A stretch of 64,000 nucleotides of DNA, from contig NW_025813745.1 of NCBI RefSeq assembly GCF_021917145.1, positions 46,001-110,000 of the forward strand, in the 5' to 3' direction. The notes under the pieces were generated by a model. The model was not told the origin of the DNA, did no database searches, and saw only the letters and a program-made list of their open reading frames with translations. The position numbers and the translations under genes are program-made. Origin of the DNA: Hypomesus transpacificus. Lineage: Eukaryota; Chordata; Actinopteri; Osmeriformes; Osmeridae. The number at the start of each line of letters is the position of its first letter. Positions within the stretch are counted from its first letter, which is position 1. Shown here piece by piece: positions 1 through 64,000 of this stretch.

Positions 1-136
1 AGCGATATAAGCCCACACATTGTACAAAAATAAAATAACAATATCTGAAGTGCAACATGTAAATCATTTTGTAGGTGCAGTCTGGATCCCAAATCATTAG
101 GAAGTACCATCCAAAAGGACGAAAAAGAAAATAAAC

Positions 137-223
137 CTGTGCGTCCTCATGGAAGAGATCCTGGACATGGGGAGTTTGGATCTCAGCCTCCGCAGCCTTT
201 AGGAGCTCCATCCCATCATCCAT
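137..223 (-). CDS. slc12a8: slc12a8, first coding exon (partial gene)
   Basis: First coding exon of the solute carrier 12 member 8 orthologue, a membrane transporter of the cation-chloride cotransporter family that has also been reported as a nicotinamide mononucleotide transporter. The exon occupies 137..230 on the minus strand: acceptor CTGTCCACAG before 230, ATG at 223..221, and CAG|GTTTAT donor after 137. It encodes 29 residues in phase 0. The segment TPHVQDLFHEDAQ matches the human N-terminal SQVQELFHEAAQ. The rest of the gene, including all membrane segments, lies beyond position 1. The identification rests on this short match plus the neighbouring znf148, which is next to SLC12A8 in the same orientation in human. 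Confidence 0.8.
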
Positions 224-230
224 GTGTGAC

Positions 231-1470
231 CTGTGGACAGACCAGCAGGATGTGACCTCCTCCACTGGGTCATTTGTGATTTAGCACAACTGGTGCACAT
301 GCATCAAACATACAACAAGAAACATGACCCTAGTGCTAGACACTGTTTAACAGATACTCACCTTCAGCTAGGTGAAATTGGTTGGAACCTATTCATTAAC
401 TTAACAAAACATTGTCACTGAACTGCTTGAGCCAGATGATATAAACTCTCTTTCGGGTTTAATTTACACTTTAGCGAACCACAGTTCAACTTAAACAGCG
501 TTTTACCATTGGTAACGATACATAATCTTCTGTCTTTACAAATCACAAAGGGGTAAGTCCTACCCTCCCTGGAGTCAAACATAGGTGTGCCAACTAAACA
601 CTGACATCCGGATGCACCGGGTGCAACAATGCGCTCATTGATTACATAGCAGCACGCGCCTACACCAAGGTAAAGAAGAGAGCGAATAGATAAAGACGGA
701 GACGAGAGAAAAAGATCGGAACCAAACGATCATTTATTTATCATCAGATTACGATTAGCAAAATGTGAGTAGGTATACACGTATTTTATCTGTCTGAAAT
801 GTGTGTGAGGAATTATTTCAATTGTTGCCAATAGCCTACCTCCTGAACAAATTCGAACCTACGGAATTAAAAAAAAACTTGTTTGATTTGTTGATTGATC
901 ATAATAATCGATCTCATGTGGGAAATATGCTCACAATTCAGTTTTACCAGATGTTGCCATCCAAACAACCATAATAAAACAATTATGACAGGTAAATTAG
1001 GCCTACCTTGTTAAGAACGAGAAGCCATGACACACTTCGATTAAAAAAATAAGTTTGTTCTTCCTCCTTTCTCTTACATCCCTTCTTTTCCTCGTTCTAC
1101 TGTACCATACTATGTTCCATTATATGGTCGAAAACACGACCATTGTTTGTCCTAATGATTAACCTGCTAGTAACTTTTCATAGCCAATTTCCTCAGTTCA
1201 CAACGCGACGTGGTCATCAAACGTCAGCAAGTTAATGTTTGTTTGGCCAATACTTCGCAAGGTGTGTTGCAGTGTGTTACAGCCATCTGAACACAGTACG
1301 GTGTTAGTTTTGGCTAACCTTCAAGTCAACATCAGCACAAAACGGGCAGGCTACATTAAACCGAAAACTTTCTTCCACAAATAATATGGATGCAATCCAA
1401 ACATTTCTCTCCAACTAGAATGAGTGTTTTTAAGGCTTACCTGTCAAGAACATTTGACAACAGTGAGAAT
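231..1470. other. slc12a8 5' flank, no gene seen
   Basis: This interval separates the slc12a8 first coding exon from the presumed znf148 3' end. It should hold the slc12a8 5' UTR intron and promoter. The GAGA-rich stretch around 660..730 stands out, and a consensus plus-strand donor (GTGAGT) sits at about 764, but I could not tie it to any reading frame. No coding sequence or recognisable repeat was found. Confidence 0.4.
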
Positions 1471-1475
1471 AATTA

Positions 1476-4127
1476 TTTATTTGGAAGGACATAACACACA
1501 ACAATCAAAACAACTATTTGAATCAGATATCCTTTACAAATCATAATATATTGCATAACTAATATTACTTTACTGAAATTAATCTGCTACAATTAAAGCC
1601 GCACATTACATTACTGTTTCTATAGAACAAGTTCACTCAATCCAGATACCATGCAAATCAACCTTGTCATCTTGCTAGAGATGAATCACCTCTGTGAAAT
1701 GGCATACTTGAGTAATCCACACTTTGACAGTTAATTTGGTATTTCCTTCTCAGATTGATCAATAAAATATCTGAGTACAAACTCAAGACTCGAAGGAAAA
1801 CATCCATATTGCCACAGCTCATCATATCATGAATCAAACTATTATATACCAAATGAGGGCTGCAAGAATGACTGCATATGACATACTTAAAAGCTTAAAG
1901 TAACATTATGTTTCAAAAATAGAACGTTTTTATCAAAAGGTTTTAACATTTACACATTTTCTCACAAAAATGAAACAATATTATTTCCCACCACCCAGCT
2001 TATACAAGGACACTTATGGCCAGTTTATGGAAAAAGGTTACTTTGATAAATGGGTTGCTTTTCCAAGACCAATTTACAACAGAAATCTTCAGGTCACATG
2101 GTATGATGCTCTGATCAAACAGACAGGTCACATGACCAGACTGGTTAACCGGGCTGGTGGCCAGGTGCTTCCCATTTCAAACATAAACAAGACCTTATAG
2201 GATTCACATTAAAATATAACACAAAGTTAACTGAGGATCGAGGCAGATGCCTTCGATAATGTGCTTTTGAAAGTACTTTTACTTGAATGGGTTGATTATC
2301 TGATCCTTAGTTACAGACACTACAACGAGGACGTTCATTACAATAATAGTCCAATTTTCCAAATTGATGGTGAAATAACCACTTGCAATTGCATCCTAAA
2401 CTCACGTGATCAATTGTTAATATATTTTATGAAGGGTAAGGTGCCAGTGATTCATCAAAGTTATAGACTGAATTAATTTATCAATTTGAGGTCAAATTAC
2501 TGGGAAATCCATAATATGTATGACAGAAACCTCATGACATTAACCAGTATCATATTGAAAAACTATGTTCAGAATGTGCACTCTGATAGCAAAAAGCATC
2601 CATAAAGCATCTTGCACAAGCCCCCTTGTCTTAAATGTAGCAGTGTTTCTCAAAACAGAAAAAGCACTAAGTGGCAATACACACCTTATTTACAGCAAAG
2701 TATTTTTCTACATTCTAAGGGTAAAAGGGAATGTTCACAAAGGAAGTGTAGTTTTAGTTCAGAATGAGCGTTGTGTATGTCCGTGATTGTCCGTTGAAAT
2801 GTAACAAGTGAAAGGCAGAGGAATCTGCTGTAGATGTCAAAAACAATCTAACCTAGGTTCTATTAACTTTTACACTATGTAGAGTAAATACTAAATGGGC
2901 AGTTCAGCTTTTGTGACAACTACAGATATTCCTCTGTCATAAACAGAGTGTACAGTCTTTAAGTGCATGCAACATATTAGTAGGCCATGATGAAAACCTA
3001 TTATAAATTGAGACAAAAAGTATAAGTGCATGAACTCAATACCATCTGATACTGCTTTGACACGCTTCAAGTCATTTGTGCAAACCTAACTAAAACGAAT
3101 AAGCGTGACAATAAAAGTAATGGAAATTGTTTATAGACAAGGATTTGTCTTAACAATTGTGAGAATTCAATGCAATTCAATCACATTTGCTAATTGCTTG
3201 AATTTTCCAGCCAATGCAATCAGTTGAGGATTCCACAGCATCAACCAACAAATCAGCTTGAGTTTTTTTTACATGCACTTGAGAAACACCTGCTTTAAGG
3301 TGGCTGTTAAGTAACAATAATAATAAAGTGACTTCTAAATTAAGACAAATTAATTGTCATGATTACAACATAAGGCATACACAATACAATTTTAACTCCA
3401 ATCACAGAGCGGGGCAATATGTTGGTAAAAACTAAATGCATGTTTGGCAAAGGGATCATTGCCAAATTGAGATTCATTTCATATACATTTTCTCGAGGAA
3501 AAAACCAGCCTGCATATCAAAAGAGGCCATGGCATCTCTGGGCCAAATATCTTTTAGCAGCAAGAAAAGGTTTAAAACAATATCATAATTGTTCTACTGT
3601 CTATTTGATTAGCTTAAGGACATTGTTTCTATATTTGAGTCTCCCACCAGGAAAGGTGAATGTAACATGATTAATATACATTTTTAGAAACTAAATAAAA
3701 GCACAGTATGAAAGGACGATGACCATGGGGATTAGGAGGACTACTCAACTTTTTAGCATTGTACTTTGGTTGCTTGTGTCTTCATTTACATTCTGTTAAA
3801 CCTTTGGGCTTTTTACAAAATAATTCCCATTTGAATTTAGATTGATCGATCTGTGAAAAGTGCTTTCATCTCAAAGCCACTCGCCGCTATATATTGTCAC
3901 AATGTTTTCCATTTAACAGATGCTTTTATCCAAAGCAGAGAAGGAAATTTGAACCCGGGACCTAATGATCTGCAGACAAATGCTCTGCCACGGAGCTACA
4001 CCCATTCCCAACAATGCTTTGAGCAACATCCACCTATGTGGCGTAACCTGTTTTGGCGGAACAGTGGACATGGATGTATAAAGTGCCACACGAATCATTA
4101 CAAAAATAACGTCTGTTGGGTTTCCCC
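1476..4127 (-). other. znf148: presumed znf148 3' UTR
   Basis: About 2.65 kb of AT-rich, mostly non-repetitive sequence lies directly downstream of the znf148 stop codon, free of the microsatellites that crowd the rest of the window. A minus-strand AATAAA (read as TTTATT at 1476..1481) could end the transcript. Mammalian ZNF148 also has a multi-kilobase 3' UTR. The short ORFs here are AT-rich and look like chance. The extent is an inference; RNA data would fix it. Confidence 0.45.
3905..4010 (-). mobile_element. tRNA-derived SINE fragment (minus strand)
   Basis: Read on the minus strand, this segment has a tRNA-like head: an A box near GTAGCTCCGTGGCAGAGC, then a B box near GGTCCCGGGTTCAAATTTC. 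It is followed by the short fish SINE tail GGATAAAAGCATCTGTTAAA. The same tail type follows the tRNA-like head at 13601..13722. It lies inside the presumed znf148 3' UTR in sense orientation. It is too diverged from a tRNA cloverleaf to be a functional tRNA gene. Confidence 0.65.
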
Positions 4128-7386
<3,259 letters not shown>

Positions 7387-7659
7387 CTTAATGTACAAGG
7401 ACCTGAGTAACTATGTGAAACAAACAAAAGAAGAACGTTGTTAGGGTCGGCACACAAAGTTATACAGATCAATTACACACAACTTTTTTTTCTTGTCACT
7501 GATATGGGTTAGATAATGTATAGGCAAATATATATATATATATACAATAATTACATAATCATTTTAACTTAACTACCTCTACCATTCGATAAGTGTTGTG
7601 TAGCAAAAGCACCACTTTCCGCAACTTGCTTAGCGTTAAGTGGGGAGATTTTAGGGTTA

Positions 7660-8065
7660 TTTATTAGCTTATTAGCTAGTTTGACAGCATTACACATTAC
7701 ATTCAGACATTTACACATAACTGAGATTGATTAGACTATTTTACATCTGTACATCTACGTCTAGCAAGCAGCTTTAATGTACTTCATTGCAGCGGTAGTA
7801 AGTTTGCAATGTTGCAAGTTAGCTCGTGCTAGCAAGCTAGTCTAGCTACTGTAGTTAAACTAGCAAACCTAATCGAAATTGGCTAGCTAGTCAGTTACGT
7901 TAGCAAGCTAGCTATTTTAAAGAACTATGGATTAACTAGTCGTGCAACAGTAGTCACTACCTCATCATAGCTAGTGTATCTCATAACTAGCTAGTTAGCT
8001 ACACAAGTAGCGGACTAGCTAACGGAGCCAGCTAGTCTGGTTTAAAAGCTAGCTAGCAACCAAGC
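7660..8065. repeat. GCTAGC/TAGCTAGC-rich cluster
   Basis: Short palindromic words built from GCTAGC, AGCTAGT and GTTAGC recur dozens of times over about 400 bp, without a fixed repeat period. The cluster sits upstream of the first coding exon of znf148, probably in its 5' UTR intron. Similar clusters occur upstream of the akap17a coding start (48385..48800) and in sept10 intron 1 (about 53967..54480). Confidence 0.6.
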
Positions 8066-9323
8066 GAAATACGTTCGTAGGCCTGTAGAGCCGGGTTCCG
8101 ATTATTTCCTGGAATGAAGGCGACGCTTGGAGCGTTCCACAATTATATGTAAATCAATACAATATTCACGGTTTTATTACATTCATCAATACATATCTAC
8201 TACACACCATAAACAATTTTCCAAAATATAACTTTTCGTTGCACAATTGATTCCCTCTCATGAACTTAGAATAAGGTGTTCAGTCCCAGCAGATAGACGG
8301 AACCCATAGGAAGCTGATGCACACAGGTTTCTGATCGCACGCGGAATTAAGGTGGAACATGTTATCAATTTTGCGGTTGATATTTCCCTTACCTATCTGG
8401 GTGTTTTATCAGCTAAAGCCGTTTAGCTGTCATGTTGAATAGTCGATAGACTCTCCACTTTGTGATCGGCGAATGACAGACACAACATTGCATCTGGATG
8501 CCAATAATGAAGCTCTCGCAGGTTTCTGTGCATTATGCGGGTACCTGTCGCTATCTAGTGTCTAATACTGGTACTGCGTGTGCATTCACGACGCGCGCAC
8601 ATTTTATAAAACAGTCAGTGATATCAATAGAGTTTTTACTCTTAGAAATGTATCGAAGTCTTGGGTAGGCTAGCCAGGGAATGAAATAGGACAAAGATAG
8701 CACGGAAGCCCCAAGTCTCTTATGAAGGGTCCCCACATCCTTCTATTTGAACAGCCATAGTCGTTTCTTACTGTAACTGAGCCTATAGCCTACATAAACC
8801 AAATAGGCCTATATGGCGAAAAATACAAGTAATTCTAGTAGAATCACTGATGCAGAGACTCAGTTAACTCCTCCCACTTCTTTATTTTCTAATATGATAT
8901 TGTGTATCTTACATTTCATCAGGCCAATCATATTTTTTCAATTATGCATCGTGTGACGTTGAGTCATCAAAAATGTGTTAGGCTGATGTCTAACCTACAA
9001 GCATGTGCACCCGTTAGCCTTCAGGCGCCTTTATCAGAGAGAACCGCGCGTTGTATCGAGAGGAATACAAATCAACCTGTTTCCCTATCGAGTCGCGCAG
9101 CGCAACAGCGCGCAACTTGGATATTCCCCGTTTGTGCTCTACAGAATACCCTTCTGGGTATTTGTAGACGTTTTCTTCTCAGATAGTTCAGAAGAGAGGT
9201 CGATGTAGGCTATTGGTTCGTTTATCAAGTCTCTTGAATATAAACTGAATCCGGCTTCTCCAGGAATCTGAGGCACCGTTTGTAGGGGAAGCCCCACGCT
9301 TCCCCAAGTGGGAGTGTGGTCGC

Positions 9324-9324
<1 letters not shown>

Positions 9325-9393
<69 letters not shown>

Positions 9394-9412
9394 GAGAGAG
9401 AGAGAGAGAGAT

Positions 9413-9456
<44 letters not shown>
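9325..9456. repeat. compound (TG)n-(AG)n-(G)n microsatellite
   Basis: A pure (GT)n run of about 31 units passes directly into (GA)n with two interruptions, then into a G run of about 11. It lies about 180 bp upstream of the microprotein ATG and may be within its 5' UTR or promoter. Peptides from ORFs across it are low-complexity translations of the repeat. Confidence 0.95.
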
Positions 9457-9633
9457 CAGAGAAAGAGATAGTACTGTGTGTGCATTTTGTGTGCAAGTGA
9501 GCCAGCTCGTCCCTCCTCAACAGTTGCCTTCGCTGCCTGAGAACCGAGAGGATAACAAAAGTGTGCTGCTCCTGAGCCAGACGCCGTTAGCGCGGAGCCA
9601 CACTCTGCTCTGCTGGCTGTCTCTTGCTCTGAC

Positions 9634-9762
9634 ATGCAGTCGATCATCTCCCCGGTGACTAAGGCCATTCTAGTTGCGCTTTTTATCTTCGCCATCCTCC
9701 TCATTCTCTATGTGATCCTCTGGTACATATGTAGAGACGTTGACTGTGATCACGGGATCTGA
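9634..9762 (+). CDS. 42-residue single-pass membrane microprotein (unrecognised)
   Basis: A 42-codon ORF that I do not recognise. Residues 1-9 (MQSIISPVT) and K10 precede a strongly hydrophobic segment at about residues 11-31, rich in I, L, V and F and ending in Y and W residues. Then comes a short polar tail, CRDVDCDHGI, with two cysteines and three aspartates. This is the layout of a small integral membrane protein: one helix and short termini on both sides. An in-frame TAA at 9553 with no intervening ATG fixes the start. The stop is followed 68 nt later by a consensus splice donor (CCT|GTAAGT at 9830), so the exon probably belongs to a spliced transcript. It lies head-to-head with znf148 and about 4.7 kb upstream of dhrsx in the same orientation. 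The non-random composition argues that it is real, but there is no expression or conservation evidence here. Confidence 0.6.
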   Translation: MQSIISPVTKAILVALFIFAILLILYVILWYICRDVDCDHGI

Positions 9763-12700
9763 TCTACCTTCACGGAATTACGGATCAATCAAAAGCCAAG
9801 TGGGAACCGCACAGAAGGAGGGTCACCCTGTAAGTCAGCATGCACGTGTGTGTTTTATGTGTGTGTTTGTGTGTGTGTGTGTATTTGTGTGCACGCCTGA
9901 TAATGAGACACCTTGACGCGCGCAACATTAAAAGGTGCTCTGGCAGTGAAGACAAAACCATGTCCCGCGTGTATCCCTGTGGGCTTCTTTTCACCTAAGG
10001 CAATGTGTTTAAAATGCCTTCCAGACTTACTCACATCAGCAATCAGTGTAGCTGTGGATGTATTGAGCCTAAAGGTGAAACAATGTCATCGATAATAGAA
10101 AACCGTTATCTCTGCCATCTAACTGAGGCAGGACCGGTTTATTAGAGCGCGAAGACAGCTAAATGACATTGCACTGGGACAGTGTAGTGATGGACAATAT
10201 CGGATTAGCAGACGGTGCCAATATTGTCTATCATGTCTTTGTAATAAACTCGCGTGTGTGTATGTGCGTGTGTGAGCGCATTGTCCGTTGGAGCAACACG
10301 CGCGCTCTGTTCGGAGCTGCAGCATTAGTTCATTTTCAGTTCAGCTTGTCTCTTAAGGATGCCGCCTTGACATTAGCATTTACATCGAAAACAAGCAAGA
10401 TAACAAGAAAGATCAAAGTAACAAGATCATTGCCGCAAAATGTATATTACTCCATTCTCTTTTCATAGGCTAAAGTGTGCTTATCACGGCATTGCCCGTT
10501 CCTCCTCCTCACGGTATTGCTATTGGTTTCCAGTTTTTACGCATAGCTAATATGTGTAAATTGTTTACAGTTAAATGTTATTTGCCATCGTGTCCCTCGG
10601 TGTCCATTTGACCTTTCATTCAGACCCCCTATTTATGTGTTTACAATATTAGCCCGTGCGTAAATGAAGGACATAAAATAAATCTAAATAGGCCACAGCT
10701 CCGTTGACTTTAACCCTAAATCAAACTGGTATTAACACGTTTCACCTGTAGAATGAGTACAAAGATCTTGCCATGTCCTTCCTCGGCTTTCCCCTAAAGA
10801 CATCCGAGCAAACTGCCCAAATGTGATCCTGAAGGACAAATCAAGGGCACAATGTAGGCTATAGCCTTCTGCTCCATACCTTTAAGTAAATTCAGTTTTG
10901 ACCCTGATGCATTTCTGAAAACAGAAAAAGTCAGATTATGACAGACTTGTATGGTATAGTAGGCCTATTGTCTATTCATGCGGGAACCCACATCAAAAGA
11001 AAAGGCGCAATACAGATGGTGGTCTAAAGAGTTTGATTCATGAATGTCGCATCCCACATCATCTCAGTCTTGGATAACCGGTATGTGTGGTGTGTCTTTG
11101 TAGCAGCCAGCTCTGTATTTGCCCTATATTACAGGCTAATTGGGATCATCAATCCCCATGAGTGTGTGACTTATAACTGTGTAATATTAATACCCTATAA
11201 TAACCCCACATCAATATTTATTTTGATCTTAAACAAAAAAATGAATGGACTCAAAAAACGTTTTTACCTCAAATTCCTGGTCCTCATAGCTGTGACTAAT
11301 CCCAGCCCCCACACCTGTACCAGCCCGCGCTGTCTCTCTCTCACAGAGACTTATCAGCCCCCACCAGTGACCTCTATTCGTGTGCTTCCCAGAAAGACCG
11401 AGGAGAGCCTGTTCAGAAGGGTACACGACTGTCGACAACAACCACGCCACATTATCACTCCTAATACACTTTGAGTTCTGCATGTCAGTTCAAATGTCCT
11501 GAATCACTGTGTGTGTGCGAGCGCGCGCGCGTGTGTGTGTGTAAGTGCAAAAGAGATGCGACAAAAGAGAGTATGCGCATGGGAAGATGTTTTAAACTCT
11601 GAGACGTCGTCTCGAATGGCAAGCGGAAAAAAGTGGAGCAGGAGAAACGGATCTGGGACCGTGGGTTCATGAGAGACAGATGAGTGTGGTGTGCCACTGC
11701 TTAACACCAGCTGCCACTGCCAAAGCCATCCCATCATTTTTACTCACATGCGCTCACATCACTTGCCCCCCCCCCCCCCCCCCCAGACATAGCGGGCCCC
11801 CACTCATACACCAAGAAACATCGCACCCGCTTACGCACACATGCGTGTGCACACGCGCACGCACACACACGCACACACCTCAAAGCTGTAAAAATAGATC
11901 TTGTGTGACTCAGCTGTTATGTAAAGTCTGTCTCTGATAGGAAGGCCTGAGGCTCTTTCTGTCACTTCAGCTTGACGGTCAGGAGCTGAGGTGACGTGTG
12001 TCCGCAGTGGCCAAGTCTCGGCTCCGCTCCTCTCCCCCGTCTCCCATCTCCCATCCTCCCCCATCCCCCCCCCTCCCCGTCAAAGGACGCACTGCCCCTC
12101 CTGGGTACGGTCAGTGTGGCATCAACACCGCCCAGCGTGTGCTTGGACCCGATCTTACGTTGACTTTCTCATTTAGAAAGAGGAGAAGAGTGCGAGAAGG
12201 GGATTATAGGCTCTGTTTAGGGTGGAGGGTCAAGAGTCGGACTGATCCGTCCACTCGAACGACACATTTCAAACACACACCCACACGGGCGCACACACTC
12301 CGTTTCTCTTCCGGCACATGTCCACACACTGACAGGATGAAGCATGAAGTGGATTACGGGCCTGTGTGCGTGAGACCCCGACTGCGAGCAGAGAGCGGGA
12401 TCAGGGTGACGTGCCCGAGACTTCTCAGCACCTCATCGTAGGTCAGGGTTAAGGATACGCACATAGAATCAACAGGCCCAGTAGGTTCGAATGACTGCAA
12501 CACTGATAGGTAGAGTACATACAGTAGTGTTACACAATACTTAGAAGAGAATACGGGATTGTCTGTCGCATCGGAAATTAAATTACGTAGCGGCATTACA
12601 TATTTATCTTAAACTCTATATTTGTGCAGGTGTGTGTGTGTGCATGTGTGTCTAGCCTGTGTGTGTCTGTTGAGTTGTTCCAGCTCATAGCTACAAGGGT

Positions 12701-14476
12701 GGAGTGACACACACATATAGACATACACACACGCCGTGTAGTGTAAAACATGCCCTGCTGCGTGCTGTATCCTGGTGAGTGGTTAATGATAGATTTAATT
12801 GGTGTGCGGGAGTGCCCCTCCCCCGGCTCAGTTTTCCATTTGCTAATGGGAAAGCATCAGCTCACTGAGGACAGTAATGAGGAAAAGAACCGTGAGACAT
12901 TATACGAGCACACGCGCGCGCGCACACGCACACAAATACCTTCTCATTAGAGGAGAACGTGAAAGGCATACGCACACTGATTGCATAAAGTTCACGTGTC
13001 CACTTTCATGCTTATTTACAGTCATCCAATTCAGAATAAACCCTCTTCCAGTCACAAGGAAGCTGCCGATGAGAACTGCCATTGAGGCCTGGCAGAAAAA
13101 GGCTGTATGTCATATTTGACGGGGCGGGGGAGTTTCAATCCTGTCCGCCTCAGAGTAGACACCTTCCCATTCTGCCGGGCTCCATGTCCCCTGTGCTTAC
13201 GATCAGATTATGCAACGTGTACAACTCCCAACGCAGCCATCAGAGATGAGACGTGAGATTTGATCTGTCACAGAGCAGAACAGAACTATCAGGATTCCCA
13301 ACAGTCTAATGTTTAGAGTTATTATTTATACTGTGTGCGTATGTGTGTGTGTGTGTGTGTGTGTGGGGGGGGGGGGGGGGTGTGTGCTATGTCTCTTCAC
13401 TGTCCCATCATCCTAAATAATCCTGTGGTCATGCGTGAGATGCGATTTTTCACGAAACAATAGCGGAGGAGCCGTGCCTCAGTGACCTGCAGAGCCCTCG
13501 ACCTCACAGCCCACAGCGCACACACACACATTGAGACCTTAAAGCCATATAGGATCCTGGAGTCAATCTGTAGGTTTGTATTTCCCGGGAGCCCAAGGTG
13601 GAGGGTATAGCTCAGTGGTTACAGCATTTGCATGCAGGTCAAGAGGTTGCAAGAGGTGGCAGGTTCACATGACCCCCTTACAGTCCGTTGCATTGGATGA
13701 AAGCGTCTGCTTAATGAATTCCATTTCAATCCCAGAAAAGAACGTGTGAATTTGCAAGCAACGTTGATGGTTGTTTTTCACTTGGTTTTTGCATCCGACG
13801 ACCTTGGTGAAACCAGCCCTTGGTTCCAGAGAGGTGTGCAATAGGTACTGCAAGAGATTGGTAGAGAAAAAGAGGTTAACAGGTTTGGTGGAGTGGATAT
13901 TTTGTCAGTGATCGATCCAAGAGTGTAAGTAGTGCGTGTTTTGGGGATGGGAACCTTTTCACACTTGTTCATGTGTTGGTGTGGGAGCAAGTGTGCTTTT
14001 ACATAAGGCCCCTCCAGTGCAAATCCAACTGCACATTTCACAACATCCCTCAAAGGTTTCAACTGAAAAACAGAATATATACTATCTCATAAAACAATAT
14101 CATCCATGCATGCCACATAAATCAGACAAGAAATCCCACTAACTTGCAAGCTGAATTTTTGACAGTTTTAAGCAAATGACGACAAAATATGCGTCTTATC
14201 TATAGTTCATTCATCAGGACTCTTTGCGGATGGGCAGGTTGTGGACAAAAAAATAGCTGTTCTCTAATATGATTAATCAATGCAGCTTACATCGGGACCA
14301 CTGTGCGCATTCCCTTAGGAAAGGAGACAAGGATGCGAAGGCTACTATTGCAACAGGGCAACTGACGCGCCGCGAACGGGGAAGTGGCTGCTGTTCGTTA
14401 AACTTGAACGCTCGTTCATGCTTTATTCTCCTTCGATTGATCAAGAGACCGGAGGAACACACGCACAATATCTAAA
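9763..14476. other. intergenic interval between microprotein and dhrsx
   Basis: No coding exon was recognised. The interval contains scattered (TG)n/(CA)n tracts, a 19-C run at 11766..11784, a G-rich run after (TG)n near 13366, and one tRNA-derived SINE (13601..13722). The last 150 bp before the dhrsx ATG are richer in CpG and probably carry the dhrsx promoter and 5' UTR. Downstream exons or the 3' end of the microprotein transcript may also lie here. Confidence 0.4.
13601..13722 (+). mobile_element. tRNA-derived SINE (plus strand)
   Basis: A tRNA-like head is visible: A box in GGTATAGCTCAGTGGTTACA, B box in GGCAGGTTCACATGACC. It is followed by the tail TTGCATTGGATGAAAGCGTC and TGCTTAATGAATTCC. 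Between the boxes is an imperfect repeat of GAGGTTGCAAGAGGTGGCAG. The tail type matches the SINE at 3905..4010. It is not a plausible tRNA gene because the head is interrupted and lacks acceptor-stem pairing. Confidence 0.65.
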
Positions 14477-15786
14477 ATGTCTCTCCTTGCGTATATTCTA
14501 CCGATAATCAGGATTTATCTGGTCGGTTTGAAGGTTTTACTATGTCAAATGTTTAGCAGTCCTTTCACGTTGCCAGGTTGGTTCAGAGCTCATCCCGTAT
14601 GCGATGATGAACGATTAGATTAGACGAAAGGTAGCCAATAGCTCTGCATATATCATGTTGGAACATCACGGTGTTATCTAAAATTAGATATATTACGCAT
14701 TTTTGCACCGAGAACATGATTTAATACTGCCAAAGTTTACACCACCGCCGCTGCCTCGCTGTATAGCATTGACAGCGTGTTCTCAGGCAGCCTAAAACTG
14801 CGTGCAGTCTGCGCAGTCCAACCAACCTGATAGTTTCATGAATATCAAATTTCAGCGTCTGTTTTCCTTTGGGGTGTAGCTATTACTAAATACTTCCCAA
14901 TCTAATGGTGGAAGGTTTTCATTATTATCAACACTTCGTATTATCGTAGAATATGTAAGGCCACCAGAGCATAGTAAAAATAGTAGATCATGTGCTTAAG
15001 TTTAACATCCCTCTTCCTCTGTCTTCTTCTATCAGTGATGCCCAATCAACATGGCAGGGTTGCCATAGTGACTGGAGGAGCCAGAGGGATTGGCTATGAG
15101 ATTGCTAGACACATGGCCAGCCTGGGGGCACATGTTATCATAGGTACAGTATTTACCACAACACCTGGGACTGTCACTCACAACACAGTTTATGACAGAC
15201 CTGTGTGAGAATAGTGAGCATTCAGGAAGTAAAATCACACTATGGTTTTCTTTGTTGCATTCCAGGTGTGAGTAATGTCTTAAGACTTATGCTGCATAGT
15301 CAGTCTTGTTCTGTTTGGCGAGGCACCAATGTATTGTTATAGTGAAATAATTAGGTTGTGTGTTTACTACCCACCCCTAGCCCAAAATATGCAAATAAAA
15401 AAATTGGCAAATTATTTCCTTAGGGCAAAGTTTTAATCATCGGTGTTTCTGACAAAAACCTTTATCCTGGAGTGTACTGTGTGTGGAGTTGGAGTGTGTA
15501 TGTGCAGAGGATTGTGTGCGTGTGCATATTAGCCTTCTGGCCCTCAGTCACACTGCATTCGTTATGAACAGGGAGTGTAGATATTCCTTCAGTTCTGCAT
15601 CACTGAAACAGGCTAAATGTTGCTGTGCCCTTGAAAAGGCCTACGTGATAATCCAAGATTAGTGTGTGGGCCATGGCTTGTCTCTCTCCGTTTCCTCTCT
15701 CTGCATCTCTGATATGAACTGCTTTTGGTTGTTTGTTTACCAGTAGGAGATAGCAGTCAATTTTTCTGCCTGCGTCCTACACCCCT

Positions 15787-15871
<85 letters not shown>

Positions 15872-18800
15872 TCTCCATCTATTGTTGTTACTCTTCAAGT
15901 ACAGGCTGCTGAATAGGCACTCAGAGACTAAAATGATAAAATGAATGCCCCCCCCCCCCCTCACACACACACTCATCCCTCTCTCCTCTCTCCCAGGTGG
16001 GAAGGATGAGCAAGAGGGCTTGTCAGCTTTGAGGAGGATTTCTAAGGAGAACACAGAGGCCAAAGGTAATTGTTTGTAATTGTGGTAAAACATGCACCAC
16101 ACACACTCAATGGGGATAACTGACTTCTCGGGTTGTTATAGGAGTGTCGGATGCGCTTGCGCTGCCGAAAGATGAAGGGCAGAGTGGCTTTAGTTGGTCC
16201 CTGTGGGTGGTCAGAACATTATTTACCACACGCGCACCCACTCGCGCACGCCCAGTCGGACGGAAGTGCTCCCTCCTGCTGATTGTGTGCTGGCTGTGAA
16301 GTGCTTTCGGCTTCATGTCCACTACAGAGAGTGAATGGTAATCATTTCGCTAATGAGGTTGACACAAAGTTGCTGTCGATCTACTGGGCTCAAGACCAGC
16401 CCGGGGCAGAGGGAGAGGAGAGTTGGAGAAAGGGGAGGATTTGAGAGGGAGAGGAAAGGAAAGGAGAGAGGGGAGAAGGCAGGAGACGAGGAGAGAGAAA
16501 AAGACAAGCAAATCAGAGCTCCAGCTCCCTGGAGAGAGCGTCAGGTTGACTACCGTACGGTTTAGAGGGTGTCATTGAAGTTGATTTCCTGGCTGGAACT
16601 GTTGTGAAATTGATTACTCTTTGGTAATTGGCAGGCATCGAAGCGCAGGGGACAAGGGGGTGTCCGCAAGATGGCATGTGTTTGGAATGAGAATGGAATG
16701 TGTGTGTGTGTGTGTGTATGAGTGTGCGCATCTGAATGACAATGGGATACAGACTCATTAGTATGTCAGGCATGATCTTCAAACATCTCTCTCCAAACAT
16801 CCTTTGGCTTCAGAACAGAACCAGAGAGAGGGAGAGGGAGAGGGGGGGTGAGAAAGAGACAGAGAGCTTTAAAACAAAGGCTGGGAGAATCAAGGTGAAT
16901 GTGTGTGCGTGTGTGTGTGTTTGGAGCAGAACAGTGAATACCAATGCAGTCTGACATCAGATGATCCTGTTAAACATGCTAGGCATCAATAGTCAACTTG
17001 AAAGGGTCAGGCCTGTTTGGAGGGTTACATGCATGAGTGTGTGAGAGAGTGTGTTGTTTGTTTGTTTGTTAGTTAGTTTTCCCAAAGGCATTTTGCTCCA
17101 GAGGATGAAGTGTCTGTAGGCCTTTAACATTAGCGGGAAAAACAAATACGCTAATGAGACTGGAGGCGAGTTTATTCAATGTGGCTTTGAGTATTTTGGT
17201 ACAGACGCAACAGTTGTCTCTCTCTTTCTCTGTCTCTCTGCCACACACACAGATACACACAAACATCACCTCTGCGAAGCTGTACACTAAACTGACATGT
17301 CTGTCTCATGCGTTTAGTTGTGCGGTAGCCTCCACAAAAGTACTTTGCCTGAAACCACAAGCCTGAATTATGAGTGAGAAATGGTATGGATTAGGTGTGT
17401 GAAAGTGTAGTGGTCTTTGTGTGTGTGTGTGTGTGTGTATGTGTGTGTAACTGTTCTGTGAAACCAGGAACAAGGCCGTTGGTGGGGTACCGGTGTCCTT
17501 CACATGTCCTTGCATTTGTTGTTGTCAGTGTGTCTGCCGTTCTTTCTCTCCGACTGGATTTCGCAGTAACAATAAAGCGCTCTCCCACTGAGCCTGCTGC
17601 CCTGTTTTAATGATCTCGTTAGATCGTGATTTGTTATTAACTCCAGCAAGATTGATTAAGACTTGTGCCAGGGTTCTCTGTGAGGCCATATTTATCACAG
17701 ACATGGCCTTGTGTGTGTGTGTGTGTTCATATTCTATGTATGAGTCATCCAATTCATCGGAGTGTGTCAGTGCTGATGATAAACCAGAACTATACACAGT
17801 AAAACTGTAATATTTGATGAAGAGATGCTGTGTGTGTGTGTGGGAGAGAGAGAGATGTCAAACGAAAGAAGACTTCTCATTAGCCTCGTTAGCAAAAAAG
17901 AATCTTCTAGGTAAATGATGCCCTTCTCACACTCGAAAGCTGCCCAGTTCTATTCAAACCACTGTGTTTTATTAGCCTTTACTGGAACAGACGAGAGACA
18001 CGCTATGATTACCCAATCAACTCCTCCGTCAGTTGAAGCTGGGCCTTCTCTATCACATGTCAATGTGTCATTAAAACTGTGGCAATCGAATGCTGTCTGC
18101 CACGCACCCTTTTATGGTGAGAAACCCCTCCATTTATTTCCATGACACACATTTTCTTTTTCTTTGAGCGAATCACAGAATGGGGTTGCTGTGATGTAAT
18201 GGCTACCCCCCCCCATCTCGACACTATCGTTCCACTCACAGATCAATGTGTGTGTCTGTGTGTGTGTGTGTGTGTGAGGGCCCTGGGGAGAGAAACAGAG
18301 GACAAGATGTGACTGGAGAGACAGGAGAGATGGCGGGGTTGGGGGGGTGGGCTGAGGGGGAGGACAACCGAGGGATGACTGGCAGGTCTGGAGATAAGAC
18401 TCCTTATCAGCCGGCTATCTCTCAGACGGCTGTGGTCTGAGCCGGACGCAGGCTCCCTGGCGGCTCTCCGTTACCTGCCCGTCCTGTCCCTGACCTAGCC
18501 TCCTCTCCTCTTCCTGTCTGCAGGGTGGCTGTCCTCCACTTGACCTTCTCCCCACCGTGTCTGTCTCCCCTCATCTCCACACCGTGTCTGTCTCCCCTCA
18601 TCTCCCCACCGTGTCTGTCTCCCCTCATCTCCCCACCGTGTCTGTCTCCCCTCATCTCCCCACCGTGTCTGTCTCCCCTCATCTCCCCACTGTGTCTGTC
18701 TCCCCTCATCTCCCTCCAATCTCCCCTTCTGCCAATGGTCTGTCCCTTCCTCTGACTTCCACTCGTCCCTGTATCACTCCTATGCCCCCCCCCCTCCCCT

Positions 18801-21800
18801 CCCCCTTCTCCTCAACCTTAGGCCCGTCTGTCCTCGTTGGTCCCCCTGGTGGCTGGTCCTGTTCGGATCCGAGCAGGCCAGTGATTCCGAGGGCCTGGCG
18901 CTAAACTCACACTGGGATGGGCCTGACATACAGTACTCACCCCGCGCCAGCCGTGGCCTGACACACTGTCTGGAACGTAATACACCGTTCAACACACACA
19001 CACACGCACACACAGCGGGGTTAACAGGTCAGCATATCCCTCTCTCCTCGGTGATTACCTCCTGTCTGGACCTGCAGATCAAACCAAAGCGGCGGCTCCT
19101 TCCTGTTCCGCCTTATCCTCCATGACCCTGTAGCCAGTGAGGAGAGAGAGCAGAGGGGAAGGTATTATACATGTGTGTCAGAGAGGAGCCGGGCAGCACC
19201 AGCACACAGAGCTCCATGTAGGAGATTAATACACACCCGGGCTGCTTTGATGTTTTCCGGCATCGCCATGGCTAGCAGAAATAATCCTGTTACAATAGCG
19301 CTGATCAGTGAGTGTGTGGGTGGATGTGTGTGTGTGTGTCTTGTCGTTTTTTTTTGGGGAGTGCCGCGTCGTAGTGTGTTTGTCTTCTGACTTTGTTTCT
19401 GTCTCTTCCTGCTCCAGCACCACAGAGCAGAAGCTGGCAGAGGCCAGGCTCCTAATGAAACCTCCTTGATAGAGGGGGCATGGCTCCTGACAGCGTCTCT
19501 CCTCCTAACAGGCCTTGGCCCACTACTCCACGTCTCATGAGATGGTCGAGACCAGTGTTTCTCAACCGAAGTCGAAAACTCATGACCCACTTTTGTCATT
19601 GGTCATGAAGTCACGACCGTGGAAGGGTTGAGAAGCTCTGGTCCGGTACAAGGCGATGTGGTTGTATCTCCGGCCTTCCGTCTCAGCTCGCGTACCGGAT
19701 GTAGTTCAGTCGCAGAAGGATCTCCTGCCGTGCAGAGGATTGTGGGTCAGAATAACTCGAATAATATTCGGGCTCGCATACTGCAAAAGGCAACTGGATG
19801 CAGTTGGACATCCTGGTGTTTTTGGCACGCCGCATTTCACGTACTTTGTATTGGGGCAAACAAAATGGTTTTCTGGCATGCTTAATGGTACTGTAGTATG
19901 GGTATTGTGATACACCTGTAGTTTAACAAACCCTGTGTGTGTGTGTTCCCAGTGGAGTTTGAGGTGCTTGACCTCGCCTCGCTGCAGTCAGTCCGACGAT
20001 TTGTTGAGACCTTCAAGGCGCGGGACCTACCGCTGCACATCCTGGTCAACAATGGTGAGTGAATCAACCAAGCAAGATCAGTGCATTGTTTTGCACTGAT
20101 TCGGTTTATCAAACCCTTTGTTGTGTGTGTGTGTGTGTAGCTGCAGTCATGTTCATACCTGAGGGCTGTACAAAAGAGGGTTTTGAGCAGCACTTTGGGG
20201 TCAACTACCTTGGACACTTCCTGTTGACCTTGCTGCTCCTGGACATCCTGGGGAACTCTGGGAAGTGCGGTTCCAGCGCGCGTGTGGTCAACATCTCCTC
20301 GTCTGCTCACCATGCTGGAGAGATCAAACTCCACGATCTGCAGAGCAGGTAGAAACCAGCACACACACACACAGACTTGGACTTGGGTTCAAGCTCGGAC
20401 TCATGACCACTGACATATGACACATTGGTAGCTGGTGCATTTAAACCAGGCAGGAGGTGTAAGATGAACAATGCTCAGTCCTTTGTTTTTCTCCTCCCCT
20501 TTCCTCTCCTCAGAAAGTGCTATTCTCCCCATGCCGCCTACTGCCAAAGTAAGCTGGCGCTCCTCTTATTCTCGTCCCACCTACAACTGGTGCTGGAGAG
20601 AGGAGGGTTCCCAGTGAGCTCCTGTGCAGTGGACCCTGGCATGGTGGACACAGCCCTGTACCGCCACCTCCCCCTGCCTCTCCGTCTGGCACAGCGAGCC
20701 ACAGCTCGTCTGTTCTTCAGGGTAAAGATCTCCCGCTGTTCCGACTAAGTAATATTAGCACAGCCAGTTTAAGACATGCATAAATCATCAAGCTCACGCA
20801 CAGATAAACTCCTAACACCCCCCCCCCCCCTTTATACACACACACACACACACACTGTGCATACTCTGTGAACACTCTCGATACACAAGGCTTTTCTCTG
20901 AGCATTAGCTCCATGCTGAGAATGAGCAAGAGACTGTTTAGTGCAGAGCGGAGCGGAGCTCGATTATTTCTGAATATTTGTTGCATATCTTTAAGCTTTG
21001 GCCCGGGGGCAATGTTCATTTCTGTAAGATGAGATAGAAGGAGACGTGTGTGTGTGTGTTCGTGTGTGTTTGTGTGTGTGTTTGGGAGCATGTTGAAGTT
21101 TGTGAGTTTAATCATTAGAGGCAGTCGCCTCCAAACCCAGTCTTTCTGGGGCATTTGCCCCGCAACTATCACACAAACACAACATGAATCACATGCTCTG
21201 CCATAGAAAACAAAACAGACATTAACACACGCCATGTGCATAAGCACATTGACTCATTTAAGATTAACAACACACCCCAATTTCAGCCTTATCCCGCTCC
21301 TTCATAAAAAAAAGAAAATAGAAAATGCTTCCTGGTGAAAAGTTGTGGGTGTGAGATTTGTCCTGAATATTCCTTTTGAGTCCTTCTCAAATGCTCTCAG
21401 TGATACAAAAACACAGCCAATAAGCATACACAACCCTTCCATGTGATAGGTTAAAGTATCTTGAAAAGGCACGCATACAACAGGTTTTTCACCCTTCAAA
21501 GGCAAAAAGGGGCTGGATTTCTCACCAAATGATAACACATTTATGAGTATTAACCATTGGGGTCTAACAAGAAAATCCAATAAAATGGCAGTGCTCTACC
21601 ATGACCAGTTCCACCCAGTCTATTCCTAATGTATGTGTGTTGATCTACTGGGATCATTATCAATGAGGGGAGCAGCTGTCGTGACAGGCAGAAAGTGTGT
21701 GTCCTTGTCTGAGGCACACACACACACACACACAAAACATCCCTCTGGCTGCTGGAAGCCCCTGCTGTTCTGCTGCTCAATGCATCCTGCCCCTGTCTAA

Positions 21801-22305
21801 ACACACACACACACCCACACACACACACACACCCACACACACACACACACAGGGATATGGGTCTTTGCCGCAGTCTTCTTTTTTCACCTGTACTCAGTGG
21901 GAGCTGCTGTTGAAGGCAAAAATACACAACACAACAAAGATCTGATCTCCACATTCGGGTCTCTTTCATGCACAGACACACACATACAGATTGTCAGACT
22001 GTTACCACAACTAGGCTAGGACTGGCTCTAGAAAAGCACTGGAATTCAAACATATATACCATATATTTACACGGGATGGCGTGTGTGTTGTGTTTCCTCA
22101 GACCCCTGCGGAGGGTGCGTCCACGGTGCTGTACACCGCTCTCTCCCCCTCCCTGGAAGGACAAGGCGGGGGCTACTGGGCTAATGGACGCAGGGAGATG
22201 ACATCACACCCCGCGACCCACGACCCCCAGCTCCAGCTTTGCTTGTGGGATGCCAGCTGGAAGCTAGTGGGCCTAAACGCTAGCAGGCTAACAACGCTGG
22301 GTTAA
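14477..22305 (+). CDS. dhrsx: dhrsx, dehydrogenase/reductase X-linked (SDR family)
   Basis: Membrane-anchored short-chain dehydrogenase/reductase; recent work places human DHRSX in dolichol synthesis (polyprenol to dolichol conversion). Exons: 14477..14576, 15036..15143, 15997..16065, 19953..20054, 20141..20348, 20514..20721, 22102..22305, totalling 999 nt or 332 residues (human 330). Exon 1 encodes an N-terminal hydrophobic anchor ([19 protein letters not shown]) that joins [19 protein letters not shown]. The cofactor motif TGGARGIG is at residues 46-53, the catalytic serine in NISSSAHH at about 180, and YCQSK (Tyr205, Lys209) completes the active site. The usual NNAG is NNAA at 125-128. Several acceptors carry (GT)n next to the AG. 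Intron 3 (3.9 kb) holds a 27-bp tandem repeat and a small DNA-transposon-like element. The gene is tail-to-tail with asmt, as in human pseudoautosomal region 1. Confidence 0.95.
15790..15869. repeat. (CT)n microsatellite in dhrsx intron 2
   Basis: An uninterrupted run of about 40 CT dinucleotides lies 127 bp upstream of the exon 3 acceptor of dhrsx. It is followed by a run of about 12 C at 15949..15960 and (CA)n. The pyrimidine-rich stretch therefore extends far beyond a normal polypyrimidine tract. Confidence 0.95.
18554..18715. repeat. 27-bp tandem repeat, six copies, dhrsx intron 3
   Basis: Six head-to-tail copies begin at 18554, 18581, 18608, 18635, 18662 and 18689. Each starts with CCGTGTCTGTCTCCCCTCAT or a one- to two-base variant. 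The strand is pyrimidine-rich. It lies in intron 3 of dhrsx, and the ORFs across it are repeat translations only. Confidence 0.92.
19552..19641. mobile_element. short hAT-like inverted-repeat element (MITE)
   Basis: The 90-bp segment starts CCAGTGTTTCTCAACC and ends GGTTGAGAAGCTCTGG. These are 16-bp terminal inverted repeats matching at 14 positions, and the CAGTG..TCTCAACC type is typical of hAT transposon ends. The interior has an internal near-palindrome around TCATGACCC and GGTCATGA. No clear 8-bp target duplication is visible, so the class is an inference. Located in dhrsx intron 3. Confidence 0.55.
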
Positions 22306-23255
22306 CCCCGGGACTCACTTTTGGACAGAAGACTTATCTTGGACTCTCTTGGATAAACCCCTCTCGTCCTCTTCTCATCCCTCCCTCCCTCTATCCTGGC
22401 CTCCACTCTTGCTCCTCTCCTCCGGTCCTTTTCCCATCTCATATCTGGACTTCATCTTTGTGTTGACAATCTTCCTCCAAAACTGGATACAGGACTGACA
22501 GTTGAGGATGGCCCACCCGTAATTCTCGGAGATCTTTGTGAAAAGAAAGGAATGGACCCCTCTCTCGCTGGCATTGTGAACACACACACACACACACACA
22601 CACATGCCTGACCAAGCTGTGAGTGCGCTGGGTTTCTTTGCAAGGGTGTGTGCGCTGATCCAGTCTTTTCCTAAGCGGAAAACCGCCGTCTCTCCAATTG
22701 GAGAACACGACTCCTCCCTGGTGTGATGTCATCCGGACGTGTCCGTGAGTGTGGCTGTGTTCTCCGTGTCTAGGTTTCGTCGATGTTGCCAGAAGCGTTG
22801 CGCTTTTCTTTGGTGTCTCCATGTGATCTTTCTCAGAGCAGGTTTCAAGTTGGTATCTCTCTGTCCTGCGCCGTGCGATCTGGTTAGAAGAAAGGAAAGA
22901 TCGAACTAACAGCACGTGTCCACTTTCGTTGTGTTCTCTCAATCGGCCTCTCTCAGTTGGCCTCTCTAAGTGTACATTGTGTGTGTTTTACTCTTTATCA
23001 GTGTTTGTCCTTATTGTGGGTTCTTTTTATACACAAGATAAATTGTAAATGTATTGATAGCACAACAACACACTCTGACTGGTGAGCTGTGAGCGAGAGT
23101 TGGAGAATATTCCGTATGCGTTTGAGCATCTGAGCTCTGATTGGTTCTCTGCCGCTCATTCATTTTGGCCCTGCTCCCAGTGCATTGTGGGATTGTGATT
23201 TCCCAGCGGTGAGAATCAGAATCCATCTGCAGAATAAAGACAAAAGCAAACACCA
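22306..23255 (+). other. dhrsx: presumed dhrsx 3' UTR
   Basis: Sequence downstream of the dhrsx stop contains no recognisable exon. A plus-strand AATAAA is at 23233..23238, about 930 bp after the stop, and is a reasonable polyadenylation signal. A (CA)n run sits at about 22579..22604. Confidence 0.4.
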
Positions 23256-23813
23256 ACAACGCACACAAGCACACACACACACACAAACAATACCAACAAC
23301 AAATCCAATCATGGGCTTATCTCAACAAGCACACCAAAACAACAAAATACACACACCACCATCCCTTCCACACTGTGATGTACCTAAACACTCTGAAAAT
23401 AACAGCCTTATCTGAAGCAAAGCTTTCGGGTTTGGGATAGGAACACAGCACAGAAACATACTCATGCGGACATTTACTCCCATTTACACAGTTCACTAAC
23501 CCTAACCTTTCACTGTGAAGACTGTTGACTGTGTACTACTGAGAGCATTATGGCCTGTGCTACTGTATCATGTGTTTCCTAGATGGAGGTATTACTGCGC
23601 TAGGTGGTAGATGATGCAGTACCGCCCCGAGATAATGAAGCAATGTTCTAGATGCCACATAACTCCCTCACCTTCTTCCATCCCAGAGGGCAGAGAATCT
23701 GGGACGGCAGACCACAGGAACACTTCATCTGCTGTCTGTGACCGACGATTTAAACCCGTGAAATCACTGTGACGGACAGGCAAGCTCTGACTTCATTATA
23801 TTTTACATTTTTA

Positions 23814-24032
23814 CATTTTACATTTTTAGTCATTTAGCAGACGCTCTTATCCAGAGCGACTTACAGTAAATACAGGGACATTCCCCCCGAGGCAAGTAGG
23901 GTGAAGTGCCTTGCCCAAGGACACAACGTCATTTGGCACGGCGGGGAATCGATCCAGCAACCTTCGGATTACTAGACCGACTCCCTCACCGCTCAGCCAT
24001 CTGACTCCCACATATCAGAGTGGGAGTCAGAT
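23814..24032 (-). mobile_element. tRNA-derived SINE (minus strand) with terminal hairpin
   Basis: On the minus strand the element starts at GGGAGTCAGATGGCTGAGCG (A box) and continues to GGTTGCTGGATCGATTCC (B box). Then comes a body with CCTTGGGCAAGGCACTTCAC and the tail CGCTCTGGATAAGAGCGTCT, ending near TGCTAAATGACTAAA. A second copy in the opposite orientation fills akap17a intron 4 (45095..45290). At its 5' end, 23999..24032 forms a perfect 13-bp stem with an 8-nt loop. Confidence 0.75.
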
Positions 24033-25496
24033 ACATATATATATGTGCCAAACACACACCTACGCTCGCACACGCCTCCCTGAAACTACCTGTTTAAAGC
24101 TCACCCCCTCCGACTGTCGAACTATGTCATAAAAACAAGCTCAATCTCAAGCTCAAATACTAGCGCAAAATACTGACATGTCGAGGCTTTTCTCTAATAT
24201 TCAATTTGTTCACTTTGTTTTCCTTCCGAGCACAAGGTTTATGTCTTCCAAAGATACTGTCTGTGAGAATAGAATCTACCGGTGTTTGTTGGTAAGTTGC
24301 TGGGCTGCTTTAAGCACCAAGCCTTCAGCGTCCATCGAGTGAGATCTGGAAAGACAGGTAGACAGGGTGTGATACCCTGGTCTTATGAATACTCTAGGAT
24401 TGCATTTATATTAAATGTTCCAGTCCCGGTCTATTTGAGTCTGATTGTGTACAGAGTATCTATAAACAGAAAGGAGGTCAGAGAAATGAAACACCCAGGT
24501 CCACATGGATAAAAGGTGTTTGTTCAGCTGTTCCAGTGGTGGATTTGACACCAAAAAACAATGTGATTCGTCTTCCTTTACTCTGACGTAATATAACCGC
24601 CTTTCATTTAGCGTGGAAGTCGCATAGGAACATACCTTAAGAATTGTGCATCAGATGGAAACCTTATGAGGGAAGGATGTCTGAAATGTGTAAAACTGGA
24701 TTTGATTTGTCGAGAACAATGTTGCTTTGCTGTGCCTGAATCTGTCCCAAGATATTTAACTGTGATTTCGATTTCAACTTTACAGTCTGAAGAGTAAAAA
24801 CTGTGATATGTCTCGTCCTTTGTTACATCGTTGTCAATTTGATCGAATTCTCTGGAATGATGGGAGTTGTAGGCCGTTGCAGTATTCTGTGTGTGATTGT
24901 GACGTTCAGGACACCTCCTTTTCTAACACCCAAAGCCTCTCAATAAACATATCATTGTGCCACTCCTGCTTCATTCTTTACACGTGTGTGTGTGTTTTGT
25001 GTGGGCAGACGGTGTGTGTATCTCAGGCTGTCCGATGACGATGTTCAACATCAGAGACGGCCTGGGGCAGTGTCTGAACTTCGGGTCTCAAAGCTTAGAC
25101 TCTACATTAAGGGTCTACCACCGCTTACACTTAAAAAGGGCTTCACCGAATCTCCTTTTCTCTGTATTTCTGTCCTTCCCCCCCCCCCCCCCCATCTCTC
25201 CACCCCCTCCTCCCCTCTCCCTCTCTGCCTCCATCCCTCTCTTTCACACGCGCACAGATCCTCACAGGCACACAGCCAAGCCACGTCCTCGTGAAGAGCT
25301 CTCATTTAGACACACATAATGGTCTGGCGCGGTGAGGGCTCTTGTGTCCCTGAGCATGGTGAGCATCACTGAGAGGTCTCACTGACGTTCCCGCCTTCCG
25401 TGTGTCTGTTTACCCATTCATCACAGAGCCTCTCCTGAGTGGTTCTCACAACACAGTATTGGCACAATCAATTAGCCTCTCCCCTTTCAAATTAAT

Positions 25497-25545
25497 TAAC
25501 GTTTCCCCCTCCATAATCACAAACAATACTTAGTAATTAGAAAAC
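25497..25545. repeat. short dispersed duplicate, copy 1
   Basis: The words TTAACGTTTCCCCCTCCATA and ATCACAAACAATACTTAGT occur here in that order. They recur with one mismatch at about 32034..32085. Neither copy sits in a transposon I can recognise. Confidence 0.7.
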
Positions 25546-26460
25546 CATTAGAGCTGCCTCTCTAAGAGTGACACACAGCGACGCGCCTGTAACAGGCAGA
25601 TCTTCTTGCTAGGACGTTGTGTTCCTTTCCTGAGGTGACTGAGAAGCTAAGGAGATGCAGATAGCTAAACAGCAGTCCTCTCCTCGGTTGAAAATCTCAG
25701 ACCGCAGCTCCAAAGAGCTCCAAACTAAAGGCTATCTCAAATCCTTTTAGATACTTCTGACAGGTGTCATTCGGTTTTGGAACTATTTCATTGGTTCTCT
25801 TGTGGTAGACAGGCTCAAATACGGAGAAATCCAAGTCTGGTTCACGTCTTTTATCTCAGGGGCTAAACCTGGCTTCAGTTTTTTCGTGCTTGGCTCTGGT
25901 CTTTGATTAGCTTGTCGTTAATCTTGCGCGCTGAATGATTAGACAGCAGTCACAGGCTAGGTTGAGTGATACATTGGCCCTGTCATTTTGATAGATGAGC
26001 TTTCCTCACACCCGATTGGTGGGTGTCTGTGCTTGAGCTTGTGCGCAGGATTTTCAGAAAGAAAGGCATCAACAAAGAAAATAGGATGTTTTGTCTTGAC
26101 TCGTGGAAAGGTACTTATGTGCCTCTCTCTTGTCAAGGTCTTATGAAGAAAAATGGCTGTATATAGATATGAGGTAGTGTTGCTGGAAATGTACTGTTTT
26201 GCTGGTCTTCCTCCTTCCCTCTGCCTCCCCACAGACTCACACTCACAAACACCGGATCCACCATCGATGAGTCAGGCACTGTCCCGTTTGAGCTATACCC
26301 TGCCAAACACACACATTAGAAAACAGCTGAAAGTATGTCAGCCTTAAGAAATAAAAAATAAAAGATACAAAAAAATGGGCTACCAACTGTGAAGAAACAG
26401 ATCACAGTGGGAGCTCATATTTCTATTCATTTGTGCGGTAAATGGTTTATTTGTTACTTA

Positions 26461-26473
26461 GGTGTCGGATTTT
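26461..26473. repeat. LINE target-site duplication, 5' copy
   Basis: GGTGTCGGATTTT is present immediately before the LINE and again, identically, right after its (GAC)n tail at 29842..29854. It marks the insertion boundaries. Confidence 0.85.
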
Positions 26474-29400
26474 TTTTCCCCTCCTTGAGTCACCACCTTA
26501 CCGCGGTGGAGGGGTTTGCGTGTCCTAGTGATCCTGGAAGCTATGTTGTCGGGGGCTTCATGCCCCTGGTAGGGTCACCCAAGGCAAACAGGTTCCAGGT
26601 GAAAGACCAGACAAAGAGTGGCTCAAAAAACCAACCATGAAGAAATACAACAATGGTTCTCAGTTGCCCCTGCCCGGAAGCGGGTCACCGGGGCCCCCCC
26701 CTGGAGCCAGGCCCGGGGGTGGGGCTCGATGGCGAGCGCCTGGTGGCCGGGCCTTTTCCCATGGGGCCCGGTCGGGCACAGCCCGAAGAGACAACGTGGG
26801 ACCCTCTTCCAGTGGGCTCACCATCCGCAGGAGGGGTCATGGGGGTCGGGTGCGGTGTGAGACGGGCGGCGGCCGAAGGCGGGGGCCTTGGCGGTCCGAT
26901 CCTCGGCTGCAAAAGTTAGCTTTAGGGACGTGGAACGTCACCTCGCTGGCGGGAAAGGAGCCTGAGCTGGTGCGCGAGGTAGAGAGTTTCCGGCTAGATA
27001 TAGTCGGCCTCGCCTCGACGCACAGCGTGGGCTCCGGAACCAGTCTCCTTGAGAGGGGCTGGACTCTCTTCCACTCTGGAGTTGCCCTTGGTGAGAGGCG
27101 TCGAGCTGGGGTGGGAATACTGGTTTCCCCTCGGTTCGGCGCCTGTACATTGGGGTTCACCCCGGTGGACGAGAGGGTAGCCTCCCTCCGCCTTCGGGTG
27201 GGGGGACGGGTCCTCACTGTCGTTTGTGCTTATGCACCAAACGGCAGCTCAGAGTACCCACCCTTTTTGGAGTCTCTGGGGGGGGTGCTGGAAAGCGCTC
27301 CTCCTGGGGATTCCCTCGTCCTCCTGGGGGACTTCAATGCTCATGTGGGCAATGACAGTGAGACCTGGAGGGGCGTGATTGGGAGGAACGGCCCCCCCGA
27401 TCTGAACCCGAGTGGTGTTTTGTTGTTGGACTTCTGTGCTAGACACGGTTTGTCCATAACGAACACCATGTTCAAGCATAAGGGTGTCCATATGTGCACC
27501 TGGCACCAGGACACCCGAGGTCTCAGTTCGATGATCGACTTTGTAGTCGTGTCATCGGACTTGGGGCCGCATGTCTTGGACACTCGGGTGAGGAGAGGGG
27601 CGGAGCTGTCAACTGATCACCACCTGGTGGTGAGTTGGCTTCGATGGTGGGGGAGGACGCCGGTCAGGCCTGGCAGGCCCAAACGTAATGTGAGGGTCTG
27701 CTGGGAACGTCTGGCGGAACCCTCTGTCAGAAGGAGCTTCAACTCCCACCTCCGGGAGAGCTTCGATCATGTCTCGGGGGGGGCCGGGGACATTGAGTCC
27801 GAATGGGCCATGTTCCGGGCCTCCATTGTTGAAGCGGCTGACCGGAGCTGCGGCCGCAGGGCGGTCGGTGCATGTCGCGGCGGTAACCCTCGGACCCGGT
27901 GGTGGACTCCGGAGGTGAGGGATGCCGTCAAGCTGAAGAAGGAGGCCTATCGGACTTTATTGGCTGGTAGGACTCCAGAGGCAGCTGATGTGTACCGGCA
28001 GGCCAAGCGGAACGCGGCTTTGGCGGTCGCGGAGGCAAAAACCCGGGCATGGGAGGAGTTCGGCGAGGCCATGGAGAATGACTTCCGAACGGCTTCAAAA
28101 AGGTTCTGGACCACCATCCGGCGGCTCAGGAGGGGGAAGCAGTGCTCTGTCAACACTGTATACGGTGGGGATGGTGCGCTGCTGACCTCGACGGGGGACG
28201 TCCTGGATCGGTGGAAGGAATACTTCGAAGACCTCCTTAATTCCACCAACACGCTTTCCGACGTGGAGGCAGAGTCTGGGGACATCGGGGGGGGCCCTTC
28301 TATCTCTGGGGCTGAGGTCGCCGAGGTGGTTGAAAAGCTCCGCGGTGGCAGGGCCCCTGGGGTGGATGAGGTCCGCCCGGAGTTCCTTAAGGCTCTGGAT
28401 GTTGTAGGGCTGTCTTGGTTGACACGACTCTGCAACATCGCGTGGACATCGGGGACAGTGCCTCTGGACTGGCAGACCGGGGTGGTGGTTCCCCTCTTTA
28501 AAAAGGGGGACCGGAGGGTGTGCTCCAACTTTAGGGGGATCACACTCCTCAGCCTCCCTGGGAAAGTCTATTCAGGGGTCCTGGAGAGGAGGGTCCGTCG
28601 GATTGTCGAACCTCGGATTCAGGAGGAGCAATGTGGTTTTCGTCCTGGCCGTGGAACAGTGGACCAGCTTTATACCCTCCGCGGAGTCCTGGAGGGTACA
28701 TGGGAGTTCGCCCAACCAGTCTACACATGTTTTGTGGATTTGGAAAGGGCGTTCGACCGTGTCCCTCGGGGGCTCATGTGGGGGGTGCTCCGAGAGTACG
28801 GGGTACCGGATTTCCTGATCGGGGCTGTCCGGTCCCTGTACGACCGGTGCCAGAGTTTGGTCCGCATTGCCGGTAGTAAGTCGAACTTGTTTCCGGTGAG
28901 GGTTGGACTCCGCCAGGGCTGCCCTATGTCACCGATTCTGTTCATTACCTATATGGACAGAATTTCTAGGCGCAGCCAGGGTGTTGAGGGGGTCCGGTTT
29001 GGTGACCTCAGGATCGGGTCGCTGCTTTTTGCGGATGATGTGGTCCTGTTGGCTTCATCGGGCCGTGACCTTCAGCTCTCACTGGAGCGGTTCGCAACCG
29101 AATGTGAAGCGGCTGGGATGCGAATCAGCACCTCCAAATCTGAGGCCATGGTAATCGACCGGAAAAGGGTGGAGTGCCATCTCCGGGTCGGGGAGGAGAT
29201 CCTGAACCAAGCGGAGGAGTTCAAGTATCTCGGGGTCTTGTTCACGAGTGAGGGAAGAATGGAGCGCGAGGTCGACAGGCGGATCGGTGCGGCGTCCGCA
29301 GTGATGCGGGCTCTGCATCGGTCCGTCGTGGTGAAGAAGGAGCTGAGTCGAAAGGCGAAGCTCTCTATTTACCAGTCGATCTACGTTCCTACCCTCACCT

Positions 29401-29841
29401 ATGGTCACGAACTATGGGTAGTGACCGAAAGAACGAGATCGCGAATACAAGCGGCCGAAATGAGCTTTCTCCGTAGGGTGTCCGGGCTCTCCCTTAGAGA
29501 TAGGGTGAGAAGCTCGGTCATCCGGGAGGGGCTCAGAGTAGAACCGCTGCTCCTCCGCGTCGAGAGGAGCCAGCTGAGGTGGCTCGGGCATCTGATTAGG
29601 ATGCCTCCTGGACGCCTCCCTGGTGAGGTGTTCCGGGCACGTCCCACTGGGAAGAGGCCCCGGGGAAGACCCAGGACACGCTGGAGGGACTATGTCTCTC
29701 AGCTGGCCTGGGAACGCCTTGGGGTCCCCCAGGAAGAGCTGGCGGAAGTGGCCGGGGGGAGGGAAGTCTGGGCCTCCCTGCTTAGGTCGCTGCCCCCGCG
29801 ACCCGATCCCCGGACAAGCGGTAGATGACGACGACGACGAC
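26474..29841 (+). mobile_element. full-length non-LTR retrotransposon (RTE/Rex-like LINE)
   Basis: A 3.37 kb element is bounded by identical 13-bp target-site duplications. It has a short 5' UTR of about 160 bp, one intact ORF (26637..29828) and an almost absent 3' UTR ending in a short GAC simple repeat. This compact plan, with one ORF carrying endonuclease plus reverse transcriptase, about 3.3 kb and a microsatellite end, fits the RTE clade (the fish Rex3 group belongs there). The clade call is from layout and memory of similar fish copies, not from a tree. It is GC-rich compared with its surroundings. Intact duplications and ORF suggest a recent insertion. Confidence 0.9.
26637..29828 (+). 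CDS. LINE polyprotein: AP-like endonuclease and reverse transcriptase
   Basis: A 1063-residue protein that would nick target DNA and copy the element's own RNA into the break. Residues 1-95 are rich in Gly, Arg and Pro. The exonuclease-endonuclease-phosphatase fold runs from about 96 to 335: TWNV with Asn100, LLGDFNAH with Asp232 and Asn234, SMIDFVV, and STDHH with Asp327 and His328. The position that normally carries the metal-binding Glu reads LASTH. Reverse transcriptase follows: LFKKGDRR and [32 protein letters not shown] (Asp701), [13 protein letters not shown] and FADD (798-801). The C-terminal part has YLGVLF, TYGHELW and [10 protein letters not shown] followed by [15 protein letters not shown]. 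No frameshift or internal stop is seen. The start codon is the first in frame; a later start is possible because the first 95 residues are low-complexity. Confidence 0.92.
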
Positions 29842-29854
29842 GGTGTCGGATTTT
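29842..29854. repeat. LINE target-site duplication, 3' copy
   Basis: Identical to the 13-bp sequence GGTGTCGGATTTT at 26461..26473 and directly abuts the element's (GAC)n tail. Confidence 0.85.
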
Positions 29855-30204
29855 CTATTTTCAACCATTCCTAAAGTACCATTTAAAACCAATTATTATA
29901 CCTTGATATGAAATGGGTTTGCTAATCGGATTATTCATTTATTTCTAGGTTTGCAGAAGATGCTTCATTATGGTGGTTTGTCACAGCTGGGTAGAAGAAG
30001 AAGCGAAAATGGCTTCAAGGATTCAAGGAAAAACAGGAATCAAATGTGGGATTAGAAAATGAGCTGTCAGCTGCTAAACAAGATTCATATATTCTGCAGT
30101 CACAAAGATGAGCTCATACCAGACAACATTTATCTCAGGTGACAGGGGTGGACTCATTTATTTTACCTGGTCTCCACAAACACACACACACATTCATGTG
30201 CATC

Positions 30205-30858
30205 CTGAGGCCTCACTCTCAGGCCTCACAGCCTCTAGGCCACACAGCCTCTAGGCCTCACAGCCTCTAGGCCTCACAGTCTTAGGCCACACAGCCTTTA
30301 GGCCACACAGCCTCTAGGCCTCACAGCCTCTAGGCCACACAGCCTCTAGGCCACACAGCCTCTAGGCCTCACAGTCTCTAGGCCAGACAGCCTCTAGGCC
30401 TCACAGCCTCTAGGCCACACAGCCTCTAGGCCAGACAGCCTCTAAGCCACACAGCCTCACAGCCTCTTGGCCTCACATCCTCACAGCCTCTAGGCCACAC
30501 AGCTTTTAGGCCTCACAGCCTCTAGGCCACACAGCCTCTAGGCCTCACAGCCTCTAGGCCACACAGCCTCTAGGCCACACAGCCTCACAGCCTCTTGGCC
30601 TCATATCCTCACAGCCTCTAGGCCACACAGCCTTTAGGCCTCACAGCCTCTAGGCCACACAGCCTCTAGGCCTCACAGCCTCTAGGCCACACAGCCTCTA
30701 GGCCACACAGCCTCTAGGCCACACAGCCTCTAGACCGGACAGCCTCTAGGCCACACAGCCTCTAGGCCACACAGCCTCTAGGCCACACAGCCTCTAGACC
30801 GGACAGCCTCTAGGCCACACAGCCTCTAGGCCACACAGCCTCTAGGCCTCACAGCCTT
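30205..30858. repeat. 16-bp minisatellite with higher-order structure
   Basis: About 40 copies of a 16-bp unit, CCTCTAGGCCACACAG, mixed with the variant CCTCTAGGCCTCACAG. Variant blocks recur at multiples of 16: AGCCTCTTGG at 30461 and 30589 (128 bp apart, eight units), and TAGACCGGAC at 30731 and 30795 (64 bp apart, four units). This shows that multi-unit blocks were duplicated after the array formed. Confidence 0.93.
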
Positions 30859-32033
30859 ACTCCACCCCCTCAAATAATTCAGGAGATGAGGACTGCTCTC
30901 TGCTGTGGACGAGGTGGCAAAATAACAGCTGGAAAAAAAGACTGAGGAGAGGAGGGGAAGAATATAAAAATGTTGTGTCACCTCAGTGTGTGGTGGAAGA
31001 TTTGGACTCTCACTGCCTGACAGTCACGCCTCATAAATGACAACCCGTGGGCACTATCATCTTCCCTCTCTGAAAACCACATCTACCACCCACGTGCCGG
31101 TGGAAACCAACATTTTCTATCTCGGCATCGTAACCGGAAGGTATCCATCAATTCCTTTTCAAATCTAGATGTTATTGAACACTTCCTCCACATAAATCAC
31201 GTCACATCAATTTTTTTATTTTTTATGACTTAAACTTTGTTCAGAGCTGTCCAAAATAGACATGATAAAATAACCCTGCTAAAGCTCCAAAAGCATAAGT
31301 CATTTATTAACCCAGGGTGGGATCTGCCTGTCATCAGCAAGCAATGTGCAGGCTCACTGTAATCTCCCTGATGTTGGCGGACTGGGAGGGGGGGAAGAAG
31401 CCACACACCCCCATACACTCTTAGATCCCTTCAACACACGTTGATACTCTCCATATTTAAGAGTCTTACGAAGAAGAACTACCCACAGAAGATGTTGATA
31501 GGTGGAACTGAAATCTGAAGTCGAAAATCACCTGCCGCTGAGATTCAGTGTGCGGAGAAACGAACGCTGCCCATGTGTGCTTCAGACTCACCCACACACT
31601 TCATGCTGTCTCCTCATTTCATCCCTGACAGCATCCATAGACTCCATTTCAGTTATAATGGAGTGGCACTGAGAGAAATCCTCCCTGATGGTTCTTTAGG
31701 GGAGTGGAGATGAGTTGGGGATGAGAGGAGTGGAGGGTCAGATTGGAGTGGACTCCATTAGCGGAGCACTCAGCATGTTGGGGGAAGCTCCATCTGCCCT
31801 GAGCTACTGGTCAATATACCTGCACCACCACTGCTCAAACACACACATACAAAACGACTCAATTTACACACCCAAACATTGACTAGAAAGACTGGAAAAC
31901 TGAGCACCTGCACACCTGTGGTGAAATGCACAATCCTTTTTAGACACAACAGACACAGTGCACAGAGATGGAGTGTGGTCTCTTTAACATCATACCCATC
32001 TGTGTGTGTGTCCTAAGTGGGGGAGGTGTGTGT

Positions 32034-32085
32034 GTTAACGTTTCCCCCTCCATAATCACAAACCATACTTAGTTGGTAATGATAT
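32034..32085. repeat. short dispersed duplicate, copy 2
   Basis: Contains the same ordered words as 25497..25545 (GTTTCCCCCTCCATAATCAC and then ACTTAGT), with one mismatch in the central part. The two copies are in the same orientation, 6.5 kb apart, on either side of the LINE. Confidence 0.7.
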
Positions 32086-35000
32086 GAAGGACGTGGCGTC
32101 TCTGTTAGTGTGTGTGTTCCACGCCCGTCCTCTTTGTCATCCAAAACGGATGAAAGGCAATGAGGCGTCATGTTTTTATTTGGGCGTGTGTGTGTCTGCG
32201 CCCAGGGGACATTTGTCTTCGTCATACAAGGTTATCTGAGACTCTGCTGTCTGTCACATGTCACTGTGAATGAGTGGACCTACTGCTGATACAGAGCTCA
32301 CATTCACACACACACACACACGCACACACACACACACACAGGCTTCCACATAAACAATAGATTGTTGATGCCATTGGCTCTAGCTCATTTTAGCTTGGCC
32401 ACAAGCTGCCAAACTGATGGATACAAGGACCTGTGTGTACATGAGTAGTGGTGTGTGTGTGTGTGTGCCTGCCTCTCCCAGTAAACCCCACAGACCTGAG
32501 AGAAGGAATGAGTGGGAAAGGGAAAAAGGGAGAATCAAATTCAAGACAGACAGTTGCATTTGAATGTGTGCGTGTGTGTGTGCGCGCGTGTCAGTCGAGC
32601 ACCCTGCAGTGCAGTAATGAGAGAAATTCTTCCAACAGATGTAAAGGAAGAGTCATGAAGCAGAGAGATACTCTGAGACGCAGGGAGAGGGACTGTGGCT
32701 TTAGCTTCTTAACTGGCAGATAATGAACTATAGAAAGCGCAGACAGAATTGAGAAGAATGATTCTATTCTGTTTTGATCGAATAGAATCAAGTGCATTCA
32801 TACACATGAGGCACCTCCGCACGTCTGGCCAGCCGGTCCTTGTGTCTGTGCGGGTGGACTAGGTCCTGGTTGATATTCCTCTCCAGCGCACATTGCATTT
32901 CCTCTGTGAGGTGGAGTGCCAATTATTATGGTAATGACTGAAACAGATATCAGATAAGGAACCCCTCTGCATGTGTAAGAAAGATGTTTTTCACATTTCA
33001 CACACACACGTTGAATTTCAAGGAAAAAACTGAATTTCTCTTTCATGTGCTTACTGATTCTCATTTTCCATTTTGTATGTGCATGTGTGTGTGCATGTGT
33101 ATGTGTGTGTGTGATTGAACATCTGTCCTGGAGACTGAGGACATTCTGTCTTAATACACTGCACTATGTAGGCAGGAGGGTCACAACCTCAATGTCTGTA
33201 CCTTGAATGCTAAACAGACAGATACACAGACTATGGATTTAACCTTCCACACCCTCTGTTCGTGTACAGCTGAAATGTCAGGATAGACATTGTTTTTCGG
33301 AACAAAATGCGACTGAGATTCCCCGCCTCGCTATTCCCGTTTCACTAAGTTAATCATTATATGAATGCATGTACCTTTCCGTAGTGGACTATTTTAACCT
33401 TGAAACGGGAGCGCAGTACAGATCCCTAGTGAATTTCGATTTCTAGAAAACGTGGGAGTGCACTTGTTTTCAGTACTGTGGTCTGCACCCTGTGTTTGTG
33501 GACAGGTGCAACTACACGGGTGTGTTTTTATGCTTGTGTGCATGTCTGTGAAGAGTACCGCATCTCCCAAACAAACTCCCCCCATCTCTGTAGAGGCTGG
33601 GGCAATAACAAACCCAGTCACAAACTCACCATAACGTCTGTGTGACTCATGTAGATAGTATTTTTGAAATGCAAATTAGCTGCAGATTATTTCGCGGGCC
33701 CGGAAGAGAGAGGAAGGGAGCGAGAGAGCAGCCCGGAAAGATAGTCTCCATCTTCAAACCGCCGAGCGCTGAGTCGCACCGCTGGTGACAGCAAAGCTGG
33801 AGTATGTGCGGCTGAATGAAGGAGACATTTACATAATCTGGGCACTAATGGGAGACTTTTGGAGATTGCAACATTTCATGTCTTTATGGCATCGGGAGAT
33901 GAGTCACGCAGAGAGAAAGAGAGGGAGAGCAGGCGAGAGGACGTTGGAATGATGGGGAGAGAACCGGCGGGGAGATTCAGCTGTGCAGGACAGTGGTCTC
34001 CGTGCCACAAATCTTCCAGTCCTCCTGTCACTTTGCCTGACCATGTCAATCAGTGCCAGTCATGCCCAGATGTCCTCCTTCCTGTCCCATTCACTCTCTC
34101 CCCCTGCCCCCCTTTCTCACCTACCCCATCCCTCTCTCTCCTCTCCCACTCTATTTCCTCTTTCACCTTGCTCCCTCCTATTCCTCCTTTCCTCCCCTCT
34201 TTCAATTAATCATTTTCAAAGCCTTACTTCCGTCTTCCCTATCCATACTCCCCCTTCTTCCCCTCTTCCATCCCTCTGTTCTCTCTCCCTCTCCCTCTCC
34301 CTGCTGAGCGGCTGAAGGTCATTACGAGGAGGGGGGGGAGGGGTTACTGCAGCCTCTCTCGCCACTGCTCCTAAGAACCGCCATACGGGGATGGAGGGAG
34401 ACATAGGGAGAGCGTTCGAGGAAGGGAGGGCTGGGAAGAGAGAGAAAACGAGGGGGAAAAGGTGACGGATTCTGTCCCGTCTGATGTCGCGCGGGTGTGC
34501 GTGTGCATATCGTTTATTAATTCTACAAGGGTATCGCGGCCACTTAGTGTTCAGTGCTCCGATTCAAGAGCCTGGTATTCACACACAGAAGTGAGGCTCA
34601 CTCCAAATTAAAGCTGGGAGGATCAGTGGAGGAGGTTGTCAAATTGTAACAGGGAGGCCCACAGAATAACCACTCGATCCATTATCGCTGCTGTAATGAC
34701 CAATGTGGACATGTAGAATCAACATGAGTGAAGCTGGCTAATCAGCCACATGATCCCATGAGTACCATGGACCAGCATCAATTCGCAGATCCCACCAGTC
34801 AGATACATGGTGCAGCAGGGCAAGTCTTCATATGGAACGAAGAGAAAGAGAACATGTTGACTGTGAGTCCTGTCTATCTGTGTGTACTATCTGCGGTTGA
34901 TGAATATGTGTCTGTTTGTGTGTGTGTGTGTCTGCGTGTGTGTCACTCAGGCATTGTCAAGCTTGCGCTGATGGTGTCAGATATAGACCCTAGCGACCCT

Positions 35001-37756
35001 GGCATTTACAGTGTAACCAAAAAACAATCATGGCAAATATGCTAATCGGCTCATCTCCGGTTGGCTGAAACAAACAGTGCTCTTTCTAAAGGCCAGCTTC
35101 CCCTGTGAGTAATCACCCACTGCAACTGTATCCATTTAACCTTAAACAATGTTGCCCATGACTTTATCCCCAAACATGAGGGGTGATTCTCAGCACTGGT
35201 CAGTATTGTAGTTCTCTGTGCCAGGCCTTCTACCTGTGAATCCACCTGTGTGGTGGCTTGAGGAAACTAGCTGACAAGAGCTCTTTGTCACACCCAAAAA
35301 GCTAGATGACCCTCATGTATACTTTATATGATGTGTGAGGAATAGACCATAGTATATGTAGGATTTCTCCTACATCATTTAAATACCACATTCGACATTA
35401 TCACGCGGCTTGTTTTTATCTGCTCATTTAATTATAAAGAGAGCAATAATATGATCATGTGACTTCTTTTCATGCTCTCCTGAACCAAACCTTAACTCTC
35501 CCACAGTCAGGCCCCTGGGCCTCCTGCGCTGTGTCCTGGATGATGGATTGTTTGTCTGGCTCTGTATTCGAACCAGCAACTCCAGCCAAGAGCTCAGACA
35601 GCCCATCTGCCCTCATCTCAGCCAGTGGCAAGAGGTAGAGGTTGAGTCTGCCGCTCAGCGTGTTTAGAATGTTCTTGCCTGGGGGCGGTCTGCACAGTCG
35701 CTGTCAGCCCAGAGGGAGAGGCTGCTGTTGTCCAGCGAGTAGCGTCTGTGTCCGACTGAGACCAACTGGGTTTAGTCACGCTGGCTAAGGGGCAGGAGGA
35801 GTCAGAGACGGAGAGAACCGCGATCAAGAGAGCTGGAGGGAATGGAGGGAGGGAGGGATAGAGAGAATGAGCGGGAGGGATAGAGCAGGGAAAAAGGGGA
35901 TTGCAGATTATCAGGGGCAGATACAGACAATCTTCCAACAAAACCAAAGGATATACATGGCCTATCCGTATTCATAGGCACAAACCCACACATGCACACA
36001 CACACACACAAAGCATGTTCAGCACCTCCTCAGTTCACGTTCTAAGCCCTGAGTGAGAGATCAACCACACCAGGGACCCGCTCCCGCAGCCCAGGAGAGC
36101 AGAGTTTTACAGCATTTCTCTCCAGAGGAAACTGCTCCTGGGGCTTATACCTCATCACATCAGACTGTGGAAGGTGTTGCATACAAACACTTAGCTCGCG
36201 CGCGCGTGTTAAAAGCCTATGGGGTAGACAGGCTTTGTCCTCTTCTCAATATTGCTGTCACTGATGCGTCTCGAAAGGAAGGTTTCCAGGTGGCAATAAG
36301 CATCTTACACACACAAACACACTCCTCAGAATTCAATAACATGTTCTTTGTGTGCGTGTGCGTAGGGTGGGGGAGATTCTTTTCCTCCCTCCCTCCCTAT
36401 TCTTCTTCCCTGCCTTTGTAATGAGAGGGATGGAAACTAGAATGCTGCTGGTGCAGTATCCCCTCCTTCTGTTTGATTTGGACAATCCCTATTGATTAAA
36501 GATGGCTTCCTGCTTGGAATTTAAAGAAACAAGCTTCTAGGCAAACAGCTATTGTACTGAAGGAACAAAATATGTTGCTCAACTATAATGCATCACACTC
36601 TGTCACACACACTCTCAAACGTACACTTACTTTTATAACCACACACACGCAGTCTTAAGGCATGACTGGAAGTCTGTTCCCCAGAATGCCCTGGGGTTGT
36701 CGTCTCACAGAAGAGTCATGCAAAGGCTTGTGGGTACATAACAATGACATCATCAGTTCTCCTCAAGGGTTACTCACGAAACAAGCACACACACACACAG
36801 ACATGCACTCACACACAAGATGCACACAGACACACACACACAGCCACACAGACAAGCACACCAACAACTTTGTGTTTGCCCCAGAAGTAGCTAAGGGCAA
36901 GGTTAGTACCATAATGAGGACATGAAGTGAAGAAATCCCCACCTCACCTCCGCTCACCTCCGCTCACCATAAAGCTTGACCTGACCTTAAGCTCACCCAC
37001 ACATTCCCCTCATCTAACCTTCCCCCTGCCTCTCATCCCAATGGTTCCAAAATCTGTACTTTTGTCCAAACCCTGATTATCAGGACAAGAACAACAGTTC
37101 AGTCATGCACAGCCAGCTCTGTCTTCACGTAAAAGACATTAACCTGAAAGCCGCAACAAGCCTAATTGTCACGTCTCTGTTCCCGGGCACTTCTGCCTAC
37201 TGGGATGTCAGTGCCTCTAACCCAGCACTTAACTCTGCCATTATTATGCTCACACTGGGCTGTCTCTATGGGGGATTTGACATCAATTCTAATTGCATGC
37301 CTTTTAAAGACAGTTTAATTCACAATTACAAAGAGCAAGGAGGACACCAGTAAGTGGGGGGAGAGAGACAGATACAGACAGCGAGTGATACCCCGACAGA
37401 TACAAAGACGAGATTGTGAGTAGCAGATGGTGAGCTGTGAAAAAAAGGCCACAGACACACGCCATGAGCCAGATCGGTTTTATCAGCAGGGTAGAGCACA
37501 CACTCAATAATACCTAGAACGTGAGCATAAAGACAAGAGTTTCAGGCGACAGAGATACAGAGATAGCCTGCCGCGCCCGAGGGACACCAGAGAGAATGAG
37601 CATCATCATTAGAAGAAGGCCCAGTGTTCTTATCCCTACAGTAAAAAGACAAATGAAGAGAGACTCATCTAGACTAGGAACTCCAGTCGTGTCAAACTAG
37701 ACTGCCCAGCGGTTAGAAGATAAGGTAGGAAGAGAAGTCAGGATAGAGAAAAGAAG

Positions 37757-37836
37757 TTACATTTAGTCATTTTTAGTCATTTGGATCTGCTCTGGATAAG
37801 AGCGTCTGCTAAATGACTAAATGTAAAATGTAAGTT
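37757..37836. repeat. foldback SINE-tail fragment
   Basis: The right half carries the SINE tail (CTCTGGATAAGAGCGTCTGC, then TAAATGACTAAATGTAAAAT). The left half is the inverted complement of that tail end (TTACATTTAGTCATTTTTAG). The result is a palindrome-like unit with no tRNA head. It probably arose from two inverted partial insertions or a deletion inside an inverted pair. Confidence 0.65.
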
Positions 37837-37849
37837 AGAAGTCAAGGGA

Positions 37850-37985
37850 AGATGAGGTCATCTCTAAGGGACAGGGTGGCCAGAGATGATGAAGTCATAG
37901 GGGACAAAGAGTCCAGGGGTGATGAGGTCACCTCTAGGGGACAGAGTCCAGGGGTACGGAGGTCATCTCTGTAGGGGCCAGGCAG
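37850..37985. repeat. degenerate tandem repeat beyond the asmt stop
   Basis: GATGAGGTCATCTCTA, GATGAAGTCATAGG, GATGAGGTCACCTCTA and GGAGGTCATCTCTG recur with spacers of GGGGACAGAGTCCAGG type. The period is irregular, about 30-45 bp. It lies immediately downstream of the asmt stop, so it is probably within its 3' UTR. Confidence 0.5.
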
Positions 37986-38007
37986 TACATGGGTATTGCG
38001 GTTCTCT

Positions 38008-38871
38008 CTATTTATGCGCCAGGATGGCGTCGTATATCTTGCCCGTCCTCTGCACCTCCACGCTGCTGAAGCCGGCGGCAGAGAGCAGGCTGGTGTACTC
38101 CCCTGCCGTCCGCTCTCGCCCCTCTGTCTGCACCAGCATGTTCAGGGAGTACAGCTGAGCTGTCAATGGACCTGATCGGTCTTCATGCAGCAACGCCTCC
38201 ACCAGCAATACCCCACCTCCTGTTGATACACGGACACACACACACACACACACACACAGACACACACACACACACACAGGAGGAAGCGTGTCTGTAGGAT
38301 CAGCTGCATTGTCAAATATCTAATCTCAGATCTCATTTCATGGTTAGAACCGCTCCAACAGGGAGTGTGTGGGTTTGTGTGAATGTGTGTGCATTTGTGC
38401 GCGTGTGTGTTTGAAGTGCACCTGGTTTACAAGCATGGTAGACTTTGGTCAGCAGCTCTATACTGCGCAGGTCCGTCCAGTCATGGAGGATTCTGGCCAG
38501 AACGTAGAGGTCAACTTCTGGCAGCCGGTCTTTGAAGAAGTCCCCTACACACGCACACAAACACACACACAGACGTTCATCAATCGCTTTCATCTCAGCC
38601 TGTGTGCATCCTGATGTTTGCTATGATTAATCTGACGTCTGATGTCATTGATGAGGCCGTTTGATGTTATTGATCTGGTCGAGTCTGCCCGGCGTACCTT
38701 CGTGAAAGCCTATCCTCTGGTTGCCGTCGGTAACAAAATGTTCTTTCGACATGCGTACCACCTTGGGGAGGTCAAAGATTGTTACAGTGCATTCTGGGTA
38801 TGCCAACGTGCACTGCTTGGCCAATGCTCCACTGCAGCCTGGAGAGAGTGAGAAGAGAGAGAGAGCGAGAG

Positions 38872-38951
<80 letters not shown>

Positions 38952-41900
38952 GTAATGGGTGGGGGCAGTGAGCAGGATCAAAGGAATTCCCTCAACAAAC
39001 AACCTTGTTAGGAGAGGCTAACGCAGGGCCAGTGGGTGTCTGTCTGCTCTGGGCCTGCTCACACTGACAGCCAGGAGGAGAGAGCAACTGAAAACTAAGG
39101 AGGACCAAATGAAATGGAGACAGAGCCACATTTTTCCTCCCGCCCTCTCCTTTTCCATCACCGTGTCTGTGGGAGAGGCCGACAAACAGACATGCGAAGG
39201 CCCAGCAGGAGGAAATCACAAAGGAAACACCAATCTCCTCCCCGCGGGTACAACTAATAACGGCCCCCTCCAGCAGAGCCCGAGTCTGTTGGGACACTGC
39301 TCCTCTGTGCCCGCGAGCTCACCCCATCACTAACCTGCCAGACACGATGGTGGACGTCCCAGCTTGAGCTCACCCCATCACTAACCTGCCAGACAAGATG
39401 GTGGACGTCCCAGCTTGAGCTCACCCCATCACTAACCTGCCAGACACGATGGTGGACGTCCCAGCTTGAGCTCACCCCATCACTAACCTGCCAGACACGA
39501 TGGTGGACGTCCCAGCTTGAGGTCACTGCCTCACGCACACCCCTCAAACACTCCCACGCACACGCACACAGACACACACCCAGCTCCTCCTCAGCGGGGG
39601 GGCTGGCCTGTCCTCTCTCCCCCACCCCCAGCTTCCCTTTTGTCGCCTCCCCTCCCCCCCGCTGTTAGACATCTGTCTGGCTGTCCTCTAACCGAGCCCT
39701 CTCATCGCTATCTCTGCCGAGGCCACGGGCTTGGAGCCCATTAAACACCACACACACCATTTCATGTCACTCTGTGGGTATGTGTGAGTGTGCATGCGCC
39801 TGTGTGTGTGTACATCCCAGAGGCACAACTCCTTGATGTCTCAGCGTGTGGCAGCAGAGCACCCCCCTGTGGTCAAAGATGCCATTACACACAGTTCCCC
39901 TTGTAGACCTCGGGGTCTGAATGGGAGCCAGGAGCAGACAGACAGAAGGTGCCTGTGGTACTATGGCTGATTACTCTAGTCATTATCACAAAGTGAGGCA
40001 AATAAAGGTCACTGTGTGTGTGTGTGTGTTCTCCGCGACTGTTGGCACTTGAGTCCCTAAATGGTCGTGTCTTTGAACCCTCCAACCTATGCTCATCGAG
40101 AGCTGACACCTGTGACGTTGACGCAGCGTGCAACTCATCCTTCTGGTTATTTTACCTCCGAGGTCGTAGATGTTCCTGAAAGGGGAAAGGTCAAACGCCG
40201 TGACCACGTCCCTGCCACAGATGTTCCAGACGGAGTTCATCAGCTGCATGAACTTCACCATCTCCTCATCCGACCTGCAACACACACACACACAGACACA
40301 GACACACACACACACACAGACAGACACACGCCCACAACTTTTTAATACACAGTTTCAAGACACATCAACACTCCCCCCGGCCACACTCCCACACACATCT
40401 GCCATTGAGTATGCTGTGTGCCCGCTGGACTGTGGAGGGTTCTGACAGGATGCATAGGGTCAGAGCTGCCAGGGCCCTGAGGAGCCGCTCCAACTAGGCC
40501 GCCACTCTGCTCTGCCACCGGGCGGAACGCAAAAGGAGGAGCACAAAGAGTCTATCACACACACACACACACACTTATCTTTACACATACAGTCAGAGAC
40601 AGCCATGCCGGCCAATACTGCTCTCTGTAAAGCCCTATTTCATATCCTCTTCCCTGTGGCCTCCGTGACAAACAGGACAACAGAGAGAAAGTTTCGGTGA
40701 AAAAGTATGACGATCCTTGAAAACTGCTGACCTGCAGATCACTGAAATGAAAAAAAAACGGGGGGGTCTTTAAATTCAATCTGGGCCTCAAGGCCAGTAG
40801 AGAATCCAACCCCAGCCTCTTTATCTTCCTTTCTCTCTTCTCCAACTCTCTTTCCTGCCCCCTCTCTCCCCGTTTCCACCTCCCTCTCCCCCTCTGCCGA
40901 CTGACCCTGAACAATCGAAAGTAAGGAACTCAAAGATAAAAAGAGAAAGACAGGAAGGGAAATAGAGAGCTACAGAGGTAGACAACGAGCAAGCGAGAGG
41001 GAGACAGACAGAAGAAAAAAGACGTTTTACCTGTACAGGGCTTCAAACAGGTCTTTGGAGTTGACCCCAAATGCCTTCTCATACTGGTTTGTGCCCTCTC
41101 TGAGACATGCCGAGGAGACACAAGACAAACACACAACACACCTGTTTATCATGACCCACCCAAGTCTCTACTATCACCTAATCCGTCGCGTAGATTTGAG
41201 GGCGGGTTGCCAGGTTTTTGAGGGGTTGAGCTGTCTCTCACCTTACAGCGTCGGTCAGGTAGTGCCAGCAGAGGTAGATGGTTCTGGAGTTGTACTGGAC
41301 GGAATGGTAGAGAGACACCGGGCTGGAGCGAGTCAGATACACACGGGACTGTTCCGTGTTACTGTACATCACTGAAGGAGAGGGAGGAGGGCATAAGGTG
41401 AGTGAATGAGTGTGACTGAGTGAGAGATAAGAAAGGAAGGAGTAAATGCGAGTGACCTTGTCCATCTTGTGTGTGGGCAGCGAGCAGTTCCAGTCCTGTG
41501 CAGGCAGACAGCAGTCTCTCGGTCCCATCCAGACTGGCCCCCACAGCCTGCGCTACCTCTCCTGCAGACAGGGGGCGCCCTGAGGTCTGGAGCAGGTCAA
41601 ACACACCCAGCTCACACGCCGCAAACATAGTCTGACAAACACAAGACGTCCGGTTGGAACAGGGTGCATCAATCACTTGATGACTTGCGTCAGGTGCATT
41701 TAAACAGAGGTTGGCAAAAATGATCGCACAGCGTCTCTGAACTCTTCATTCCTAATCAGTCGTTAAAGGTTTGCGATGAATGGGCGCCCCACTGGACAGA
41801 GTGCATTTCATTTGAACTAAGACCCCGACACAGCAGACTCAGACATTTCTGCATGTCTCCCCCCCCCCCCCCCCCCCCCCATCTCCCTTACATTTCATTT

Positions 41901-42096
41901 CCTGTCTACCTCCAATAAACAAATAAAAGACCCAAAGCGTATCTTGAAAAAATACAAAAAAGTTCTGGAAGTTCTCATTTGTGCACGTTACCTTGGAAAC
42001 CAAGAAGCCCTCCATGTAGTCCAAGATCTTCCTGGGGTATTCAGGAGCAGCAGCAGCAGACTCCATGGTGGAAGCCATCCCTGCAGCTTCAGCCAT
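38008..42096 (-). CDS. asmt: asmt, acetylserotonin O-methyltransferase
   Basis: Cytosolic enzyme of the last step of melatonin synthesis: it methylates N-acetylserotonin using S-adenosylmethionine. Minus-strand exons: 41992..42096, 41457..41631, 41242..41371, 41031..41099, 40156..40274, 38698..38838, 38422..38544, 38008..38219. They total 1074 nt, or 357 residues (human 345). The N-terminal dimerisation helices include TMFAACELGVFDLLQTSGRP. The cofactor-binding glycine motif DLGGCSGALA spans the exon 5/6 junction at about 197-206. The catalytic base is in ILHDW (His267, Asp268), and the C-terminus is GKIYDAILAHK as in human. An acidic pair in the substrate region, ALLHED, is kept. Intron 5 carries a (GA)n tract and a 51-bp tandem repeat; intron 7 has (AC)n and (GT)n at its two ends. 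Teleosts also have asmt2; linkage to dhrsx and akap17a, as in human, favours asmt. The ATG at 42096 is preceded only by a GTG in frame. Confidence 0.95.
38860..38950. repeat. (GA)n microsatellite in asmt intron 5
   Basis: About 40 GA units with a few interruptions at the left. On the asmt (minus) strand this is (TC)n located 22 nt upstream of the exon 6 acceptor, so it effectively serves as a very long polypyrimidine tract. Confidence 0.93.
39316..39519. repeat. 51-bp tandem repeat, four copies, asmt intron 5
   Basis: Four head-to-tail copies of a 51-bp unit, each with CACCCCATCACTAACCTGCC and GGTGGACGTCCCAGCTTGA. They are nearly identical; copy two differs by one base (ACAAGATGG for ACACGATGG). 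Because 51 is a multiple of three, an open frame runs through it, but that frame has no family similarity. Confidence 0.93.
41859..41880. repeat. 22-bp poly-C run in asmt intron 1
   Basis: An uninterrupted run of 22 C (poly-G on the asmt strand) lies about 110 bp inside intron 1 from its donor. Confidence 0.95.
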
Positions 42097-42567
42097 CACC
42101 CACCTGAAGATAAACTCCTCCGTGTGACACCGCGAGGACTCGAGATGTGGTCGGGATTCCCTGAGTGAGTACCACCCTCGAATAGAGTTCGATGAGTCGG
42201 CTGCCCAGGATCAGTCGTACCCACGTGTGTGTGTGTGCCAGCCCCAGAGTAGCGTCCCAGACTGGGGGAGTGTAGTAGTAGCACGGCCCACCCAGCGGCT
42301 GGAACATAGACGAGTGGGGTCTAATCCGATTAGAGCCAGATAACCCAGATTACAGCTCAAGGCTCAGGCCAGGGACAAAGGACAGCTCGCAGACACACTG
42401 GTGCCTTATCAAACGCACACAGGTTAGCTTCAGTATGCCATCGGAAGATGTAACTGATTGGGGGAAATATTTCACTTGCGTTACAAATGTCAGACTCCAA
42501 CAATTCAGAGAGAGGTCCACACAGATAAATACAAAAAGAGAATAAAACAGGACAACGTTTTTCTTCC
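42097..42567. other. asmt 5' flank
   Basis: The interval holds the asmt 5' UTR and promoter and reaches the presumed end of akap17a. No exon was recognised. An OTX/CRX-type homeodomain site (TAATCC, as in TCTAATCCGATTAGAG at 42319..42334, an inverted pair) lies 223 bp upstream of the asmt ATG. This fits pineal and retinal expression, but its use is inferred. Confidence 0.4.
42319..42334. promoter_or_regulatory. candidate paired OTX/CRX site upstream of asmt
   Basis: TCTAATCCGATTAGAG is an inverted repeat of TAATC, matching the bicoid-type homeodomain core TAATCC on both strands. OTX5/CRX factors drive pineal genes including ASMT in other vertebrates through such cores. It lies 223 bp from the asmt start codon. 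The motif match is seen; the function is inferred. Confidence 0.45.
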
Positions 42568-44153
42568 TTTATTCAAACATATGAAGTCCCGTCTCCGGCG
42601 TGTATGCATGACATGCAGGAGTCAAAATGGCCAGGTCACAGGTTCACAAACACACACCGACTCAAACGGATCGACAGGCTGATTCGCAGACCGTCAAAGT
42701 CAAAACAGCAGCTTTCAGAAGAGACTGTACTGAAGACACCCTCACATCTCAAGTCTTAAACTGTGGATGAAGAAAAAAAAGAAAAGAAAAGAAGACAACA
42801 TCTCTGTACAGGTCTTCATTGATAAGGCAACCTAACTGAAGCAAGGCAACCTAACTGAAGCAAGGCAACCTAACTGAAGCAAGGCAACCTAACTGAAGCA
42901 AGGCAACCTAACTGAAGCAAGGCAACCTAACTGAAGCAAGGCAACCTAACTGAAGCAAGGCAACCTAACTGAAGCAAGGCAACCTAACTGAAGCAAGGCA
43001 ACCTAACTGAAGCAAGGCAACCTAACTGAAGCAAGGCAACCTAACTGAAGCAAGGCAACCTAACTGAAGCAAGGCAACCTAACTGAAACAAGGCAACCTA
43101 ACTGAAGCAAGGCAACCTAACTGAAGCAAGGCAACCTAACTGAAGCAAGGCAACCTAACTGAAGCAAGGCAACCTAACTGAAGCAAGGCAACCTAACTGA
43201 AGCAAGGCAACCTAACTGAAGCAAGGCAACCTAACTGAAGCAAGGCAACCTAACTGAAGCAAGGCAACCTAACTGAAGCAAGGCAACCTAACTGAAGCAA
43301 GGCAACCTAACTGAAGCAAGGCAACCTAACTGAAGCAAGGCAACCTAACTGAAGCAAACCCCCCATCTTTAACACAGGCAAAAGGCTGAACATCTCAATA
43401 CATCTCAATGGTCACCCTGTCCCATGGTAGGTCAGACGAGAGCAAAGGGGAAGCTGAGATGTGGTATGGTGCGCCATAAGGTGCCATGGATGGAGGCACC
43501 ACTATGTTCAAGGTCAAGGACAATTAGGGACTGATTGTGGCTTATTACTCAGAAACTCTCAATTTTTCTAACCTAAAGTGTCTAATACTGGACTGTACAC
43601 GCTGATCTCAGCAAGCTTTTATTTTAAATGGGTCAGAGCCCAGACTGCTGTGTCTGGGCAGACGTGGGGTAAGCATGATGTTTCAATCCGTTCTTTGGGA
43701 ATTGACATGGGGAAATAACTTGAACCTTCGCTGTTGGCGTGCCGCTTGTGTGGTGCCAAACTCCAACTCCCAGCATTCCCTGTGGACAGCATTGATACCG
43801 AACACAGTCAAACAGCGTTATTCTGCTGTTGTCTCCCATGGTGCAGTCGGACACACAAACCGTTTTCCCAGAACAGTCTTCTGGGTTTCTGGAACAGCAG
43901 TCTATGACCTTCACATTCTATAGGCAGAGGACACGGTGATGGAAACAACCGTCAGGAGCTTGATAGCAGCGAGCCTTCCGAGAGTGGAGAGCTCCTCTCG
44001 ACAAACGAGATCCTAAATCAGCACATCTCTGGCCTGGCTGACCGCTACTCTGCGCAGGGTTTATGTTGAAGCGATGGTTCTCCTGTGGTCGGTGTGTGCA
44101 GGCTGCTGTTTCCATGGTAAGGCGGGCCAGGCCTCTCATCCAGACGGGTTCAG
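42568..44153 (-). other. akap17a: presumed akap17a 3' UTR
   Basis: Downstream of the akap17a stop lie about 800 bp of ordinary sequence, then the 19-bp minisatellite, then a minus-strand AATAAA (TTTATT at 42568..42573). No closer clear signal was noticed. If the transcript uses this site, the minisatellite is transcribed. The extent is inferred. Confidence 0.4.
42824..43357. repeat. 19-bp minisatellite, about 28 near-identical copies
   Basis: The unit GCAAGGCAACCTAACTGAA repeats head-to-tail over 534 bp, about 28 copies. I found a single internal variant (A for G at 43088). Such homogeneity indicates recent expansion. The array ends abruptly at a C run. It lies between the akap17a stop and a candidate akap17a polyadenylation signal. 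Confidence 0.96.
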
Positions 44154-47100
44154 CTAGTGGCGCCTTGAGCGGCTCCTGTCTCGGCTGTAACTCCGACTGC
44201 GGTGCCTGTGCCCTCTCCTGTTGCCGCGGCTACGGCTGCGCCTGTCTCTGCTCCGAGACCTGCTGCTCCGAGAGCTGTGGCTCCTCCCCCCTCGACTGTG
44301 GCTCCTCCCCCCTCGGCTGTGGCTCCTCCCCCCTCGGCTGTGGCTCCTCCTCCTGCTGCTGCTGCTGCTCCGCCTGTCGCGACTGGAGCTCCGGCAGCTC
44401 CGGTGCCGCCCGTGACTCCGCCCCCGGCCGGGGCTCCGCCTATGGCGGCTGGAACTGCGCTCGCGGCTGGGGCTCCGCCTACGGCCGTCCCCCCTTCCCC
44501 TGGCCGGCCGGCCGTGTGCCTCCGCCCCGTCCCTTTCCCTGCTCTGTCTGCCGGGGCCTCTCCGGTTCTCGTCCCCCCCTCGCCGGCTCTCCCGTCCGCT
44601 CCTCTCGTCCCCTCCCGCTCTCCGATCTGCCCCTCTACCCTCCTTCCCCGCTCGCCCGGAGACCTTGGAGCGCTTCGGGGCTTTCGGTCTTTCCCTGCGC
44701 TCCGCCGCGGCCCTGCCTCCATTCACCGGCGGCTGGGGCCCACCGTCCTGGCCGAGGGGCCCGAGGAGCGAGGCCTGCTCCGTGGGCAGCGCCAGGCCCC
44801 GGGGGTCCCCGGGAGTCTGGGCGTCCTCCCCGGCGTTCTTCTTCAGCAGGTTCCCGAGCAGGCGGCCCCTCAGCTCCTTCTCCTTGCGCTGCAGCTCCAG
44901 GGCTCGCCCCTTCTCCGCCTCCACCCGCCGCAGCTCCTCCTCCTGCTTGCGCCGGCAGGCCTCCAGCTGCTGCAGCCGGGCCAGCTCCTCCCTCTGCCGC
45001 CTCTGCTCCGCCCGCTCCCTCTGCTCTCGCTCCGCCCTCTCCTTCTCCTGCTCCTGCTGCTTGAGGGCCTGGGGGGGAGAAACAGGACAACGGATTGAAG
45101 ATGGCTGCGCGGTTAGGGAATCGGGCTATTAATCGGAAGGTTGCCGATTTGATTCCCTGGCCGCGACAAATTATCTGGTGTCCTTGGGCAAGGCACTTCA
45201 CCCTACTTGCCTCGGGGGGGAATGTCCCTGTACTTACTGTAAGTCGCTCTGGATAAGAGCGTCTGCTAAATGACTAAATGTAAATGTAAGATGGGGGGGA
45301 AGTGGAAAATAGGTCTCTCTGTGTGTGTGTGTGTGCACCTTGGCGCGCCCCAGGAGCTCGGCAATGAGGCGGATGGACTCCAGGTTGCGCTGGGCCAGCA
45401 GCAGCCTCCGCTCCTCCATGGCGATCTTCATCTGCAGCCGCCTCTGCTCCTCCTCCTGGAGCTTCTTGGCCTTCTTCTGGCTCCGCTTGTCCTCCCGCTC
45501 CCGCAGCTTCTGCTCGCGCTTGCGCAGGCGCTCCTCCCGCTTCCTCTCCTTCTCCTCCTCCTCCTGCTCCTTCTGCCTCCTGGGGGGGGAAACCGAACGG
45601 AAGAGCTGTCATCGACGACGCCTTCCGCTAAAGCTCGGCTCGAGAACGACGGGCCAGTTCGTACTCCTAGAACCGCATTTGGACCCATTTCTCTCGGATC
45701 TGGGAGGGGGGGGGGGGGGGGGGGGGGAATTGGGGAGGGAGGGCTGGCTCACCCGGTCAAGTGCGTGCACCACATAGGCTAAGGCCTTAACCGCGACAGC
45801 TGGTTTCGAATCTAACCCGAGCCAGTTCCTGCATGTCCTGTCCCCTCTCTCTCCCTTACGTTTCAGGTTGCTCTTTGCTATTTATGTCCACGTGATGCTG
45901 ACATATCCTACATTCACACACCTCTGAAAGATCTAAACAACGGAACACTGAGACTTCCAAAGTTTCATATCATAGAGTAAAAAAAATGTGTCATGTATCT
46001 ATAGCATGCCAAGGTTTTTTGGGCACACAACCTCCGCAGTGTAACTGTGTGATTCCAACAGACTGCTTATCATAAGACCTAATGGGGTTCTTTTGTTTTG
46101 TTTTCATCTCTACATGTCCTCACCTCTCGTCCTCCTTGCGTTTCTCCTCCTCCTCCTTCTCCCGTCGCTTCTGCTCCTCCCTCTGTCTCTCCAGCTCCTG
46201 CAGCTTCATCCTCTCCTGCTGCCTCCTCTTCAGGGACGTCTCGCTCAGGTGCTTGCTGGTGTCAAAGGTCACCTACCGGAAAACAGGAAGGAGAAAGTCA
46301 ATCGGTATCGACGCACCATCTACGAGCGGAGACCTGCATCTAAGTTCCTTGACCTTTTTGTTTTTTTTTGTTTTGCGTGAGGTTTTGGAAGTTGCTGAGA
46401 CGCGGGGTAGGATGCCACCTTCGTTCACCCCAGTCGTGTCACATAACAACCAGAGCAGGGCAACGAGTGAGTGAGGGGGACGGAAGGATTAGGCTACAAT
46501 TCAAGATGTGGGTTCCAACCCGGAAGTCCCCTTCTCGTGACAAATAGAATCAAATGTATTTGTATAGCCCTTTTTACACGCAAGCATGTCACAGAGGGCT
46601 TCGCATACGGTGACACGGTGACACGGTGCGAGTGAACAAACTCGGAAGGGAAACCATCCTGGTCTCTGCAATGATACGACGATCCTGCATCTCCATCTCC
46701 CCCTTTTCCTCTCTCCTTCATTTGTGATGAGGGACTTTGTTCCATGGATTAGTGACTCAGCTCACTGGTTGATCCAGGGATCCGAGAAATGATAATACAG
46801 GCCTGATTCTCATCAGGCTAAAAGCCCCTTGTTACACAAGTGCTGGATAGAACGGCCCTCTCTCACTGACAAAACCACAGTCTCTCCATCTTAAGCCCTC
46901 ACCTCTACCCCATATCGTCTCTCCTACCCAATAGTCAGCAGAACAGCATGCCATTCACCGATAAAGTCTAACTAGCTTTTACCTTTAATGAAACTGATGG
47001 AAATCCAGTTCAACTAGTAACATATCACTGTTTGAGACTATATTTTTGTGTATCGGTGAAAGATAAGCCTGCTTCTTTGGCACTTCTCACTGAACTTCTG

Positions 47101-48094
47101 TTGGAACTGTGCGTGTCCCGTTCTTGAGCTGATCTGCTGCACTTCAACAGAAGTCTACGTGTCTGTGACTGTCTGCGTCTGTGTCAAGGCACTCACTTTA
47201 ATGTTGCAGGCCACAGCTTTGCCATCCTCTCCCTTGAACATGAGCTTCATCCCGCGCAGCGTGTCCATGGCTTTGGCAAAGCCACAGTACTCCTGGTACT
47301 GGACGAAGGCTTCGAAGTTCAGGTGGCCCCCGAAAGAGAAGGTGTTGAAGTTCTTATCCAGCATTTCCTCCCGGTAGGGGTCCAGCATGGGGATGTCTAC
47401 GTTTCGGATGGGTCCGAAGCACTCAAAGACGGCCTGCAACACGGCCTCGACGGGCCGGTCGGGGAGGCCGTCCTTCTGGATGAACCAGCGGCAGGGGAGG
47501 CCCTCCAGGTGGATGGTGTCAGGCCTCTCCCCGGGCATTCTCTCGTTCATGTCCTTTGCGTCACGGAAGAACGAGTCCCAGTCGTGACGGGTGGGGAAGT
47601 CCATCTTGTTTTCCAAGGCGCGCACCTGTGGAGACCACAGAATGAGAATGGTTACAACCCGTTTGTTGGAGCACATTCATTCACAGGGCCAAAACCATTC
47701 TGCTCTTATAATAGTCTCTAGCTGCCCCCCCCCCCCCCCGCCCCGATCCCTGTTCATGCCACACCTTCAATATGTCTGTGAAGCCGCTGAGTTTGATAGT
47801 CTTTCCATCCAGGCGTCCCAGCAGGCTCTTGACCACGCCCTTGTTCTCCACCTCTCCATCAAAGCGGATGAAGTCCATGGTGCTTTTGGAAATCCGCAGA
47901 GCTGAGAACTGCTCTGGAGCCACCATCGCTTTGACTCTCTCCATGACCTCCCAGTTGGAGATGCTCTTTCCAGGCAACTTGAGCTGAGGTAAGGCCACGC
48001 TGACAGTCATCTTGGCAATGGGCTTAAGGTACAGGCTGTACTCCTCGCATAGACACACAGCCTCTGAGGTATCATGGACGATAGTGGTCATCAT
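44154..48094 (-). CDS. akap17a: akap17a, A-kinase anchor protein 17A (XE7, SFRS17A)
   Basis: Nuclear speckle protein that takes part in alternative splicing and tethers protein kinase A. Minus-strand coding exons: 47765..48094, 47197..47625, 46124..46272, 45339..45579, 44154..45068, totalling 2064 nt or 687 residues (human 695). [10 protein letters not shown] and [19 protein letters not shown] open the protein. The RRM-like region carries [35 protein letters not shown] and [12 protein letters not shown] long charged helix with [20 protein letters not shown] follows, then an Arg/Ser-rich C-terminus containing three to four copies of SHSRGGR. Two ATGs are adjacent at the start (48094 and 48091). 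Two acceptors use poly-C tracts (before 45579 and 45068). Intron 4 is nearly all SINE. Long open frames on the opposite strand of the Arg/Ser-rich exon are GC-rich shadows. Confidence 0.96.
44278..44351. repeat. 21-bp coding repeat in the akap17a RS domain
   Basis: GGCTCCTCCCCCCTCGGCTG (with a TGTGG junction) repeats at a 21-bp period about three and a half times. It encodes tandem SHSRGGR heptads in the Arg/Ser-rich tail. Because 21 is a multiple of three, unit gain or loss keeps the frame. Confidence 0.88.
45095..45290 (+). mobile_element. tRNA-derived SINE filling akap17a intron 4
   Basis: Plus-strand copy of the same family as 23814..24032: head GATGGCTGCGCGGTTAGGGA, B box GGTTGCCGATTTGATTCCC, body CCTTGGGCAAGGCACTTCAC, tail CGCTCTGGATAAGAGCGTCT. 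It takes up about 195 of the 270 bp of akap17a intron 4 (45069..45338) and is antisense to that gene. Confidence 0.8.
45705..45727. repeat. G run of about 22 in akap17a intron 3
   Basis: An almost pure G tract (poly-C on the akap17a strand). It is about 125 bp upstream of the exon 4 acceptor. Confidence 0.9.
46541..46672. repeat. probable dispersed repeat in akap17a intron 2
   Basis: The words AATCAAATGTATTTGTATAG and CCCTTTTTACACGCAAGC followed by GTCACAGAGGGCTTCGCAT resemble a widespread teleost dispersed repeat that begins with TTTATTTGTATAGC and CCTTTT. A short internal duplication, GGTGACACGGTGACACGGTG, is visible. I cannot give a family name. Confidence 0.5.
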
Positions 48095-49960
48095 GCCAGC
48101 TTGCTGGCTGAAAGGATGGAGCTGAACAGAAAAGGTGGAGACACAGTTGGTTAGTGTTCATGCTAAACAGCAGAATAAAATGCAGAGCACTACCTAGTAG
48201 ACTTAAAGAAAGTTAGTGGGGGGGGGGGAGTAGATTACTGATCGGCTAGCTCAACGAACTTCAACAAAAAGAAGTTAGAGTAGGTTGCAGAATTGTACTT
48301 CATAATGTAGATACACAATAAAGATACATTGTGAAATGTTATTTTTCCTCTTTATATAATTAGTGTAGGGGGAGCCCTTTCGTCCGTTCGACCACCTTAA
48401 CTAGCTAGTTAGGCTAGTTGGCTACCTAGTTATAAGCTACGTAACGAGGTGGTCTTGGGGAAAAAGTCAAATTAGGACTAATTGTTTAGCTAGCTAATGT
48501 TAACTAAGCTAGCCTGCAGCAAGCTAACAACATTTATGTTAAGACAAATCACATCCCCCAAAATGTTCTAGCTCATTACTTATTGCGCTACTGTAGACTT
48601 GTTTTCACTTGACTTGTTATTTCAAGTTAGGCTAATTAGCTAATAGCACCCAACAACTCACGGAAGCAGCTAGAGCTAGCTATCAGGCTACTAGCTTGGC
48701 TGTTTTGAGTGGATGATGAATTATACAGCTGGCAACAAAAAATAAACCAACCTTATTCGCCACCTGCTAGCTTATTGTTTATAGCTAAATATTGTTAGCT
48801 ATTTGCATTGATCAAATTCAAAAGATGAGCACACAACTTCGACAATCAGGGCACACACTTCACAGAGCCGACAGCCAACCGTTGGACACTTCCTAGTTTG
48901 GTGAACTTTCACCTTGTGACGCAGCCAGCATCTCACCACACTGGCAGTGCAGTGAAAACGCAATCCCACTATCCTTGCCGCCACCTTGCGGCAGTCAACT
49001 GTGCTTGCATAATGCGATTGCACGAATTGAGAGTTGTAATACTAATTGACCAAATAAATTCAAAGCCACATTTTTAAGTTATCATGGCTTTTGAGGCCAG
49101 GCGACATTCATTAACTGACTGGCACCGTTGGATCTCCATGATACATGGTTGATTAAATTTGTAATTAATTAAAGGGCAGTTTAAAACGTTTTAACAATTT
49201 CTCTTTGTAATGGACTATATGGCATATCACCATTTCTGCTCATTTTCCCTGTGTATGTGAACAAGGAGAGAGAGAGTGGGTGAAAGAGACCAGAGACTCT
49301 GAAAGAGACTCTCTTTCTCTCTCTCTGCAATGGTAGGCCTACCCCCAGGCAGAAAAGTTGGCACAGTTTCCCTGAAAAGATGCAGAGGAATTTACATAAT
49401 AGGCATTATTCCCCTCACTGTGTATGTAGGTCAGAGCAGCTATGGAGCCTCTCCTCCACTGAGTTCTGTCACACAGTCAGCCACAAAGCTCTACTCCAGC
49501 CTAGGGGCAATCAGGGGGTTCATAACACTGAACCACTGTGCCCCTGGGTCTCTTTGATGGGGTCCTCAATCTAGAGCAGACAGTTTGGAAAAGTAAAATG
49601 TCTGAGAGGACAGGAGTGGCTGTAGAGAGCCTGTATCTCTGACTACAGGCAGTCCTGTGTCTCGCCCCGGTGATCACAGAACAGGTGCAGAGCGAGAGTT
49701 CACTTGGATCTGAACAGGTGGAGAGCAGCTCTTCACTGACTGCTTGTAGATACAGAATTATTCAATGGACACCCCCATCCTAAGTAATATGATGTTACAG
49801 AGTTGTCACAGGACATTAATAATTTAACAGCAAGAGATGAACAGACAACAAGCTTCACTTTTTTTTCATAGAGTCCGGAATGTTCTGAACTGACCCAAAT
49901 AGTTAAAATGTATATAAGTGGGAGACAACAAACCTGTACTGAGATTTAAGGAACATACCA
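48095..49960. other. akap17a 5' region and flank
   Basis: The akap17a 5' UTR, first intron and promoter should lie here. Acceptor candidates (TTTTCTGTTCAG) sit just upstream of the ATG. A more CpG-containing patch at about 48880..49010 is a plausible promoter. A GCTAGC-rich cluster is listed separately. The remaining stretch to 49960 has a short GA/CT tract near 49265..49325 and ORFs without recognisable similarity. Confidence 0.4.
48385..48800. repeat. GCTAGC/TTAGCTAGC-rich cluster
   Basis: Words such as CTAGCTAG, TTAGCTAGCTAA and GCTAGC recur about 20 or more times over 400 bp, with no strict period. It probably sits in the akap17a 5' UTR intron. It parallels the clusters near znf148 and sept10. 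Confidence 0.6.
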
Positions 49961-50018
49961 TTATAATGATTTAAGCTTAAACAGACTGTACACACACACA
50001 AATAATTTACATACATTT

Positions 50019-51269
50019 TTTATTCCCGAACATGAAAATGTGATGGTGAAACACAGACAAAAGGACACAAGAAGTAAGGGAACTACATTTGACTGGCAGT
50101 GGCTCAGCATCAAAGGGTTTTTCTCATTATTACACATAATCTTCACAGTATTTGACTTTTGAGGAAAATTGCATGACAAATACAGTTTGACACAGACTTA
50201 CAAACAGAAAGGTACACAGATAGACAAGCAGTGCACGGCATACAGGCATTTAATATCTCATTTCATACAAAAGAACCAAATGGGTGCATCTACAAATATA
50301 AATGAAAGTAGCCTCTAGCATGAACTGTTTAATTAAATGTTTAAAGTGGGGAACTACAGCCAAACCCCTCTGGCTCAGTGATAATGGTAACAGTCATTTA
50401 TAGTGATCAAAACCCCCAAAAGTATATGGTGCAACATAATAGCATGCAGTGTTGTGCAGCATAAAAACATTCAACCTCTACAGCAAATAGTTAGCCCCTA
50501 GAGACGGGAGACAAAAGGATTTGAACAAATTCTTGTTTACAAAGCAGCATCTTTAGGGAGAGTTTGAGGTTTGAGCAGAAGAACACGAGGTACTCTAGTC
50601 ATTAGGACCATCATAGGACGTTTGCCTCCAGCTACACAAAGGAAACACTAGTTGGAAGGTTCAGACTACAAACAGGCTGTCATTTATCAAATGTCTTGAT
50701 CTAGCTTCATCTGTCATGTAGGCACAATAACACAGCCACAGACTAACTGCCTCTACACAGCAGCGCAACCCAACCTCAACCCCAAACTACTGCACATCTC
50801 TTCTACTTCCCTCTCCCTGGACAACCACTACATGAAACCATGGTAGATGTCAAAAGAACAAATACAGGTACAATGCTTCAGGTCTTGAAGTCTAGTCAGC
50901 TGTTGGCCACCTGCCATGTCATAATCTCAGCAATGTTTTGCTACTTTCAAAGTGTCAAATGCAGTTAAATAAACGTAAAGTACCCTATAACTCAGTGGTT
51001 AAATATTATTGTCATTTTAAATTAATGAATACATCAACCAGTAGCACCTTCAAACGGAAGCAAATAGAAATCTAGAAAATGTTATATAAATAATCATTGT
51101 ACACTGCAAAATAGAAAACATAATTCCTTTGAATAGTGTGGACCTAAGTATGTTATTTTCTCACCTTCCTCTTCCATTTAAATATGTCTTGCTTAGCATA
51201 GTTTAGCTTTCTCCATGTTATTTTAGTATAGAAACAACCAATAACAAAACTTGAATATATCATGAGAGT
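50019..51269 (-). other. presumed sowahc 3' UTR
   Basis: About 1.25 kb of AT-rich, repeat-poor sequence downstream of the sowahc stop. A minus-strand AATAAA (TTTATT at 50019..50024) is a candidate end. No exon was recognised on either strand. Confidence 0.4.
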
Positions 51270-53301
51270 TCATCCAAATAGGTTGGACAGAGGTCTGGGT
51301 TTGAGGGGGCTGGTGGGGGAATTGTCCCCCCCATTAACTTCCCCTGCCTCCCTAAAGGAAGTACTGTGGATGATCTGGGTCCGGGAACGTCCACGGTGCA
51401 GCCGAGCATTGATCCTGCTAAGAGAAGACTTCCTGTGCATGCCCTTGCTCTTCCCCGTCCCACTCCCTTCTCCTGTCCCTTCGGTGGGCATGTTCAGAAG
51501 CCTCAGAGGGTTCAGGTTGGACTGAAGGACTCTTGGGAATCGCCATCGACCCGTTCCACTGTCTGTGTTTTCTGGGTCCGAGTACCCTCCAGGGGACACC
51601 GCGCTCCCTTCCGGTAGGTCCGCAGCCACAGCAGAGGGCAGGTACTGGCTGGCCTTCCTCCCGCTGTAATCCCTGGCTTCGGTGTCTGCCTCCCAGTCTG
51701 ACATCAGAATACGCACCACCTGTCAATCACAACAGACAGAAACACTAAAGCACGTAGTCCTAACCTGGATGAGAGGAGGAGAGGAACATTCGAGATGGGG
51801 CAGGGTTGACAGTAGGTAGAAAGCAGGCCGGGAATCAGGTGGCAGACGCCGAACAAAGAAGAGGCACAACATCAATCAAGGCATGAGTCTCGACGGAAAA
51901 CAGAGGTCAGGGCATGGCGGTTATATCAGCCTACCTGTGTGTGCCCATGCATGGCTGCCAGGTGAAGGGGTGTGTAGCCCGCGCTTGAGCGAGCGTTCAC
52001 GCCCGCCGGTACCGAGTTTTCCTTGGCAAACGCCAGCAGCTGAGCCAGCAGCTCTTGTTTGCCTTGCTTGGCTGCCCAGTGCAGACAGGTAAAGCCTGTC
52101 ACAAAGTCTCTCTTGGAGATGAGGCTGGGCTCCAGGGACAGCAGAGGCTGCAGGCTGTCCCACAGGCCGTCTGAGGAGCACAGCATCCACTCATGCTCCA
52201 GAGGGTCCAGGGCCACTGAGGCGCAGTCTGCGTCGTCAGCCGAGGAGAGGAGCGAGGTGGAGTCGCCGTCACTTCTCACCGAGTCCCTGAGCCGCGAGCC
52301 GCGGTGAATTAGAGACCGGCGCACCTGGGGAAACACAGAGAACCCATGAGGGTGAAACAAGCTGTGTGCTCGGAGAAGAGCAGCCCAGCTTTGATCTATC
52401 GTGTATATTCGACCTACAACAGGTCAGGTCTGTGAATGGTCTTGACAGTGTCATGGCTCCACTGCTGTTTCACCGTTTGAAACGGTCCGTTTCCTACCTG
52501 TGGAGAACTGCTCATCATCAGCTCAATGAAGTTCCTGCGGCTGCCTTTGGGAGTGCTCCCATCTCCAGACACGCAGCCAGAGTCCAGCCCCTCCCAGACA
52601 CTGTCCTCTGAGAGTCCACTGGTCAGCAGGGCTCTCTGCGAGCCACGGGACACCCTCCGACCCCCTCGCACCTGGCCATGTAGTCCACCTAAGCTGGCGG
52701 AATCATGCTCCAAACCGATAGCTGGGGCTGACTCTCTCCTCCTCCTGTCTCTCAGCTTTACCTCCCCTGAGGGATAGTCCACCGCCGTTTCCTTCGGGGA
52801 CACGGCTGGTTCCTCCTCAATGCACGGGTGATTGTTGCCGTAGACAGGGGAAGCATTATCTAGTGCTTTATATTTGATGTCGGAGTTGCCATTCGAATCA
52901 GATTTCGCAGTTGCCACGGTTTGTTTGTGCATAGTGTTTATGTTGTTGGTTCCCACCTCGGCGTGTTCCGTCTCGGTTTGCAGTCCCTGCTCTGACAGCG
53001 AACTCTCCTCTGTACCGACACCGTTGCCATTGCACTCTTTATCATGGCCATTCGTAACCGCGCGCATCAGTGATCCATTGCACTCTTTTTTCAAGCTGAC
53101 AAATTTAACTCCATCCACCAATTTCACAACAGCAACATTGTCCACGAACCGGAGCAGAGTGTCTTTGTCAAACGTTTTCTTTGAATCGGCATCCTTGAAA
53201 ATGGCTTCAAAGTGATCAATCAGGTCTATTTGTCTGACCCTCCCTCCTCTCTCCGTTAAAAACTCAAACACAGCTTGCTCGGTGAATTCGGTCGCCATCA
53301 T
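51270..53301 (-). CDS. sowahc: sowahc-like, sosondowah ankyrin repeat protein
   Basis: Ankyrin-repeat protein of the SOWAH family; its molecular function is poorly known. Minus-strand exons 52498..53301, 51935..52324 and 51270..51719 give 548 codons, or 547 residues (human SOWAHC about 525, SOWAHD about 315). The N-terminal SOWAH (winged-helix-like) domain, with FLTERGGRVRQIDLIDHFE and FVSLKKEC, is at about 1-80. A long polar linker and the conserved SRRNFIELMMSSSPQ lead into exon 2, where ankyrin repeats run (FTCLHWAAKQGKQELL near 346; GYTPLHLAAMHGHTQ up to 398). Exon 3 ends with PLSNLFG. Start options are ATG at 53301 (MMATEF) or 53298 (better Kozak context); an ATG at 53337 is also in frame. 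It is head-to-head with sept10. Paralogue choice rests on linkage to sept10 and sh3rf3 (human 2q13) and on length; SOWAHD, next to SEPT6 on Xq24, is the alternative. Confidence 0.85.
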
Positions 53302-53908
53302 GACCCTGGACACTTGTCGACACCACAACATGCGCAATTGCTGTTTTTAAAACCACTCTTTACGTGTAGCATCCTCTCATTCGTCGAAAGGTGACAGCTC
53401 TTTGAGGTAGGCCGATGACAGCATCTTTGCATTCGTAATCTCTACTCTCATCCTAGTACAGGAGAGACAAGCGTTTACAGACAGGGGTCGCAGTAGCAAC
53501 AAAACAGCAAGAGCCACGCCCCCTTACGAACGCTCGACTGAAACTGCTTTGCCTTAACCACCATTATGGTTCTAGATCGACCCAACATGGGAGTTGGCCA
53601 ATACCAACGACTTAAATGAGGGGTGACCCAGTCCATAAACATTCTAAATGTAAATATGCACACGCCGAAAACACATATATAACTAATTTTGTTGTTTAAA
53701 ATACACAATATTGCGTTAAAATACTATTTTATTTCTGATATTGCATTCCCTTTGTCATGAAATTCAGAGGCATAAACGAGTCCCCTGCTTGATATTTGCG
53801 CTCTGCGGTTAATCTGTAATGCAGGAATCTGACTGCCATCAAGTCAACTCAACTGTACTGCCGCAATTTCTGATAAACTCATTAAGAGTTGACGTTTATC
53901 ATTGAATT
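53302..53908. promoter_or_regulatory. shared sowahc/sept10 bidirectional promoter region
   Basis: Only 607 bp separate the divergent start codons of sowahc (minus) and sept10 (plus). Both 5' UTRs and both promoters must fit here unless upstream exons exist. No clear TATA box was identified. Human SOWAHC and SEPTIN10 are also neighbours in divergent orientation. Confidence 0.6.
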
Positions 53909-56900
53909 ATGGCTTCCTCTGATGTTGCACGACAGCTGGTTAGTAGACTTTTTGTTAATTTCTACATAGCTAGCTAGAGGGACTGTGACTATTGTAAATT
54001 ATGCAGTGATTTTTCTTGACTCGTGTTTTGAGAAAGTAGTCTTCCTGACATAGAAAGCCGAGCCAGGGAGTGTCCTTCCAGTTTAACGTTAATGCTAGCT
54101 GGCCAAAGTAACTAATTTACTAATTAGCTAGCCATCTAAGAATAAATGAAAATGACTCAATTTACCCGATTTGACAATTACACATTTATTTGCGGCTTTT
54201 CCATAGTCCCGATATTGTTTTGCTAGCTACTTGTAGCAGTAGCAAGACTTGCTAGGGCAAAACGATACTACTAGTGACTTCAGTAGTCGATTGGCGCTAC
54301 ATAATGCATAATAACTATTTAAACTACATGCCCTACATATACTACATGACTCTCTGAAGTCATTTGAGTTTGATACCATCTCAATTTCAAACAGCAAAAT
54401 GACAACATTATGTTGTCAAGTCTGTTGGCATGACTTGTGTATCCACTTAGCTAGCCTTAGCTAGCCAGCCAGCTAGAAAAGGTGTGAGTATATTTGAGTC
54501 CCCTTTGCTATCCAAGCTAAACCACTCTGACCCGCAATATGGTGTTCCTATTATACCAGATCAGAGAGGGGAAAATTAGAAGAAACCGATAGGAACTATA
54601 CTAAAGGGAGAGAAAGAGTATATACGAGAGAGCCAAGAAGCCGGGAGATGAGGACTGAGATGGTTCAAGGAGGTTGGAATGCCCAGTTTGTGACCCTCAA
54701 TTTCACTTCCTCGACGTGTAGGTGTGTAGCTATCATTTTCAGGATGGATGTAAATTGAACCCTCTATCTATATTGTTGCTGCCAGGACACGGGTGCACGC
54801 CCCCTCAATCTGTCAGGCCATGTCGGCTTTGACAGCCTGCCAGACCAACTGGTCAACAAGTCCACCTGCCAAGGCTTCTGCTTCAACATCCTCTGCATTG
54901 GTAACTAACTGACCATCTATCAGCATCCCTCCGGCACCTTCCTACACTCACTACATTCACATTGTGGATAGAAATCGAATTTCATACATGTGACATGATT
55001 TGAGTGTTGTATTCTCAGAGATCAAGACTGAGAGGCATGTGGGTTAAACAAAGCATATTTGACTCTAACTGGAGTTCCAACTGCATGATACTGCGTTTGG
55101 TGCAGCCTCCATACAGAGTTGTAGGAATGGGATCGGCGTGACCCCAATGTTATGCCCCTGTAGGTGAGACGGGCATCGGCAAGTCGACGCTGATGGACAC
55201 TCTGTTCAACACCAACTTTGAGAACTTTGAGTCGTCCCACTTTGAGCCCCAGGTGAAGCTGCGGGCTCAGACGTACGACCTGCAGGAGAGCAACGTCCGG
55301 CTGCGGCTCACCGTGGTCAACACCGTGGGCTTCGGTGACCAGATGAACAAACAGGAGAGGTGGGTGCGGCTGGATGAGTGCGGAGGTCACGGCTCGCGTG
55401 CGCCCGTGTCTTTTTTCACTCCGAGGCGGCTACTAAATAGCCGTTTTCGGCGAGTACGTGGATGGTCTCATTTCTATTTGTTTACGCTCTCATACCCTCT
55501 CCTTCCAAGTTACCAGCCTGTGGTGGACTACATCGACCGGCAGTTTGAGACGTACCTGCAGGAGGAGCTGAAGATCAAGCGTTCTCTGCATAACTACCAT
55601 GACTCGCGTGTCCACGCCTGTCTCTACTTCATCTCCCCATCAGGCCACTCCCTCAAGTCCCTGGATCTGGTGACCATGAAGAAGCTTGACAGCAAGGTGC
55701 CCCCAGTGTCACTTTTTGGTCTTATTTCGATGCGTGTTTTGTATGTGTTCGTAGGCCCAAGGTGTCAGATTGCATGTGGGTGTGCGACACAGTGGCACAG
55801 AGGCCACAGCTGGGTGTTTATCCGGAACTTTACTCAGTTCCAGGACATGGCAGATTAAACTCCAGATGTCATTATGATACTCCAGATGAGTTATTTATAG
55901 CTCTGGTATTTGCTTTGTAGGATTATGCAGGGCTTGTTTGTGTTCGAATGAGTGTGTAATGTTGTTTTTTTTTGTCCTATCTGACTATCAAGTGTTGTTT
56001 TTATTCATGTGATATTCGGTTTGTTTTGATGTCTGCCTCCTGCTCTCAGCCTGACAGGGAGCATGGGAAAACTGCAGGCCACCACAAAGTTGGATGTGTG
56101 TGTGTGTGTGTGTGGTACAGAGCTCTCAGGAACCCTCTAATTTACATGTAAATAGAGACTGCTGCTGAATGCTCAGTGGAATGCTGTGAGTCTCTCCCGG
56201 TCTAGCTGTCCTTTGTGCTATAGAGACAGAGAGATGGAGTACGTTCCAAAACAAACAGGGCTGAGAGAAAGAGGACAGTAGTCTCTCTCTGGCACTGGAG
56301 TGATACCCCGGATTGGTGTGTAGCTGTAATGGGTGTGCGTGCGTGTGTGTGTGTGTTTGTGCTCCGGCCCGTACGCTTGCGTAGACAAGAGGTCTCATGC
56401 CTAGTGAAGGTCTCTCACACGCTCCCTTTCTCTCTCTCCATCGCTCTCTCTCCCTCTCCCCCCCTTTCTCCCCCTCCCTTTCTCTCTGCAACACAACACA
56501 AACACAACAGCCAGCCCGGCACATAAAGGAATGTCGACTAAGCCTATGGCATCCTCAGCATTTTACAGCAGTAGGCAATGGCAGGCCTACCCTGATCATG
56601 TTTTTGCAACGAGTCGGAAGGATACGAGCTGTGATTGTGATTGCACGCCTAAACCCGGACAGTGACACACAAGTTCCACCTCAGTGTGAAGTCAGACCCA
56701 CGCACAGCCCAGGGTTTGAGCTGAGCTCTCTCCACTGTTCCCCTCCAGGTGAACATCATCCCGGTGATAGCCAAGGCAGACACCATCAGCAAGAGCGAGC
56801 TCCACAAGTTCAAGATCAAGATCATGAGCGAGCTGGTCAGCAACGGCGTCCAGATCTACCAGTTCCCCCTCGACGACGAGACCGTCGCTAAGGTCAACAC

Positions 56901-57601
56901 CACCATGAACGTGAGTGAGACGCACGCACACGCGCACGAGTATGAACGTGCAGAAGGACACGCGAGCAAGCTCGATCTGGTGTTGATCGAGTGGGACATC
57001 GGGGAGGTTTTCTTTGCCGGTTGTCAGTGGGGGTCATGTGCTTTGGTGCAGGGTCATTTGCCGTTTGCTGTGGTGGGGAGCACAGAGGAGGTGTCCGTGG
57101 GGAACAAGATGGTCAAGGCTCGGCAGTATCCATGGGGCGTTGTGCAAGGTAAAGTATCTGTGTGTGTGTGTGTGTACGTGTGTGGGAGCTCAAGACGCAA
57201 GGGTATGGGATTCATACGTTGTCATCAATGCACCGCTTCGGCGCTCTTGTGATCCCGTGGGTGTGCGTCACCGCTCTCGTGTGCCCGTGTGTGTGTGCGC
57301 TTCGTAGTGGAGAACGAGAGCCACTGTGACTTTGTGAAGCTGAGGGAGATGCTGATCTGTGTGAACATGGAGGACCTGAGGGAGCAGACACACACGCGCC
57401 ACTACGAGCTCTACCGCCGCTGCAAGCTGGAGGAGATGGGCTTTAAGGACACCGGCCCCGAGTGCAAACCCGTCAGGTAGGCCTGTCTGGTTGGTTTGTT
57501 TGTTTGTTTGTTTTTGACCCAAGGGGGATATTGTTTGTTTGTGACTGGAAGGGCGTTTGTGCAATTTGTGCCATTTCTTTTACCTAGTCATGAAACCACT
57601 G

Positions 57602-57668
<67 letters not shown>

Positions 57669-58253
57669 CGTGCGTGCGTGTGCGGGTGTGTGTGTTCAGT
57701 CTCCAGCAGACATATGAGGCCAAGCGCCAGGAGTTCCTGGGGGATCTCCAGAGAAGAGAGGAGGAGATGAGGCAGATGTTTGTGCTGCGAGTCAAAGAGA
57801 AAGAGGCCGAGCTCAAAGACGCCGAGCGAGAGGTGCGCATACCAACGAGCTCCTCCAAGAATGCGCCCCGGAATAAATATGCCCATGTCACAACGCTCAC
57901 TGAGTCTCTCTGCTGCCCCCTGCTGTTTGTGTTTGTGTGTATTTTAGCTCCAGGGCAGGTTTGAGCAGCTGAAGCGATTGCACGCGGAGGAGAAGGGCGT
58001 GTTGGAGGAGAAAAGGCGCTCCCTGGAGGAGGACCTGAGCTCCTTCAGCAAGAGGCGCGCCGCAGCCCAGCTGCTGCAGGCTCAGAGCCTCAACACCAAC
58101 GGCAAGAAGGACAAGGACCGCAAAAAGTACGACGCGCTCCGGTCCTCGGCTCCCCGCCGGGACCTCAACCAATCAGACGCCTCTTTGGGGACGCGAGACC
58201 ACCGCCATCGTAACCTCTTTTTCTCTTGCTTCCCCAGCTCTGGGTTCATGTGA
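53909..58253 (+). CDS. sept10: sept10, septin 10 (SEPT6-group GTP-binding cytoskeletal protein)
   Basis: Filament-forming GTP-binding protein of the septin cytoskeleton. Exons: 53909..53938, 54786..54900, 55164..55359, 55510..55696, 56749..56910, 57052..57148, 57308..57476, 57700..57832, 57948..58126, 58238..58253, totalling 1284 nt or 427 residues. Exon 1 ([10 protein letters not shown]) resembles human SEPTIN10 MASSEVARHL. The P-loop GETGIGKST is at 49-57, TVGFGD (G3) at 102-107 and AKAD (G4) at 184-187. The septin unique element includes [20 protein letters not shown]. The C-terminal coiled coil spans about 340-410. [13 protein letters not shown] also favours SEPT10 over SEPT6, 8 and 11. 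The final splice joins DRK to NSGFM, close to human DRKNSNFL; leaving that intron in keeps the frame (see 58127..58237). (GT)n lies upstream of the exon 7 and 8 acceptors. Confidence 0.95.
53960..54485. repeat. GCTAGC-rich patches in sept10 intron 1
   Basis: Patches at about 53967, 54090..54140, 54220..54260 and 54450..54475 contain AGCTAGCTAG, GCTAGCTGGC, TTAGCTAGCC and CTTAGCTAGCCAGCCAGCTA. They are sparser than the clusters near znf148 and akap17a but of the same word type and at the same relative place, just inside the gene. Confidence 0.5.
57603..57695. repeat. (GT)n microsatellite at the sept10 exon 8 acceptor
   Basis: A pure (GT)n run of about 30 units, then GTGC and GTGT variants, ends only a few bases before the TTCAG acceptor of exon 8. 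The intron thus has a GU repeat where a U-rich polypyrimidine tract is expected. Confidence 0.93.
58127..58237 (+). other. sept10: in-frame retainable intron (exitron-like) of sept10
   Basis: A 111-bp interval with donor AA|GTACGA and acceptor CTTGCTTCCCCAG|C. Removing it gives the C-terminus DRKNSGFM, close to human SEPTIN10 DRKNSNFL. Keeping it adds 37 residues (rich in Arg, Ser and Asp) with no stop and returns to the same SGFM end. The length is a multiple of three. The donor is weak, so both products are plausible. Confidence 0.75.
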
Positions 58254-59215
58254 GCGCCTCTCGTGTGCCGTCCAGCGAGACGAAGCTACATCCAACAACC
58301 AATGGCATTCGACCCTTTCCCCCTCCTCTGACCTAATTGGCCAGTTCCCTACACTAATCAGGAAGATGCCCAATGCCAAGAAACAGACACTTGACCAAAG
58401 TTTTGTTTGCTTTATGGTGTCTAATTCTTCTAATTCCCTCTTCCTGTGGAGTTTATACCTCTCCTCAGTGTTATTTTATATATTTATCTCACCATTATTT
58501 TGTATATTTACCTGTGTCGTTTGATATGTATGCCTCCATGTATTCCTCTGCCACTAAAAGACACCAGCAACCATGTCTTAGTTTGACCTTCTCACACTCC
58601 TCTCCCCCTCTTACATCTCACACTAGTATTTTTCATACAACCAGCACTAGTAAGAAATAAGCCATAAACCATGTCTAGATCTCTAACCCACAGCCCTTGG
58701 TTATACCAGAATGATCTGGAAGGATGAGAGCTATATAGTAGCACCCTGTCTGGACGTCCTAGACCGGGGGGACGACGGGGGGACGACATACTTCAATGTA
58801 TTTGCTATGTTGTTTACATCTCTCCTGTCTTCTCAGATCTACTGAGTTCCCCTTGTCTGGAAGGGTGTTTGTGTATGTTTGGAATGTGTATAGTCGCTGT
58901 CCTTGTCTCCGTGTATTCATGGTGGCCATTGAGATCAGAAGACATTGATTTAGCTTCCAAGTATACAGACGTCCTCTGTGGGGAATCCAAATGCGGTCCG
59001 GAACGCTCGCGTTCTAAGTGTATGCTGTATGTGCCTTATGTGTGATGTTAACTTGGTGCTCACCACGGACCCCGTTACACTACCAGTTTACACCCTGCGA
59101 AACACGTGCTCGATCATGGGGCTTTTTGTACTCTCACAACAATGTATTTACACAAACAGTGTTATTTGTAAAACAACTTTTTAATACCTTGAATTAAAAC
59201 ATTCTTCTTTCCGAT
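58254..59215 (+). other. sept10: presumed sept10 3' UTR
   Basis: Unique-looking sequence without exons follows the stop. ATTAAA at 59193..59198, the common variant signal, is a plausible polyadenylation site and gives a 3' UTR of about 0.95 kb. Confidence 0.45.
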
Positions 59216-60713
59216 GGCCTCCTTCATGTATCCTCCTTTTACGAAGCATTTCGTGAAATATATCAAGTTTGACGCTCGTCTGTGGAGAGGATTTACTCAC
59301 CACCAGAGGGTGCCACATCACTGCGTTTTGATTTGATCCGGGGTGAGAGGTGCTGCAGCCTTGCATCTAATAATACTACACACGCCCTTTGGGAGCGACC
59401 TACGGGGTCATGTCATCCAATGCACCTGAAATCAGCTTGCCATCCATGTCGAGCTGGTTCCTTCTCCGGGACACGGGACCTCTATTCCCTGACGCACCTC
59501 AGCATGCACAGCTTTCAACTGCAGCCTGACGGAGGCGTTCCAGAAATGAGCCCCCTTGGGACTTGTTATTCATCCATCTTCCTAATTATCGAGACTGCTC
59601 TGAGGACTTAGTTCCGTCCTAGCGTGTTTGGTTGCTATCTGCAGTGTTGTTGCTGAAGGCCCTCTGCCCTTCATCTGACACCCCTGTCTCTGTCACTCTG
59701 TGGCCCCGTGCCAGAAAGATCTGGAATGCTGCCAGGCTGCTGTTTCAGAATCCCGGTCAATACCTGCAGTGTCTTAGGCGACTGGAGATGCATGTAGGCC
59801 TAGTACACATAGGGAGGACTGAGGCCTGCGGAGAGGGACTTCAAACCAGGCCAAACGTATCCCCTTGTGTGTCGATGTGGGCTGCAGTGTGTTTGTGTGT
59901 GTGTCGGAAGGGCACAGGAATCTAGGTTAGAGAGTGACTTTAACTTTGCTTGGGATAGTCGTGCTTCTCATGCACACAGATCGTCTTGGCTATTTCAAGT
60001 GCAGTTAACGTCCCCGTTGTTGGATTCAATGGGAGGGAGACTACTCGTTGACATAGCAGCACTGTGTCCCAAGAAAACCTTCACACCTCCAGACTGCTGT
60101 CAGTCTGGTGATTGTCACACGTAAACACGCGCGCGCACACCCACAGCATCTCGAAACGAAATAACCGGACTTGTGACAAGCTCCCGCCACATACTCTAAA
60201 TGCAAATGGAGGTGATTATTCCTGACAGACAGACAAGGCAGGAATGCTCTCCTGTGATTCGTCCTGGGTGACAGCGACGGCAGGCAGAGAGATGAGCTTG
60301 TCATTTAGGCACGGGGAGGACACTCCTAAATTACCAATTACACACCTTGTTCACCCTGACGGGGGGATGGCACACGAGACAAGGAGATGAAGGTCTGCCT
60401 GTGTATGGTGTGTGTGGGAGTGAGAGAGCGAGACAGAGAGAGAGGGAGACAGAGAGAGACAGAGAGAGAGAGGGAGACAGAGAGAGACAGAGAGAGAGAG
60501 GGTGCACCATTTAGATTCTCCCCCTCACTGTTCAAAGTGAATCTCCTCTCCCTGCCTGTTGGTGTGGTAAATGTGATGTACTTACCCTTGAAGTGGGGCA
60601 ATTTGGGCCAAGCTGTTTCAACAACCGACAATCAAGTTTCCTTCGGACCGTGCGGCGAAGGGGAGCCAGAGTCGTAGGCAGAGACGAGCGACGTTTGTTT
60701 TAAAACAAAGGCA
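59216..60713. other. intergenic, sept10 to sh3rf3 3' ends
   Basis: The gap lies between tail-to-tail genes. No exon was recognised. It contains a (GA)n-rich stretch with GGGAGACAGAGAGAGACAG repeats at about 60419..60501. ORFs here are short and unsupported. Confidence 0.4.
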
Positions 60714-61711
60714 TTTATTGCAAAAATGCACTTAACATGAAAAACCAACCAACCACGGGTCATCAGTACAAGACGATGCTTCATGATCACATGGTAGAGT
60801 GCTGGCCTCCGCAGCGCTGGGCATGACTCGGCACCAACGGCCTATAAATATTCTGCACAATATATATATTCATATACTTTCTTTTTTTGTTGTTGCAGTA
60901 GCCTAATGTAACCCCCCCTCCCCCCCCCCCCCCCAACCACCCCAGAGCTAGGTATGAGAGCATGTGCTGAACCTGGCCCTTTCTAAAGTCTCCTTGGAGG
61001 TAAAGACACAAGTCATCTGTCAGGTCAGGTGTCACACATAAAACATTCCCCCCGATAAAACCTATAGAGAAATGCCAGAATCGAGACGGCCACCGGTTTT
61101 GTAATCTTACTTCCTGTCTGAGTGGTGGGTCCAACAGGAAGTGCTGTTACCCCAACGAGGAGGACTTGTGCATTAGTTCCACAGAGACGCCGACCGCCTG
61201 CGAACCGACTGGAATAGCATATTTGACTTGGATGTTTAGTACAGCTGAGCTGTGCTTCATTGACTGTTAGTAGAGCTTTGACTGTGCAGGAAAAGTGCTG
61301 GTTCTCATACAGACATTTCAAAGACACAACGTTTGAATCACAACACAAATCCAACCCGTTTCGAGATTCTGAAGAGGAGAGGACGGGGGCTGGAACCAGA
61401 CATTTCTTACAAACGAGAGGCCTGTCAAACACTGAGGGGTTTAAATTGGAAAAAGTGTGAGTGTGTGTCATGGGGTAAAAGGGACTCGAGTCCTAGCCTG
61501 TGGCCCAAAGGCTCATGGGAAGCTCCTAATCTCAGTCTAAATCTCAGAGCCTTTCATTTCATCTCATCGGCCCAGACGGGTGGGATTACCTCCACTCCCA
61601 TGCCTGCTGCGGCACCAATCAGACAGCTGCAGGCTGTGCCTCTCCTCATGTCCCCTCAGGACCCTGTAGGAACATGGCCGGGGCTGTAGATCCACCCTAG
61701 GTGTGGCTGTG

Positions 61712-61776
<65 letters not shown>

Positions 61777-61779
61777 TCT

Positions 61780-61819
<40 letters not shown>

Positions 61820-61861
61820 CTCTCTCTCTCTCCCCTCTCTCTTTCTCCCCTCCCTCACTCT

Positions 61862-61907
<46 letters not shown>

Positions 61908-61981
61908 CTCTCTCTCTCTCTCCCCTCCCTCCCTCTCTCTCCCCTCCCTCTCACTCCCCTCTCTCTCCCCTCCCTCTCACT

Positions 61982-62035
<54 letters not shown>

Positions 62036-62037
62036 CC

Positions 62038-62076
<39 letters not shown>

Positions 62077-63165
62077 GTTGTGGGGAACACGTCTGAGTGA
62101 AAACCCTCCTGTGTTCGCATGCCGCTTGTGCTTCTGTTCTGCTCCGTTTTGCTCAGCTGTGCATTCTCTGTGCTTTCTGTTTCCCATGTGCTCTTACTTG
62201 GGGTCCGTCGCTGTGTGCCTGTGTCTTCTCGTGAGCTTTCCGGGCCGGTGATAAAGAACTGGGACTTGGGCCCCACTTCTTCAAGCTTACCTCTGTGTGT
62301 GCTAAACCAACGAGAGCCTGTCGAGTCTGTGTTCCAAAGTGTATGAGGTTCATCCCCAGTATTGAGCTGCCACTGAGCTGGCATTTTTTTTGAGCTGGAG
62401 ATTTGTTTGTCTCTCATTTTCTCTCTGTTACTCACTCTCTCTCGCGCGCGCGCACACACACATTCTTGTATTGTCACACACACACACATTCATTTCTTTA
62501 AACACTATGCTGGTTTCCCACTTGTGTGGAGATAGGGGAGGTTTGCCAGAAAAGTCATTATGTGCTTTTAGCACCAGCTGCTCAAACACGTACACACATA
62601 CACACACACACCCACACACACACACACATACACACAGACACGCACGCCGGCACGCGCACACACACACTGAAGGTGGCTGAAGCACTAAGTTTCAAGGTGT
62701 TTTTTTTCCCCCGGGACATAGGATTAAAGCTCAGCCTATGACCCACACGTCAGACGTAGAAATTCACAAAGTAACACACCAAAGCAGTACAAAAATACTC
62801 ATCAAGGTAGAGATCGGGAGCGCCGATAGAGATTGGCAGTAGTGATGGTAGTGTTTCTGTCCTTCTGCGCTCCAAGAGGTGTGCCCTTCAGTAGCGGATG
62901 ATGTCCACATCAAAAGTCCATCATGATGGATGCCTGTTTAAGGACCCCTCCCATAGCTGTCCTGGGAGTGCCTGACTATAAAAGCTGCCTGGCTCCTGTG
63001 AGGCTGGTTGGAGCCAGGCTGGCTATGTGTGGACGTGTGAGGTGTGACAGTGTGTGTTAACATGTGAATGCCTGTCTTATGAGTTTTTTGTTGTTGTTGT
63101 GCTTACAATGTGTTCATATGTATGTGTGTGTGTATGTGTGTGTGCGCGTGTGTGTGTAATTGTGT
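60714..63165 (-). other. sh3rf3: presumed sh3rf3 3' UTR
   Basis: Sequence downstream of the sh3rf3 stop. A minus-strand AATAAA (TTTATT at 60714..60719) could be the polyadenylation signal, giving a 3' UTR of about 2.45 kb. It would include the long pyrimidine repeat at 61717..62072, a poly-C/G tract at about 60907..60934 and (CA)n at about 62596..62668. The extent is inferred. Confidence 0.35.
61717..62072. repeat. long (CT)n/(CTCCC)n pyrimidine tract
   Basis: About 355 bp of almost pure pyrimidine, mostly CT with TCCCCTCC interruptions every 20-60 bp. Mirror symmetry and length make it able to form triplex (H-) DNA. Strand asymmetry is complete. Confidence 0.95.
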
Positions 63166-63334
63166 TCAGAAGCCTTCCACAAAGCTGCCAGGGAAGAGGC
63201 CCGTGCGTCCGGTCCTCTGCAGGGTGCCTTTGTACCAGCCGTCCTCCCTCTTCTTATGGACAAACACCACGTCCCCCTCCCTGAGCTCGATCTCAGCCTC
63301 ACTCTGGGGGGGGTAGGGGACCACCACGCGGTAC
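63166..63334 (-). CDS. sh3rf3: sh3rf3, last coding exon (fourth SH3 domain)
   Basis: Final exon of a SH3RF/POSH-family E3 ubiquitin ligase scaffold used in JNK signalling. The acceptor GTCCCTGCAG precedes 63334. One carried base plus 55 codons encode most of an SH3 domain: [20 protein letters not shown] (with the ALYDY-like start replaced), then [18 protein letters not shown] (the RT-loop acidic run and GWYKG), and [12 protein letters not shown] at the end. The stop TGA is at 63166. The end GSFVEGF and YRVVV resemble SH3RF3 (GSFVESF) more than SH3RF1 (GSFVENI). The neighbouring sept10 and sowahc, adjacent to SH3RF3 in human 2q13, support that choice. The remaining gene lies beyond 64000. Confidence 0.85.
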
Positions 63335-63798
63335 CTGCAGGGACACAGGGCAGGAATAGGGTTGGCGTCCCACACTGACACACACACACACGCCACCTTC
63401 TCCCGCAATCCCTCCTAGGATACCTCTTTTCACAGAGTTTAAATTGGGACCGAGGCGAGTTAGCCTGAGAAAATTATAACTTCAAAACACCCCAAATGAC
63501 CACCCTTGAACCCAGAAAGGCCGTTTGGTTTTCCCCCCATATCTTAAAGCTGCAATCTCTGTCATCAGATACCAAAACACAGTGCGGCGGAGGATTCTGT
63601 GGGTATGATTAACAGGGAGCTGTAGCCCAGAGACAGCTGGACAGACGTGGGGTGATACGAACGGCTCTAAAGCTCACCATCACTCAGGAGCTCTCTCTCT
63701 CTCTTTCTCTCTCTCTCGTAGGTAAACGTTTCACAGACGCACACAGATTTATACGGTTTCTGGAGAGATCGGGTTGGTCGGAGGGTGTGGATAAGCAT

Positions 63799-63883
<85 letters not shown>

Positions 63884-64000
63884 TCTCTTTGTGTGTGTAT
63901 TGATTTCCTGAAGGCACATAGATTTTGTGTGTAATTACATGGACCATGCTTTGGGCTCTCTTGTCCAGTGTCAGTTATGTGTGTGTGTGTGTAAGAGAGT
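63335..64000. other. last intron of sh3rf3 (partial)
   Basis: Intron sequence with (CA)n, a small (CT)n and a longer (CT)n run at 63803..63889. No further exon of sh3rf3 is visible before the window ends. Confidence 0.5.
63803..63889. repeat. (CT)n microsatellite in sh3rf3 intron
   Basis: A near-pure run of about 43 CT units on the plus strand, (GA)n on the sh3rf3 strand. Confidence 0.95.

Follow-up and report, generated by a model that had tools for sequence, protein, structure and literature searches.

A predicted 42-residue membrane microprotein in Hypomesus transpacificus, one of at least three paralogues under purifying selection

The window, i.e. the whole stretch of 64,000 nucleotides analysed here, corresponds to positions 46001-110000 of the contig denoted C77 in the 437 Mb genome of this fish. 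The relatives described below were found by a protein search over the same genome and are hence paralogues within one genome. The features around the microprotein frame are as follows.

9634..9762, + strand: microprotein ORF of 42 codons plus TGA (ATG 9634-9636, TGA 9760-9762, G at -3), with the translation MQSIISPVTKAILVALFIFAILLILYVILWYICRDVDCDHGI
9553..9555, + strand: in-frame upstream stop TAA, read from the sequence
9664..9732, + strand: predicted membrane helix AILVALFIFAILLILYVILWYIC, codons 11-33 (top 19-residue Kyte-Doolittle mean, KD19, 3.34; AlphaFold2 helix 7-40)
9688..9744, + strand: invariant block FAILLILYVILWYICRDVD, codons 19-37, identical across the three paralogues
9830..9835, + strand: putative splice donor GTAAGT (sequence CCT/GTAAGT), 67 nt after the stop
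6985..7410, - strand: znf148-like N-terminal exon, the head-to-head neighbour (named after the human protein; Pfam gave no family)
14477..14576, + strand: coding part of dhrsx exon 1 (33 residues), presumably ending before a GT (tblastx against the C12 locus, sequence)
about 15036..15143, + strand: dhrsx exon 2 (37 residues), with putative splice borders (tblastx and sequence)
19952, 20149, 20518 and 22099, + strand: further dhrsx pieces (match pieces)

The letters of this frame are largely as the original prediction had given them, with an ATG-to-stop frame and an in-frame stop upstream, a single hydrophobic stretch (about residues 11-33), a basic residue ahead of it (K10) and the tail CRDVDCDHGI. 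The donor sequence is also as claimed, but its distance from the stop is 67 nt by our count and not 68 nt. GT and AG dinucleotide arrays precede the frame (window 9326-9446) and a GT array lies past the donor (9846-9891). A DNA search of 9500-9900 against the genome gave 57 non-self matches, all at query positions 335-401, i.e. the post-donor GT repeat, and these were set aside. Elsewhere in the window, 26532-29828 (+) holds a LINE-type element with endonuclease and reverse transcriptase domains (Pfam), which is possibly young since a single frame is open across its 1098 aa.

The protein search (E <=10) matched three of three scored candidates, with E values of 5e-21 (the window copy itself), 3e-20 and 8e-15, and none of them contains a stop. 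The two copies outside the window, referred to by their contigs C12 and C5, are the following.

C12:2683898-2684023, - strand: full-length copy of 42 residues, 95% identity (genome protein search)
C5:3032593-3032712, - strand: copy matched over residues 1-40, 80% identity (genome protein search)

The C5 frame is 41 residues long and ends in DNDYI. All three copies are open from ATG to stop, and the sole indel among them is one whole codon absent from the C5 tail, which leaves the frame intact. The paralogues number at least three, and further ones may exist in the genome. Ungapped identity inside the frame, counted per 120 bases, is 91 for window-C12, 93 for window-C5 and 78 for C12-C5, and in the 120 bases before or after the frame it is 29-39 of 120 among the three pairs. 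The blastn alignments of the window cover 9631-9763 against C12 and 9619-9762 against C5, so neither extends more than 15 bases past the frame; C12 and C5 gave no blastn alignment with one another at E 0.01, although 78 of their 120 bases agree ungapped. The in-frame residues upstream of the ATG are unrelated among the copies. Judging from these comparisons, the conserved unit is the reading frame. A tblastx comparison of window and C5 with low complexity masked returned mostly antisense or shifted frames of the ORF, which were discarded; those frames hold stops in the window copy, as does every one of the five other reading frames.

The names dhrsx, zbed1, gyg2, znf148 and TMEM47 used here are those of the human proteins that the ORFs resemble, and are presumed to apply. 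The dhrsx gene was named by its match to the human protein sequence, and the single window dhrsx piece tried in Pfam matched no family. In both the window and C12, dhrsx exon 1 is the next conserved same-strand element found downstream of the microprotein, lying beyond the donor by about 4.6 kb in the window and about 1.8 kb in C12. The C12 order is microprotein (2684023), dhrsx exon 1 (~2681974), zbed1 coding exon and dhrsx exon 2 (~2678280), the zbed1 coding exon (ATG 2681198; BED finger confirmed by Pfam) being located inside dhrsx intron 1 (about 2681873 to 2678280). The corresponding window intron (14577-15035) is only about 460 bp long, and the zbed1 probe found no match within 84 kb around the window copy. 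Over six exon pieces dhrsx is identical at 172 of 294 residues between window and C12, so the microprotein, with 40 of 42, is the more conserved. Opposite to dhrsx, the C12 microprotein is flanked by a CD99L2-family ORF (PF12301, E 3e-20) and a putative glycogenin-like ORF, the latter matching Glyco_transf_8 at only E 0.0094, below the cut-off. The flanks of mammalian ASMT include GYG2, CD99, ZBED1, DHRSX and akap17a, and those of fish ASMT1 include akap17a, sept10 and a gene printed as slc1za8, which we read as slc12a8, in the account given in PMC6151645. The window carries AKAP-17A, O-methyltransferase and septin ORFs, the septin at family level only. From these flanking genes, the window and C12 loci look like two halves of one duplicated block.

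The C5 copy is located in another block, together with a doublecortin N-terminus, a TMEM47-like ORF, a leucine-rich-repeat gene and the following ORF.

C5:3018553-3018900, - strand: SERTM-like ORF (PF15872, 22.5 bits, below the cut-off of 27)

The doublecortin gene scores 238 bits to full-length DCX, and it is likelier to be DCX than DCLK1 since the scores over the shared domain are higher for DCX fragments spanning it (139-144 bits) than for DCLK1 fragments (123-129 bits). The SERTM-like ORF follows the C5 paralogue ~13.7 kb further downstream in the same orientation, with the opposite-strand TMEM47-like gene, whose weak Clc-like Pfam match is below the cut-off, between them. No match to dhrsx was found within 80 kb around the C5 copy. 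In human, DCX and SERTM2 are found together at Xq23. The microprotein had also been described as head-to-head with znf148, and the orientation is right; the neighbourhood, however, is local to the window copy, because no znf148 piece matched in the 30 kb around the C12 or C5 copy. C2H2 fingers were recognized by Pfam in one of the three znf148 ORFs, and at E 0.001 a genome search with the N-terminal exon gave one match. The neighbour common to two of the three copies is, by the matches given above, dhrsx.

The substitutions between paralogues fall mostly where they do not alter the protein. Between the window and C12 copies 31 of 126 bases differ, distributed as 7, 0 and 24 over codon positions 1, 2 and 3, and the stop codon is the same. 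The synonymous versus nonsynonymous comparison put forward in the original prediction, run here between paralogues, gave 24 silent codons and only two residue-changing ones (I4L and A11T). When 31 changes with the transition count matched were placed at random in 20,000 trials, they caused 19.5 residue changes on average and 12 at minimum; none of the 20,000 placements gave two or fewer, and 53% of the trials created a stop. The YN00 estimates are dN 0.052 and dS 1.39 for this pair, for which dS is saturated by NG86. The comparison with C5 shows milder selection: in register, this copy differs from the window copy by 8 substitutions and one deleted residue, and the estimates are dN 0.150 and dS 1.35 by NG86 and dN 0.181 and dS 0.671 by YN00, with one codon out of register in both. 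The unregistered counts are 15 silent and 10 changed codons of 42 for window-C5 and 22 and 11 for C12-C5, each including two misregistered codons. The three copies do not differ at any of residues 19-37, and the 19 codons that encode them carry 12 (window-C12), 10 (window-C5) and 15 (C12-C5) silent differences.

This constraint goes beyond keeping the helix greasy. Were residues 11-33 required merely to stay hydrophobic, 10.7 changes would be expected between the window and C12 copies, with a minimum of 4 in 2000 simulations, and a single one was seen, at the border; the exact residues are therefore under selection. Residue-level selection of this kind is as expected for a helix packing against something. 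Because the paralogue DNA has drifted mostly at silent positions, the protein has been kept for a long time. The window ORF is, from these sequence comparisons, almost certainly a protein-coding gene. The original description of it as a real, easily overlooked coding gene is thus supported, given three paralogous frames, purifying selection and no frame-breaking indel.

Single-pass microproteins have fewer than 100 aa and one hydrophobic helix of ~20 residues, and the present chain has 42 aa and the KD19 given above. AlphaFold2, run with a three-row alignment, predicts one helix over residues 7-40 with a mean pLDDT of 85.6 and a pTM of 0.50. Any sequence of this sort would be expected to give a confident lone helix, and the model is hence uninformative on a partner. 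The chain is very probably inserted in the membrane. The charges kept in all three copies are K10 and the N-terminus before the helix, and R34, D35, D37 and D39 after it. With a single lysine and the N-terminus on one side and R34 and three Asp on the other, this distribution suggests a topology with the N-terminus inside and the C-terminus outside.

A GTAAG donor follows the stop in all three copies, as GTAAGT after 67 nt (window) and 79 nt (C12) and as GTAAGA after 40 nt (C5), whereas the background frequency of GTAAG, counted over the sense strands of the examined stretches, is 0.56 per kb. These donors suggest that the microprotein exon is probably spliced to something downstream, and such onward splicing would agree as well with a leader exon belonging to another gene. 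An AATAAA lies past the stop by about 480 nt in the window, 510 nt in C12 and 330 nt in C5, and could terminate an unspliced transcript.

Several other readings of this frame were considered. That it arose by chance within low-complexity DNA would agree with the behaviour of GT repeats in the window. We compared the ATG ORFs of 30-100 aa in the 64 kb whose best KD19 is at least 2.5 (n=11). The microprotein has the highest value among them (the next is 3.19) and is the only window ATG ORF of this length at 3.2 or above, while 60 order-3 Markov copies of the window held on average 0.37 such ORFs at >=2.5, 0.05 at >=3.0 and 0 at >=3.2. However, eight of the ten remaining hydrophobic ORFs come from GT repeats and have CVCV-type sequences. 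Composition alone would hence not settle coding, and hydrophobicity by itself is weak evidence for it here. What decides is the paralogues and the substitution pattern, which exclude a chance ORF and leave it a negligible probability. The frame could also close a longer spliced protein as its last coding exon: in C12 and C5 a pyrimidine tract that finishes with CAG, a possible acceptor, is found 2 nt ahead of the ATG. This reading is highly improbable, in view of the window copy having no AG at that place, the G at -3 in all three copies and the unrelated residues upstream of the ATG in each.

The chief rival takes the exon as a conserved 5' leader, joined by splicing to a same-strand gene further downstream (dhrsx or zbed1, or on C5 perhaps the SERTM-like gene), so that the microprotein would be an upstream ORF or first cistron of dhrsx or zbed1 transcripts; its translation would control the main ORF, and the peptide would act in cis or be the second product of a bicistronic mRNA. 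The position of the donors, 40-79 nt past the stop in all three copies, agrees with this, as do dhrsx exon 1 lying next downstream in both dhrsx-linked copies, a good-looking acceptor 53 nt before the ATG of the C12 zbed1 coding exon, and the SERTM-like ORF downstream on the same strand at C5. ZBED1-DHRSX is moreover a human promoter-sharing pair in a published table (PMC2568002). Yet the peptide stays nearly identical from block to block although the genes downstream of it are not the same, which argues that the peptide is what is kept. The microprotein is retained in the window despite the unmatched zbed1 probe and the short dhrsx intron 1, and it is present at C5, around which dhrsx has no match; by eye, no clear acceptor precedes the ATG of dhrsx exon 1 in either copy. 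Most regulatory upstream ORFs also show less whole-chain residue selection than the microprotein does. We consider this leader reading unlikely, though deserving of attention, and a bicistronic mRNA would not abolish the peptide's own function.

The reading that we favour, and regard as reasonably probable, is that of a 42-residue single-pass membrane microprotein, one of at least three paralogues under strong purifying selection, acting as a small accessory subunit. The chain would insert as one helix at about residues 11-33, with its basic N-terminal side in the cytosol and its acidic tail outside or in the lumen. The non-interchangeable helix residues, together with the interfacial WYICRDVD, may pack against a multi-pass partner such as a pump, channel, transporter or membrane enzyme, and this packing could tune the activity, stability or trafficking of the partner. 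That a specific helix-helix partner exists seems to us somewhat likely. With three paralogues, a core of 19 residues that does not vary and silent sites close to saturation, the family is unlikely to be dispensable.

We speculate, more tentatively and without expecting it to be the likelier outcome, that the family predates the teleost genome duplication and is perhaps as old as the jawed vertebrates, having spread by whole-genome duplication with the dhrsx/zbed1/cd99 and dcx/SERTM2 blocks. If so, tetrapod orthologues should be located upstream of DHRSX, between DHRSX and CD99, and near DCX/SERTM2, perhaps unannotated. The dhrsx/zbed1/cd99 block is that of human pseudoautosomal region 1, which would be among the likely places if the family reaches tetrapods. 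The dosage of genes in this region is considered relevant to Turner and Klinefelter syndromes. The small size of the microprotein makes tagging, knock-out and partner capture simple. Proteins of fewer than 50 residues are easily missed by annotation, and among the characterized ones are regulators of calcium pumps (PMC8396278) and of a potassium channel (PMC12019361).

The best Pfam-A match of the window copy spans residues 7-40 and scores 16.9 bits, where the cut-off is 27; the C12 and C5 copies also score below the cut-off. Weak, sub-cut-off matches to viral and parasite membrane proteins (ASFV p17, Orf78, LMP1, Vpu, Stevor, RIFIN, ETRAMP) and to PspC are centred on the helix, and we attributed them to composition. 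No PDB chain matched at E 10, and ten peptide strings had no text match in the papers searched. Among these papers we found none joining a microprotein with DHRSX and none on unannotated transmembrane teleost microprotein paralogues, and the term small integral membrane protein is absent among the listed papers that name two of DHRSX, ZBED1 and CD99. The word unrecognised, used in the original prediction, thus holds against the Pfam cut-offs, the PDB and the literature strings, but an annotation of the fish protein may exist in RefSeq, Ensembl or UniProt. Its kind, the single-pass vertebrate microprotein, is known; its family is, within the searches made here, not one that our analysis could name.

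Among known systems the regulins (phospholamban, sarcolipin, DWORF, myoregulin, endoregulin and another-regulin) are of the same size class and have a single membrane helix, and a sarcolipin-like regulator of the SERCA calcium pump would fit the microprotein in length and in its one helix. The comparison used five peptides, namely sarcolipin, phospholamban, DWORF, myoregulin and OST4. The local alignment to sarcolipin was reached by 1 of 300 whole-chain shuffles (P 0.0033), and helix-only shuffles of sarcolipin gave P 0.027 for the window copy and 0.014 for C5. Sarcolipin is, however, the best of the five peptides and is not significant after correction with the stricter helix-only shuffle, and phospholamban, DWORF, myoregulin and OST4 have P 0.377 or more with such shuffles. 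The likeness to phospholamban and sarcolipin drawn earlier is accordingly weak in sequence. The regulins, described as small regulatory subunits of the calcium pump, have a polar residue at one place in the helix, the inhibitory Asn (Asn34 in phospholamban and Asn11 in sarcolipin), or, in DWORF, Pro15 (PMC8396278). Residues 11-33 of the microprotein contain no N, K, R, D, E, Q, S, T or P, so that the polar residue of the regulins is missing at the inhibitory place, where the alignment has a gap opposite Asn11 of sarcolipin; the microprotein also differs by its acidic CRDVDCDHGI tail. Membership of the regulins appears not to be supported by the sequences, and we hold it to be improbable.

SERTM2 (lncMN3), a micropeptide partner of the TASK1 potassium channel, is likewise a vertebrate single-pass microprotein, and its transcript was once called non-coding (PMC12019361). 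It differs in being longer and, as described in the same source, of type I, whereas the present microprotein has a 10-residue N-terminus predicted to be inside. The SRTM1 model PF15872 gave no match to the window, C12 or C5 chains. SMIM-type proteins and OST4 are short single-pass chains that are often accessory subunits. The microprotein is, like these proteins, short and predicted to cross the membrane once; its alignment to OST4 is no better than those of helix-only shuffles.
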